A DNA stretch of 45,707 nt, taken from a virus. The notes beneath the pieces are model-generated. The model did no database searches and was not told the DNA's origin. It worked only from the letters and a program-made list of their open reading frames with translations. Both the position numbers and the translations under genes were made by a program. Positions 1 to 45,707 of this stretch are shown piece by piece (the first letter of the stretch is position 1; every line of letters starts with the position of its first letter). The stretch is from positions 1-45,707 of IMG/VR virus record IMGVR_UViG_3300017917_003135. One strand, written 5' to 3'.

Positions 1-1
1 A

Positions 2-298
2 GTTTCTGTAACATTATCATTTAATAAAGAAAATGAAACTAAATTTGTTGCTCCAGCATTACAAATGTATGAAGGACAACTTAAGGCAGTATCTTTCTTA
101 CCTATGGGCAATGAGGTTTATCCACAACAACCATATAACGAAATAAGTAAAGAAGAGTATGAATCTTATGTTGGTAAAATTGCAAAGATTGATTGGTCTG
201 CAATTTATGATGGAGTGGATAATTTAGAGGCTCAAGGAGAGATGTATTGCACTACAGATTATTGTGAAATTAAAACAGTAAAGGAAAATAGCAAATGA
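2..298 (+). CDS. nrdJ: Class II (adenosylcobalamin-dependent) ribonucleotide reductase, C-terminal fragment
   Basis: The reading frame is open to the window's left edge, so only about the last 98 residues are present. An internal ATG at 65 is not taken as the start because the frame continues upstream. The enzyme would reduce ribonucleotides to deoxyribonucleotides in the cytoplasm. The tail reads IDWSAIYDG, then EAQGEMYCTTDYCEIK. The two cysteines spaced CxxxxC near the C-terminus (codons 248-250 and 263-265) match the thioredoxin-reducible pair of monomeric B12-dependent reductases. The Pro/Tyr/Glu-rich stretch before them is also typical. The stop overlaps the next start as ATGA at 295-298. 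A cobalamin adenosyltransferase three genes downstream supports the class II call. The catalytic barrel lies outside the window, so the class rests on the tail motif and context. Confidence 0.72.
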   Translation, partial: VSVTLSFNKENETKFVAPALQMYEGQLKAVSFLPMGNEVYPQQPYNEISKEEYESYVGKIAKIDWSAIYDGVDNLEAQGEMYCTTDYCEIKTVKENSK

Positions 299-747
299 AA
301 AGAATATTGATATCAGCAGCATTTTTTTTATTAGTTTTTGCTGGTTTACAAAGTATAACTAAATCAAATAGTGATTGTGTTAATCTTTATATTGATTATA
401 GTGTCTTAAATAATCAAACAAAAATAACAAAATGTATAGAAGCGTCTAAAGATACAACCGCATTAGATATTTTAAGAAAGGCTAATCTTAAGATAGAAGG
501 AACTAAAAAATATGGACTTGGCGTAGTTTGTAGAGTTAATGGATTACCAAATAAAACTATGGAGTCATGTGAAACAATGCCCCCAGCAGAGGCATATTGG
601 GCAATCATAATTAAAGAAAAACAAAAAGTTCCATTTCCAATTAATGAATGGGGCTGGGGTCAATTAGCAGTTGATCAGCAGTTATTGAATCCAGGAGATT
701 CTATTGGGTTGGTATGGGCTAATAATGGAAAGGTTATATTTCCATGA
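295..747 (+). CDS. Transcobalamin-like (DUF4430) membrane-anchored protein, putative cobalamin binder
   Basis: This 150-residue protein begins with Lys-Arg and a hydrophobic stretch (residues 4-21), read as a signal peptide or N-terminal membrane anchor. There is no lipobox cysteine. The rest should lie outside the membrane. Its pattern, TALDILRKAN, then YGLGVVCRVNGLP, then PPAEAYWAIII, then WGWGQLAV and GDSIGLVW, resembles the DUF4430 / transcobalamin C-terminal-like fold found in bacterial proteins near vitamin B12 uptake genes. Cys53 and Cys60-range cysteines recur through the domain and could form disulfides, which fits export. It overlaps the reductase by ATGA and the next gene by ATGA, implying translational coupling. 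The inferred role is to capture cobalamin at the host surface for the reductase. No binding residue can be assigned from sequence alone. The fold is fairly likely, the ligand is inference. Confidence 0.6.
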   Translation: MKRILISAAFFLLVFAGLQSITKSNSDCVNLYIDYSVLNNQTKITKCIEASKDTTALDILRKANLKIEGTKKYGLGVVCRVNGLPNKTMESCETMPPAEAYWAIIIKEKQKVPFPINEWGWGQLAVDQQLLNPGDSIGLVWANNGKVIFP

Positions 748-908
748 AACTAGCATATAAAACTTTTGATAATGTTATAGAGTTTCCATTAAAAAAACGT
801 AAACCTACAACCATAGAATATATATTTCAATTAATTATAAATCTGTCTGCACTTTATTTAGCCAATAAAATTACAATTGATATTTGGCGTTCTTTGACGG
901 GACACTAA
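744..908 (+). CDS. 54-residue putative single-pass membrane peptide in the cobalamin cluster
   Basis: The peptide starts at the ATG overlapping the previous stop (ATGA, 744-747). It ends in a TAA whose last base is the first base of the adenosyltransferase ATG (TAATG). It has a basic stretch KKRK at residues 17-20 followed by a hydrophobic or amphipathic segment of about 25 residues (IEYIFQLIINLSALYLANK). This suggests an inner-membrane helix with a cytoplasmic N-terminus. I do not recognise a family. The exact double overlap argues that it is a real gene. Its place between a putative surface cobalamin binder and a cobalamin-modifying enzyme makes a role in membrane passage or tethering imaginable, but nothing in the peptide shows this. 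Confidence 0.6.
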   Translation: MKLAYKTFDNVIEFPLKKRKPTTIEYIFQLIINLSALYLANKITIDIWRSLTGH

Positions 909-1402
909 TGGTTCATCTGACTCGTATATATACAAAAACTGGTGATGATGGAAAAACTTCTACCGCTACAAATGAAAGAATAGATAAGAGTAGTGCTTTA
1001 ATTGAAGCAATTGGTGCAGTAGATGAAGCCAACTCTGCTATTGGAATGGCAACAGAATATCATAATGACATTATAGATAGAATACAAAGTGATTTGTTCG
1101 ATCTTGGAGCAGAACTTTCTGGTGCCCCGACAATAACCATATCTGAAGAAAGAATTACATATTTAGAAAATATTATTGATGACTATAATGAATTTTTAGA
1201 ACCACTACATTCTTTTGTTCTGCCTACAGGTCCTCTTCATAATGCAAGAACAATAGTTAGAAGAGCAGAACGTGAGGTTTGGAAAATTGATAATATAAAT
1301 ATAAATATTCCAAAATATTTAAATAGACTTTCAGATTTATTATTTGTTATGGCAAGATATCATAACAAAGGTAACGAAAAGTTATGGATTCCTAAAAATT
1401 AA
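908..1402 (+). CDS. pduO: PduO-type ATP:cob(I)alamin adenosyltransferase
   Basis: The 164-residue product transfers the adenosyl group of ATP to reduced cobalamin, making adenosylcobalamin, the coenzyme of class II ribonucleotide reductase. Family motifs appear in order: the N-terminal ATP-binding loop YTKTGDDGKTS (residues 8-18), the helix EAIGAVDEANSAIG (33-46), the segment PTGPLHNARTIVRRAER (106-122), and YLNRLSDLLFVMAR (137-150). Length is slightly short of the roughly 180-200 usual for the family, but all core helices are present. The ATG at 908 is chosen over an in-frame ATG at 884 because it overlaps the preceding stop as TAATG and places MVHLTRIYTKTGDDG at the family's usual N-terminus. 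It is the most secure member of the cobalamin cluster. Confidence 0.9.
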   Translation: MVHLTRIYTKTGDDGKTSTATNERIDKSSALIEAIGAVDEANSAIGMATEYHNDIIDRIQSDLFDLGAELSGAPTITISEERITYLENIIDDYNEFLEPLHSFVLPTGPLHNARTIVRRAEREVWKIDNININIPKYLNRLSDLLFVMARYHNKGNEKLWIPKN

Positions 1403-1419
1403 AGAATGGAGAAAGCATA

Positions 1420-2019
1420 GTGAGTTATCAAATAATTAATATTGCAACTAAAGAAGATTTAGAGTTAATTGAAAATTTTATTAATTCTGTAAAATTTAAC
1501 ACTAAGGAAGATCACATTCCGCTTCATGATCCACTTTTTAATCAAGAACAAATTAACTTTGATATTACAACATATGGAGATATGCCAAGAGAGGTAGTAG
1601 AAATATTTGAAAAATATGTTTATGCTATTCAAAGTGCTGTAAGTAAAACAACAAAAATATTTTATGATCCACCAATCCTAGGAAAAAGTTATATTGCAAA
1701 ATATTCTGTGGGTTCTGGTGTTTTAATGCATTTTAACTCTGACAGGCCAAAAAATGTTTATAGGTCAATAGTTCAATGGACAAATAATCATAAAGGCGGA
1801 ATTTTTAAGTTTGATAACTATAAAATTGGTAAAAATTTAGTAGCAGGAGACTGTATTATTTTTCCAGAAACAGAAGAGTTTCAAAGAGAGATTACGCCAA
1901 TAGAAGAGGGTAGTTTGTTTATATCAGATTTTTGGAATGCCCCAGTTGGACAATCTCCATATCCAGGTTTAAATTATAACGAAATCTATTGGGGAAATCC
2001 TCTTTGGGAAAATCGTTAA
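1420..2019 (+). CDS. 2-oxoglutarate/Fe(II) oxygenase-like protein with degenerate metal site
   Basis: This 199-residue protein has a GTG start with a GGAGAAAG Shine-Dalgarno sequence at 1408-1415. The layout is that of prolyl-4-hydroxylase-like double-stranded beta-helix enzymes: IAKYSVGSGVLMHF, then GGIFKF, then AGDCIIFPETEEFQREITPIEEG. In active members the iron ligands are HxD and a distal His. Here the first site is His104-Phe-Asn106 (an Asp follows at 108), and the distal His position is Arg156. The Arg that usually binds 2-oxoglutarate shortly afterwards is also not evident. The likely reading is a structural or catalytically dead member, or one with altered ligands. It sits between the cobalamin cluster and a tail protein gene, which does not fix its role. 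The active oxygenase-like proteins at 37347-39627 belong to a different subgroup. Confidence 0.55.
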   Translation: MSYQIINIATKEDLELIENFINSVKFNTKEDHIPLHDPLFNQEQINFDITTYGDMPREVVEIFEKYVYAIQSAVSKTTKIFYDPPILGKSYIAKYSVGSGVLMHFNSDRPKNVYRSIVQWTNNHKGGIFKFDNYKIGKNLVAGDCIIFPETEEFQREITPIEEGSLFISDFWNAPVGQSPYPGLNYNEIYWGNPLWENR

Positions 2020-2021
2020 TG

Positions 2022-2030
2022 TGATAAAAT
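2022..2030 (+). promoter_or_regulatory. Extended -10 promoter candidate (TGATAAAAT)
   Basis: TGATAAAAT fits the extended -10 pattern TGnTAnAAT and ends nine bases before the ATG at 2040. No Shine-Dalgarno sequence precedes that ATG, so a leaderless or very short-leader transcript is expected. A second TATAAT (2036-2041) overlaps the start codon and is less likely to be used. Confidence 0.4.
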
Positions 2031-2039
2031 AGACTTATA

Positions 2040-5000
2040 ATGTCTATTAAATCTAATTTATATGCAGAAAAAATATTTGCAGAGCACCCCACAGGTCTTT
2101 GGTCATTAGATGACAATGCTGACTATCTTTCTTTAGTGTCTTCAGCACAAAGAAATATTATAAATTGGAATTTTTCTGAAGCAACAGTAACCTCAAGTGA
2201 ATTAGATATTAATAAGCCTTTTTTAAACAGTGTTTTAAATCAAATTCAATTTGAAGATTTTTTAACAAGTTCTAAAGAAATTAAATTTATCGGCCCAGAT
2301 TTAATAGATTTAGACGAATTAAATTCACAGTTGGCAACTCTCACTACTGGATGCTATATGTATACAGAAAGTGCATATTTAAAATCTATATCTATTGGTT
2401 TTGAATATAATGATACATCTTCAGCAGAAACAGTAGAAAAGGTAACAAAATACAACACTGATATTTCTCAAAAATGGATATTTTTATCTCATACGTCAAC
2501 TTTTCCCAATCAAAGCACATCCTTTAGGCCAATAATAAAAATTGAATTTGAAGGTGGGGCAGCCTCTACGGAAAGTTACAGAATTTTTGTAAATGGTATT
2601 ACTTTAGGACAATGTTCTGAAAATTTTAATACTACTTCACTTGGAACACAGGCTATTTCTTTACCAAATGAAATTGCATTAAGCAACATTGATGGTTGCT
2701 ATATTGCTAATTCGTATATTCCTGGTATTAAAAATGGATATTATTTAATTAAAGATAATAAGTTATTAGCAAAAAATGCTAGTGTACCAATGGTATATGG
2801 GTCTGATAATATTACAAAAATTTTACCAAATTTGAATAATCCATCATTAATTATTCCAGGATTAGGGTTTTTAAACGAAACTGGAAGACATCAAGATTAT
2901 ACGATAGAAATGTGGATGAGAATTAATTGTGACTCTAAGTCCCCATTGAGAATTTTTGGACCAATTGGGTCAAATGATGGGCTATATGTAGAAGATGGAT
3001 TTATTAGTTTAGTTATTGGTAAATATTTTGCTTCACATTATATTGGAGAGTGGTATAGGCCAATGCTTGTTCAAATTAGACTAACACAAAATAATGCATC
3101 TTTAATTATTAATGGTGAACAAGTAGTTGCTTTAGATTTAAATGTAAGTAATTTAAATCTTCCACAAGAATTTAATGAATTAAATAAAGAGTTAGATTGG
3201 CTTGGTTTTTATTCTTATGATGATGCAAATCCTTATGAAGTAGACTGTGTTGCTATATATTCTTATTTAGTTCCAGATATTGTTGCTAAAAAAAGATGGG
3301 TTTATGGACAAGCAGTTATTTCTCCAGAAACAGTTAATTCGGCATATGGAGCATCTTCTATTTATATAGACTATCCATATTCTGAATATACAGCAAACTA
3401 TGCATATCCTAATATTGGAACTTGGAGTCAGGCAGCAATAGACAATATATCTACAACAGAAAAAACTTTATCGGTTACCAAGCATAATTTACCTACTTTA
3501 TTTTTAGATAATAAAACAGAAAACAATTTTTTAGAAGATAATAAAATTATTCAAGATGAAGATTTATATTATTTTACTTTTAGGCCAAATTCGACCTGGA
3601 ATAATAAAAAAACTTATATGTTTTTAGATAATTTTTCTATGATTAACGAGGATATACATGGAATTTCATCTGTTATTAAATTTGATACTGCTGTAAATAA
3701 TATTCAAACTATATTTACAATTTATGACATTAATAATGGAAATTATTTTAAATCAACATTAGAAAATACAACAATAAAATATTATTTTTATTATAACGAA
3801 GAGTTGACTACTTTAGATACTATTAATTCTGTTAATGTAGATACGTATTTACCAATAGGTTTTAATCTTGAATCTATGATAGATTATTTTGGATCTAACC
3901 TTTCTATATTTTTTGGAAGTAAAAATTCATTAAAAATTTATATAGGTTCGAATCAAAGCGGTCTTGAAAATTTTGAGGGAAAAATATATAAGTTTAATTT
4001 ATACAGCGATTACAATGTCAGTTTAATGTCTGAGTATTTTTTAGAAAATGGATTATGTGATATTAGTGAAGGACAACAGTTTTTAAATCATACCGCTACA
4101 TACACTTTAATTAGTGATTTAAAATATAATAATTATTACTTAGATATTGCTTCAAGTGGATATTGGGAAGACTATATTCCTTTGTCATATTTTGCCACTT
4201 ATATTGATGATGTTAGTGGACAAAAATACTATGATTTAGATTTATTGCAATTTAATATAGACTATCCTTCACCAACCATTGTTTATTCCACAGAACAAAC
4301 ATCTTCTTGGGATTATAATTCTTTAGAATTGGCATACGACCATACAGTGCAAAGAACATATGCACAGTTAGATAATTCATTGTTTTCTGGTTGGCAAAAT
4401 TATGAAGATATAGAGCAAAAATCTATAAAAAATTATTTTTATAATACAGACGGTTCATCTGTTCGTAGTTATATTAGTTTTCAATATATTAATTTAGGTG
4501 CAAATAAAAATATTAAAGATTTTCCATATATTCAGCCAATTAGAAATGATAAAATATTAAATGTTTCTAACTATAATAACTGGCAAAATACTGTTTTTGA
4601 GGTAGCAGACAATACAATAATTTATCCGCCAACAGGTATTGATTTTAATAGTTTAGCAATAGTTATACATCTTGTAATTAATATTCAAGGAACTCAATAT
4701 AAAAATATTTCACTTAAAAAATTAGAGTTAGCCTCACAGGCTTTTGATCATAATTCTGCAAAACAAATAGGAACTAGGTTTGGATTACCAATTTATCCTT
4801 ATAAAAAAACTGGAATATATTTTGATTATAAAGCAAAAAATCCAATAAGTATTTTTAAAGAAAGTGTCCCATATTTATATTCAACTAGAAAAAGTGGTAT
4901 AGAAGTTAGAGGAGATTTTAATCCTTTTATAAATAGAGGAATAGCAATTCCATTAAATAGAAGCACTTCTAACAACTATAAAATCTCGGCAGCACAAATG

Positions 5001-5630
5001 TGGCTAAGGTATGATTTTGATAAATTTACTTATGGCCCAACTCAAGTTTTTGAATTAGAACATAAAAACGATACTATTAAATTTTTTATATCAGCAGTTA
5101 GCGAAAATGGAGATAGAGGTAAAATTTTTGCAATTAACAGGTCAACTGGGCAAGAGGTAAATGGCTTGGCATTTTATATAAATGGAAATATAGTTAGAGA
5201 GCCAATAATTGAAGCAAAAGAGTGGGTAGTATTTGGTGTTTCATTTGCAAATAGTCTTAATTTAGATAACTTCTTGGGATATATAAATTTAAATGGTCCT
5301 TTTGTGTTTAATAGTATTACTAATTATCAGTCTACAGAATTACAAGAAATTCAGAGTAAAATTTATAGACCATGGTTAAAGGTTAAGAATGACGGAGTAT
5401 CGGATTTATTTTGGTCTTACTGGTATTCATCATATAATTGGAACGGTGTATTAGTTTCAGAGTCCTCAGAGTTGTATGGGGTAGATCCTTCAGAAGTTTA
5501 TAAGACCTACATAGGAAGAAATAAGGTTATAGTCAATGGAAACAATAATGAAAGTTTAAATTTCACAGCCGAATCTATTAAAATTTTTACTAATGCTACA
5601 TGGCAAACACAGACCGAAACACCAGTATAA
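2040..5630 (+). CDS. Large LamG-like tail or receptor-binding protein
   Basis: This is a 1196-residue beta-rich protein with no signal peptide. The start HPTGLWSLDDNADY is typical of phage adhesion proteins built from concanavalin A / laminin-G-like jelly-roll domains. A clear jelly-roll segment lies around residues 280-425: DYTIEMWMRIN, then LFGPIG-like turns, then VQIRLTQNNASLIINGEQVV, then DWLGFYSYDD and VDCVAIYSYLVP. Similar signatures recur near residues 510-660 (STWNNKKTYMFLDNF to KIYKFNLYS) and 980-1140 (AQMWLRYDFD to VVFGVSFANS), so at least three sandwich domains are likely. LamG-type domains in tail proteins usually bind host surface glycans, and this is inferred here. It lies far from the main tail operon, upstream of the portal. 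Composition is rich in Asn, Ile, Tyr and Ser, like the minor tail proteins at 21872-28335. Confidence 0.6.
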   Translation: MSIKSNLYAEKIFAEHPTGLWSLDDNADYLSLVSSAQRNIINWNFSEATVTSSELDINKPFLNSVLNQIQFEDFLTSSKEIKFIGPDLIDLDELNSQLATLTTGCYMYTESAYLKSISIGFEYNDTSSAETVEKVTKYNTDISQKWIFLSHTSTFPNQSTSFRPIIKIEFEGGAASTESYRIFVNGITLGQCSENFNTTSLGTQAISLPNEIALSNIDGCYIANSYIPGIKNGYYLIKDNKLLAKNASVPMVYGSDNITKILPNLNNPSLIIPGLGFLNETGRHQDYTIEMWMRINCDSKSPLRIFGPIGSNDGLYVEDGFISLVIGKYFASHYIGEWYRPMLVQIRLTQNNASLIINGEQVVALDLNVSNLNLPQEFNELNKELDWLGFYSYDDANPYEVDCVAIYSYLVPDIVAKKRWVYGQAVISPETVNSAYGASSIYIDYPYSEYTANYAYPNIGTWSQAAIDNISTTEKTLSVTKHNLPTLFLDNKTENNFLEDNKIIQDEDLYYFTFRPNSTWNNKKTYMFLDNFSMINEDIHGISSVIKFDTAVNNIQTIFTIYDINNGNYFKSTLENTTIKYYFYYNEELTTLDTINSVNVDTYLPIGFNLESMIDYFGSNLSIFFGSKNSLKIYIGSNQSGLENFEGKIYKFNLYSDYNVSLMSEYFLENGLCDISEGQQFLNHTATYTLISDLKYNNYYLDIASSGYWEDYIPLSYFATYIDDVSGQKYYDLDLLQFNIDYPSPTIVYSTEQTSSWDYNSLELAYDHTVQRTYAQLDNSLFSGWQNYEDIEQKSIKNYFYNTDGSSVRSYISFQYINLGANKNIKDFPYIQPIRNDKILNVSNYNNWQNTVFEVADNTIIYPPTGIDFNSLAIVIHLVINIQGTQYKNISLKKLELASQAFDHNSAKQIGTRFGLPIYPYKKTGIYFDYKAKNPISIFKESVPYLYSTRKSGIEVRGDFNPFINRGIAIPLNRSTSNNYKISAAQMWLRYDFDKFTYGPTQVFELEHKNDTIKFFISAVSENGDRGKIFAINRSTGQEVNGLAFYINGNIVREPIIEAKEWVVFGVSFANSLNLDNFLGYINLNGPFVFNSITNYQSTELQEIQSKIYRPWLKVKNDGVSDLFWSYWYSSYNWNGVLVSESSELYGVDPSEVYKTYIGRNKVIVNGNNNESLNFTAESIKIFTNATWQTQTETPV

Positions 5631-5641
5631 TATGGTATACT
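5626..5641 (+). promoter_or_regulatory. Overlapping -10 boxes upstream of the head gene block
   Basis: TATAAT lies at 5626-5631, and an extended box TGGTATACT lies at 5633-5641. The second ends seven bases before the ATG at 5649 and overlaps the end region of the preceding gene. There is no Shine-Dalgarno sequence, so transcription could begin on the start codon. Confidence 0.4.
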
Positions 5642-5648
5642 GATGAAC

Positions 5649-6053
5649 ATGAGGCCTAATAAAAACAAAAAAAATGGTAAACAACTGCCCAAAATGAAGG
5701 GGCAAGTCGGAGAATCTCGTATAAAGGTAATAGAAAAGAACTATAACTGGGGATTATATGTATATAAAAAATCTAATGGTAAATGGTTTACAGACGGAAA
5801 CGGGTCAGTATTAAATATTCCTTCAATGAAAGGTGATATTAGTAAAATTTCAGAATTAACGCAAGCAGCAAAATATTATGGCGATCCTGGAGATGGGCAT
5901 TGCGTATTTGTCCCTGGATTAAATAGAGTATCAGAAGAAGAATACTCAGAACAAAAAGATAGAATGTCTCAAGGATTAATACCAAGCATGAATGACCTTG
6001 GCGCAGTTCATGCAGCACAGCAGACTGTTAAAAAATGGGGAGCAGAAGACTAA
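5649..6053 (+). CDS. Conserved-looking hypothetical protein upstream of portal
   Basis: The 134-residue protein is not recognised. It begins with a Lys/Asn-rich basic segment (PNKNKKNGKQ) and continues with a compact domain: NWGLYVYKKSNGKWFTDGNG (with an aromatic strand pattern), then VLNIPSMKGDISKISELTQAAKYYGDPGDGHCVF. The C-terminal half is helical and charged. The ATG at 5649 is preferred because it sits seven bases after the TATACT box. An alternative ATG at 5643 adds two residues. Its stop overlaps the portal start (TAATG), so it is co-translated with head genes and may be a head or packaging accessory. That is positional inference only. Confidence 0.6.
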   Translation: MRPNKNKKNGKQLPKMKGQVGESRIKVIEKNYNWGLYVYKKSNGKWFTDGNGSVLNIPSMKGDISKISELTQAAKYYGDPGDGHCVFVPGLNRVSEEEYSEQKDRMSQGLIPSMNDLGAVHAAQQTVKKWGAED

Positions 6054-7642
6054 TGAGCGAAGAAAAAGAATACAGGGTTGGAGCAAGAATTGATGAATTG
6101 CAGGACACAGAAAGTCAATTTAAAAAAAGCGATCCATTTAATCAGACATGGGATGAATTAAAAAACTTATCTGGATTAGATAATAACTTTAAAAGACGTG
6201 CTGCGAGAATGTCAAAAGTTGAAGCCTCTCCAGCGTATATGAGTAATGCTAATGCAATTAACTCTGGAATTGATGGAGCCCAGTCAAAAGAAATAAATCC
6301 AGGAACTTTATATAGAAATGCCTACGGATTATTTGATGTTATTACCCCTCCATGGAACGTATATGAATTAGCAAATTACTATGACACTTCATTTGCAAAT
6401 CATGCAGCAATTGATGCTAAAGTAGAAAATATAGTTGGACTAGGATATAAATTTGAAATATCACCAAGAACAATGCTTAAATTAGAAGCATCGATAGATA
6501 GTGGTGCAACAGAAAGAGCACGTAAAAGAATTGAAAGATCAAAAATTGAATTAACTGATTGGTTAGAAAGTCTAAACAATGATGACTCATTTACTTCTAC
6601 GATGGAAAAGGTTTATACCGATGTTCAGGCTATTGGCAATGGATATTTAGAAATTGGAAGAACTGTAAGAGGAGAAATTGGCTACGTTGGACATATTCCA
6701 GCAACCACAATGCGTGTACGCCGTATGCGTGATGGATTTGTTCAAATTATTGCAAATAAAGTTGTTTATTTTAGAAATTTTGGAGCAAAGAATCAAAATC
6801 CAGTTACATCAGATAATAGACCAAATGAGATTATTCATTTTAAACAATATTCTCCATTAAACACTTTTTATGGAGTGCCAGACATTATTTCTGCAATTTC
6901 ATCACTACATGGAGATCAATTGGCCTCTCAATATAATATTGATTATTTTTCAAATAAGGCTGTACCAAGGTATGTCGTTACGCTTAAGGGCGCAAAGTTA
7001 TCTGCAGATGCTGAAGACAAGATGTTTAGATTTTTACAAACTAGCCTAAAAGGACAATCCCATAGAACATTGTATATTCCACTACCTGGAGATACAGATA
7101 GTAATAAGGTTGAGTTTAATATGGAGCCAATTGAAAACGGTATTCAAGATGGTTCATTTAAAGAGTATAGAAAACAAAATCGTGATGATATTTTAGTAGC
7201 GCATCAAGTTCCTTTGTCTAAATTAGGAGGATCTGACTCTTCTGCAATTGCTGCTGCTTTGGCACAAGATAGAACATTTAAAGAGCAGGTGGCCAGGCCA
7301 GCACAACGTCAACTTGAAAAAATGATTAATAAAATTATTCGTGAAAAAACAGATATCTTAGAATTTAAATTTAATGAACTTACATTAACAGATGAAATTG
7401 CTCAATCTCAAATATTAGAGAGATATGTAAAAACCCAAGTTATGCTTCCAAATGAAGCAAGACAGCAACTTGGTTTGCCACAGGTTTCTTATGGGGATGA
7501 ACCATTTCAATTAAAGCCACAGGATGCAGCAAGTCAGACAACAACAAGACAAAGAGATTCTGATAGATCCAATAATCAATCAGATAGTCCCGCAACTATA
7601 TCTGGAAGAAATCCAAAAGGAGAGGGCAGATCATCTCAATAA
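6053..7642 (+). CDS. Portal protein
   Basis: The 529-residue portal would form the dodecameric ring at one capsid vertex through which terminase pumps DNA and to which the tail joins. Family features include PPWNVYELANYYDTSFANHAAIDAKV near the N-terminus, the wing/stem region GNGYLEIGRTVRGEIGYVGHIPATTMRVRR, and IIHFKQYSPLNTFYGVPDIISAISSLHGDQ. A helical segment around FKEYRKQNRDDILVAHQVPLSKLGG leads into the crown. The C-terminus is Gln/Ser-rich and probably disordered. Length is normal for HK97/PBSX-type portals. The ATG at 6053 overlaps the preceding stop and is preferred to an upstream in-frame ATG at 6035. It is followed by protease, scaffold and capsid genes, the standard head order. Confidence 0.93.
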   Translation: MSEEKEYRVGARIDELQDTESQFKKSDPFNQTWDELKNLSGLDNNFKRRAARMSKVEASPAYMSNANAINSGIDGAQSKEINPGTLYRNAYGLFDVITPPWNVYELANYYDTSFANHAAIDAKVENIVGLGYKFEISPRTMLKLEASIDSGATERARKRIERSKIELTDWLESLNNDDSFTSTMEKVYTDVQAIGNGYLEIGRTVRGEIGYVGHIPATTMRVRRMRDGFVQIIANKVVYFRNFGAKNQNPVTSDNRPNEIIHFKQYSPLNTFYGVPDIISAISSLHGDQLASQYNIDYFSNKAVPRYVVTLKGAKLSADAEDKMFRFLQTSLKGQSHRTLYIPLPGDTDSNKVEFNMEPIENGIQDGSFKEYRKQNRDDILVAHQVPLSKLGGSDSSAIAAALAQDRTFKEQVARPAQRQLEKMINKIIREKTDILEFKFNELTLTDEIAQSQILERYVKTQVMLPNEARQQLGLPQVSYGDEPFQLKPQDAASQTTTRQRDSDRSNNQSDSPATISGRNPKGEGRSSQ

Positions 7643-7650
7643 ATGAGATG

Positions 7651-7679
7651 TTGTCAAAAATAGCCCTATAATATATACT
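7651..7679 (+). promoter_or_regulatory. Promoter candidate for protease/scaffold gene
   Basis: TTGTCA at 7651-7656 and TATACT at 7674-7679 are separated by exactly 17 bases, a near-consensus sigma70-type pair. A second TATAAT (7667-7672) overlaps the spacer and ends 10 bases before the ATG at 7683. No Shine-Dalgarno sequence precedes that ATG, suggesting a transcript that starts on or within a few bases of it. Confidence 0.5.
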
Positions 7680-7682
7680 AGT

Positions 7683-9017
7683 ATGACTATATCTAAAGCC
7701 CATTGGAATACAGAGGGCGAAGCACTTCGCCTTTCAATGCCTTTTAGTAAGGTAGATAAAGAGAGACGCACAGTCTCAGGTTTTGCCACACTTGATAACG
7801 TAGATAAACAAGATGATATTGTAACAACAGAGGCAAGTCTAAAAGCATTTAAAAAATTTCGTGGAAACATTCGTGAAATGCATCAACCATCTGCAGTAGG
7901 TAAAATGGTTTCATTTAAAGAAGATAAATATTATGATCAAGATTCAGAAAAAATGTATAGTGGAGTTTTAGTTTCTGCATACATTTCAAAAGGCGCACAA
8001 GATGCATGGGAAAAAGTTTTAGACGGAACATATACTGGTTTTTCAATTGGTGGAAGAATGAATAAATGGGACGATGCTTATGATGAAAAAATGGATAAGC
8101 AAATTAGAATTATTAAAGATTATGATTTAGTTGAATTGTCATTAGTTGATAGTCCAGCAAATCAATTTGCAAATATTGTTTCGGTAGAAAAGGTTGATGG
8201 TATTGATGTTATTAAAGGTATGGACACAGTTATTGAAAATGTTTTTTGGGATAAAGAAACTGGAATTGTAATGGTTTCAGAGAACGAATCAGAAGTTAGC
8301 CCAACTAATGGAAATCAAATGCAAAATATAGGTTTCGTTGAAAAAACAGACAACGAGAAAACAAGCATGATCAAATTCTTAGTGGAAAGTGCTAAAGGCA
8401 CCAATACTTCTAAGATACAAAAGGAGGCAAATCCTATGGCAAAATCAACAAAAAATACAACAGCAGAAATCGTTGAGAAGACTGATGTTGTTGTTGAAGA
8501 TGTTCAGGTCGCTCCACAGGCAGAAGCCACAGTCGAAACTGCTGAAGTTACAAAATCAGAAGAAATTGTAGCAGAGGCAATTCCAGCAAACGATCAAACT
8601 ATTACAACAGAAGTTGCTAAAACTGAAGAAGTTAAAGCAGATGAAGTTGTTAAGTCTGAGACCGTGGCAGAGGAAGTAAAGACTGAAGAGGTATCTAAGT
8701 CTGACGAAGTAATTGCAGATGCAGTTACAGAAATCAAAAACACTCTTACATCAGCCTTTAGCGATCTAGTTGCAACCGTTAAGTCTCTACAAGAGCAGGT
8801 AAATGCAATAACAAAATCTGTTGATGCAGTTTCACAAGAAGTTACTGCAGCAAAAGATGAATTTAATGAGTTTGGAAAGCGTGTTGACGCAGTAGAAGCA
8901 GATACAGCATTCCGAAAGTCTGGAGATCTCGGCGAGATTATTCAGGAACAACCAGCAATGGTTGAAAAATCCCTATGGGGCGGTCGTTTCCTCAAAACAG
9001 CCGACTTATTTCGATAA
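7683..9017 (+). CDS. Prohead protease fused in frame to scaffold
   Basis: The 444-residue protein has two parts. Residues 1 to about 170 form a U35/XkdF-like prohead protease: VSGFATLDNVDKQDDIV, His67 in REMHQPS, Ser121 in GFSIGG, then DYDLVELSLVDSPANQFANI. His67 and Ser121 are the probable catalytic pair, with an acidic residue near 151-156. This enzyme cuts scaffold and capsid N-termini during head maturation. From about residue 252 the chain becomes Glu/Lys/Val/Ala-rich with repeated VxKSEEV-type units, then a coiled coil (about residues 345-410), as expected of a scaffold. A strong internal ribosome site makes the scaffold part available separately (see 8436-9017). The frame ends just before the major capsid gene. 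Confidence 0.88.
   Translation: MTISKAHWNTEGEALRLSMPFSKVDKERRTVSGFATLDNVDKQDDIVTTEASLKAFKKFRGNIREMHQPSAVGKMVSFKEDKYYDQDSEKMYSGVLVSAYISKGAQDAWEKVLDGTYTGFSIGGRMNKWDDAYDEKMDKQIRIIKDYDLVELSLVDSPANQFANIVSVEKVDGIDVIKGMDTVIENVFWDKETGIVMVSENESEVSPTNGNQMQNIGFVEKTDNEKTSMIKFLVESAKGTNTSKIQKEANPMAKSTKNTTAEIVEKTDVVVEDVQVAPQAEATVETAEVTKSEEIVAEAIPANDQTITTEVAKTEEVKADEVVKSETVAEEVKTEEVSKSDEVIADAVTEIKNTLTSAFSDLVATVKSLQEQVNAITKSVDAVSQEVTAAKDEFNEFGKRVDAVEADTAFRKSGDLGEIIQEQPAMVEKSLWGGRFLKTADLFR
8421..8427 (+). promoter_or_regulatory. Internal Shine-Dalgarno site for nested scaffold
   Basis: AAGGAGG lies inside the protease/scaffold gene, eight bases before an in-frame ATG at 8436. It is among the strongest ribosome sites in the window, whereas the parent gene's own start has none. 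This fits abundant scaffold production from a second start. Confidence 0.75.
8436..9017 (+). CDS. Nested capsid scaffolding protein (internal in-frame start)
   Basis: Starting at Met252 of the protease frame (MAKSTKNTTAEIVEK), this would yield a 193-residue acidic, helical protein. The first part holds irregular repeats of Lys-Ser/Thr-Glu-Glu-Val (TKSEEIVAEA, AKTEEVKADEV, VKSETVAEEV, VKTEEVSKSDEV). The second part is a coiled coil with heptad-like hydrophobics (IKNTLTSAFSDLVATVKSLQEQV). The arrangement matches known overlapping protease/scaffold pairs such as lambda C/Nu3, where one message gives a little protease-scaffold and much free scaffold. The start call rests on the AAGGAGG sequence and the change in composition exactly there. 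Confidence 0.72.
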   Translation: MAKSTKNTTAEIVEKTDVVVEDVQVAPQAEATVETAEVTKSEEIVAEAIPANDQTITTEVAKTEEVKADEVVKSETVAEEVKTEEVSKSDEVIADAVTEIKNTLTSAFSDLVATVKSLQEQVNAITKSVDAVSQEVTAAKDEFNEFGKRVDAVEADTAFRKSGDLGEIIQEQPAMVEKSLWGGRFLKTADLFR

Positions 9018-9042
9018 GTTTAAATCACTAGGAGGTGTAATA

Positions 9043-10188
9043 ATGTCGGAAGAAATCAAGAAAAATCAGCCAGGTACTTCAGGTAACCTTGGTGGAACTG
9101 CACCAGGCCTTTATCAAGGTCAAGGAGCATTCGCATCAGGATCTGACGCAGCAGCGAACGTACCAGGCAATTACTCCGATGGTGGCGTTATTGGAAATAT
9201 TCCAACAGCACTATCAGGAGTGACAACAGGTCCAAACGCAGTTAACCCTTCAGGTGATGCTGGTAGCGGTATTCTTCGTCCAGAACAAGCACGTCGTTTT
9301 ATCGACTATGTTTGGGATGCAACAGTACTTGCACAGGATGGCCGTCGTGTCACAATGCGTGCTAACACAATGGAACTTGAAAAAGTTAACGTTGGTGAGC
9401 GTGTAATTCGTGCTGCTGCACAAGCAGTTGGCGATTTTACAAACGCTGGCGCAACATTTAGCAAAGTAGAACTTACAACCAAGAAGATTCGTCTAGATTG
9501 GGAAGTTTCTGCAGAAGCACTAGAAGACAATATTGAAGGTGCTGCACTAGAAGACCATATCGTTCGTCTTATGACAAACGCATTTGGTAATGATATTGAA
9601 GATCTAGCCATTAATGGTGATGGATCAACAGGATCATTCCTTTCAATTATGGAAGGTTTCGTTCACAAGGTACAAAATGATGGAGATGCTCATGAAGCAG
9701 AAGTTACAGTAACAGACAATGCTTGGACAACTCCAGTTATGCAAGACATCATTCTAGCAATGCCACGTAAGTATCGTGCTATCAAGCAGAACCTAAAGTT
9801 CTATGCTGGTACAGATGCTTTCCAAGGTATCGTTAAGAACAATGGTACTCTTGCAGACGCAGTTGCTGAGGCTTTCTCTGGTCAACTACCAGGAAGCACA
9901 CAAGCAAATCGTCAAAACTACCTAGATGGTGTAGGACAAACATTTGGTGGTGCTCGTACCACTCGTGTTCTAGGTGTAGATGTACAAGAAGTTCCTTACT
10001 ACCCAGAAGGATATGTCGATTTGACATTCCCTGCTAACCGTGTATGGGGCTTTCAGAGAGACATCACAGTAAACCGTGAATACCAAGCAAAGAAAGATAC
10101 AGTAGAATACACTGTATTTGTTCGCTTTGGTATCCAATGGGAAGAGCAGGATGCAATTGCATTCGCTGATGCTGCTTCAGATTCCTAA
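9043..10188 (+). CDS. Major capsid protein (HK97 fold)
   Basis: The 381-residue protein forms the capsid shell. The first 85 or so residues are Gly/Ser/Ala-rich and probably disordered or removed. Then follow LRPEQARRFIDYVWDATVLAQ, an E-loop-like stretch (VERVIRAAAQAVGDFTNAG-type), the spine helix segment DWEVSAEALEDNIEGAALEDHIVRLM, and the A/P-domain pattern with NGDGSTGSF and LKFYAGTDAFQ. The C-terminus is DVQEVPYYPEG to FGIQWEEQDAIAFADA. The ATG at 9043 follows GGAGGTG with good spacing, while an upstream in-frame ATG (8962) would overlap the scaffold and lacks a ribosome site. Arg is mostly CGT here, unlike AGA in most neighbours, as expected for the most expressed gene. A terminator follows. 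Confidence 0.93.
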   Translation: MSEEIKKNQPGTSGNLGGTAPGLYQGQGAFASGSDAAANVPGNYSDGGVIGNIPTALSGVTTGPNAVNPSGDAGSGILRPEQARRFIDYVWDATVLAQDGRRVTMRANTMELEKVNVGERVIRAAAQAVGDFTNAGATFSKVELTTKKIRLDWEVSAEALEDNIEGAALEDHIVRLMTNAFGNDIEDLAINGDGSTGSFLSIMEGFVHKVQNDGDAHEAEVTVTDNAWTTPVMQDIILAMPRKYRAIKQNLKFYAGTDAFQGIVKNNGTLADAVAEAFSGQLPGSTQANRQNYLDGVGQTFGGARTTRVLGVDVQEVPYYPEGYVDLTFPANRVWGFQRDITVNREYQAKKDTVEYTVFVRFGIQWEEQDAIAFADAASDS

Positions 10189-10203
10189 TCTGTAAACAGT
10201 TTT

Positions 10204-10238
10204 AAGGGGGATGAGAGTTAATTCTCTTGTCCCCCTTT
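10204..10238 (+). terminator. Intrinsic terminator after major capsid gene
   Basis: A GGGGGA...TCCCCC stem extended by GAGAG/CTCT pairing, with two G-T wobbles and a TTAATT loop, is flanked by AA and TTT. It begins 16 bases after the capsid stop. It probably ends or attenuates the capsid message before the connector genes. Confidence 0.75.
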
Positions 10239-10244
10239 CTAATT

Positions 10245-10270
10245 TATAATGATATAATACAACAAGGAGG
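10245..10270 (+). promoter_or_regulatory. Tandem -10 boxes and ribosome site for connector operon
   Basis: TATAAT at 10245-10250 is followed by an extended box TGATATAAT (10250-10258) and AAGGAGG (10264-10270), five bases before the ATG at 10276. Directly after the capsid terminator, this would restart transcription for the head-tail connector genes. Only the upstream box would leave the whole ribosome site in the transcript. Confidence 0.5.
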
Positions 10271-10275
10271 ATACT

Positions 10276-10566
10276 ATGTCTGATGTCAAAGAAAAAAATA
10301 AACAAGCCCTTGGATCAGTTGGGAATGGCATATTTGGCACTGTTACTGTATCTTCAGATTCGATCTCAGAAACAAAAGAAAAAAAAGAAAAAACGGTAAA
10401 AGATTTAGTAGCAATATATTCTCCTAAAAATATATACTGGTCTGGAGTAGGTAAAATTTTAAAAGGATATAATATTGTTGAACGACACAATGCAGAAAAA
10501 TGGATTACTAAGCCAGGAATTAGAATTGCTGATCCTGAAGAGGTAGCAAAGGAGTATGGTCTATAA
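10276..10566 (+). CDS. Small hypothetical protein after capsid gene
   Basis: The 96-residue protein is not assigned to a family. The first 45 residues are Lys/Glu/Ser-rich and probably flexible. The rest is a compact domain: LVAIYSPKNIYWSGVGKILKGYNIV, then NAEKWITKPGIRIADPEEVAKEYGL. This short C-terminal domain could bind the capsid or connector. It starts the transcription unit after the capsid terminator, and its stop lies one base before the next gene's ATG. A head accessory or decoration role is possible but not shown. Confidence 0.65.
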   Translation: MSDVKEKNKQALGSVGNGIFGTVTVSSDSISETKEKKEKTVKDLVAIYSPKNIYWSGVGKILKGYNIVERHNAEKWITKPGIRIADPEEVAKEYGL

Positions 10567-10567
10567 A

Positions 10568-11476
10568 ATGGACATTTTAAGAGTACCTGTATACCCAAAG
10601 TTAACTACTTGGGATGTACCAGAAGCAAACTCTGACTATACAATTTATGTTGAGGATTTGGTAGATCACGTAATGGAGAGTTCAAATGTTACATCTACAG
10701 CAAATTCTAAGGTTACTTATACATTTGATCAATCAGACTTATTGATAGATAGAAAGTTTTTATTTCAAATTTTAGATGAAGATGAAAATATTGTTGTAGA
10801 AGACGTTATTGACATTACAAGGCCATATGTAGACCCGAACTCTTTAGGTTCTACTGCTTCAGAAATTGCCGAATATACACAATTAGAAATGGTTGCTAGA
10901 TCAATAATTGATACTATTGTTTATGACGGTTTCTATAATTCGAAGCAGGTCGTACAAGGAGTGGGACAAGGATCAGATTATTTTAGCATTTGGAAAGATT
11001 TTAACAAGATATTAAAAGTTTACGAAAACAATGTTTTAATTTTTGATTTTGAAACCCCAGGTGACAATTTGTATTCATTCAATATTACAGCGGATAACTC
11101 TGGTGTTCAACGTGTTTTTGATTCAGAGTATAACCGTGTTGAGCAAGGATCAATTGTTTTACCACCAGCCTATGGCGATTTAGGTTCGGTTGGTAGCGGA
11201 AGAATTGTTGATTTTCCAAGAGGATATGATTATATATTTGTGTTGGATGCTGGCTATAAAACAGTTCCTGCTGATGTTGAATATGCAACAAAATTACTAA
11301 TTGAAGATTTGAAATGCGGTAAGTTAGATTATTATAAGCGATATGTAACATCATATAATACAGATCAATATAAAATTCAGTTTGATAAAAGTATTTTGGA
11401 TGGAACTGGAAATATGATAGTTGATAAGATTTTAGATAAATATTTAAAAAACATTAGTAGGCCAGGTGTGATTTAA
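10568..11476 (+). CDS. Putative head-tail adaptor protein
   Basis: The 302-residue protein occupies the adaptor position after the capsid gene. The N-terminal 100 residues are beta-rich (VPVYPKLTTWDVPEANSDYTIY). The rest resembles helical connector proteins: STASEIAEYTQLEMVARSIIDTIVYDGFY, a beta insert, then VPADVEYATKLLIEDLKCGKLDYYKRYV and a C-terminal helix. In gp6-like adaptors a similar 'P-x-DI-x-x-A' helix packs on the portal. The ATG at 10568 is chosen because GGAG at 10551-10554 is suitably spaced from it and too close to the in-frame ATG at 10556. The stop overlaps the next ATG (TAATG). Confidence 0.6.
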   Translation: MDILRVPVYPKLTTWDVPEANSDYTIYVEDLVDHVMESSNVTSTANSKVTYTFDQSDLLIDRKFLFQILDEDENIVVEDVIDITRPYVDPNSLGSTASEIAEYTQLEMVARSIIDTIVYDGFYNSKQVVQGVGQGSDYFSIWKDFNKILKVYENNVLIFDFETPGDNLYSFNITADNSGVQRVFDSEYNRVEQGSIVLPPAYGDLGSVGSGRIVDFPRGYDYIFVLDAGYKTVPADVEYATKLLIEDLKCGKLDYYKRYVTSYNTDQYKIQFDKSILDGTGNMIVDKILDKYLKNISRPGVI

Positions 11477-11922
11477 TGATATGCGAACCAAACGACTTTA
11501 TTCATCCAATGTGTGCAGATGTTTATTATTCAATAAGTACACAGGGTAGTTTTGGTGAAATAAAAAAAGAATGGTTATTAGATAGAACTATAGCCTGTAA
11601 TGCTGTTCCATCTGCAAGAAAAAATATTGAAGAATTAGATCCTAAAATGATTGCACAACTTAATAATAAATTAAACTCTAGGTCTTTAACCGATTTAAGA
11701 ATTTCATCATTAGGAAAATCCTACGCCATTACAGATATACTTATTACTAATGTTAGAGATAGACATGAAAATTTAATTTATAAAGAGACTGCAGGCATAA
11801 GATCTGGAAAAGGAACTATTTATGAAATTGCTACCATACAGCCTTTTACTGGACCATTTGGAAATGTAGAGTCTTATCAAATGGTATGGAGACGCACTGA
11901 AAGTCAGGCATCGGTAGACTAA
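11476..11922 (+). CDS. Putative head-tail stopper/connector protein
   Basis: The 148-residue protein lies second in the connector block and is overlapped at both ends by neighbouring start/stop codons. It contains CADVYYSISTQGSFGEIKKEW, then LRISSLGKSYAITDILITNVRD, then a C-terminal beta segment ending YQMVWRRTESQ. The beta-barrel-like pattern, size and position fit head-closure (stopper) proteins, which gate DNA at the neck. No diagnostic motif is present, so the role is from position. Confidence 0.5.
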   Translation: MICEPNDFIHPMCADVYYSISTQGSFGEIKKEWLLDRTIACNAVPSARKNIEELDPKMIAQLNNKLNSRSLTDLRISSLGKSYAITDILITNVRDRHENLIYKETAGIRSGKGTIYEIATIQPFTGPFGNVESYQMVWRRTESQASVD

Positions 11923-12599
11923 TGCGTATTAGATTAAATACTCTAGCATTTGAAAAACAATTAGATAATTTAGTTGATTATTCTTTGGGTTTTTTAGAAG
12001 GCGCCGAATCTGGCAAAAAAATATTTTTAGATAATTTAGGTAAAGGAACAGTAGAAGCATTAAAACTATACATTGATGCAATGGCAAGAAGCAATCCACA
12101 ATCTTTACATCATGTTTATGAATGGTACAAAACTGGAAATAGAGATGGTAGGTTATTTGATGTTCAATATAGAGTAAGTAACATTGGATTATCAATAGAT
12201 TCAAATTTTAGACAATCTAGTTCTATTCAATCTGGTTCTTATGAACCTTTTTATAATAAAGCAAAAATAATGGAAAATGGGGTTCCAGTTGTTATTAGAC
12301 CAAAAGGAAATAACCCTTTAGTCTTTCAAGATAATGGAGTTACAGTATTTACTAAAAAAACTATAGTAAATCAATTTCCTGGGGGGAAAGAAGTTCAGGG
12401 CAGTTACGAAAAAACCTTTGATACTTTTATTACTAAATATTTTGCTCAATCATTTTTAACATCAACAGGGCTTTATGATTATTTAAGTAATCCACAAATA
12501 TATAAGAAAAATTTTAATGCGGGAATTAAAATAGGTAAGTCAGTTGGTCAATCAACTGGATTTAGATGGATAACTAATGCAAAAGTTGAGGTAGAATAG
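11922..12599 (+). CDS. Putative neck/tail-completion protein (HK97 gp10-like position)
   Basis: The 225-residue protein is third in the connector block. The N-terminal half is helical (LAFEKQLDNLVDYSLGFLEGAESGKKIFLDN), with a His/Tyr-rich middle (PQSLHHVYEWYKTG). The C-terminal half has alternating strands and helices, including PGGKEVQGSYEKTFDTFITKYFAQSFL. The opening helix followed by 'leaving-group' beta strands is reminiscent of HK97 gp10-type tail-joining proteins, but it is longer than usual. The assignment is from synteny, with no catalytic features. Confidence 0.5.
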   Translation: MRIRLNTLAFEKQLDNLVDYSLGFLEGAESGKKIFLDNLGKGTVEALKLYIDAMARSNPQSLHHVYEWYKTGNRDGRLFDVQYRVSNIGLSIDSNFRQSSSIQSGSYEPFYNKAKIMENGVPVVIRPKGNNPLVFQDNGVTVFTKKTIVNQFPGGKEVQGSYEKTFDTFITKYFAQSFLTSTGLYDYLSNPQIYKKNFNAGIKIGKSVGQSTGFRWITNAKVEVE

Positions 12600-12603
12600 T
12601 AAT

Positions 12604-13212
12604 ATGGCTACAGTTACAGAAAAATTTGATTTTCCTCCAAGATATATTAATTACTATTTACATGAATTATTAAGTTCTTATGATGATATAAATATGGCAC
12701 AAAGTCCAGGAATTAATGGGTATATTCCATTTTCTCCAGCAGGGGTATATTCTGATCTTGATGCTTTTTATCAAAACCTTCAGTCTAAGGCAGAGTTTTC
12801 AGGTAATTTACCAGCAGTGCTATTTTACGATAGAATGATTAGATTAAGAAACTCACCATTTTATGTAGGGAAAAGAGAACAAACCCTTTATACAATTTTT
12901 GCTAGAACAGAGGACGCACATAAGATAGGCATGGTGCTTTCACAAGTTTTAGATAGAGAGGATGCATCTGGCCAAGATTTAAATGAATGGATTAATAATA
13001 ATAGAGATTGGCTATCTGCTCCAGTTGGAACTCAAGTTGGAACTAAATTTGGTGCAGGGCTTCCAATGAAGGTGTTTTTTAGAAATATGAGGGTTTTTCA
13101 AGTAGATGAATCTAGAGATTTAATAGAATTAAATACATATAGGGGTGGCACTATGCACAAATATATAGTTGAATATGACTACCACCTAAAAGACAACCCT
13201 GAATTCTTATAA
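12604..13212 (+). CDS. Putative tail terminator protein
   Basis: The 202-residue protein lies immediately before the tail tube gene, where siphoviruses encode the tail terminator that caps the finished tail. Visible features are FPPRYINYYLHELLSSYDDINM, a central segment LPAVLFYDRMIRLRNSPFYVGKREQTLYTIFARTEDAHKIGMVLSQVLDRED, and a C-terminal strand YIVEYDYHLKDNPEFL. The strand-helix-strand middle resembles tail terminator folds. The function is positional. Confidence 0.5.
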   Translation: MATVTEKFDFPPRYINYYLHELLSSYDDINMAQSPGINGYIPFSPAGVYSDLDAFYQNLQSKAEFSGNLPAVLFYDRMIRLRNSPFYVGKREQTLYTIFARTEDAHKIGMVLSQVLDREDASGQDLNEWINNNRDWLSAPVGTQVGTKFGAGLPMKVFFRNMRVFQVDESRDLIELNTYRGGTMHKYIVEYDYHLKDNPEFL

Positions 13213-13223
13213 TAAAAAGGCTG

Positions 13224-13229
13224 TATAAT
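13224..13229 (+). promoter_or_regulatory. -10 box for tail tube gene with about 50-base leader
   Basis: TATAAT lies 12 bases after the preceding stop. The leader between it and the ATG at 13283 ends with the ribosome site AGAGGTGA. No good -35 is seen 17 bases upstream. A separate promoter fits high tail-tube expression. Confidence 0.45.
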
Positions 13230-13282
13230 TATGGCGAGGAAACAAATCGTCCATATATTAACCAAAAAAAGAGGTGAAATAA

Positions 13283-13927
13283 ATGGCATATACAAGAGGT
13301 ACATCTAGCGATATTATCGTTGGCGCTGCTGCACTGTTTACAGCAGATAGTACATTGACACCAGGCACTGTCCCTGCGTTTGTATCGACTCAGTCTTATA
13401 AAGAGACTTTGTCTAATTCAGCAAATATTGCTGCTGGAATTGAAAACGTTGGTTACACAAGCAATGGTATCGAAATCACATTCCAACCTGATTTCGGTGA
13501 AGTACAGGTAGACCAGATTCTTGACGTTGCTAAACTCTACAAACAAGGAATGCAGGTAACTCTTGCTACCTCTTTTGCAGAAGCAACTTTAGAAAATCTA
13601 TTATTCTCAATTGCAGGTCAAAGTGATGATCTATCAGGAACCAAATCAACTTCAGCAGGACGAACACTTAATCTTGCATCAGGTGATATTGGAGAATGTC
13701 CAGTAGAACGTGCTTTAATTGCAGTTGGACCAGGAACTGGTGACTGTGAAGATTCATCATCTGTTGAGCGTGTTTATGTTGCATATCGTGCACTTTCTAT
13801 CGAAAATGTTACTGTATCAGCAAAGCGTGACACTGCAACAATGTTTGATGTTACATTCCGTCTTCTACCAGAAGATACTTCTGGATCTTACGGAAAGATT
13901 ATTGACCGTACAGTTCAGAGTTCATAA
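13283..13927 (+). CDS. Major tail (tube) protein
   Basis: The 214-residue protein would polymerise as rings into the tail tube. It begins MAYTRGTSSDIIVGAAALF and has the beta-rich pattern of siphovirus tube proteins: YKETLSNSANIAAGIENVGYTSNGIEITFQPDFGEVQVDQ, then a helix LEDV-type segment (QILDVAKLYKQGMQVTLAT), and later YRALSIENVTVSAKRDTATMFDVTFRLLPE. It sits between the tail terminator and the tail assembly chaperones, has a strong ribosome site, uses CGT for Arg, and is followed by a strong terminator. All are usual for the tube gene. Confidence 0.85.
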   Translation: MAYTRGTSSDIIVGAAALFTADSTLTPGTVPAFVSTQSYKETLSNSANIAAGIENVGYTSNGIEITFQPDFGEVQVDQILDVAKLYKQGMQVTLATSFAEATLENLLFSIAGQSDDLSGTKSTSAGRTLNLASGDIGECPVERALIAVGPGTGDCEDSSSVERVYVAYRALSIENVTVSAKRDTATMFDVTFRLLPEDTSGSYGKIIDRTVQSS

Positions 13928-13946
13928 TACTTGACAAATAATAAAA

Positions 13947-13977
13947 AGCCTACTGGTTAAACTGGTAGGCTTTTTTT
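13947..13977 (+). terminator. Intrinsic terminator after tail tube gene
   Basis: AGCCTACTGGT pairs with ACTGGTAGGCT in an 11-pair stem with two G-T wobbles and a three-base loop. It is preceded by AAAAA and followed by TTTTTTT. It should end the abundant tail-tube message. The next promoter starts inside its T tract. Confidence 0.85.
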
Positions 13978-13985
13978 GATATAAT
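13977..13985 (+). promoter_or_regulatory. Extended -10 promoter (TGATATAAT), leaderless start
   Basis: TGATATAAT begins on the last T of the terminator and ends six bases before the ATG at 13992. No ribosome site precedes this ATG. Initiation about seven bases past the box would fall on the A of ATG, giving a leaderless message for the long tail assembly chaperone. Confidence 0.55.
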
Positions 13986-13991
13986 AGATTG

Positions 13992-14672
13992 ATGCCAACA
14001 ACAGTATATGAAGTCAAAAATATCTATACTTTTGATGGAGAAGAAATTGAAATATCTCCTTTAAAAATAAAATATTTAAGAGAATTTATGACAAATTTTG
14101 AACCCATTAAACAATCAAAGGGTGATGATGAGTCTATATCTATTTTAGTAAAATGTGCTCAGATAGCAATGAAACAATTTAATCCTTCATTATCTAGATC
14201 TTTAGAAAATATAGAAGATAATTTTGATCTACCAACTATATACGAAATTGTGGATATTGGTGCAGGTATAAAAATTAATCAAAAATCTGAAGAGTCAGTA
14301 AAAAATCAAGCAATTGATAGTGGTCAAACATGGGATAGTCTAGATTTAGTAAAATTAGAGTCAGAAGCATTTTTATTAGGAATCTGGAAAGACTATAATG
14401 AACTTGAATCTTCAATATCTATGCCAGAATTAATGGCCATTCTTGAGTCAAAAAGAGAAATGGATTATGAAGAAAAAAAGTTTTTGGCTGCAATTCAAGG
14501 GGTAGATATTGAAAAAAATAAACCAAAAGAAGAAGATGCTTGGACAAAATTAAAAAATAAAGTATTTAATGAAGGAAGAGACGATAACGACATTTTATCT
14601 TTCAAGGGTGCAAAAGCAGCACGTGCAGGTTTTGGTATCGGCATGGGGCTAGATTACGAAAATTTAACCTAA
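13992..14672 (+). CDS. Tail assembly chaperone, long form
   Basis: The 226-residue protein is placed between tail tube and tape measure, the site of gpG/gpGT-type chaperones that coat the tape measure during tail assembly. Its first 85 residues (FDGEEIEISPLKIKYLREFM to NFDLPTIYEIVDIGAG) align throughout with the product of the next gene. The remaining 140 residues are extra and end in a Gly/Ala-rich tail (KGAKAARAGFGIGMGLDYENLT), like a gpT extension. The ATG at 13992 is preferred over a TTG three bases earlier because of the promoter spacing. Confidence 0.72.
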   Translation: MPTTVYEVKNIYTFDGEEIEISPLKIKYLREFMTNFEPIKQSKGDDESISILVKCAQIAMKQFNPSLSRSLENIEDNFDLPTIYEIVDIGAGIKINQKSEESVKNQAIDSGQTWDSLDLVKLESEAFLLGIWKDYNELESSISMPELMAILESKREMDYEEKKFLAAIQGVDIEKNKPKEEDAWTKLKNKVFNEGRDDNDILSFKGAKAARAGFGIGMGLDYENLT

Positions 14673-14688
14673 AAAATAGGCTGTTTCG

Positions 14689-14697
14689 TGCTATAAT
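14689..14697 (+). promoter_or_regulatory. Extended -10 promoter (TGCTATAAT) for short chaperone
   Basis: TGCTATAAT is followed about 20 bases later by AAGGAGG (14717-14723) and the GTG start at 14727. This gives the short chaperone its own promoter and a strong ribosome site, unlike the leaderless long form. Confidence 0.5.
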
Positions 14698-14726
14698 TAC
14701 TATAAACAAATCCTTAAGGAGGAATA

Positions 14727-15047
14727 GTGGCAACAAGCACTAAAGAAAAAATAACATTAATTGATGGAACTCAGATTGAACTTCGTCCACTTAAAATTTC
14801 ATTATTAAGAAAATTTTTAGTTACTTTTGAAGGTATTCAAAAGGTATCAGAAGATAACAATAAGTCTATGGACATTCTGCTAGATTGTGTTCAAATCGCA
14901 ATGGAACAATACAAACCAGAACTCGCTAAAGATAAAGATGCATTGGAAGAAAACCTAGATCTTCCAACTTTATATAAAATTATTGAAGCAGCAAGTGGTA
15001 CAAATTTGGGAGAAAGTAATCTTCTTAATACTGCGCTTGGCAATTAA
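14727..15047 (+). CDS. Tail assembly chaperone, short form
   Basis: The 106-residue protein has a GTG start with AAGGAGG at ideal spacing. It is a paralogue of the N-terminal part of the preceding protein: shared are IELRPLKISLLRKFL / IEISPLKIKYLREFM, the segment DILLDCVQIAMEQYKPEL / SILVKCAQIAMKQFNPSL, and ENLDLPTLYKIIEAASG / DNFDLPTIYEIVDIGAG. It ends soon after, so it corresponds to a gpG-like short chaperone. Many siphoviruses make the short and long forms from one gene by frameshifting. Here they are two genes with separate expression signals. It is followed directly by the tape measure gene. Confidence 0.72.
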   Translation: MATSTKEKITLIDGTQIELRPLKISLLRKFLVTFEGIQKVSEDNNKSMDILLDCVQIAMEQYKPELAKDKDALEENLDLPTLYKIIEAASGTNLGESNLLNTALGN

Positions 15048-15070
15048 TAAAATCTAGGGGGTGCAAATGA

Positions 15071-18000
15071 ATGAGTGATGTTAATGCTAGCATTAAAGTC
15101 AGTATTGACTCATCTCAAGCACTCTCAGAGTTAAAGTCTTTACAAAGACAAATATCTTTATTTCATACCAATATAGCAAAATCTAGTGCTCAGGCAGCAC
15201 TAGCACAACGCACATTACAGACAGATCTGCTCAATGCAATTAATGCAACGGGCAGATTTTCTGCTGAAATGCGAACAATTAAAACATCGACAGAAGCATT
15301 TACAAATTCATTAGAAAAAAATAAATTTAGCATAAGACAATATTTTAGATATGCTGGTGGAGCAACAAAAACTTTTGGAAAATTGTTTAGAAATGAATTT
15401 GATACTATTTCTCAAGTTGCTGAAGATCGTGTTAAGCGAATGCAAACTCAGTATATTAAGATGGGCAGAGATGCTAAAGGCGCAATGCAAGCCATGGCAA
15501 TTACACCAAAACAACTTAACATGGATGATTATGCAACAAAAATGCAACTTACTGCTCAAAAGCAACAGTTATTTAATCAGTTATTAAAACAAGGATCTAC
15601 TAATCTATTAAATTTTGGTAAGAATACTCAATGGGCTGGACGTCAACTTATGGTTGGTTTTACTCTTCCACTAACGCTACTTGGATCTACTGCAGCAAAA
15701 TCATTTATGGATATGGAGGCTGCAGCAATAAAGTTTAGAAAAGTTTACGGAGATTTATTAACTCCAGCAGAAGAAACGCAGCAGGCATTAGATAGTATAA
15801 AAGGTTTGGCAAACGAATATACTAAATATGGAATTGCTGCATCTAGTACAGTTGCTTTAGCAGCAGATGCAGCAGCAGCAGGTTTTAAAGGTTTAGATTT
15901 ACAAGCGCAAACAACACAAGCAACAAGACTTTCAGTTCTTGGACAAATTGAACAACAAAAGGCTTTAGAAACAACTATTTCATTACAAAATGCTTTTCAA
16001 ATTTCTAGTGAGAATCTTGCCGAAGCAATTAATTTTTTAAACTCAGTTGAAAACCAGACAGTCCTTTCTCTCGATGATGTAACAACCGCTATTCCTATTG
16101 CTGCACCAATTGTAAAGTCTTTAGGTGGAGATGTTAAAGATTTAGCATTCTTTATGACCGCAATGAAAGAGGGTGGTATTGATGCAGCAGAAGGTGCTAA
16201 TGCATTAAAGTCTGGTTTAGCGTCTATTATTAATCCAACTAAAAAGGCATCAGATATGTTGGCTGCAGTTGGAATTAATATTCGTGGAATTGTAGAAAAA
16301 AACAAAGGGGATCTACAAGCAACCGTAATAGGTATTGCAGAAGCACTAAACACCCTAAGACCATTAGATCGTGCTAGGGCAATTGAGCAACTATTTGGAA
16401 AGTTTCAATTCTCTCGTATATCAACATTATTTGCAAATATCGTAAATGAAGGAACCCAGGCATCTCGTGTTTTAGATTTAACACAGATGTCAATGGAGGA
16501 TCTTGCAACAACAGCAGATAAAGAATTAGGAATTACTGCAGATTCAGCAATGAATAAATTTAAAAAGACTGTAGAAGATTTAAAGGTTTCTTTAATTCCA
16601 GTCGGACAGGCATTTTTAGAAGCAGTTACTCCGATACTAGAAACATTAAATAATATACTTTCAGGATTTAAAGACATGTCATCTGGATCTAAAAAGGCTA
16701 TTACATTATTAATAACAATTATTGGTGGTTTAGGTCCTGTTTTGTTAATGACATTTGGTTTGCTTGCTAATGGTTTAGCAAATATATTAAAATTATTTGC
16801 CATGCTTAGGGGAGGATATTTAAAACTTGGCGGACAAACCAATGTTTTAGGAGAGCAAACACAATATTTAACATCAGAACAACTTGAGGCAGCAGCGGTA
16901 GCAAGTTCACTAGATCAATCACATGCTAGATTAACTCAAAGATTTACAGTAGAAAAGATTGCTGTTGATCAATTAAGAGATGCTTATATACAGGCAACTG
17001 GGGCTGCTTTAAGGTTTGCAGTTAACAATCCAGGATTAATGTCAACACCAAAGAAATATGCTGAAGGAATTTCTATAGTTCCAGGAACAGGTAACAAAGA
17101 TAGTGTTCCAGCAATGTTAATGCCTGGAGAAGCAGTTATTCCAACAAAAATGGCAAAAAAATATGCGCCATTAATTAATGGAATGATTGCAGACAATATT
17201 CCAGGATATGTAAAAGGAAGAACTGGAACTGAAGGAACAAATGTAAAAATTCCTGGAGGATTTGCTGCTGCTCATTTTGGTGGCAGTCATTCTATGGGCG
17301 GAAATGATTTGCTTAGAATGTTAGAAGGTCGAACAGACAAGGTAGCCCAATCTCTTAGAGCAATGGTTGAATCTATGGAAAATGCAGACGGACCATTAAC
17401 AGTATTTACTAATGAAGTAGTTGCAATGTCTTCAGATTTAAATGAGGCAGTTGGAAAAACTGGAAGTGGTAAAAAAGTTTCTACTGAGTTTGCAAAAGAA
17501 GAACTTACATCTATTAAAAAATCTCAAGTTAGAGATATAGAACTACAAAGACAATTAGAAGCAGCAGGAGTTCCAATTGAAGAAATAAGAAGTATTAATA
17601 AAAAACTTACAGATGAAATAATAACTGGATTTAATGACCTTGGAGAAATTACAGAAATTACTGCAGAAGATATAGATAATTTAATATCAACAGCATATAA
17701 AAAAGTTGCTGAAACTGATAAAAGAGTAGATTCTGCACTTAATAAAATGAAAGAAGTTACTACAGTAACAGATCCAAACTCTCTTACAAGAAGGCCAATA
17801 ACAAAAGAATCTTATAAAGAATTTAGAAAAAATAAAAAAACAACAGGTACAAGTCCATATTATCAGGGCATGGAAAGAATGGTTGGGGTTGGAAATGTTC
17901 CATTTAATAAAGAGGCCGCATTTAGAATTACAAATGCAATGGGGGCTGAACTTGGAATGTCAACAAAAGAGGCTAAAATTATTTATGATCAGTTTTCTAA

Positions 18001-21000
18001 TGAAACAAAACTAAGATTATCGGCATTAAAGAATGACTTAAAAGCATTTACAGCAGAATTTACAACAGAAGCAGCAAAAGTTGCATCTAGGGTTGGAACA
18101 ACAGCCGTTGGTGCGGTAGCAGAAGGAGCAGGAACCGCTTCTGCATCAAAAAAGACTATAAAAGTTGGAGAAGATATTTCTCGTGGACTTGAGGTTGGAA
18201 TGACAAACAGAGAAGACGATGTTGCTTTAGTTGGATCAAGAGTGGCCAATACTGCAGTAAATAAAATTAAATCGGAAACAAATAAATTATTAACATATGG
18301 AACAACTGGCCCTATTTCTGCAATAGATAAATCAATAAGAAGAAATAGAGAAAAAAGACTTAAAGACTTATCATCTAATATGACTGTGTCTGCAGGAGCC
18401 TTGGCTGCTTATGGTGGTTTTGATTCTGGAAAACAACAAAATGATTCAATTAAGCAAAACACTAAAAATTTACAGGGAATGAATAATGCATTAATGTCTG
18501 GAACATTTGCTCTTACATCATTGGCTGCAGTAGGCTCTATGACTGGTGGTAAACTTGGAGATTTATCACAAGGAGTTATGAAATATTCTGGAATATTGTT
18601 TGCATTGATGACGGTCACTCAATTATTAACTCAAGCAAAAATAACAGAACTCGCTGCAACTAGATTATCTATAGCAAGATCTGCTTCAGCAAATGCTATG
18701 GCAGCAGGGCCAATGTTTGGAGGAACCTCTAAGTCTATTTTTGGAAAAGCAGGATTTTTAGGAACTTTAGCCAGAGGCGGATTAATGGTGGCAAAATTCC
18801 TTGGTCCAATAGGAATAGCAACAACAGTAGTTACTGGACTTGTTGCAGGATTTAACTTATATAAAAAATCACAAGAAGAGGCAACAAGAAAACTTCAAGC
18901 ATTCGCCAACGCAGCAGTTGCAAGTAAAAAACAATTAGAGGCTAGTGATAAATATTTTGGCGTTAAATCAAGAAAGAGTAATTTAGAACGAGATGTTGTG
19001 TCTGCTGCTTCTGATAATCCAAAAGCAAGATCTGCTGTTGATACGTTTAAACAATCTGACGAGTTTAAAGATTATGCTGATGCAGTTAAAAGCACGAGAG
19101 AATTATCAATGGCCTCTGCAAGAACTTCCCTTTTAATAAGAGGTCAAGATTTAATTGGAAAAGGATATTCAAAGGAAGATGCAAGTACTATTGTTAATGC
19201 AATTGCAGAGGCAGCAGGCAAAAGTGAACTAGTTATAGATTTTAGCAAAATAAAAATTAACGATTTAAATAAACAAATTAGAGAAGGAATAAGTCCAGAA
19301 ATTGCTAAACTAACAAAATGGACAGGACAAGAACTTTCAAAAGGTATATTTGCAAATAAAGAATATTTGGCCGATTTAAATAATTCTGGTCAAACAATAA
19401 GATCATATTTTAATAGTTTAAATTTATTAACTGAAAATGGATTAATGTCTGGATCAGAAGCATTAAAAGCATATAGAGGCACATTATATAGAGTTTCATC
19501 TGCAACAAAAGATGCAAGAATTCAATCTGGATTATTTAATATAATTCTTAAAGATATGAATAATCCTTTGGCTATGGCTGCTGCAGGAACAGAAGATTTG
19601 GCAAAAAAAGCAAAATTGTTAGAAGTGGCTGTAATCGGTGCAGTAATTCCTGCTGGATTAATGAATAAATTTTTATATGGATTTGCATTTGAATCAGATA
19701 TGGCTTTAAGAGAAATTGATGACACAATAAATAAATATATTAAAATAAAAGATAAACTTTTTAAAGAAAGTCAAAATGCTGGAGAAGAATTAACCAGTGG
19801 AGATGAAAATGCTTTACAAGCCTTAATAAGAAAAACCAAAGAAATTCAATCACAAACAAGAGCATTTAAAGAATTAAGAATTGCTGGAGTAGACGCAGCA
19901 ACAGCAGAAGAAATGGCTGCAAATGTAGATTTAGTAAAAATTTTACAGGGAACTAAATATTTAGGAGATAATTGGAAAAATGCAGTTTCAGCAATTAAAG
20001 AATATGCAAAACAACAAAAACAATTAGAAAAAGTTATAGCAGTCGGTGCTGGAGTTGGAGAATATCAACAATATTTGTTTAAGAGAGCAGAAGCATTTAT
20101 TAGTTTACAAGAACAATTAATTGACATGCAATATAAAACTCAATTAAAAAATATTGATACAGAGGTAAAAGAACTAAATGTTCAATTAGATTCTATTAAA
20201 GAGCAAGAAGATCTTATTAATGATAAATTTGATAAACAAATTAATGCTTTAACTACAATAAAAACACTTAATGAAAACATTGCAAATCAAGAAAAACAAA
20301 GACTGACTATTGCAGACGCCTTGAGTAGAGGTGATATTTCTGCTGCTGCTGTTGCAATTCAAGAAGCAAGAAGTCAGCAGGCATCGGCTTCAATGGAAGC
20401 AGCACAACAAGGATTAACAACTGGTAAAGAAAATGCCATTGCATCCCTTGGTGCAAAAAAGATTCAGCAACAAATAGATGCTCTTAATAAACAAAAAAAT
20501 GTTATTGAAGATACAATTGAAAAGCAAAAAGAAAGCATAAAGTATTTTGGAATGACTGCTGATCAAATTAGAGATGCAGCGAGAGCATTAGATCTTGCTA
20601 ACGATGCTGGAATGGATATAAATAATGAAACATTTTTAAATAATCTTATTAGTGGTGCAAAAGGAGATGCTTCTGCTCTTAAAGTTGTAATGATTAGTTT
20701 ACAAGATGAAGCAAGAAAATTATTTGATGAATTAAATAAACTTAGAAGTACATTTTTAACAACTACCGCTCCTGCAAGCGGTGGAGGCTCGTATTATTCC
20801 AATTTATCAAATAAATTAGTCGGTACGCCAGGATATGAAGGAATGTCGGCTAAACAGATTGAGGCAGAAAGAAGGCGTGAAAGTGGAAATAGATACATGT
20901 ATGGTGGCATTATTAAGAAATATGCTGCTGGAGGTATTGTAAGTGGTAAAGGAATGATAGATAAGGTTCCAGCACTATTAACTCCAGGAGAATATGTTGT

Positions 21001-21265
21001 TAATAAAAATGCATCAAGAAAATTTGGCCCACTATTAAAATCTATTAATGAATCAAAATACCCTGGATCAATGTCTACAGTTGGAGCATCTTCTGTTTTA
21101 GGCATAAGTAGTAATGCTGTCAATAATAACTCTACTTCAGTGTATAATTATAGTTTAAACATTGACGCTAGTGGAGGTTCTGCAAATCCAAACGATATTG
21201 CTAGAATTGTAATGACTCAAATTAAAAATATGGATGCACAAAGAATTAAAGGAAATAGATACTAA
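15071..21265 (+). CDS. Tape measure protein
   Basis: At 2064 residues this is the longest gene. It sets tail length and fills the tail tube before ejection. The TP901-type core (about residues 190-490) shows WAGRQLMVGFTLPLTLLGS, MDMEAAAIKFRKVYGDL, ALAADAAAAGF, AIPIAAPIVKSLGGDVKDL and ALNTLRPLDRARAIEQLFGKFQFSRIS. Hydrophobic segments follow near residues 540-575 (ITLLITIIGGLGPVLLMTFG), 1130-1180 and 1235-1255 (FLGPIGIATTVVTGLVAGF). Long helices dominate the rest, especially residues 1650-1880. A module with VPAMLMPGEAVIP (about 663-706) recurs near the C-terminus as VPALLTPGEYVVN (about 1951-1993). At the usual 1.5 angstrom per residue, a tail of about 300 nm is predicted. The ATG at 15071 follows AGGGGGTG. 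Confidence 0.95.
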   Translation: MSDVNASIKVSIDSSQALSELKSLQRQISLFHTNIAKSSAQAALAQRTLQTDLLNAINATGRFSAEMRTIKTSTEAFTNSLEKNKFSIRQYFRYAGGATKTFGKLFRNEFDTISQVAEDRVKRMQTQYIKMGRDAKGAMQAMAITPKQLNMDDYATKMQLTAQKQQLFNQLLKQGSTNLLNFGKNTQWAGRQLMVGFTLPLTLLGSTAAKSFMDMEAAAIKFRKVYGDLLTPAEETQQALDSIKGLANEYTKYGIAASSTVALAADAAAAGFKGLDLQAQTTQATRLSVLGQIEQQKALETTISLQNAFQISSENLAEAINFLNSVENQTVLSLDDVTTAIPIAAPIVKSLGGDVKDLAFFMTAMKEGGIDAAEGANALKSGLASIINPTKKASDMLAAVGINIRGIVEKNKGDLQATVIGIAEALNTLRPLDRARAIEQLFGKFQFSRISTLFANIVNEGTQASRVLDLTQMSMEDLATTADKELGITADSAMNKFKKTVEDLKVSLIPVGQAFLEAVTPILETLNNILSGFKDMSSGSKKAITLLITIIGGLGPVLLMTFGLLANGLANILKLFAMLRGGYLKLGGQTNVLGEQTQYLTSEQLEAAAVASSLDQSHARLTQRFTVEKIAVDQLRDAYIQATGAALRFAVNNPGLMSTPKKYAEGISIVPGTGNKDSVPAMLMPGEAVIPTKMAKKYAPLINGMIADNIPGYVKGRTGTEGTNVKIPGGFAAAHFGGSHSMGGNDLLRMLEGRTDKVAQSLRAMVESMENADGPLTVFTNEVVAMSSDLNEAVGKTGSGKKVSTEFAKEELTSIKKSQVRDIELQRQLEAAGVPIEEIRSINKKLTDEIITGFNDLGEITEITAEDIDNLISTAYKKVAETDKRVDSALNKMKEVTTVTDPNSLTRRPITKESYKEFRKNKKTTGTSPYYQGMERMVGVGNVPFNKEAAFRITNAMGAELGMSTKEAKIIYDQFSNETKLRLSALKNDLKAFTAEFTTEAAKVASRVGTTAVGAVAEGAGTASASKKTIKVGEDISRGLEVGMTNREDDVALVGSRVANTAVNKIKSETNKLLTYGTTGPISAIDKSIRRNREKRLKDLSSNMTVSAGALAAYGGFDSGKQQNDSIKQNTKNLQGMNNALMSGTFALTSLAAVGSMTGGKLGDLSQGVMKYSGILFALMTVTQLLTQAKITELAATRLSIARSASANAMAAGPMFGGTSKSIFGKAGFLGTLARGGLMVAKFLGPIGIATTVVTGLVAGFNLYKKSQEEATRKLQAFANAAVASKKQLEASDKYFGVKSRKSNLERDVVSAASDNPKARSAVDTFKQSDEFKDYADAVKSTRELSMASARTSLLIRGQDLIGKGYSKEDASTIVNAIAEAAGKSELVIDFSKIKINDLNKQIREGISPEIAKLTKWTGQELSKGIFANKEYLADLNNSGQTIRSYFNSLNLLTENGLMSGSEALKAYRGTLYRVSSATKDARIQSGLFNIILKDMNNPLAMAAAGTEDLAKKAKLLEVAVIGAVIPAGLMNKFLYGFAFESDMALREIDDTINKYIKIKDKLFKESQNAGEELTSGDENALQALIRKTKEIQSQTRAFKELRIAGVDAATAEEMAANVDLVKILQGTKYLGDNWKNAVSAIKEYAKQQKQLEKVIAVGAGVGEYQQYLFKRAEAFISLQEQLIDMQYKTQLKNIDTEVKELNVQLDSIKEQEDLINDKFDKQINALTTIKTLNENIANQEKQRLTIADALSRGDISAAAVAIQEARSQQASASMEAAQQGLTTGKENAIASLGAKKIQQQIDALNKQKNVIEDTIEKQKESIKYFGMTADQIRDAARALDLANDAGMDINNETFLNNLISGAKGDASALKVVMISLQDEARKLFDELNKLRSTFLTTTAPASGGGSYYSNLSNKLVGTPGYEGMSAKQIEAERRRESGNRYMYGGIIKKYAAGGIVSGKGMIDKVPALLTPGEYVVNKNASRKFGPLLKSINESKYPGSMSTVGASSVLGISSNAVNNNSTSVYNYSLNIDASGGSANPNDIARIVMTQIKNMDAQRIKGNRY

Positions 21266-21870
21266 TGGCAAACGCAACTTATTTAACTGGTAGAAGAAAA
21301 TATGGTGCACCACAAGCAATGCTTTGGTCAGAAAACTATGGAGTTTTAAATAATGGATTTTTTTATCCTACAGGAACTGAAATTGGAGCAGATAATACTG
21401 GGGTTCCATCTTTAGAGCAAGACACATTTTTAATTTGTAGTGATCATAATAGATCCGAATTATCTTTTACACAAGAAAGAATTCAAAATAGACAAAGAAT
21501 GATTAATGGTAATATGAGAGCATATAATATTGCGGACAAACTTTCTTTATCTACATCTTGGCAAATGCTTCCATCCAGATCATTTAAAACTGATCCAAAT
21601 TTTAATTCTTCTGGAAATTCTTCAATGAGTTCAACGTTAGACCAATATACAGTAGATGGTGGTGCGGGCGGACTGGAATTATTAAATTGGTATGAAAGCC
21701 ATCAAGATCCATTTTGGGTATTTTTAGCATATGATAGAAATGAAAATCAAACTAAATATAACCAAATTATTCAGATGTATTTTAGAGACTTTTCTTATTC
21801 TGTTATTAAAAGAGGTGGATTTGAGTGGCGAGATTTGTGGAATATTAATGTAACCTTAGAAGAGGTTTAA
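21265..21870 (+). CDS. Distal tail-type minor tail protein
   Basis: The 201-residue protein directly follows the tape measure gene and overlaps its stop (TAATG). Distal tail (Dit) proteins, which connect tube and baseplate, are usually encoded here. The protein is beta-rich, with LICSDHNRSELSFTQERIQNRQRMINGNMRAYN, LSLSTSWQMLPSRSF, and the ending MYFRDFSYSVIKRGGFEWRDLWNINVTLEEV. The last segment resembles the closing strand of Dit or tail-tube-like domains. It lacks a carbohydrate-binding insertion. The specific Dit assignment is by position. Confidence 0.55.
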   Translation: MANATYLTGRRKYGAPQAMLWSENYGVLNNGFFYPTGTEIGADNTGVPSLEQDTFLICSDHNRSELSFTQERIQNRQRMINGNMRAYNIADKLSLSTSWQMLPSRSFKTDPNFNSSGNSSMSSTLDQYTVDGGAGGLELLNWYESHQDPFWVFLAYDRNENQTKYNQIIQMYFRDFSYSVIKRGGFEWRDLWNINVTLEEV

Positions 21871-21871
21871 T

Positions 21872-24800
21872 GTGTTTAGCAATAGTGATTTATTAGAATA
21901 TTTAACAGAATCTAGCAGTGTATCAATAAATTCTGTTGTCCTTGCTGAATGGAACATGAATAATCCAGGAAATATTAAAAAAATAGGAAACTATAGATAT
22001 AGACCAAATGATTCTATAAGTTTATATAAAAATATTCCAAATACATTCGATCCAGAAGACAATGGAAATTATTATGCAGATGCCGAATTATCATATGAGC
22101 AGATACAAAATACATATAATGTGGATGATACTTTACAATTGTTTCAATCTCAAGATCAAAAAAGATCTTTATACTACTCTTTAGAAGATTGTACAAAACC
22201 ATTTAGGCCCAGATCTGGAATTAATAAAACTTCATATTTCAATAAAAAGTATATACCAACAAATACTACCTTTGGAAATAATTCTCCTAGATACTATATG
22301 TCTTCTAGGTATGATGATTTTAAATATTGGACTTCATATAGAAAAGAAGATGGTAAAGAAAGGGGAATTGCCAATACTACAATTAATAATATTAATTATA
22401 TAGAAGATGCTTGTCCATTCGTAGTTTATAAAAATAGTGTTCCATCTAACAGAATTGTTATTAAGTTACAAACGAATGTAGGATATACAGATAGGGGATC
22501 TTTTAATACCCTTTCTGAAACTATTTTGGATCCATTTTATGGAAATAATAATAAGACAACACCAAGTAGATTTAAAGTTCAAGTACTTAAAGATAACAAT
22601 TGGATTGATATTTTAAATATTAATGAAAATAGCAGAAGAAATGATAACTCTGATATTATTGGGCCAAATGGCTATTTAGAATTATTTTATTCTAATAATG
22701 AATGGTTCTTAAAATCAGAAACTGTTGATTATGAAACTCCGTTTGTAACAGAATTGTCAAATCCACTAAAAACAGTTAGGCAAGATGGCACATTTTATTA
22801 TGATGAATTTGACTATATTGATGGAATAAGATTAGTAACGTTATCTATGAATAAGTTTGATTCAACTTTAGATTTAATTGAAATTTCACCAAGATTAATT
22901 GTTGATATATCCAATAAAATTGTTGATTTTAAAATCAATAAAACTCTTTCTGACCTATCTCAAGGTGCAATACCAGTGGGACAACTCCTACCATCCACTG
23001 GAAATATTACAATATTTGATGAAAATTTTTCTTTTAATGAAAATAATGAAAATAGTATTATTAAAGATTATTTAAATAAAAATATTAAGTTTACTTTTTA
23101 TGAAAATATTTATAATGATGACTTATCTATAAATTATTTTGTTCCCATTAAAACTTTATACTCAAATAATTTTCCACAAACCAATGATAATGGAGGATCC
23201 GTATCCATAGAATTACGTGATTTTTATTTTTATTTTGAATCAAAAATTGCACCAAGAATGTTGTTAACGGATGTATCTTTAAGTTTTGCAATATCAACAA
23301 TGCTAGACTCTATTGGCTTTAGCAATTATACTTTTAAAAGAATAGGATCAGAAAAAGATCCAATAATTCCTTATTTTTTTGTTGCGCCAGAGCAAAATGT
23401 GGCAGAAGTATTAAATGATTTGGCTGTGTCAACACAAACTGCAATGTTTTTTGATGAATATAATAATTTTACAATTATGAGTAAAAACTATATTATGCCT
23501 GAAGAAAATCAAAGAAATACAGATTTTAAATTAATTGGAACTAATAATCAATCAAAAGTTAACGCTATCAAAAATATGCCAACAGATAATTCTTTGCCAA
23601 ATATAATTGCAATATCTTCTCAAGATAAAAAAGTATTTAATGATGGAAAAATTAATTATACATCAAGATATATTCAAAGATCCTACGGATCTATTAGGCA
23701 AAGTCTTTTAGTAGATAAAGAAAAAACTTGGATTTATAAACCAGCCCTACTATGGGAAGCATCTGGAGACGATGCTACAAAAACTATTAATGATAAAGTT
23801 TCTAGACAGTCTAACTTTGTTTTGGCTGCCGTTCCTATTAACGGAGATTTAATAGACTCTCCTCCAACAGTTGTTAATGGAAATATTATTAATAATACAT
23901 TTGATGTTGGAGAAAATGTTTATTGGTTAAGTCGCTATAAAGGATATTTTTATTCAGGTGGAGAAATAATAAGATATGATGCCGTTCAATATAATATAAC
24001 TGGAACTGGAAATGTATGGATTAGTAACAATCAAGAGTATCAAGATTATTTTGCTAATTTACCATTTAATGGAAAAATATATCCAACTGGATTAGTTCGT
24101 ATTATTGCTAATCCATATTATGAAAAAATTGATGGGCAAACACGAATTAAAGATGGTCCAGTATTTGAACATGGAAGATCACAATTTGGAACGCCTATTG
24201 CATACCATAGTGCAGGGCTACATTCTAGTTGGAGCAGTGATACAAATCTTCGTGGATGTAGTATGAAATCTAATTTATTGTTTAATATAAATTCTGAAAT
24301 TGAGTATCCAATTACATCTACAGGACCAGCGGGAATTAATAATTTATTAGCAAAAAAATCTTCAAGAACTGGAATTATAAAAAATTTTATGGCTAGTAAT
24401 TACATGACTGAAACAGAGTTAAACAGTTTATTGTCTACACAGAGCGGAACAATTCAATCATCTGCACTAGTTATGTCGGGACCATCTTTTGAATCAACAG
24501 CATCTCCGTTAGATTTTATTTCTTATGTATACAAACCATTAAGTAATTCTTTTAAACATTTTGGAACCAGAATGAGAATAATAGGAAAAGTAGAAAATAA
24601 CGAAGATAGATTACAAACTCCGTCTGGCAGCACTACCTATTATCAATTACCAATAACTCAGCCTAATCAGACTGCTAACATTGGTGGAGGATCTGGAGGC
24701 CTTGGAGTAATGATAAACCCAGAAACCAATAATGGGTATTATTTTGAAATTGTAGCGCTTACAGAAAAAAATATTGAATCTTATATGAAAATAAATGCAG

Positions 24801-25999
24801 ATGGATCTACAGACATTAATTTGTACAATATTGTATTTTATAAAATAAAAAAAGATAGTTCTGGAAATGCAATACCAATAAGAATGTGGTCGGGACTTTC
24901 AAGTATTTTAGTAGACGATGGAAGATTTACTGGTCAATATAGATTATCTGGAGAAAATAAGCCAACAGTATACGATCTATCTATAGAGTATGAAGATGTA
25001 GGCACGAGCAGAAAATTTTACTTATATGTAAATAATAAAATGGTAGGAATAGTAGATGATGCCGAACCACTACCAGTATACAACAACATGTGTTTGTTTG
25101 TTAGAGGCGCATCAAAATGTATGTTTGAGAACATATATGCTTTAGGGAAAAATTATTCACAAAATACAATTTTTGATGTTGCCAATCCAATTTCATCTAT
25201 TTTTGGAAACTCTACACTTAATGCAAATGATTCATTTAAAAAATATGCAGTTAGTGGAATAATTCAATCTACATATTTAAGTGGAATTTCTGGAGTTCAG
25301 CCACCAAACTACAATATTTATTATGATGAATTTGGGTCTATTTTTAGAGAAGTTGCATATTTTAATATAAAATATGACAAGGCTTTTCCAGCACTATATG
25401 CTCAAATTTCTCCAACCCCTAGTACAATAAAAGGATATGTTATATCTGGATTTCAAGCAGATTCTTATGGAGCAGAATTTTTAGTTTTTAATGCTACAGA
25501 TTCTGCTTTAAACTTAGATGAAACTAGTGGAAATTATTTAAGAATTCAAGGGATTACATTTACTCAGGATACAACTTATACTTTGTCCGTTGACGATTAT
25601 TTTAATAAAAAATCTAGTTTTACAGAGCAAGATAATTTAGATAATAATACAATTAGATCATCTTTATTTGCAATACAAAATTATAATTATATTAAACAAA
25701 GTAGACTTAATCACGGAACAAATAGTTTTTCTTTAGAAACTCCATACATTCAAAACTCTTCAGATGCTGAAAATTTATTAGGTTGGATAATTGAAAAATC
25801 AATGAAGCCTAAAAAAATGGTTGGAGTAAATATTTTTGCATCTCCAGTATTACAATTAGGAGACCTTGTAGAAATTGATTATAATAAAGATGGTGTCGAT
25901 ATTATTTCTAGTCCAACAACTCAATTTGTAATTTATAATATTGAATATATTAGAAAAAATACTGGTCCAGAAATGACAGTATATTTAGCGGAGGTTTAA
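21872..25999 (+). CDS. Tail hub/minor tail protein with inserted jelly-roll domain
   Basis: The 1375-residue protein starts at a GTG two bases after the preceding stop. An ATG at 21870 opens only a short frame. A hub-like region spans about residues 340-560: VDISNKIVDFKINKTLSDLSQGAIPVG, then SVSIELRDFYFYFESKIAPR, then the characteristic NVAEVLNDLAVSTQTAMFFDEYNNFTIM. The C-terminal 90 residues (MVGVNIFASPVLQLGDLVEIDYN to TGPEMTVYLAEV) close such hub proteins. Between them, about residues 894-1095, lies a concanavalin-like domain: FKHFGTRMRIIGKVENN, GGLGVMINPETNNGYYFEIVAL, LSIEYEDVGTSRKFYLYVNNKMVGIV. This is likely a host glycan-binding insert displayed at the tail tip. Confidence 0.7.
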   Translation: MFSNSDLLEYLTESSSVSINSVVLAEWNMNNPGNIKKIGNYRYRPNDSISLYKNIPNTFDPEDNGNYYADAELSYEQIQNTYNVDDTLQLFQSQDQKRSLYYSLEDCTKPFRPRSGINKTSYFNKKYIPTNTTFGNNSPRYYMSSRYDDFKYWTSYRKEDGKERGIANTTINNINYIEDACPFVVYKNSVPSNRIVIKLQTNVGYTDRGSFNTLSETILDPFYGNNNKTTPSRFKVQVLKDNNWIDILNINENSRRNDNSDIIGPNGYLELFYSNNEWFLKSETVDYETPFVTELSNPLKTVRQDGTFYYDEFDYIDGIRLVTLSMNKFDSTLDLIEISPRLIVDISNKIVDFKINKTLSDLSQGAIPVGQLLPSTGNITIFDENFSFNENNENSIIKDYLNKNIKFTFYENIYNDDLSINYFVPIKTLYSNNFPQTNDNGGSVSIELRDFYFYFESKIAPRMLLTDVSLSFAISTMLDSIGFSNYTFKRIGSEKDPIIPYFFVAPEQNVAEVLNDLAVSTQTAMFFDEYNNFTIMSKNYIMPEENQRNTDFKLIGTNNQSKVNAIKNMPTDNSLPNIIAISSQDKKVFNDGKINYTSRYIQRSYGSIRQSLLVDKEKTWIYKPALLWEASGDDATKTINDKVSRQSNFVLAAVPINGDLIDSPPTVVNGNIINNTFDVGENVYWLSRYKGYFYSGGEIIRYDAVQYNITGTGNVWISNNQEYQDYFANLPFNGKIYPTGLVRIIANPYYEKIDGQTRIKDGPVFEHGRSQFGTPIAYHSAGLHSSWSSDTNLRGCSMKSNLLFNINSEIEYPITSTGPAGINNLLAKKSSRTGIIKNFMASNYMTETELNSLLSTQSGTIQSSALVMSGPSFESTASPLDFISYVYKPLSNSFKHFGTRMRIIGKVENNEDRLQTPSGSTTYYQLPITQPNQTANIGGGSGGLGVMINPETNNGYYFEIVALTEKNIESYMKINADGSTDINLYNIVFYKIKKDSSGNAIPIRMWSGLSSILVDDGRFTGQYRLSGENKPTVYDLSIEYEDVGTSRKFYLYVNNKMVGIVDDAEPLPVYNNMCLFVRGASKCMFENIYALGKNYSQNTIFDVANPISSIFGNSTLNANDSFKKYAVSGIIQSTYLSGISGVQPPNYNIYYDEFGSIFREVAYFNIKYDKAFPALYAQISPTPSTIKGYVISGFQADSYGAEFLVFNATDSALNLDETSGNYLRIQGITFTQDTTYTLSVDDYFNKKSSFTEQDNLDNNTIRSSLFAIQNYNYIKQSRLNHGTNSFSLETPYIQNSSDAENLLGWIIEKSMKPKKMVGVNIFASPVLQLGDLVEIDYNKDGVDIISSPTTQFVIYNIEYIRKNTGPEMTVYLAEV

Positions 26000-26000
26000 G

Positions 26001-26663
26001 ATGATATTTGATCCGTCAAGATTTAGACAGGGAGAAGAAAAAAGTATTACTTCCTATACCGCTGCTGGTCCCTGGGATCCAAGCAGATTTAGACGTGGAG
26101 AAGAAAGAGATAGACCTACTGAAAATCAAACAATAATCAAACAAAACCTTGATACGCAATCAAATCTAACTGTTACCCCTACTCCAGTTACAACTCCGCC
26201 ACCACCTACACCACCAGCAAGTATTAAAATTAAAAGTGCAACTCCAGAAATTATTTTATGGGATGAATCTTTAATCCCTGTAGAAATATTAACTGATTTA
26301 ATTTTTGAAAATATTGGCGGGCAAGAGTTGCTATCTATAACAAGACATGACATTATAAATGGAGAAAATGTATCAAATCAACTAATTAAAAATTTAACAT
26401 TTTTAAATCAAGAGTATTCTTCAAAAAGAATTTTAAGTTTACAAAATACATCAGATAAATATTTTTCAAACTTTAGTATTAAACTTGAATCTAAAATTCC
26501 ATTTGAAGGAAATGGTTTATTAGGAAACAATATTTATGTTGATAAGGACACACAAGATATAGTTATAGAATTTGTTAATTTAGAAGTAGATGAGAGGGTA
26601 GAGGCTCAAATAGGCATAGGTGGTACAATATATACTATAACTCTTGAGGTGGCAGAATCATGA
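26001..26663 (+). CDS. Minor tail protein with duplicated N-terminal peptide and proline linker
   Basis: The 220-residue protein is preceded by GGAGG (25990-25994). Its N-terminus carries two copies of one short motif, DPSRFRQGEE at residues 4-13 and DPSRFRRGEE at 26-35. Then come a polar spacer and the linker TPTPVTTPPPPTPPAS (about 59-74). The rest (75-220) is a beta-rich domain, SATPEIILWDESLIPVEILTDLIFENIGGQELL to AQIGIGGTIYTITLEV. The repeated peptide may be a docking motif for a repeated tail component, with the Pro linker as spacer. This is inferred from layout only. The gene overlaps the next by ATGA. Confidence 0.6.
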   Translation: MIFDPSRFRQGEEKSITSYTAAGPWDPSRFRRGEERDRPTENQTIIKQNLDTQSNLTVTPTPVTTPPPPTPPASIKIKSATPEIILWDESLIPVEILTDLIFENIGGQELLSITRHDIINGENVSNQLIKNLTFLNQEYSSKRILSLQNTSDKYFSNFSIKLESKIPFEGNGLLGNNIYVDKDTQDIVIEFVNLEVDERVEAQIGIGGTIYTITLEVAES

Positions 26664-27784
26664 TAACTAATACTGGCAAATACATTATTGCTAAATATTT
26701 GCTTGGGCAAACCCCAGCATATGCTTCATATATGGCACTGGGTTGTGGTGCAAAACCATTAGATACCTCTGAAACAGGAAGTGATTATTCTCAAAAAGAA
26801 AATCTTGATTTTGAAATGTTCCGTGTTCCAATTAGTTCTAGAGGATATGTTGTTGAAGATGGACAATCAAAGTTAGTATTAACAGCAGAATTACCTACAG
26901 AGGAAAGATATGAAATTTCTGAAATTGGAATATATTCAGCAGGCTCTAATCCAAACGCCTCTTCATATGATAGTAGATCAATTTTGGTTTTTTCACAAGG
27001 AGAGAACTGGCAGCACGTAACAACTTCTGCAACCACAGATATTTTAAGAATTACAGAGCCATTAGACTCTGCTTTATCTAATAATGTAATAGACACAAAT
27101 TCAAAAATTTTTGAAAGCAATGCTGATAATAAAATTTTTTATAACAACAATAGGGCAAATAGATACGAAAGGTGTAGATATTTTAATAATATAATTGCAG
27201 TTCGTGGAGACTCTTCTGTAATGACTACCTCTGGAGGGCATTTAGTGGTTGGCTCAAATCCAGAATATATTAGAGCGACTGGAATATCTTTAGACTTTTC
27301 TAAAAATGCTCCTTCAGACGAGTTAAGGTTGGCGTTTTCTGTTATTAATAAAGATGGAGATTCTTTATCTGTTCCAGATACAGTTAAAATTTTATTAGAG
27401 TTTACTAATAGCATAGATAGTTCAAAATTTACAAGATTTGAAGTTAATGTTGCAAATGGAACAGGTGCAGGCCAACATGATTTTGCTAATAATAGATACT
27501 GTGTAATTAATAAAGAATTGCAAGAACTTTATACAACATCTAACTTTTCATGGTCATCTGTTGACACGGTAAATATATATGCATCTATTATAGATGGTGG
27601 ATCAGAGTCTAATAATTTTTATGTAGTATTAGATGCATTAAGATTTGAAAATTTAAATACGCCAAATCCACTGTATGGATTAATAGGATATTCCGTAATT
27701 CAAAATGATACAGCCAAAACAGTTATTAAATCAACAAATACAAGCAACTATGTAGAATTCAAGTTTGCAATCGGTGTAGGATAA
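26660..27784 (+). CDS. Minor tail / baseplate-type protein
   Basis: The 374-residue protein starts in an ATGA overlap. It begins ITNTGKYIIAKYLLGQTPAYASYMALGCGAKPL, then has FRVPISSRGYVVEDGQSKLVLTAELPTEERYEISEIGIYSAG. That combination is seen in tail-fibre or baseplate proteins with an N-terminal structural domain. Residues 190-360 form a beta-sandwich-like region (HLVVGSNPEYIRATGISLDFS, KILLEFTNSIDSSKFTRFEVNV, NVYASIIDGG-type strands, VVLDALRFENLN) resembling carbohydrate-binding modules. Adhesion to the host is a reasonable guess given the neighbours. Confidence 0.55.
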   Translation: MITNTGKYIIAKYLLGQTPAYASYMALGCGAKPLDTSETGSDYSQKENLDFEMFRVPISSRGYVVEDGQSKLVLTAELPTEERYEISEIGIYSAGSNPNASSYDSRSILVFSQGENWQHVTTSATTDILRITEPLDSALSNNVIDTNSKIFESNADNKIFYNNNRANRYERCRYFNNIIAVRGDSSVMTTSGGHLVVGSNPEYIRATGISLDFSKNAPSDELRLAFSVINKDGDSLSVPDTVKILLEFTNSIDSSKFTRFEVNVANGTGAGQHDFANNRYCVINKELQELYTTSNFSWSSVDTVNIYASIIDGGSESNNFYVVLDALRFENLNTPNPLYGLIGYSVIQNDTAKTVIKSTNTSNYVEFKFAIGVG

Positions 27785-28335
27785 TGCCAGACAATAATAT
27801 AAAAAAAATTATAATAAAAAAATCTAGTCTGCCAGGACCAATTGGCGATAACGCTACTTTAGATTATAATATAAGATACAGAATTATTTCAGAGGATCAA
27901 AATAGATTTTCTCATTGGTCTCAAATTACCACACTAACAATAGACAATACAAATGATGAAACTGGATTTGACCCAAACGATATAGCGGGTACTAATATTC
28001 CACATTATGTCAGTGTAGACAATAATGCACATATTGCATCTATTTCTTGGACAATGCCAGCATTATTGATTACAAATCCAACAGAAGAGGAAAAAATATT
28101 ACAGGCTAAGCAGGCTGCCATTACAGAGTTTGATGTCTATGTACAATGGGAAACTGACGGGATTTGGGGCGATTGGATTTGGGTTGGAAAATCTACTGGT
28201 ACTAGTTATTCATTATCATATCCACATGGAAATGGATTTCCTGATCATATTAAGTTTAGAATTCAAAAAGTTACACTTATTAAAGCGCCTTTTAATGCAG
28301 CAACATATTTAGTTAGCGATATGCACAACCTGTAA
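27784..28335 (+). CDS. Minor tail protein with fibronectin-III-like domain
   Basis: The 183-residue protein overlaps the previous stop (TAATG). It opens with a Lys/Ile-rich strand (IKKIIIKKSSLPGPI). Next come YNIRYRIISEDQNRFSHWSQITTLTID and SVDNNAHIASISWTMPALL, and later EFDVYVQWETDGIWGDWIWVGKSTGTSYSL. The spacing of Trp, Tyr and strands resembles fibronectin type III domains often found in tail-tip proteins. It probably contributes to the tail tip. The exact partner is unknown. Confidence 0.55.
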   Translation: MPDNNIKKIIIKKSSLPGPIGDNATLDYNIRYRIISEDQNRFSHWSQITTLTIDNTNDETGFDPNDIAGTNIPHYVSVDNNAHIASISWTMPALLITNPTEEEKILQAKQAAITEFDVYVQWETDGIWGDWIWVGKSTGTSYSLSYPHGNGFPDHIKFRIQKVTLIKAPFNAATYLVSDMHNL

Positions 28336-28344
28336 TGATATAAT
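28336..28344 (+). promoter_or_regulatory. Extended -10 box upstream of last tail gene
   Basis: TGATATAAT starts next to the previous gene's stop. AGGAGG follows at 28348-28353, six bases before the ATG at 28360. Initiation at the normal distance would fall inside the ribosome site, so this box may start transcripts slightly early, or act only on downstream genes. Confidence 0.35.
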
Positions 28345-28359
28345 AATAGGAGGAAAAAT

Positions 28360-28803
28360 ATGGCAAAAATACCACTACCAGAACGAGGTCAACCTTTAGA
28401 CCTAACATATATAAATTCATTAGCAGATGCTGTTAATAGTTTATATAATCAGGTATCTGCTAGTACATCTAACTATGCATCCATAGATACTACTGGACTA
28501 GACAAAGTAAACTTAAAAACCTCTGAAATAGGTTTGGTTGCAGGACGTGTAGAAGTTTATAATAATGCAACTGTAACAGTAGCACAAGAAAAAGATTTTT
28601 CGTATAATTTTACAACTAATTTTAAATATGCACCAATTGTTACTGCTACCCCAGTAAACGTTGGTAATACTCCAGCAGGTAAAAATGTTTCTGTAATTTT
28701 AAAAAATGTAACAACTTCTCGTGTAGAAGGAGTTGTAAGGTTTGGAAGTGCTGGAGATCTATCCTTGTGGGTAAATCTTATTATTGTTGGTGTTCCAAAT
28801 TAA
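28360..28803 (+). CDS. Putative tail tip/fibre protein
   Basis: The 147-residue protein has a strong AGGAGG ribosome site. The N-terminus is a helix suited to trimerisation (LTYINSLADAVNSLYNQVSAST). The C-terminal part is a beta domain: GRVEVYNNATVTVAQEKDFSYNFTTNFKYAPIVTATPVNVG, then VSVILKNVTTSRVEGVVRFGSAGDLSLWVNLIIVGVPN. This is a strand pattern like H-type-lectin or small fibre knobs. It closes the tail block and could be a receptor-binding tip. No homologue is recognised with certainty. Confidence 0.5.
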   Translation: MAKIPLPERGQPLDLTYINSLADAVNSLYNQVSASTSNYASIDTTGLDKVNLKTSEIGLVAGRVEVYNNATVTVAQEKDFSYNFTTNFKYAPIVTATPVNVGNTPAGKNVSVILKNVTTSRVEGVVRFGSAGDLSLWVNLIIVGVPN

Positions 28804-28994
28804 TGATTAAATGTTCAAAATGTAAGCGCAGAATGTTTGTCGATAGACAATATAGCAGAGCAGAACATTTAGAAGTATTTTGTTTAACCTGTGGTAATAG
28901 AAAATTTTATAATCCACCATCAGCATCAAGTGAGGGGATATGGCTACTTCAAAAGGAAATATTGAAAGCCAAGAATACAATCAGTCAAATGTAA
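28803..28994 (+). CDS. Small zinc-ribbon protein
   Basis: The 63-residue protein starts at the ATG overlapping the tail-gene stop (TAATG). An upstream in-frame ATG at 28767 would overlap the previous gene further. It carries two CxxC knuckles: CSKCKRRMFVDRQ and FCLTCGNRKFY, separated by about 25 residues, a one-zinc ribbon. Such phage peptides often bind nucleic acid or RNA polymerase, but no specific role can be read. It overlaps the next gene by 55 bases. Confidence 0.65.
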   Translation: MIKCSKCKRRMFVDRQYSRAEHLEVFCLTCGNRKFYNPPSASSEGIWLLQKEILKAKNTISQM

Positions 28995-29485
28995 TAAAAG
29001 GAAGCGGGGCTGTTTGGTTTTTAAATAAAGATTTGGTTAGAATTCATCATTATAATAGATCAAATGGAACTGTTGCTCTATATAATATTACAAAAAATAA
29101 AATTGAACTTTGTTTTATTTTAGATTTTAAAAAAAATAGAGAAAAGGCTTATACTATATCAGAAACTGCCAAACTTGTCAATAGACACAGAAAATATATG
29201 CCAAGTTTAATAAAACGAGGAGTCATTCCTCCGCCACTTGGATGTTCTGAAAATGGAAAACGTGGATATCAAATTAGAGCATATTATTCTGAAAGTCAGG
29301 TTAAAGAGATTCGTGATATACTTGCAAGTATACATATTGGACAACCAAGAAAAGATGGTTTAATAACAAATAATATGACGCCTACAAAACAAGAGTTGAC
29401 AAGGAAAATGGGCGATGGTATACTTACTTATACAAAAACTGAAGATGGAAGATTTATTCCAGTTTGGAACGAATCAATAAAATAA
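28940..29485 (+). CDS. MerR-like helix-turn-helix DNA-binding protein
   Basis: The 181-residue protein has a central winged-helix-type segment, AYTISETAKLVNRHRKYMPSLIKRGVIPPPLG (about residues 70-101). It matches the MerR/excisionase pattern of a two-helix DNA reader followed by a wing (GKRGYQIRAYYSESQVKEIRDIL). The N-terminal 65 residues form a separate beta-rich domain (GAVWFLNKDLVRIHHYNRSNGTVALYNITKNKIELCFILDF). The C-terminus is polar. It stands at the switch from tail to replication genes, so a regulator or replication accessory is plausible. The start overlaps the zinc-ribbon gene, with GAGGGG unusually close (two bases) to the ATG. Confidence 0.65.
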   Translation: MATSKGNIESQEYNQSNVIKGSGAVWFLNKDLVRIHHYNRSNGTVALYNITKNKIELCFILDFKKNREKAYTISETAKLVNRHRKYMPSLIKRGVIPPPLGCSENGKRGYQIRAYYSESQVKEIRDILASIHIGQPRKDGLITNNMTPTKQELTRKMGDGILTYTKTEDGRFIPVWNESIK

Positions 29486-29504
29486 TAATTGTTGGGAGAC
29501 AATA

Positions 29505-29711
29505 ATGGAAAATGATCAAACAAAGATAAATGTAACACTAGGCTATACTTATAATTTAGGAAATTTCCAATCACTAAGATTAGATCTTGGGATTGTTGAT
29601 AATAAAAAAGAAGGCGAAAGCATGAATGACGCATTTGAAAGAGTTTACGCTTTTGTTGAAGGAAAACTCACACAAAAATTAAAAGAGGCTAAGGCAGAAA
29701 TTCCTGAGTAA
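29505..29711 (+). CDS. Small hypothetical protein before replication block
   Basis: The 68-residue protein has a GGGAGA ribosome site. One beta hairpin is suggested by INVTLGYTYNLGNFQSLRLDLGIVD. It is followed by an amphipathic helix, MNDAFERVYAFVEGKLTQKLKEAKAEI. I recognise no named family. The stop overlaps the next ATG (TAATG), which ties it to the replication genes. Confidence 0.6.
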   Translation: MENDQTKINVTLGYTYNLGNFQSLRLDLGIVDNKKEGESMNDAFERVYAFVEGKLTQKLKEAKAEIPE

Positions 29712-30019
29712 TGGCAGAGCGCAAAGAGCGAATGGCTTTATTAAGTCGTTATAGCAAATTGCATATTGCTAAGTACGAAAAAAAGCCTATGCTAAACTTA
29801 AATATAGAGCAGTGGGCTGCAGATGCATTAATTGAATCTTATGGAATTGGAGAATGTTATGATTTACTTAATTATTATTTTGATGTTTCTGTTTCTCCTT
29901 CTTGGAGTTACTTTGCGTACAATTGTGAAAAAATACTACAAGCAAAACTAGATAAGATTAAAGACGAACAGGAAAGAATAGAAAGACGAAAAATGGCAAA
30001 AGAGTGGTTAAATGGATAA
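29711..30019 (+). CDS. Small helical protein, possible helicase loader or accessory
   Basis: The 102-residue, almost wholly helical, charged protein contains WAADALIESYGIGECYDLLNYYFDVS and SPSWSYFAYNCEKILQAKL. It overlaps the DnaB-like helicase gene by eight bases at its 3' end. Small helical proteins directly upstream of phage helicases are often loaders or primase-helicase accessories. There is no Walker motif, so it is not a DnaC-type ATPase. The role is inferred from position. Confidence 0.55.
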   Translation: MAERKERMALLSRYSKLHIAKYEKKPMLNLNIEQWAADALIESYGIGECYDLLNYYFDVSVSPSWSYFAYNCEKILQAKLDKIKDEQERIERRKMAKEWLNG

Positions 30020-31238
30020 TACAGAGGCAAAACTAATATCTGCTTTATTAAATGATAAGCAAATGCATGTTTTGTTACAAGCAAATGTAGAAAATTTATT
30101 AAAAACTCATACCGATTTATGGATTTTTATTAGAAAGTATTATGAGACTAACAATTCTGTTCCTCCCTATTCACTAATTGTAGAAAAATTTCGAGATTTT
30201 AAAATTATAGAAAATGTTGGTGCCACTAAGTATCATTTAGAAGAATTACAATCAGAATATTTAAATGATAGTTTGAAGGACATACTAAGATCTGCAGCAT
30301 CAGATGTTCAAAGTGGCAATGGAGATATTGCTCTTAATGAATTAATAAACAAAACATCTGAACTAAAAAAGAATACTGCAGCAATTAAAGATATTGATGC
30401 AACAGATTTAGAGTCCGCAATTGCATATTATACACAAATGCAAAAAATGAAAGAGTTAGGAAGTATTGGAATAAAAACAGGTTTGCCAGGGTTTGACAAC
30501 TATCTCCCATCTGGAATTATGCCAGGACAACTTGGAGTGTTTTTAGCATATCCAGGAATTGGCAAATCTTGGCTTGCTCTTTATTTTGCCGTGCAGGCTT
30601 GGAAACAAGGTAGATCTCCACTTATTATTAGTCTTGAAATGTCAGAAGTAGAAGTTAGAAATCGTGTTTTTGCAATTATGGGAGAGGGTATTTGGTCTCA
30701 TAGAAAAATTAGCAATGGAGAAATAGAATTAGATATGCTTAAATCTTGGCATGCAAAACATTTAGTTGGTAAACCAGAATTTCATATTATTTCAAATGAT
30801 AATGGTGGAGAAGTTAATCCATCTGTAGTACGTGGAAAAATTGATCAATACAAACCAGACTTTGTCATTGTAGATTATTTACAACTAATGTCTCCAAATC
30901 AAAAATCTGAAAATGAAACGGTACGTATGAAAAATCTTTCACGAGAATTAAAACTTATGGCCATTAGTGAAGAAGTGCCTATTATTGCTATTTCTTCTGC
31001 TACGCCAGATGATGTTACTAATTTAAATACCGTCCCAACTCTTGGGCAAACTGCTTGGTCTAGACAAATTGCCTACGATGCTGACTGGGTTTTGGCTTTA
31101 GGAAGAGCAACAAATAGCGACATTATTGAGTGTGCTTTTAGAAAAAATCGTAACGGATTTATGGGGGATTTTTTAGTTCAGGTAGATTTTGATAAAGGAT
31201 ATTACAGGTATAAAGATTTTGAGGATTTAAATGGTTAA
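30012..31238 (+). CDS. dnaB: DnaB-like replicative helicase
   Basis: The 408-residue protein is a RecA-fold hexameric helicase that would unwind DNA at the fork. The N-terminal helical domain (1-150) precedes GIKTGLPGFDNYLPSGIMPGQLGVFLAYPGIGKSW. The Walker A lysine is Lys185 and the Walker B acidic residue Asp288 in FVIVDYLQLM. The DnaB H2 motif SLEMSE follows Walker A as expected. The final Arg/Phe-rich segment (GRATNSDIIECAFRKNRNGFMGDFLVQVDFDKGYYRY) matches the family's ending. The gene overlaps the primase by eight bases, so helicase and primase are translated together. Confidence 0.92.
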   Translation: MDNTEAKLISALLNDKQMHVLLQANVENLLKTHTDLWIFIRKYYETNNSVPPYSLIVEKFRDFKIIENVGATKYHLEELQSEYLNDSLKDILRSAASDVQSGNGDIALNELINKTSELKKNTAAIKDIDATDLESAIAYYTQMQKMKELGSIGIKTGLPGFDNYLPSGIMPGQLGVFLAYPGIGKSWLALYFAVQAWKQGRSPLIISLEMSEVEVRNRVFAIMGEGIWSHRKISNGEIELDMLKSWHAKHLVGKPEFHIISNDNGGEVNPSVVRGKIDQYKPDFVIVDYLQLMSPNQKSENETVRMKNLSRELKLMAISEEVPIIAISSATPDDVTNLNTVPTLGQTAWSRQIAYDADWVLALGRATNSDIIECAFRKNRNGFMGDFLVQVDFDKGYYRYKDFEDLNG

Positions 31239-32169
31239 AAAGGGATATGGATCTAGTCTATATACAGAAGATCAAGTCCGTAGGGTCTTAGAAGGTTCTG
31301 GAATTGATATACAAAAAGAATTAGATACAGATTTTATAATTTTTTGTCCATATCATAATAATTTTAGAACTCCCGCTGGAGAGGTTTCAAAAACTAAAGG
31401 AACATTTTTATGTTTTTCTTGTCAAACGACCAGAGATTTAATATCTTTTGTTAGCGAAATAACCAATAGGACATATTTTGAATCCTTAAGATTTATTACT
31501 AGCAAAGGAAAGGCTTTGAATATTGAAGCAGCCGTAAATAAAACTTTAATTAAAACTCCAGATTATATTGCTTTTGATGAACTAACTATTAAAAGATTAA
31601 ATCATCAGGCTTTAAACTCACCAAGAGCAATGTCATATTATGAAAGAAGAAGAGTAACAAAAGATTCTATTGTAAAATTTAATCTTGGATATTCAGAAAA
31701 GCAAGATATGGTAACTATCCCAGTTCATGCACCAGATGGACTTGCTGTTGGTTTTGTTGGAAGATCAATTGAGGGTAAAGAATTTAAAAATACTCCTGGC
31801 CTTCCTAAATCTAAAATTTTATTTAATTTACATAGAGTTAAAACTTCTAGTAAAGTTTATGTCGTTGAGTCATCATTTGATGCTATAAGATTAGATCAAG
31901 TTGGATTTTCAGCGGTAGCCACTTTAGGGGCAAATGTATCAAATACACAAATAGAATTGCTTCAAAAATATTTTAATAACATTATTGTTATTGCTGATAA
32001 TGATGAAGCAGGAGGAAATATGAGAGATAGGATAATTGAAAAACTTAAATCTCGTGTTTCTGTTATACAACTTAATAAAGAATATAAAGACATAGGCGAT
32101 ATGGATGATAATGCAATCAGAAATTTAGAATTTCAGTTTGACAAATCTATATCGCTTATGCTAGAATAA
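31231..32169 (+). CDS. dnaG: DnaG-type DNA primase
   Basis: The 312-residue protein makes RNA primers for the polymerase. The N-terminal CHC2 zinc ribbon has Cys39, His42, Cys61 and Cys64 (FCPYHNN to FLCFSCQ). The TOPRIM core has Glu213 (VYVVESSFDA), the GANVS loop, and Asp256/Asp258 (IADNDEAGG), the expected metal-binding acids. It is about half the length of bacterial DnaG, lacking the large C-terminal helicase-interaction region, as is common in phages that encode a cognate helicase next to it. Confidence 0.9.
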   Translation: MVKKGYGSSLYTEDQVRRVLEGSGIDIQKELDTDFIIFCPYHNNFRTPAGEVSKTKGTFLCFSCQTTRDLISFVSEITNRTYFESLRFITSKGKALNIEAAVNKTLIKTPDYIAFDELTIKRLNHQALNSPRAMSYYERRRVTKDSIVKFNLGYSEKQDMVTIPVHAPDGLAVGFVGRSIEGKEFKNTPGLPKSKILFNLHRVKTSSKVYVVESSFDAIRLDQVGFSAVATLGANVSNTQIELLQKYFNNIIVIADNDEAGGNMRDRIIEKLKSRVSVIQLNKEYKDIGDMDDNAIRNLEFQFDKSISLMLE

Positions 32170-32195
32170 ATATACAAACACATAAGGAGAAAATT

Positions 32196-32846
32196 ATGAG
32201 CGTTATTAAGGGACTAAAAAATATCAATGCCCTGCTCGACAAACCAAAATCAGATGCACCAAAAGTTCGCTGGTTAAAACTTGCTGACGGACAAGCAGTT
32301 AAAATTCGTTTTATTGAAGAGTTGGATGAAGATTCTGCAAATTATAATGCAGAGCGTGGTCTTGCTCTTGTTGTTAAAGAACACGTTAATCCAAAAGACT
32401 ATAAGCGTAAGGCTGTAGACACAATGGATACAGAAGGACGTGACTGGGCAGAAGAAATGCACCGCAAAGATCCAAAGGCTGGCTGGAGAGCACGTCTTCG
32501 TTTTTATTGCAATGTTTTAGTTGATGATGGAATTGAGCCACCATATGTTGCAATTTGGTCAATGGGCGTTAGCAAGCAATCATCATTTAATACAATTCGT
32601 GAATATGCTTTAGAAACTGGAAGCATATCTAACCTAACATGGAAATTAAAGAGAAATGGACAAAGCACAGAAACCAGTTATACAATGATTCCATCTTCTC
32701 CAGATAAGGAACCATTTAATTGGGAAGGTATTACACCATACCCACTAGAAATGGCTTTACGTCGTATTCCATATGCAGAGCAAGAAGCATTCTATCTTGG
32801 CTACGATTCACCATCAGTAACTTCATCAACCAATACTGATTGGTAG
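32196..32846 (+). CDS. Putative single-stranded DNA-binding protein
   Basis: The 216-residue protein has a TAAGGAG ribosome site and CGT-rich Arg codons that suggest strong expression. It matches the layout of actinophage-type ssDNA-binding proteins: KVRWLKLADGQAVKIRFIEELDEDS near the N-terminus, then ARLRFYCNVLVDDGIEPPYVAIWSMGVSKQSSF, an OB-fold-like middle, and a polar acidic-ended tail (SPSVTSSTNTDW). It lies between primase and polymerase. Coating of single strands during replication is inferred from pattern and context. Confidence 0.65.
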   Translation: MSVIKGLKNINALLDKPKSDAPKVRWLKLADGQAVKIRFIEELDEDSANYNAERGLALVVKEHVNPKDYKRKAVDTMDTEGRDWAEEMHRKDPKAGWRARLRFYCNVLVDDGIEPPYVAIWSMGVSKQSSFNTIREYALETGSISNLTWKLKRNGQSTETSYTMIPSSPDKEPFNWEGITPYPLEMALRRIPYAEQEAFYLGYDSPSVTSSTNTDW

Positions 32847-32847
32847 T

Positions 32848-35800
32848 ATGAGTTACACTGGACTACACGTACATACACATTACTCATTAATGGATGGAGT
32901 TGCTACTCCAGCAGAGTATTTAGACCGTGCTGTGGCGCTAGGGATGACTTCTCTAGCGATCACAGACCACGGAACATTATCTGGTCACCGTGAGTTTGCT
33001 CGTGAGGCAAAATCAAGGGGTATTAAGCCAATTCTAGGAATAGAAGGCTATATGACCAATGATAGGTTTGATCGTCGTGAAAAGTCAGAACGAACAGGTC
33101 CATTAGATAGTAATTATAACCATATTGTTTTATTGGCTAAAAATGAAAAAGGTTTAGAAAATTTAAACAAAATTAATGAAATTGCTTGGACAGAGGGATA
33201 CTTTAGAAAACCAAGATTTGATTTTGAAACATTAGAAAAATATAAAGATGGCATTATTGTAACATCTGCTTGTCTAAGTGGCATTGTTACAAAAGCAGTA
33301 GAACAAGAAAATTATGCGGTTGCAAAAGAAAAAATACAATGGTTTAAAAGAGTTTTTAAAGATGACTATTATATTGAGGTAATGCCACACAATCCACCAC
33401 ATATTAATGTTGCCTTAATTGATTTAGCAGATGAATTTAATATTAAGGTAGTTGTTACTCCAGATTGTCATCATTCATCAACTGAACAAAAAGAAATTCA
33501 AGAGTTAATGTTAATTTTAAATACGCATGCAAAATTAGAAAAAGGCGTTACTTACGAAAAATCCAAAACATATAAAGATATGATGAAGCGCTTAGATTAT
33601 TTATATGGCAGAGAAAGAATGATGAGTTTTAACAAGTTTGATATTCATTTATTATCTTATGATGAAATTAAAAATGCAATGTTAAAGCAAGATATATATA
33701 GAGAAGACATATATCAAAATACATTAGAGATTGCTGCAAAAATTCAAGATTATAATATTAAAGAACATTTAAATTTGCTACCAGTTCAATATAAAAATCC
33801 AGATCAGGAGTTGGCAAATTTGGCTTTTGCTGGACTAGAAGAAAAAAAATTAAATAGTAATTGGCTTGGAAATGATATATATGAGCAACGATTAGATGAA
33901 GAACTTAGTATTATTAGAGAAAAGAAGTTTGCTCCATATTTTCTTGTTGTGAGTAATATGATTAACTGGGCAAAAAAAGAAGGAATTATGGTTGGTCCAG
34001 GTAGAGGCTCTTCTGCTGGATCTCTTCTTTGCTATTTGCTTGGAATTACAGAAATTGATCCAATTGAACATGGCCTGCTATTCTTTCGTTTTATTAATCC
34101 AGATCGTAATGATTTTCCAGATATTGATACTGACATTCAAGACTCACGTCGTGATGAAGTTAAAGATTATTTAGTTAGACAATATAGACACGTTGCTTCT
34201 ATTGCTACATTTTTAGAATTTAAAGACAAAGGTGTGGTTAGAGATGTTGCTAGAGCACTAAACGTTCCTTTGACAGATGTTAATAAAGTATTGAAGTTAG
34301 TAGATACTTGGGATGAATATTGTACTAGCAAAACTACCGAATGGTTTAGAGAAAAATATCCAGAAATAGAAAAGTTAGGAGAACAATTACGTGGTCGTAT
34401 TAGAGGTACTGGCATACATGCTGCTGGTGTTGTCACTAGTAAAGATCCTATTTTTAGGTACGCACCGTTGGAGACACGCTCTTCTCCTGGTTCCGATGAG
34501 CGCATTCCTGTTGTGGCAGTTGATATGGAAGAGGCTGAAAAAATTGGATTAATTAAAATTGATGCGCTTGGTTTAAAAACTTTAAGCGTCATTAAGGATA
34601 CTATTCAAGAAGTTGAAAAAAGACATTTTATAAAAATTAATTTATTAGATGTAAATTTAGACGACTCCAATATATATGAAATGATTTCGTCTGGGTATAC
34701 TAAAGGGGTGTTTCAGTGTGAAGCAACCCCCTATACTAATCTGTTAGTAAAAATGGGGGTAAGAAATTTATCAGAATTGGCTGCTTCAAATGCTTTAGTA
34801 AGGCCAGGAGCCATGAATACTATTGGCAAAGATTATATTTTGCGTAAACACGGTAAACAAAAGGTTACATATTTACATGATAAAATTAAAGAGATTACCT
34901 CAGATACCTATGGTTGTGTCTTGTATCAAGAGCAAGTTATGCAAGCATGTGTTGAGTTGGGTGGAATGACAATGTCTGAGGCTGATCAAGTAAGAAAAAT
35001 TATTGGTAAGAAAAAGAATGCGAGGGAATTTGATGCGTTTAAAGAAAAATTTATCAATGGCGCTTCTGCTTTTATTAGTCCCAACATTGCTCGTGATTTA
35101 TGGCATGATTTCGAAGCGCATGCGGGCTACTCGTTCAATAAAAGCCATGCGGTTGCTTACTCTACTCTCTCGTATTGGACGGCGTGGTTAAAATATTATT
35201 ATCCGTTAGAGTTTATGTTTGCTTTATTAAAAAATGAAAAAAATCCAGACAATAGAACGGAATATTTAATTGAAGCAAAACGAATGGGCATTCCCATCAA
35301 ACTACCACACATTAATGATTCTGGAAAAGATTTTGAAATTGAAGGTAAAGGAATAAGGTTTGGTCTAACCGCAATTAAATTTATTTCAGATAAAATTGCA
35401 GATAAATATATTAGTGCTAGACCATTTAAGACATATAAAGATGTAGAGCAATTTACATTTACTAAGGGCAATGGGGTTAATAGTAGAGCATTAGCAGCAA
35501 TGGATGCTATAGGAGCGCTTACCTTTTCAGATAATCCACGAGATGATAAAAAAATTAAAGAAAACTTATATGAATATTTAAATCTTCCAGAGTTTAATAC
35601 TGTAATTCCATCACATTATTATGCTTTTATTCAAGATGTTTCTGATTTTGAAGAAAAGGGTTCTTTTATTTTAATGGGTATGGTAAAAAACATTAAGCGT
35701 GGAACTGGTTGGTCACGAGTAGAGGTATTGGATAAAACTGGAAGTGTAGGCATATTTGATGAAGAACAAACATCTATTGAAGCAGGTAATACCTATCTCA

Positions 35801-36132
35801 TTCTTGCTAATGACAATAGGATTCTTTCTGCTATCCCTGTCGATCAACTAAAAGGGTCTCAGAATGCCCTTGTAAAATTTTTAGGATATAAACAGTTACC
35901 ATTTACAGATGAAGAAATGTTTGTTGTAGCATTTAAACCAAGAATAACTAAGGCTGGTAAAAAAATGGCATCTTTAACTCTTGCAGATACTTCAAGAGAT
36001 TTACATTCAGTAACCGTATTTCCAACATCTTTTGCTAAAGCATATATGCATATTAAAGAAGGAAATACCTATAAGTTTGTTTTTGGAGAAACTAAAGATG
36101 GTACAGTTATATTAGAAGACGTATTGATTTAA
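32848..36132 (+). CDS. dnaE: DNA polymerase III alpha subunit (C-family, DnaE-like)
   Basis: The 1094-residue bacterial-type replicative polymerase begins one base after the SSB stop. The N-terminal PHP domain has the metal-ligand string [11 protein letters not shown] and ITDHGTLSG. The palm carries [28 protein letters not shown] and the catalytic acids at PDIDTDIQ (Asp425, 427, 429). Next come the fingers region and [22 protein letters not shown], then [11 protein letters not shown] and the (HhH)2 region. An OB fold ([30 protein letters not shown]) is near the C-terminus. It is slightly shorter than cellular DnaE and ends after the OB region without a clear tau-binding tail. Phage C-family polymerases are less usual than A- or B-family ones. 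Confidence 0.95.
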   Translation: [1094 protein letters not shown]

Positions 36133-36150
36133 AATAAGGAGAATAAAATA

Positions 36151-37167
36151 ATGACAATGTCTACAGAAGATGTATTAGCACAATTAGATCCAAGGATTAG
36201 AAAAAATTTATCTACAGGAGAGGGAATACGTGTAGAGTATCAGCCTACACCAAGCCATGGTCTAAACAGAGCCCTTAATGGTGGCTTGCCGTATGGTCGT
36301 CAAGTTTTAATTTGGGGAAGCAAATCAAGCGCTAAGTCATCTTTATGTTTACAGACTATTGCGCTAGCACAACAAGAAGGAAGGGTCTGTGCTTGGATTG
36401 ATGCAGAGATGTCATATTCCGAAGATTGGGCAAAAAAATTAGGAGTAGATACTTCTAAATTAATCTATTCTCAGGCTAGAACAATCAATGAAATGGTTGA
36501 TGTAGGAACAAATTTAATTAATGCAGGAGTAGACCTTGTTGTTGTTGATTCAATTACATCATTGCTTCCAGCAATTTATTTTGAAAAAGATTCTGATGAA
36601 TTAAAACAATTAGAAAATACAAAACAAATTGGTGCAGAATCAAGAGATTTTAGCAATGCATGGAAAATGATTAACTATGCTAATAATAAAATAAAGCCAA
36701 CATTATTTATTTTAATATCTCAATCAAGAAATAATATTAATGCCATGTATACAAGCCAGCAACCTTCTGGTGGCCAGGCAACTAAATTTTATTCCTCAAC
36801 AGTGATTAAACTATTTTCATCAGAATCGGATAACCAGGCCATAAAAGGGAAAATTCATGTTGGTGATAAATTAATTGAAGAAAAAGTTGGAAGAAAAATT
36901 AGATGGGATTTACAATTTTCTAAAACTAGTCCAGGATTTCAATCTGGGGAATATGATTTTTATTTCAGAGGCGACAATGTCGGAATTGATACTGTGGCTG
37001 ATCTTGTTGATACTGCAGAACTTATGGGGATTGTTACTAGAACTGGAGCCTGGTACTTATTGCCAGACGGCTCTAAAGTTCAAGGTAGAGATGGATTTAT
37101 TGATAAGGTAAGAGAAGATAAAAAATTATTCTTAGAGATTTTAGAAAAGGTAAAAACGTTTGGATAA
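36151..37167 (+). CDS. recA: RecA-like recombinase with variant Walker A
   Basis: The 338-residue protein has a TAAGGAG ribosome site. It would form ATP-dependent filaments for strand exchange and repair. The core shows GLNRALNGGLPYGRQVLIWG, the P-loop GSKSSAKS (residues 56-63) and the Walker B string VDLVVVDSITSLLP. Switch-like LFILISQSRNNI and an L2-like loop (QQPSGGQATKFYSS) follow. Ala replaces the usual Gly before the P-loop Lys, a departure also tolerated in phage UvsX-like proteins, which vary at that place. The C-terminal domain is short. The next peptide overlaps its end. Confidence 0.9.
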   Translation: MTMSTEDVLAQLDPRIRKNLSTGEGIRVEYQPTPSHGLNRALNGGLPYGRQVLIWGSKSSAKSSLCLQTIALAQQEGRVCAWIDAEMSYSEDWAKKLGVDTSKLIYSQARTINEMVDVGTNLINAGVDLVVVDSITSLLPAIYFEKDSDELKQLENTKQIGAESRDFSNAWKMINYANNKIKPTLFILISQSRNNINAMYTSQQPSGGQATKFYSSTVIKLFSSESDNQAIKGKIHVGDKLIEEKVGRKIRWDLQFSKTSPGFQSGEYDFYFRGDNVGIDTVADLVDTAELMGIVTRTGAWYLLPDGSKVQGRDGFIDKVREDKKLFLEILEKVKTFG

Positions 37168-37339
37168 AAAATATTCTGTATATCCAGGCAGATTTCCTTG
37201 CCATACTTGCAAAGAAGAGGTTTTAACTATGAGGGTTTGGTTAGAAACAACAGATTGCACCTGGATGTGTAGCAATAAACATTTATCAAAAGTTACATTA
37301 GTTAAACAAACTAGTTATACAAAAAGGAATAGGGTATAA
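37160..37339 (+). CDS. 59-residue zinc-ribbon peptide (TTG start)
   Basis: The frame starts at TTG within the last codons of recA and ends inside the next promoter. The product has CHTCKEE (Cys14, Cys17) and CTWMCSNKH (Cys33, Cys37), a CxxC/CxxxC zinc ribbon, with a basic C-terminus (SYTKRNRV). TTG is the only plausible start upstream of the first cysteine, overlapping recA by eight bases. It fills the 180 bases between recA and the oxygenase gene. Function is unknown, probably nucleic-acid or protein binding. Confidence 0.6.
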   Translation: MDKKYSVYPGRFPCHTCKEEVLTMRVWLETTDCTWMCSNKHLSKVTLVKQTSYTKRNRV

Positions 37340-37340
37340 T
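37335..37340 (+). promoter_or_regulatory. -10 box, leaderless start for tandem oxygenase gene
   Basis: TATAAT overlaps the zinc-ribbon stop and ends six bases before the ATG at 37347. There is no ribosome site next to that ATG, so transcription starting on the ATG is expected. Confidence 0.5.
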
Positions 37341-37346
37341 AAAGAT

Positions 37347-38672
37347 ATGAATAATTTTCCAGAATTAAAAAATTTACCTAAATATAAGGCATTAAGAAAT
37401 AGTCAGCCTGAAATACATGATCAAAACTTTATCCCAAAAATTTCTAGTAATATTTTAACTAAAAAACAAATAGATTATTTATACTCAATGATAAATGCAT
37501 ACCCGAAAGAACAAATAAGAGTTCAAAAATGGGGAGGTCAAGGTTGTTATGATAATATTTTAATTCCAAACGACATTAAAGAAACAATTTTATTAGAAGC
37601 AAATAAAATGTCTAAAGAAGAACTAGAAATAGAACAAATATCTTTAATTCGATATTCTCCAGAGTTTGGATATGATGTTAAATTGTTTCCACATTATGAC
37701 ACAAGACCATGTGAAATGTTTGTCTTTGACTTACAATTAAAAGCAAATGAAGAATGGGGAATTTTTATTGAAGGAGAAAAATATAATTTAAAAGATAATC
37801 AAGCAATATTATTCTCTGGAACACAACAAATGCATTGGAGAGAAAATAAAAAACTATCTCCAAATGCACAAATTGATATGATTTTTGTATGGCTATCTCA
37901 TAAAGAAAAAAAAGCATTATCTAACAGCCATTCAGTAATAATGAAAAATAGAGAAATGGTTTTATTGGACGAAACTAAAATCTCTAACATGGAGATTCCA
38001 TATAGCATTGATGTAAGAAAAGGACTAATGAAAAATTCTGTATGCAAAAATATTTTTACAGATAAAGAAATAAAAGATATATATAGTTTAATTGACTATA
38101 ATCAAACAGAAAACACTACAGTAGTTTCAATTTATGCTCAAAAGGCCTGGTTTACACAATTCCCAGAAAATATTTTACAAAAGGTTACTAGTATTGCAGA
38201 AAATGAATACAATGAAAAGTTGACGCTAGAGGGTATATCTTTTGCAAGATATTCTAAAGATTATGGAAATCGTCCAAACCTAACACCACACTACGATAAT
38301 ACTTTTATTGAACAACGATTGACGCTTGACATTCAATTAAGAGCAAATATAAAATGGCCAATTGTTGTTGAAGATCAAGTTTTTATTTTACAAAATAATG
38401 AAGGGTTAACATTTTCTGGAACACACCAAATACATTGGAGAGAGCCGATAGAGTTTGAGGATGATCATTTTGTAGAAATGTTATTTTGTCATTTTTCTTT
38501 AAAAAATAAAAAACCAATATCTTTGCAAGAAAAGGTTCAGATAGAAGGAAAAATGTCTTTATATTCTAATAAATATTCTGTAAAATTAATGGATACAATT
38601 TCTCAATATAAAAACCTTATTGGCTGGCTAAAAAAAATGACAGATAAACTTAGCGAAAGCGATAGTCACTAA
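37347..38672 (+). CDS. Tandem 2-oxoglutarate/Fe(II) oxygenase-like protein
   Basis: The 441-residue protein consists of two homologous halves. Each carries the double-stranded beta-helix iron triad. Half one has His116-Tyr-Asp118 (FPHYDTRP) and His163 (MHWRE). Half two has His315-Tyr-Asp317 (TPHYDNTF) and His363 (IHWRE). The HxD-to-His spacing is 45-46 residues in both. Around them are FDLQLKANEEWGIFIEG / LDIQLRANIKWPIVVED and ILFSGTQQ / TFSGTHQ. Substrates of such phage oxygenases (protein side chains, nucleotides or small metabolites) cannot be read from sequence. The single-domain relative at 38971 is a third copy. The start is set by the TATAAT box six bases upstream. Confidence 0.75.
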   Translation: MNNFPELKNLPKYKALRNSQPEIHDQNFIPKISSNILTKKQIDYLYSMINAYPKEQIRVQKWGGQGCYDNILIPNDIKETILLEANKMSKEELEIEQISLIRYSPEFGYDVKLFPHYDTRPCEMFVFDLQLKANEEWGIFIEGEKYNLKDNQAILFSGTQQMHWRENKKLSPNAQIDMIFVWLSHKEKKALSNSHSVIMKNREMVLLDETKISNMEIPYSIDVRKGLMKNSVCKNIFTDKEIKDIYSLIDYNQTENTTVVSIYAQKAWFTQFPENILQKVTSIAENEYNEKLTLEGISFARYSKDYGNRPNLTPHYDNTFIEQRLTLDIQLRANIKWPIVVEDQVFILQNNEGLTFSGTHQIHWREPIEFEDDHFVEMLFCHFSLKNKKPISLQEKVQIEGKMSLYSNKYSVKLMDTISQYKNLIGWLKKMTDKLSESDSH

Positions 38673-38963
38673 ATGAGTGAAAAATCAGAAATAAAAAAAA
38701 TAAAAGCAAAAGCACATAAAAACTCTGGGCGTGGAAATAAAAAAGGAGACGCTACTTGGGGAGATTTTGTTATTGATATTAAAGAGGCATCAAAATCTTT
38801 TGTTTTAAATGAAAAGGTTTGGAGTAAAATAACAACGGATGCAATAAGGTCTGGAATTGATAAATCTCCAGCGCTAGTAGTAGTACTTGGAACTGGCTCT
38901 AAAAAAGTAAGACTTTTTATTTCTGAATTTTCAGTAATTGAAGATATGATTGATGAGGTATAA
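38673..38963 (+). CDS. PDDEXK-like small nuclease, possible Holliday junction resolvase
   Basis: The 96-residue protein starts directly after the previous stop. It shows SGRGNKKGDATWGDFVIDIKEASKSFVLNEKVWSKITTDA, then SPALVVVLG and a final strand KVRLFIS. The order fits small PDDEXK nucleases: acidic Asp26, then Asp35-x-Lys37 on a strand, then a Ser/Trp helix and a PALVV strand. Related small phage proteins are thought to cut branched DNA. With RecA and a RuvC-like protein nearby, a resolvase or repair nuclease role is reasonable, though the Asp-x-Lys pairing is my reading of a short protein. Confidence 0.5.
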   Translation: MSEKSEIKKIKAKAHKNSGRGNKKGDATWGDFVIDIKEASKSFVLNEKVWSKITTDAIRSGIDKSPALVVVLGTGSKKVRLFISEFSVIEDMIDEV

Positions 38964-38964
38964 T
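38959..38964 (+). promoter_or_regulatory. -10 box, leaderless start for single-domain oxygenase
   Basis: TATAAT overlaps the end of the nuclease gene and stands six bases before the ATG at 38971, the same spacing as at 13992 and 37347. The nearest GAGG is 12 bases away and inside the promoter region. Confidence 0.5.
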
Positions 38965-38970
38965 AATAAT

Positions 38971-39627
38971 ATGAATACTAAAAGCGGGATATTTAAAACT
39001 TTTTTTACAAAAAAAGAAGAAGAAACTTTAAGGAATTTAATAGAAGAAAACCGAAAATTAGAAAGAGGCACTAGTCGTTTTGCCCCAATGATTATTAAAT
39101 CTATGTCTAGAGAGCAAATAGAATTTGTAGTTCCAGAAGATATTAAGCAAAAATTATTAGATCTTGCAAAGCAGTTTATAGATGATCCAGATTTAGAATT
39201 AACCCATTATCAATATTTAGATTATTATGGTAAATATGGAGAGGGAAATTCTCCTAACCTGCCACCACATTTAGATGTTGAAAATTATTATACTAAGGTA
39301 AGTATTGACTATCAAATGTCTAGTAATATAGACTGGGCAATTGTGGTTGAAAATGAAAAGTTTATATTAAAAGATAATGAAGTTTTGGTGTTTGAGGCTG
39401 GAGAAAGAATTCATTGGAGAGATCCAATTATTTTAAAAGAAAATGATAGATGTGAAGTTATTGTTTTTCATTTTTCCAATAAATTTGAGCATCAACCATA
39501 TGCTGAAAAACAAATGAGTAAAGAAGAAAGAAATCTAATTATTCAAAAACATAGTGATATGCCAAGAATGCAAAAATATAGAGAGCAATTTTTTAAACAA
39601 CTAGAAGAACTAAAAAAGGAAAAGTAA
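38971..39627 (+). CDS. Single-domain 2-oxoglutarate/Fe(II) oxygenase-like protein
   Basis: The 218-residue protein is a paralogue of the two halves at 37347-38672. Its triad is His100-Leu-Asp102 (PPHLDVEN) and His148 (IHWRDP), with 46 residues between, the same spacing as the tandem gene. SIDYQMSSNIDWAIVVENEKFILKDNEVLVF matches the strands of the other copies. Its C-terminus is a charged coiled helix (MQKYREQFFKQLEELKKEK). The ATG at 38971 is preferred over TTG or ATG starts at 38950-38953 that lie in the promoter. The stop overlaps the next ATG (TAATG). Confidence 0.72.
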   Translation: MNTKSGIFKTFFTKKEEETLRNLIEENRKLERGTSRFAPMIIKSMSREQIEFVVPEDIKQKLLDLAKQFIDDPDLELTHYQYLDYYGKYGEGNSPNLPPHLDVENYYTKVSIDYQMSSNIDWAIVVENEKFILKDNEVLVFEAGERIHWRDPIILKENDRCEVIVFHFSNKFEHQPYAEKQMSKEERNLIIQKHSDMPRMQKYREQFFKQLEELKKEK

Positions 39628-39932
39628 TGGAAACAGAAAAAACAACACTTGAATCAATCAATGGTTTAGTAGAAATTGCTGAATATATGGACGATAAAGA
39701 ATTAACAACTTCTTTAGAAATGATTGCTAAACTTATTTTGAAGCCAGACATTCCTATTGCTGTAGCCACTATTGAAATTGTTAGATTGCAAGCAATTGCA
39801 GCAAAACTTTCTTTAAAAGCAACTTGGATGGCTAATGTAGACAAAAATAATAGAGCAAAAAAGAATATATATTATACTGCAGCAGAGTCAGTAAATAATT
39901 TAGTATCTGCATTAAAATATATTACTAGATGA
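39627..39932 (+). CDS. Small helical hypothetical protein
   Basis: The 101-residue protein overlaps the previous stop (TAATG). It is almost wholly helical, with repeats of hydrophobic heptads: LESINGLVEIAEYMDDKELTTSLEMIAKLIL, then AVATIEIVRLQAIAAKLSLKATWMAN, then a basic NKNRAKKN-like segment and a last helix. There is no membrane segment. I recognise no family. Position before a Cas4-like nuclease suggests a DNA-metabolism accessory. Confidence 0.6.
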   Translation: METEKTTLESINGLVEIAEYMDDKELTTSLEMIAKLILKPDIPIAVATIEIVRLQAIAAKLSLKATWMANVDKNNRAKKNIYYTAAESVNNLVSALKYITR

Positions 39933-39936
39933 AAAC

Positions 39937-39945
39937 TGATATACT
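39937..39945 (+). promoter_or_regulatory. Extended -10 box (TGATATACT) for nuclease gene
   Basis: TGATATACT lies just after the previous stop and is followed by a leader of about 20 bases with AGAAGAG before the ATG at 39968. It is the last of the TGnTATA-type boxes in the window. Confidence 0.4.
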
Positions 39946-39967
39946 ATAAACTAACGAGAAGAGATAT

Positions 39968-40804
39968 ATGACTAAAAATTTATTACAAGAAATTATGATT
40001 AAAACAGAAAGCACTCCTAAGCCAGCATTTGATGTTTCTGGAATAGCAGAAAAAATAAATAGTGGGTATCTTGCAAATCAAGATCCAAAATTTATGACTA
40101 AAAAAACTTTTGCCCCATCTACACTAACTTATAGTGATGGAAATGGAGTTTGTCCAAGATATTGGTATCTTGCTTTTGAGGGGGCAATATTTGAAAGTTA
40201 CAGTACTCCATATGAGATTGCAAATATGAGTAGTGGAACTTATTCCCATAGCAGAATTGAAAAGGCATTGTTAGATTCTGGAATTGCAAAAGTATTTCAA
40301 AAAGAAAATCCTAAAACAAAAGAACTTGAAAACACAACAGAGTTTAAAGTAATAAATTCAAACCCTCCAATTTTTGGTTACGGAGACTGCATGTTGGTTT
40401 GGAATGATGAAGAAATTGTTGGAGAAATTAAAACTCAAAACAATGAGGCATTTGAATATAGAAAAAGAGCGGGTAAGCCTAAAAAAGATCATGTGGCGCA
40501 AACATTAATTTATATGAAAGTTTTAAAAAAGTCTAAAGGCATTATTATTTATGAAAATAAAAATAATCACGAATTATTATTGTTTCCTATTGAAGTGAAC
40601 GATCACTATAGAAAGTATATTGATAGTACTTTTGAATGGATGAACGATGTTTTTGCTGCATGGAAAAATAAGCAACTACCAATTAAAAATTATAGAAACA
40701 ACGCAAAAATATGTAAAACTTGCCCAGTTAAAAAAGCATGCGACGAGGCTGGAGATGGGGTAATAAAAATAACATCTCTACAGGAATTAAGTGAAACAAT
40801 GTAG
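39968..40804 (+). CDS. Cas4/RecB-like PD-(D/E)XK exonuclease with predicted Fe-S cluster
   Basis: The 278-residue protein is a RecB/Cas4-family nuclease. The active-site order is His94, Asp140 (FGYGDCML), Glu153-x-Lys155 (VGEIKTQ) and Gln178 (AQTLIYMKVL). Four cysteines suit a 4Fe-4S cluster closing the fold: Cys62 (VCPRYWYL) near the N-terminus and Cys249, Cys252, Cys258 (ICKTCPVKKACDE) near the C-terminus. Such enzymes resect DNA ends to make single strands for RecA. There is no CRISPR array or cas gene nearby, so this is a recombination enzyme. Its 3' end overlaps the next gene by 14 bases. Confidence 0.88.
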   Translation: MTKNLLQEIMIKTESTPKPAFDVSGIAEKINSGYLANQDPKFMTKKTFAPSTLTYSDGNGVCPRYWYLAFEGAIFESYSTPYEIANMSSGTYSHSRIEKALLDSGIAKVFQKENPKTKELENTTEFKVINSNPPIFGYGDCMLVWNDEEIVGEIKTQNNEAFEYRKRAGKPKKDHVAQTLIYMKVLKKSKGIIIYENKNNHELLLFPIEVNDHYRKYIDSTFEWMNDVFAAWKNKQLPIKNYRNNAKICKTCPVKKACDEAGDGVIKITSLQELSETM

Positions 40805-41090
40805 TTGGTGCCTTAATGCCTTTAAGGCTAATGTAAGTTATCAAGTTTACTGTAGCGTTTCTTGTAGAGAGAGCGCTACTAAAGAAAAAATTTTTTCTAG
40901 ATATAGTATTACTAAAAGACAAAAGCGTAAACTAAAGCCTAAAAAATGTTCTGGTGGATGCGGTATTATTTTATCTATTTATAATGATGATAATTTATGT
41001 AATGCCTGTAAAATTAATAATAAGGATGTCGCTAAAACATTAAAAAAAATCAAAGGAATGATGCGTGATAGCAAAAATAATAAATCTTAA
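40791..41090 (+). CDS. Double zinc-ribbon protein
   Basis: The 99-residue protein starts at GTG within the end of the nuclease gene. It carries two cysteine knuckle pairs: CSWCLNAF with YCSVSC in the N-terminal 27 residues, and KCSGGCGII with LCNAC further on. A basic helix between them (ITKRQKRKLKPKK) suits nucleic-acid binding. A product this Cys/Lys-rich between two nucleases may guide DNA processing, but no activity motif is present. It overlaps the RuvC-like gene by 26 bases. Confidence 0.65.
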   Translation: MKQCSWCLNAFKANVSYQVYCSVSCRESATKEKIFSRYSITKRQKRKLKPKKCSGGCGIILSIYNDDNLCNACKINNKDVAKTLKKIKGMMRDSKNNKS

Positions 41091-41646
41091 TTCAATAAAT
41101 AAAAATACTATTTGTTCAGTAGATGCAAGTACAAATAGTATTGCCTTTGCTATTTTTACTAATAAAGAGTTAAAAACAGTAGGAAAGATAAAATTTGATG
41201 GAAGTACTATATATGAAAAAATTGGAGACGCTTACGCAAAAACAAGAGCGTTGTTTGATTCGTATGTTATTGATGCTGTGGTAATAGAGCATACTATTTT
41301 TATGAATAGTCCAAAAACGGTTTCTGATTTAGCATTAATTCAGGGTGCCGTTCTGGCAGCATTTTGGGAATGTGAAGTAAAAGAAATAGGCTCTGTTTCT
41401 CCAATTACTTGGCAAAGTTATATTGGAAATAAAAAGTTTACAAAAGAAGAAAAAATTCAAATGAGATCTCAGTATCCAAATAAATCAGAATCTTGGTATA
41501 AAGCACAAGAGCGTGAAATAAGAAAAGAAAGAACAATTAGATTTATCAATGTTCAGTATGGTAAAGAAATTAAAGATAATGACGTTGCTGATGCTTGCGG
41601 GATAGGACACTGGGCAATCAATAACTGGGACAAGTTGACAAAATAA
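41065..41646 (+). CDS. ruvC: RuvC-like Holliday junction resolvase
   Basis: The 193-residue RNase H-fold nuclease starts at GTG inside the preceding gene. The four catalytic acids are in family order: Asp20 (ICSVDASTNS), Glu75 (AVVIEHTIF), then Asp173 and Asp176 (DNDVADACGIGHWA). VSPITWQSYIGNK (about 111-123) matches the RuvC substrate-loop region. An insertion of about 40 charged residues follows it (QMRSQYPNKSESWYKAQER). It would resolve recombination or replication junctions before packaging. A separate PDDEXK-like candidate at 38673 may overlap in function. Confidence 0.8.
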   Translation: MIAKIINLNSINKNTICSVDASTNSIAFAIFTNKELKTVGKIKFDGSTIYEKIGDAYAKTRALFDSYVIDAVVIEHTIFMNSPKTVSDLALIQGAVLAAFWECEVKEIGSVSPITWQSYIGNKKFTKEEKIQMRSQYPNKSESWYKAQEREIRKERTIRFINVQYGKEIKDNDVADACGIGHWAINNWDKLTK

Positions 41647-41649
41647 ACT

Positions 41650-41805
41650 ATGGCTGCTAAACTATATACAAGCGAGACTTGGCTTCGTAAACGATATGTT
41701 ATAGATAAAAAGTCTCCACAGGAGATTGCAAAGGAGTGTGGAACTAGTGTTGAAACTATCTACGTCTACCTTGCAAAATCTGGATTGAGGAAATCAAAAC
41801 GATGA
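41650..41805 (+). CDS. 51-residue helix-turn-helix peptide
   Basis: The peptide starts at an ATG four bases after the RuvC-like stop and ends in TGA overlapping the next ATG (ATGA at 41802-41805). Basic residues flank a compact HTH: WLRKRYVIDKKSPQEIAKECGTSVETIYVYLAKSGLRKSKR. The pattern 'P-x-E-I-A-x-x-x-x-x-S-x-E-T-I-Y-x-Y-L' is that of small regulator or terminase-like HTHs. Arg codons here are CGT/CGA, unlike neighbouring AGA. A transcription regulator or adaptor is likely. Its target is unknown. Confidence 0.65.
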   Translation: MAAKLYTSETWLRKRYVIDKKSPQEIAKECGTSVETIYVYLAKSGLRKSKR

Positions 41806-42134
41806 AATTGAAACCAGTATATTCTGATGTAAAAGATTTTAAGTGTGATGATTTGTATCTACATTCTGTAGGTGCCCCATCTGGAAGGGCAATTTGGCAG
41901 GCTTGTCATTCAATTGCACAAATGTTAATTGATAAAAATATTGCATATGGGGATTCTGCTTTATCTCCAGTTAGGATATTTAGCAAATCCGATCCAGCAG
42001 AACAATTACGAGTACGAATTGATGATAAATTAAGTCGTCTTATGAAAGGCACTGAATATATAGGAGACAATGATATTGATGATTTAATTGGATATTTGGT
42101 ATTATTAAAAATAGCCAAGGAAAAAAATGAATAA
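41802..42134 (+). CDS. Nmad1-like (DUF1599) nucleotide-modification-associated protein
   Basis: The 110-residue protein starts in ATGA overlap with the HTH peptide. Its core, LIDKNIAYGDSAL (43-54) then QLRVRIDDKLSRLM (68-81) and DIDDLIGYLVLLKIA (91-105), matches the pattern 'K-N-x-x-YG-D-S ... R-I-x-D-K-x-x-R-L ... D-x-x-D-x-x-x-Y'. I associate this with the family called nucleotide modification associated domain 1. Such proteins accompany DNA-base or dNTP modification systems in phages, but their chemistry is not settled. No other recognisable base-modification enzyme is in this window. Confidence 0.55.
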   Translation: MKLKPVYSDVKDFKCDDLYLHSVGAPSGRAIWQACHSIAQMLIDKNIAYGDSALSPVRIFSKSDPAEQLRVRIDDKLSRLMKGTEYIGDNDIDDLIGYLVLLKIAKEKNE

Positions 42135-42930
42135 AATTGCAGTAAATCATTTAGTTTTAAACAAATTTAGTAAAGAACTAGATGGCTGGGGCCATCTTTT
42201 TACAGACACATCACCAACTAATGTTATATTAAACACTAACAATTTTAGATGTGAAGAATTTGTCAAAAATCATAGCGGAGAACATTTATTGTTTTCTGGA
42301 TGCTCAACGACATTTGGAATTGGCCTAGAAGAAGACGAAGTTTGGACAAAAAAATTATATAAAAAAATAAAAGAAAATAAAAAAGTTTCTGGATATTTTA
42401 ATTTAGCAATGCCAGGAACTGGATGTTTAGAGATTGTTGCTAATATATTTAAATATATTAATAAGTTTGGTAAACCAGATGCAATTTTTCTTTGCTTGCC
42501 AAATATAGAAAGAGATTATATTCAAATTAATTCAGATAATGTCAAAATGATAGATAAAGATAAAATTCTTGAACCAGAATCTTTACTTCATGGAAGATAC
42601 TTAAATAACTTTTATGAAAAATCTCTAGATGTTCTTAAAATTAACATATTTCATTATTTACTATTTTTAGAAATTTATTGTAAATCAAATAACATAAAGT
42701 TATATTATTTTTCCTGGGATTATAATTTTCCAGAAATGGATCTTGACAGATTTTTTACTTTTTCTAAAAATAGTTTTATAGATTTTTTTAAAAATAATTC
42801 AGATACGTTAATGAAAGAAAAATATTCAATAACGTCTAGAGATGATCAACATGTTGGAACGGCATTTCATCATTTTTGGTCTAATGTTTTTTATGATATT
42901 TATATAAAGGAGTGTGAAAATGTCAACTGA
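42127..42930 (+). CDS. SGNH/GDSL-like hydrolase
   Basis: The 267-residue protein overlaps the previous gene by eight bases. The first block, LLFSGCSTTFGIGLEEDEVW (Ser60 as nucleophile, in a G-x-S-x-T setting), leads to block II-type YFNLAMPGTGCLE and PDAIFLCLPNIERD with an Asn near 128. Near the C-terminus, DDQHVGTAFHHFW offers the Asp and His of the triad. This is the SGNH layout of small esterases and lipases. No signal peptide is present, so it acts inside the cell or on the particle. Similar intracellular hydrolase-like proteins occur in aquatic phages with unknown substrates. It is located just before terminase. Confidence 0.6.
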   Translation: MNKIAVNHLVLNKFSKELDGWGHLFTDTSPTNVILNTNNFRCEEFVKNHSGEHLLFSGCSTTFGIGLEEDEVWTKKLYKKIKENKKVSGYFNLAMPGTGCLEIVANIFKYINKFGKPDAIFLCLPNIERDYIQINSDNVKMIDKDKILEPESLLHGRYLNNFYEKSLDVLKINIFHYLLFLEIYCKSNNIKLYYFSWDYNFPEMDLDRFFTFSKNSFIDFFKNNSDTLMKEKYSITSRDDQHVGTAFHHFWSNVFYDIYIKECENVN

Positions 42931-43456
42931 GGCAGAGTTAGTCGAACATTTGGATCAGATCAACAAGGTTGTTGAAGAATATTTAAAAGGAAATGATCCA
43001 ACTAAAATTTCAAAAGACTTAGAAATTCCAAGAGTCAGAGTAGTTGCATTAATCAATGAGTGGAAAGTGATGGCATCAGCAAATGATGCAATTCGTGCAA
43101 GGGCAAAAGAAGCGCTTGCATCAATGGACGCACACTATGGTAAATTAATAACAAAGGCATACGAGGTTATTGACGAAGCAAGTTTAAATAATAACCTATC
43201 TGCAAAAACACAGGGCATTAAGTTGGTTGTAGATATTGAAAAGGCTAGAATTGAGATGTTACAAAAAGCAGGCCTTTTAGAGAATAAAGAGTTGGCTGAA
43301 GAAATGGTTGAAATAGAAAAACGTCAGCAGATATTAGTAGAAATTTTAAGAGATATTGCTAGCGAACATCCAGAAGTAAGAGATAAAATTATGAAAAGAT
43401 TATCTGATGTTGCAAAAGAAAATGAGGTAATCACAATTGTCCACGATGTTCAATGA
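42920..43456 (+). CDS. Terminase small subunit
   Basis: The 178-residue protein has AAAGGAG at 42907-42912, seven bases before the ATG at 42920. A GTG at 42914 is too close to it. The N-terminal HTH (DPTKISKDLEIPRVRVVALINEWK) would bind DNA, and the remainder is a helical oligomerisation region with charged heptads (EKRQQILVEILRDIASEHPEVRDKIMKRL). This is the usual shape of TerS, which recognises the DNA start site and regulates the large subunit. It is directly upstream of TerL and overlaps it by 11 bases. Confidence 0.72.
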   Translation: MSTEAELVEHLDQINKVVEEYLKGNDPTKISKDLEIPRVRVVALINEWKVMASANDAIRARAKEALASMDAHYGKLITKAYEVIDEASLNNNLSAKTQGIKLVVDIEKARIEMLQKAGLLENKELAEEMVEIEKRQQILVEILRDIASEHPEVRDKIMKRLSDVAKENEVITIVHDVQ

Positions 43457-45218
43457 TTTTTTAGAAGTACTAAAAGATAATGTTTTTGAAGAAAATCCTG
43501 TTGATGTAAAAACATTTGTTGAGTCTCCAGAATATTTAGGGCAACCGTCATTATCAGAAATACAATACAATATTGTAGAGGCAATGAGTCAAATTTATTA
43601 TAAAAAAGATCTTGAAGATCTAATGGGTACAAATCTTGGTAGCGCATATTATGACAAATATACAAAAAATGAAATTATTTTGCAATTAGGAAAAGGTAGC
43701 GGAAAAGATTTTACATCTACAGTAGGATGTGCATATTTAGTATATAAATTACTTTGCCTTAAGGATCCCTCTAGATACTTTGGCAAACCCTCTGGTGATG
43801 CTATAGATATTATTAACGTGGCTATTAATGCTCAGCAAGCAAAAAATGTTTTTTTTAAAGGTTTTAAAACAAAGATAGAATCGTCTCCATGGTTTGCAGG
43901 AAAATTTTATGCTAAGGCCGATAGTATTGAATTTAATAAATCAATTACAGTATATTCAGGTCACTCAGAAAGAGAATCTCACGAAGGTTTAAACTTAATC
44001 CTTGCAGTACTCGATGAAATTTCAGGATTTGCATCTGAAGTTGGCACTGGCAATGAACAGGGTAAAACTGCAGAAAATATTTATAAAGCATTTCGTGGTT
44101 CAGTAGATTCTCGTTTTCCAGATTTGGGAAAAGTAGCCCTACTCTCATTTCCTAGATATGTTGGAGACTTTATTTCAAAAAGATATGATGATGTTATTGC
44201 AGAAAAAGAAACTATTGAAAAACATCATAAATTTATTATTAATCCAACATTGCCAGAAGATACACCAGACAATACTTTTGAAATTTCATGGGATGAGGAT
44301 TACATAAAGTCTTATAAATTTCCAGGAGTTCTTGCTTTAAAAAAACCTACGTGGGAAGTAAATCCAACAAGAAACATTGAAGATTTTAAATTATCTTTTT
44401 TTACAGATCTTGGAGATGCAATGATGAGATTTGCTTGCAAACCCACATATTCTTCTGATGCATTTTTTAAACAAAGAGATAAATTAGAAAAATGTATGTC
44501 TTTAAGAAATCCAATAGATAATTCAAAAAAATTTGATTCTTCTTTTCAACCAGATCCAGATAAAGTATATTATGTTCATGCAGACCTTGCACAAAAACAT
44601 GACAAATGTGCGGTAGCGATTGCACATGTTGATAAATGGGTTAGCCTTCAAGTATTAAAAGATTATGAGCAGGTTGCCCCCATTGTTATTGTAGACGCAG
44701 TCGCATGGTGGGAGCCACGCACAGAAGGGCCAGTTAATTTAAGTGATGTTAAAAATTGGATTATTAATTTAAGAAGACAAGGATTTAATATAGGATTAGT
44801 ATCTTTTGACAGATGGCAATCTTTTGATATTCAAAATGAATTAAAATCTGTCGGAATTAAAACTGAAACAATATCAGTAGGCAAAAAACATTATGAAGAT
44901 TTAGCAATGCTTGTCTATGAAGAAAGAGTAGCCATGCCAATGATTCCCCTATTGCTAGATGAAATGGGCGAACTTAAAATTATTAATGATAAAAAAGTAG
45001 ATCATCCACGTAAAAAATCTAAAGACCTTGCCGATGCTGTATGCGGGGCGGTATTTGGTGCTATAAGTTTTACCCCTAAAAATATAAATCAAGAAATAGA
45101 GGTTCACACATTTAGAGATAGGCCAAAGCAAGTTGACGATAGGCCAGCAAATGTGATAGAATATAAACCTATCCCAGATGATGTAAAAGATTATCTAGAT
45201 AGATTTAATCTAATATAA
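43446..45218 (+). CDS. Terminase large subunit
   Basis: The 590-residue packaging motor has an N-terminal ATPase and C-terminal nuclease. Walker A is LGKGSGKDFTS (residues 81-91) and Walker B is LAVLDEISGF (about 186-195). The nuclease acids are in family order: Asp380 (YYVHADLAQKHDK), Asp455 (VSFDRWQS) and Asp530 (DLADAVCG). The ATG at 43446 is preferred to an in-frame TTG at 43437, as it gives a cleaner overlap with TerS. It lies at the far end of the window from the portal, as expected if the genome circularises or the window is cut from a permuted map. Confidence 0.94.
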   Translation: MFNDFLEVLKDNVFEENPVDVKTFVESPEYLGQPSLSEIQYNIVEAMSQIYYKKDLEDLMGTNLGSAYYDKYTKNEIILQLGKGSGKDFTSTVGCAYLVYKLLCLKDPSRYFGKPSGDAIDIINVAINAQQAKNVFFKGFKTKIESSPWFAGKFYAKADSIEFNKSITVYSGHSERESHEGLNLILAVLDEISGFASEVGTGNEQGKTAENIYKAFRGSVDSRFPDLGKVALLSFPRYVGDFISKRYDDVIAEKETIEKHHKFIINPTLPEDTPDNTFEISWDEDYIKSYKFPGVLALKKPTWEVNPTRNIEDFKLSFFTDLGDAMMRFACKPTYSSDAFFKQRDKLEKCMSLRNPIDNSKKFDSSFQPDPDKVYYVHADLAQKHDKCAVAIAHVDKWVSLQVLKDYEQVAPIVIVDAVAWWEPRTEGPVNLSDVKNWIINLRRQGFNIGLVSFDRWQSFDIQNELKSVGIKTETISVGKKHYEDLAMLVYEERVAMPMIPLLLDEMGELKIINDKKVDHPRKKSKDLADAVCGAVFGAISFTPKNINQEIEVHTFRDRPKQVDDRPANVIEYKPIPDDVKDYLDRFNLI

Positions 45219-45235
45219 AAGAAAATAGGAGAAAA

Positions 45236-45707
45236 ATGAATTCATTAAAGAAAATAGCACTTGTTACCGCTGCAGCGATGGCAAGCACGTTCTTTGTTGC
45301 AATTCCACAGGCTTCTGCAGCAATTAGTGGCGGATACGAATTATCTGCTTCTCTTGCTAATGGTGCTCGTGGTGTAACAGTATTATCATCTGATGCTGAC
45401 AAAGCAGAGGCTGGTGTTAATTCAGTTATTGCATTAACAACATCTGATACTCTTGCTTCAACAGCAGATGACTATGTATCGTTAGAGATTGCTGGACCTG
45501 CTATCTTTGGTGCTTATACAGCAGCAAGTAGCAATGCAGCAACACTAGCACTTACCAATCTTGGTAAGACATTTACATTTACCGCAGCAACATCAACTGC
45601 AGTAAATTTACCTTCACCAGTATTGGTTAACGTTACTGGAGCAGGCACAGTTACAATTACACAAAAGAAAAAGGTTGGATCAACCGTTTCTGTAATTGAT
45701 ATCAAAA
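45236..45707 (+). CDS. Secreted protein with Sec signal peptide, N-terminal part
   Basis: The gene runs off the right edge; 157 residues are visible. AGGAG at 45227-45231 precedes the ATG. A classical signal peptide is present: Lys5-Lys6, hydrophobic residues 7-22 (IALVTAAAMASTFFVA), and a cleavage motif ASA near residues 27-29. The mature part is a Thr/Ala/Ser-rich beta-strand chain without cysteine (ELSASLANGARGVTVLSSDADKAEAG to VSLEIAGPAIFGAYTAAS). It reads like bacterial surface or S-layer-like proteins, and is less AT-biased than the phage's other genes, suggesting host origin. A phage protein exported to the cell envelope late in infection may change the host surface. This is inference. 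Confidence 0.75.
   Translation, partial: MNSLKKIALVTAAAMASTFFVAIPQASAAISGGYELSASLANGARGVTVLSSDADKAEAGVNSVIALTTSDTLASTADDYVSLEIAGPAIFGAYTAASSNAATLALTNLGKTFTFTAATSTAVNLPSPVLVNVTGAGTVTITQKKKVGSTVSVIDIK

Follow-up and report, generated by a model that had tools for sequence, protein, structure and literature searches.

Phages with a monomeric, adenosylcobalamin-dependent ribonucleotide reductase (RTPR or NrdJm) are well known, both in the virioplankton and in a Thermus virus, and the NrdJm of the Thermus virus, which is absent from its host, has been shown to need B12 (PMC6459318; PMC10547690). Such B12-dependent phage reductases are widespread, and the supply of their coenzyme has so far been left to the host. 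The locus described here resembles these systems in having a monomeric, B12-dependent phage reductase. It differs in what comes after: the papers on the virioplankton and Thermus virus enzymes mention no adenosyltransferase (PMC6459318; PMC10547690), whereas here genes predicted to capture and adenosylate the cofactor follow the reductase gene. In addition, the Thermus host makes B12 itself, unlike the host here, which is probably an auxotroph.

The genes of interest are in a 45.7-kb linear virus record that we analysed over its whole length (the window). Its left edge cuts through a gene, and its other genes include those for a portal, a protease, a helicase, a primase, SSB, a RuvC-like protein, and terminase. 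The four-gene locus consists of:

2..298, plus strand: C-terminus of the ribonucleotide reductase (RNR), 98 aa, RTPR-type (monomeric, NrdJm-like), with the 5' end off the contig
295..747, plus strand: G2, 150 aa, an N-terminal hydrophobic helix and a domain with the transcobalamin-beta fold (from a structure model)
744..908, plus strand: G3, a 54-aa membrane peptide with one hydrophobic stretch
908..1402, plus strand: ACA, 164 aa, a PduO-type ATP:cob(I)alamin adenosyltransferase by homology

All four are open frames, present with their junctions where the first-pass annotation had placed them: ATGA at 295-298 (RNR and G2), ATGA at 744-747 (G2 and G3), and TAATG at 906-910 (G3 and ACA). Relatives almost always retain both the G2-G3 and the G3-ACA overlap, and their RNR-G2 junction is mostly a gap of 8-12 nt rather than the ATGA found in the window.

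We think, with a probability of about 0.75, that the phage uses these genes as a cofactor-supply module, boosting the capture and adenosylation of B12 to feed its own class II RNR. G2 would be anchored in the cell membrane with its transcobalamin-beta-like domain outside the cytoplasm, where it would bind cobalamin and hand it to a host uptake route. Judging from their families, the phage ACA in the cytoplasm would move the adenosyl group of ATP onto reduced cobalamin to give adenosylcobalamin, and the adenosylcobalamin-dependent phage RNR would turn ribonucleotides into deoxyribonucleotides for phage DNA. G3 might act as a small membrane partner, perhaps of G2. We infer cobalamin binding, catalysis, co-expression, and a benefit during infection. 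That these genes form a cluster for B12 supply beside a class II RNR is well supported by the predicted identities of RNR and ACA, the modeled fold of G2, the riboswitches over cellular G2 genes, and repeated linkage. The first-pass annotation had proposed a self-contained pathway of capture, adenosylation, and use. The supply cluster stands, on homology, the fold of G2, and linkage. "Self-contained" does not: no permease is recognisable among the four genes, so B12 captured by G2 would need the host or another system to cross the membrane.

The assignment of the truncated first gene to an adenosylcobalamin-dependent, RTPR-type class II RNR is well supported by sequence comparison. Two profiles match the product of 2-298: phrog_367, ribonucleotide reductase (4.6e-14), and the C-terminal part of TIGR02505, RTPR (8.5e-6). 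The product ends in the redox pair YCTTDYC, the only one of the catalytic and redox sites of this enzyme that lies within the window. The first-pass annotation had named this gene a class II reductase and proposed extending the assembly leftward to the active site. The extension was made through relatives, in which the full-length RNR has about 680 aa and all catalytic and redox cysteines. One of them, L082, encodes a complete RNR of 681 aa (5959-8001) whose final 98 residues are those of the window at 97 of 98 positions. This protein matches PF21995, the B12-dependent RNR insertion domain (50.9 bits; cut-off 27), and PF17975, RNR_Alpha (112 bits; cut-off 26.4). Its TIGR02505 score of 337.4 bits, like the 340.0 of a second relative (L087), is just below the equivalog cut-off of 340.05. 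The sole solved relative found for it was 1l1l, the RTPR of L. leichmannii (E 1.7e-93), and the alignment retains positions C119, C408, E410, C419, C731, and C736. The motifs of the RNR are NCAMV, NPCAEQPL, YELCTL, and YCTTDYC. With these domains and the cysteines aligned to 1l1l, the sequence excludes, to the extent that a sequence can, that the first gene is something other than a class II reductase.

The product of 908-1402 is, with good support from homology, a PduO-type ATP:cobalamin adenosyltransferase. It matches Cob_adeno_trans, PF01923 (E 7e-47; 160 bits against a cut-off of 24), and TIGR00636, PduO_Nterm (150 bits against 108), both above cut-off, and it contains all four family motifs (TGDDG, F[VI]LP.G, AR..[AV]RR.ER, and NRLSD.LF), which bears out the strong adenosyltransferase motifs reported earlier. 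It has full-length homology to the PduO-type enzyme of M. tuberculosis (2g2d/6wgs), with which it aligns end to end (E 1e-32) and shares these motifs. It differs from PduO-type enzymes in being about 25 residues shorter, with shortened loops, and in lying on a long, phage-only branch. The nearest cellular relatives in a genome scan, at about 50% identity, came from Nanopelagicales and other freshwater actinobacteria. The host ACA gene adjoins murA and atpC, and not any G2 homolog, in the three such genomes inspected. The tree separates phage ACAs into a short type confined to phages and a type that resembles the host enzyme, and the window ACA sits in the short, phage-specific branch of the family. 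We do not claim two separate recruitments of ACA by phages, because the test of a single phage clade did not reject it (p-AU 0.29).

The transcobalamin-like nature of the 295-747 product was borne out at the level of fold, through a structure model and not through family models. No Pfam, NCBIfam, or PHROG model matched G2; Pfam DUF4430 (PF14478) matched neither the window G2 nor 24 family members at the gathering score; and profile searches of PDB sequences returned only noise. Two AlphaFold2 models, each built from 24 sequences (pLDDT 75 and 77), have an N-terminal helix and a beta-rich domain, in which the loop at residues 110-122 (PFPxxEWGW) is poorly modelled. The top Foldseek matches were the DUF4430 structure 3u7z and then transcobalamin chains. 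The best 15 structures by VIA-align were beta domains of transcobalamin, intrinsic factor, and haptocorrin, together with 3u7z, with Z of 9.2-10.1 for the first model and 10.2-12.1 for the second (2.5-2.9 Å over 91-99 residues); the next fold had Z of 6.1-6.5. The likeness to the mammalian proteins is thus one of beta-domain fold (Z up to 12) at about 17% identity. Mammalian transcobalamin also has an alpha/alpha-barrel that supplies part of the B12 site, whereas G2, at 150 aa, is a beta domain only, lacks the alpha6/alpha6 barrel, and is predicted to be membrane-anchored. The human beta domain alone has been crystallised with cyanocobalamin (5np4). In the alignment of phage and Nanopelagicales G2 proteins, C28, C47, C79, C92, D34, CR.N, YW, and W119 are invariant, and the four cysteines would suit an extracytoplasmic domain stabilised by disulphides. 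We propose, from the models, that G2 is a membrane-anchored, extracytoplasmic B12-capture protein.

Because fold alone does not show function, we looked for cellular relatives of G2. Homologs were found in 10 of 251 genomes of the order Nanopelagicales (E 7e-40 to 4e-45) by direct profile search of host genomes, which recovered relatives missed by a stricter contig scan with the G2 alignment. In all ten (G014, G016, G022, G094, G095, G121, G154, G188, G190, and G196; loci L185-L194) a cobalamin riboswitch is directly upstream of the G2 homolog (Rfam: nine RF01482 and one RF00174). In four inspected Planktophila-like genomes without G2, the corresponding site, with an aldo/keto reductase gene on one side and gcvT on the other, also has a riboswitch, which in G002 and G005 scores under the Rfam gathering score. 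The operon that it heads encodes a secreted protein, EcfT, a double EcfA, and an S component; the secreted protein is of the SCO2322 family in the one classified (L220). On a plasmid of Streptomyces SAT1, a riboswitch is followed by the gene for a single protein that joins a G2-like beta domain to alpha/alpha-barrel repeats, and then by EcfT and an ATPase. An Arthrobacter plasmid carries a G2 homolog immediately before an EcfT-ATPase fusion. These riboswitch and ECF contexts tie the G2 family to B12 uptake by evidence that is independent of the fold, and they suggest that Nanopelagicales have a B12 uptake protein not recognised before. Of the parts of the module, G2 has the strongest support. 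Riboswitches are also present at the matches on an Embleya plasmid (L398).

The beta domain is what G2 has in common with the actinobacterial SCO2321/SCO2322-type and ECF operons of Streptomyces, Arthrobacter, and Planktophila. In actinobacteria, the cellular versions lie downstream of a cobalamin riboswitch or adjoin ECF genes, whereas the phage G2 has neither. No cobalamin riboswitch was found over the phage module at the Rfam gathering score in the window, L080, L087, L082, L006, or L044. Unlike the actinobacterial operons, the phage G2 is a stand-alone beta domain tied by gene order to RNR and ACA.

At L185-L194, a single riboswitch-controlled G2-like gene stands where related genomes have the whole ECF operon. 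The seven G2-bearing host genomes tested, which by our reading are Nanopelagicus-like, had neither the Planktophila ECF S component nor a FecCD/BtuC permease. The G2-bearing hosts may import B12 through another permease, or G2-type proteins may act by a route not described before. Since these hosts, with G2 under riboswitch control, show neither kind of permease component, G2 and G3 might by themselves suffice as a minimal system for B12 uptake, with no need of a classical ECF or BtuCD permease; the phage would then have taken over and compacted this host route and combined it with ACA to supply its own RNR. We consider this version speculative and on the whole unlikely.

G3 and its relatives are 44-54 aa long, have a single hydrophobic stretch, and end in WRSLTGH with almost no variation. 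A search of 12 host genomes gave no convincing homolog. Synonymous codon changes, including CGT/AGA, ruled out that the sequence for the C-terminus is merely a ribosome-binding signal for ACA; conservation is at the protein level (dN/dS 0.23). The tie of G3 to B12 is looser than that of its neighbours, because G3 occurs once (L325) behind an RNR without G2 or ACA. In that locus (L325:5986-6560), the WRSLTGH-ended G3 is followed by what looks by eye like a putative S-adenosylmethionine decarboxylase-like protein.

The host is probably a member of the Nanopelagicales, abundant freshwater actinobacteria, because the nearest cellular homologs of ACA and G2 are in this order and the phages nearest to the RNR infect actinobacteria. 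The nearest named phages by RNR are DSL-LC01, from a Chinese lake (60.6%), and Mycobacterium phage Gaia (61%), neither of which has G2 or ACA beside its RNR. Hosts examined carry one ACA and a PRK06556-type B12-dependent RNR, usually the sole large subunit found. A second RNR (class Ib) was present in one of seven hosts scanned for RNR genes. In that genome, G022, which also has the class II reductase, a cobalamin riboswitch (L226; G022:C1:253663-253811) precedes the class Ib nrdHIEF operon. None of 12 host genomes had the corrin-ring gene CbiC, and a published metabolic reconstruction (PMC5574706) predicted that acI-B is auxotrophic for adenosylcobalamin and that acI-A has a putative cobalamin transporter. 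The missing CbiC and the predicted acI-B auxotrophy suggest that B12 is short in the host. In such a host, coenzyme supply could limit a phage whose heavy demand for dNTPs is served by a B12-dependent enzyme.

The four-gene arrangement recurs across many sequences from freshwater phages. In IMG/VR, relatives of ACA occur on at least 238 contigs and relatives of G2 on at least 135; we read the best 80 of each, so that the counts are biased to close relatives. Among the loci read, the order RNR-G2-G3-ACA, which the first-pass annotation had suggested looking for in viral contigs, was present in 59 distinct viral sequences, and most of the incomplete loci are cut by a contig end. Median dN/dS among relatives was 0.29 for G2, 0.23 for G3, and about 0.06 for ACA, which is under the strongest purifying selection of the added genes. 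Purifying selection acts on all three. The shared order in 59 sequences and the low dN/dS argue that the arrangement is not due to chance. The module, in the order G2-G3-ACA, is found behind three RNR lineages: the window type, a second at 62% identity, and, at 28%, a third (L304/L305). Within the second lineage, most phage RTPRs go without it. Its presence behind several RNRs indicates an add-on to several phage reductases and not a relic of one genome. The parts of the module are not obligatorily linked, because some loci carry them separately: ACA without G2 or RNR nearby (L070 and L076-L079), G2-G3-ACA without RNR in a 46-kb record (L080), and RNR-G2-G3 without ACA (L270, L275, and L277).

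The loci with ACA or G2-G3-ACA and no neighbouring RNR (L070 and L076-L080), and the class II RNR that the hosts have of their own, would also fit a module that raises adenosylcobalamin for host B12 enzymes, the host NrdJ and possibly others via uptake, with a place beside the phage RNR that is merely convenient. However, 59 distinct sequences and three RNR lineages have the module directly behind the RNR, and the phage RNR is only distantly related to the class II enzyme of the host, so the phage brings its own consumer. We regard supply to host enzymes as quite improbable.

Phages encode decoys of surface proteins, and G2 is predicted to be membrane-anchored and resembles host uptake proteins. 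It might therefore occupy or mask a B12-uptake component of the host and cause superinfection exclusion, with ACA as an unrelated passenger. The recurrent linkage of G2 with ACA and an adenosylcobalamin-dependent RNR, and the conservation of the residues common to G2 and its cellular homologs, make this very unlikely. Least probable of all is that ACA raises adenosylcobalamin to silence host genes under riboswitch control, among them the class Ib RNR operon of one host, and so gives the phage control of dNTPs: the host riboswitches do match the adenosylcobalamin family RF01482 and one precedes nrdHIEF in G022, but only one of the seven hosts scanned has a second RNR, and the same signal would repress the host G2/ECF operon and cut B12 uptake.

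Under the cofactor-supply reading, what is new is a phage auxiliary module that would add the capture and activation of a cofactor to a known phage enzyme, the RNR itself being known. A virus would here encode the means both to capture a vitamin cofactor and to activate it for use by its own replication enzyme, in a host that is probably among the most abundant freshwater bacteria and dependent on imported B12. This reading leads to a testable claim, that phage replication may be limited by a vitamin. The earlier remark that no described phage system combines all of these parts agrees with our searches of 50,697 phage records and of the searchable papers in PubMed Central. G2 was absent from those records. 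ACA had 15 matches among them, mostly unannotated, and these were set aside: the one inspected was a piece of bacterial chromosome with trpB and btuB. This record, CAKLQH020000002.1 (L408), is filed as an Acinetobacter phage; with its trpB, trpC, and btuB genes, it looks like bacterial chromosome that contaminates the phage collection. Within PubMed Central, a scope that leaves subscription journals and other preprints outside, we found no paper joining phage, cobalamin adenosyltransferase, and auxiliary metabolism, and some freshwater metagenome papers do not mention cobalamin.

Several features of the surrounding DNA vary. In L070, L076-L079, and L080, which are from a different phage group, ACA lies between RecA-like and Cas4-like genes and the fragment contains no reductase. 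In one locus, a gene that by eye encodes a WhiB-like regulator is inserted between RNR and G2 (L315:1558-1875). The gene after ACA in the window (1420-2019) is missing from many relatives that otherwise keep the module and appears to be a variable insert; its product has the PHROG label DNA endonuclease and the appearance of a putative 2-oxoglutarate oxygenase. Two more putative oxygenase-like proteins were recognised by eye at 37347-38672 and 38950-39627 of the window. The first of these apparently consists of two similar halves, and its PHROG label, ferrochelatase, looks doubtful.
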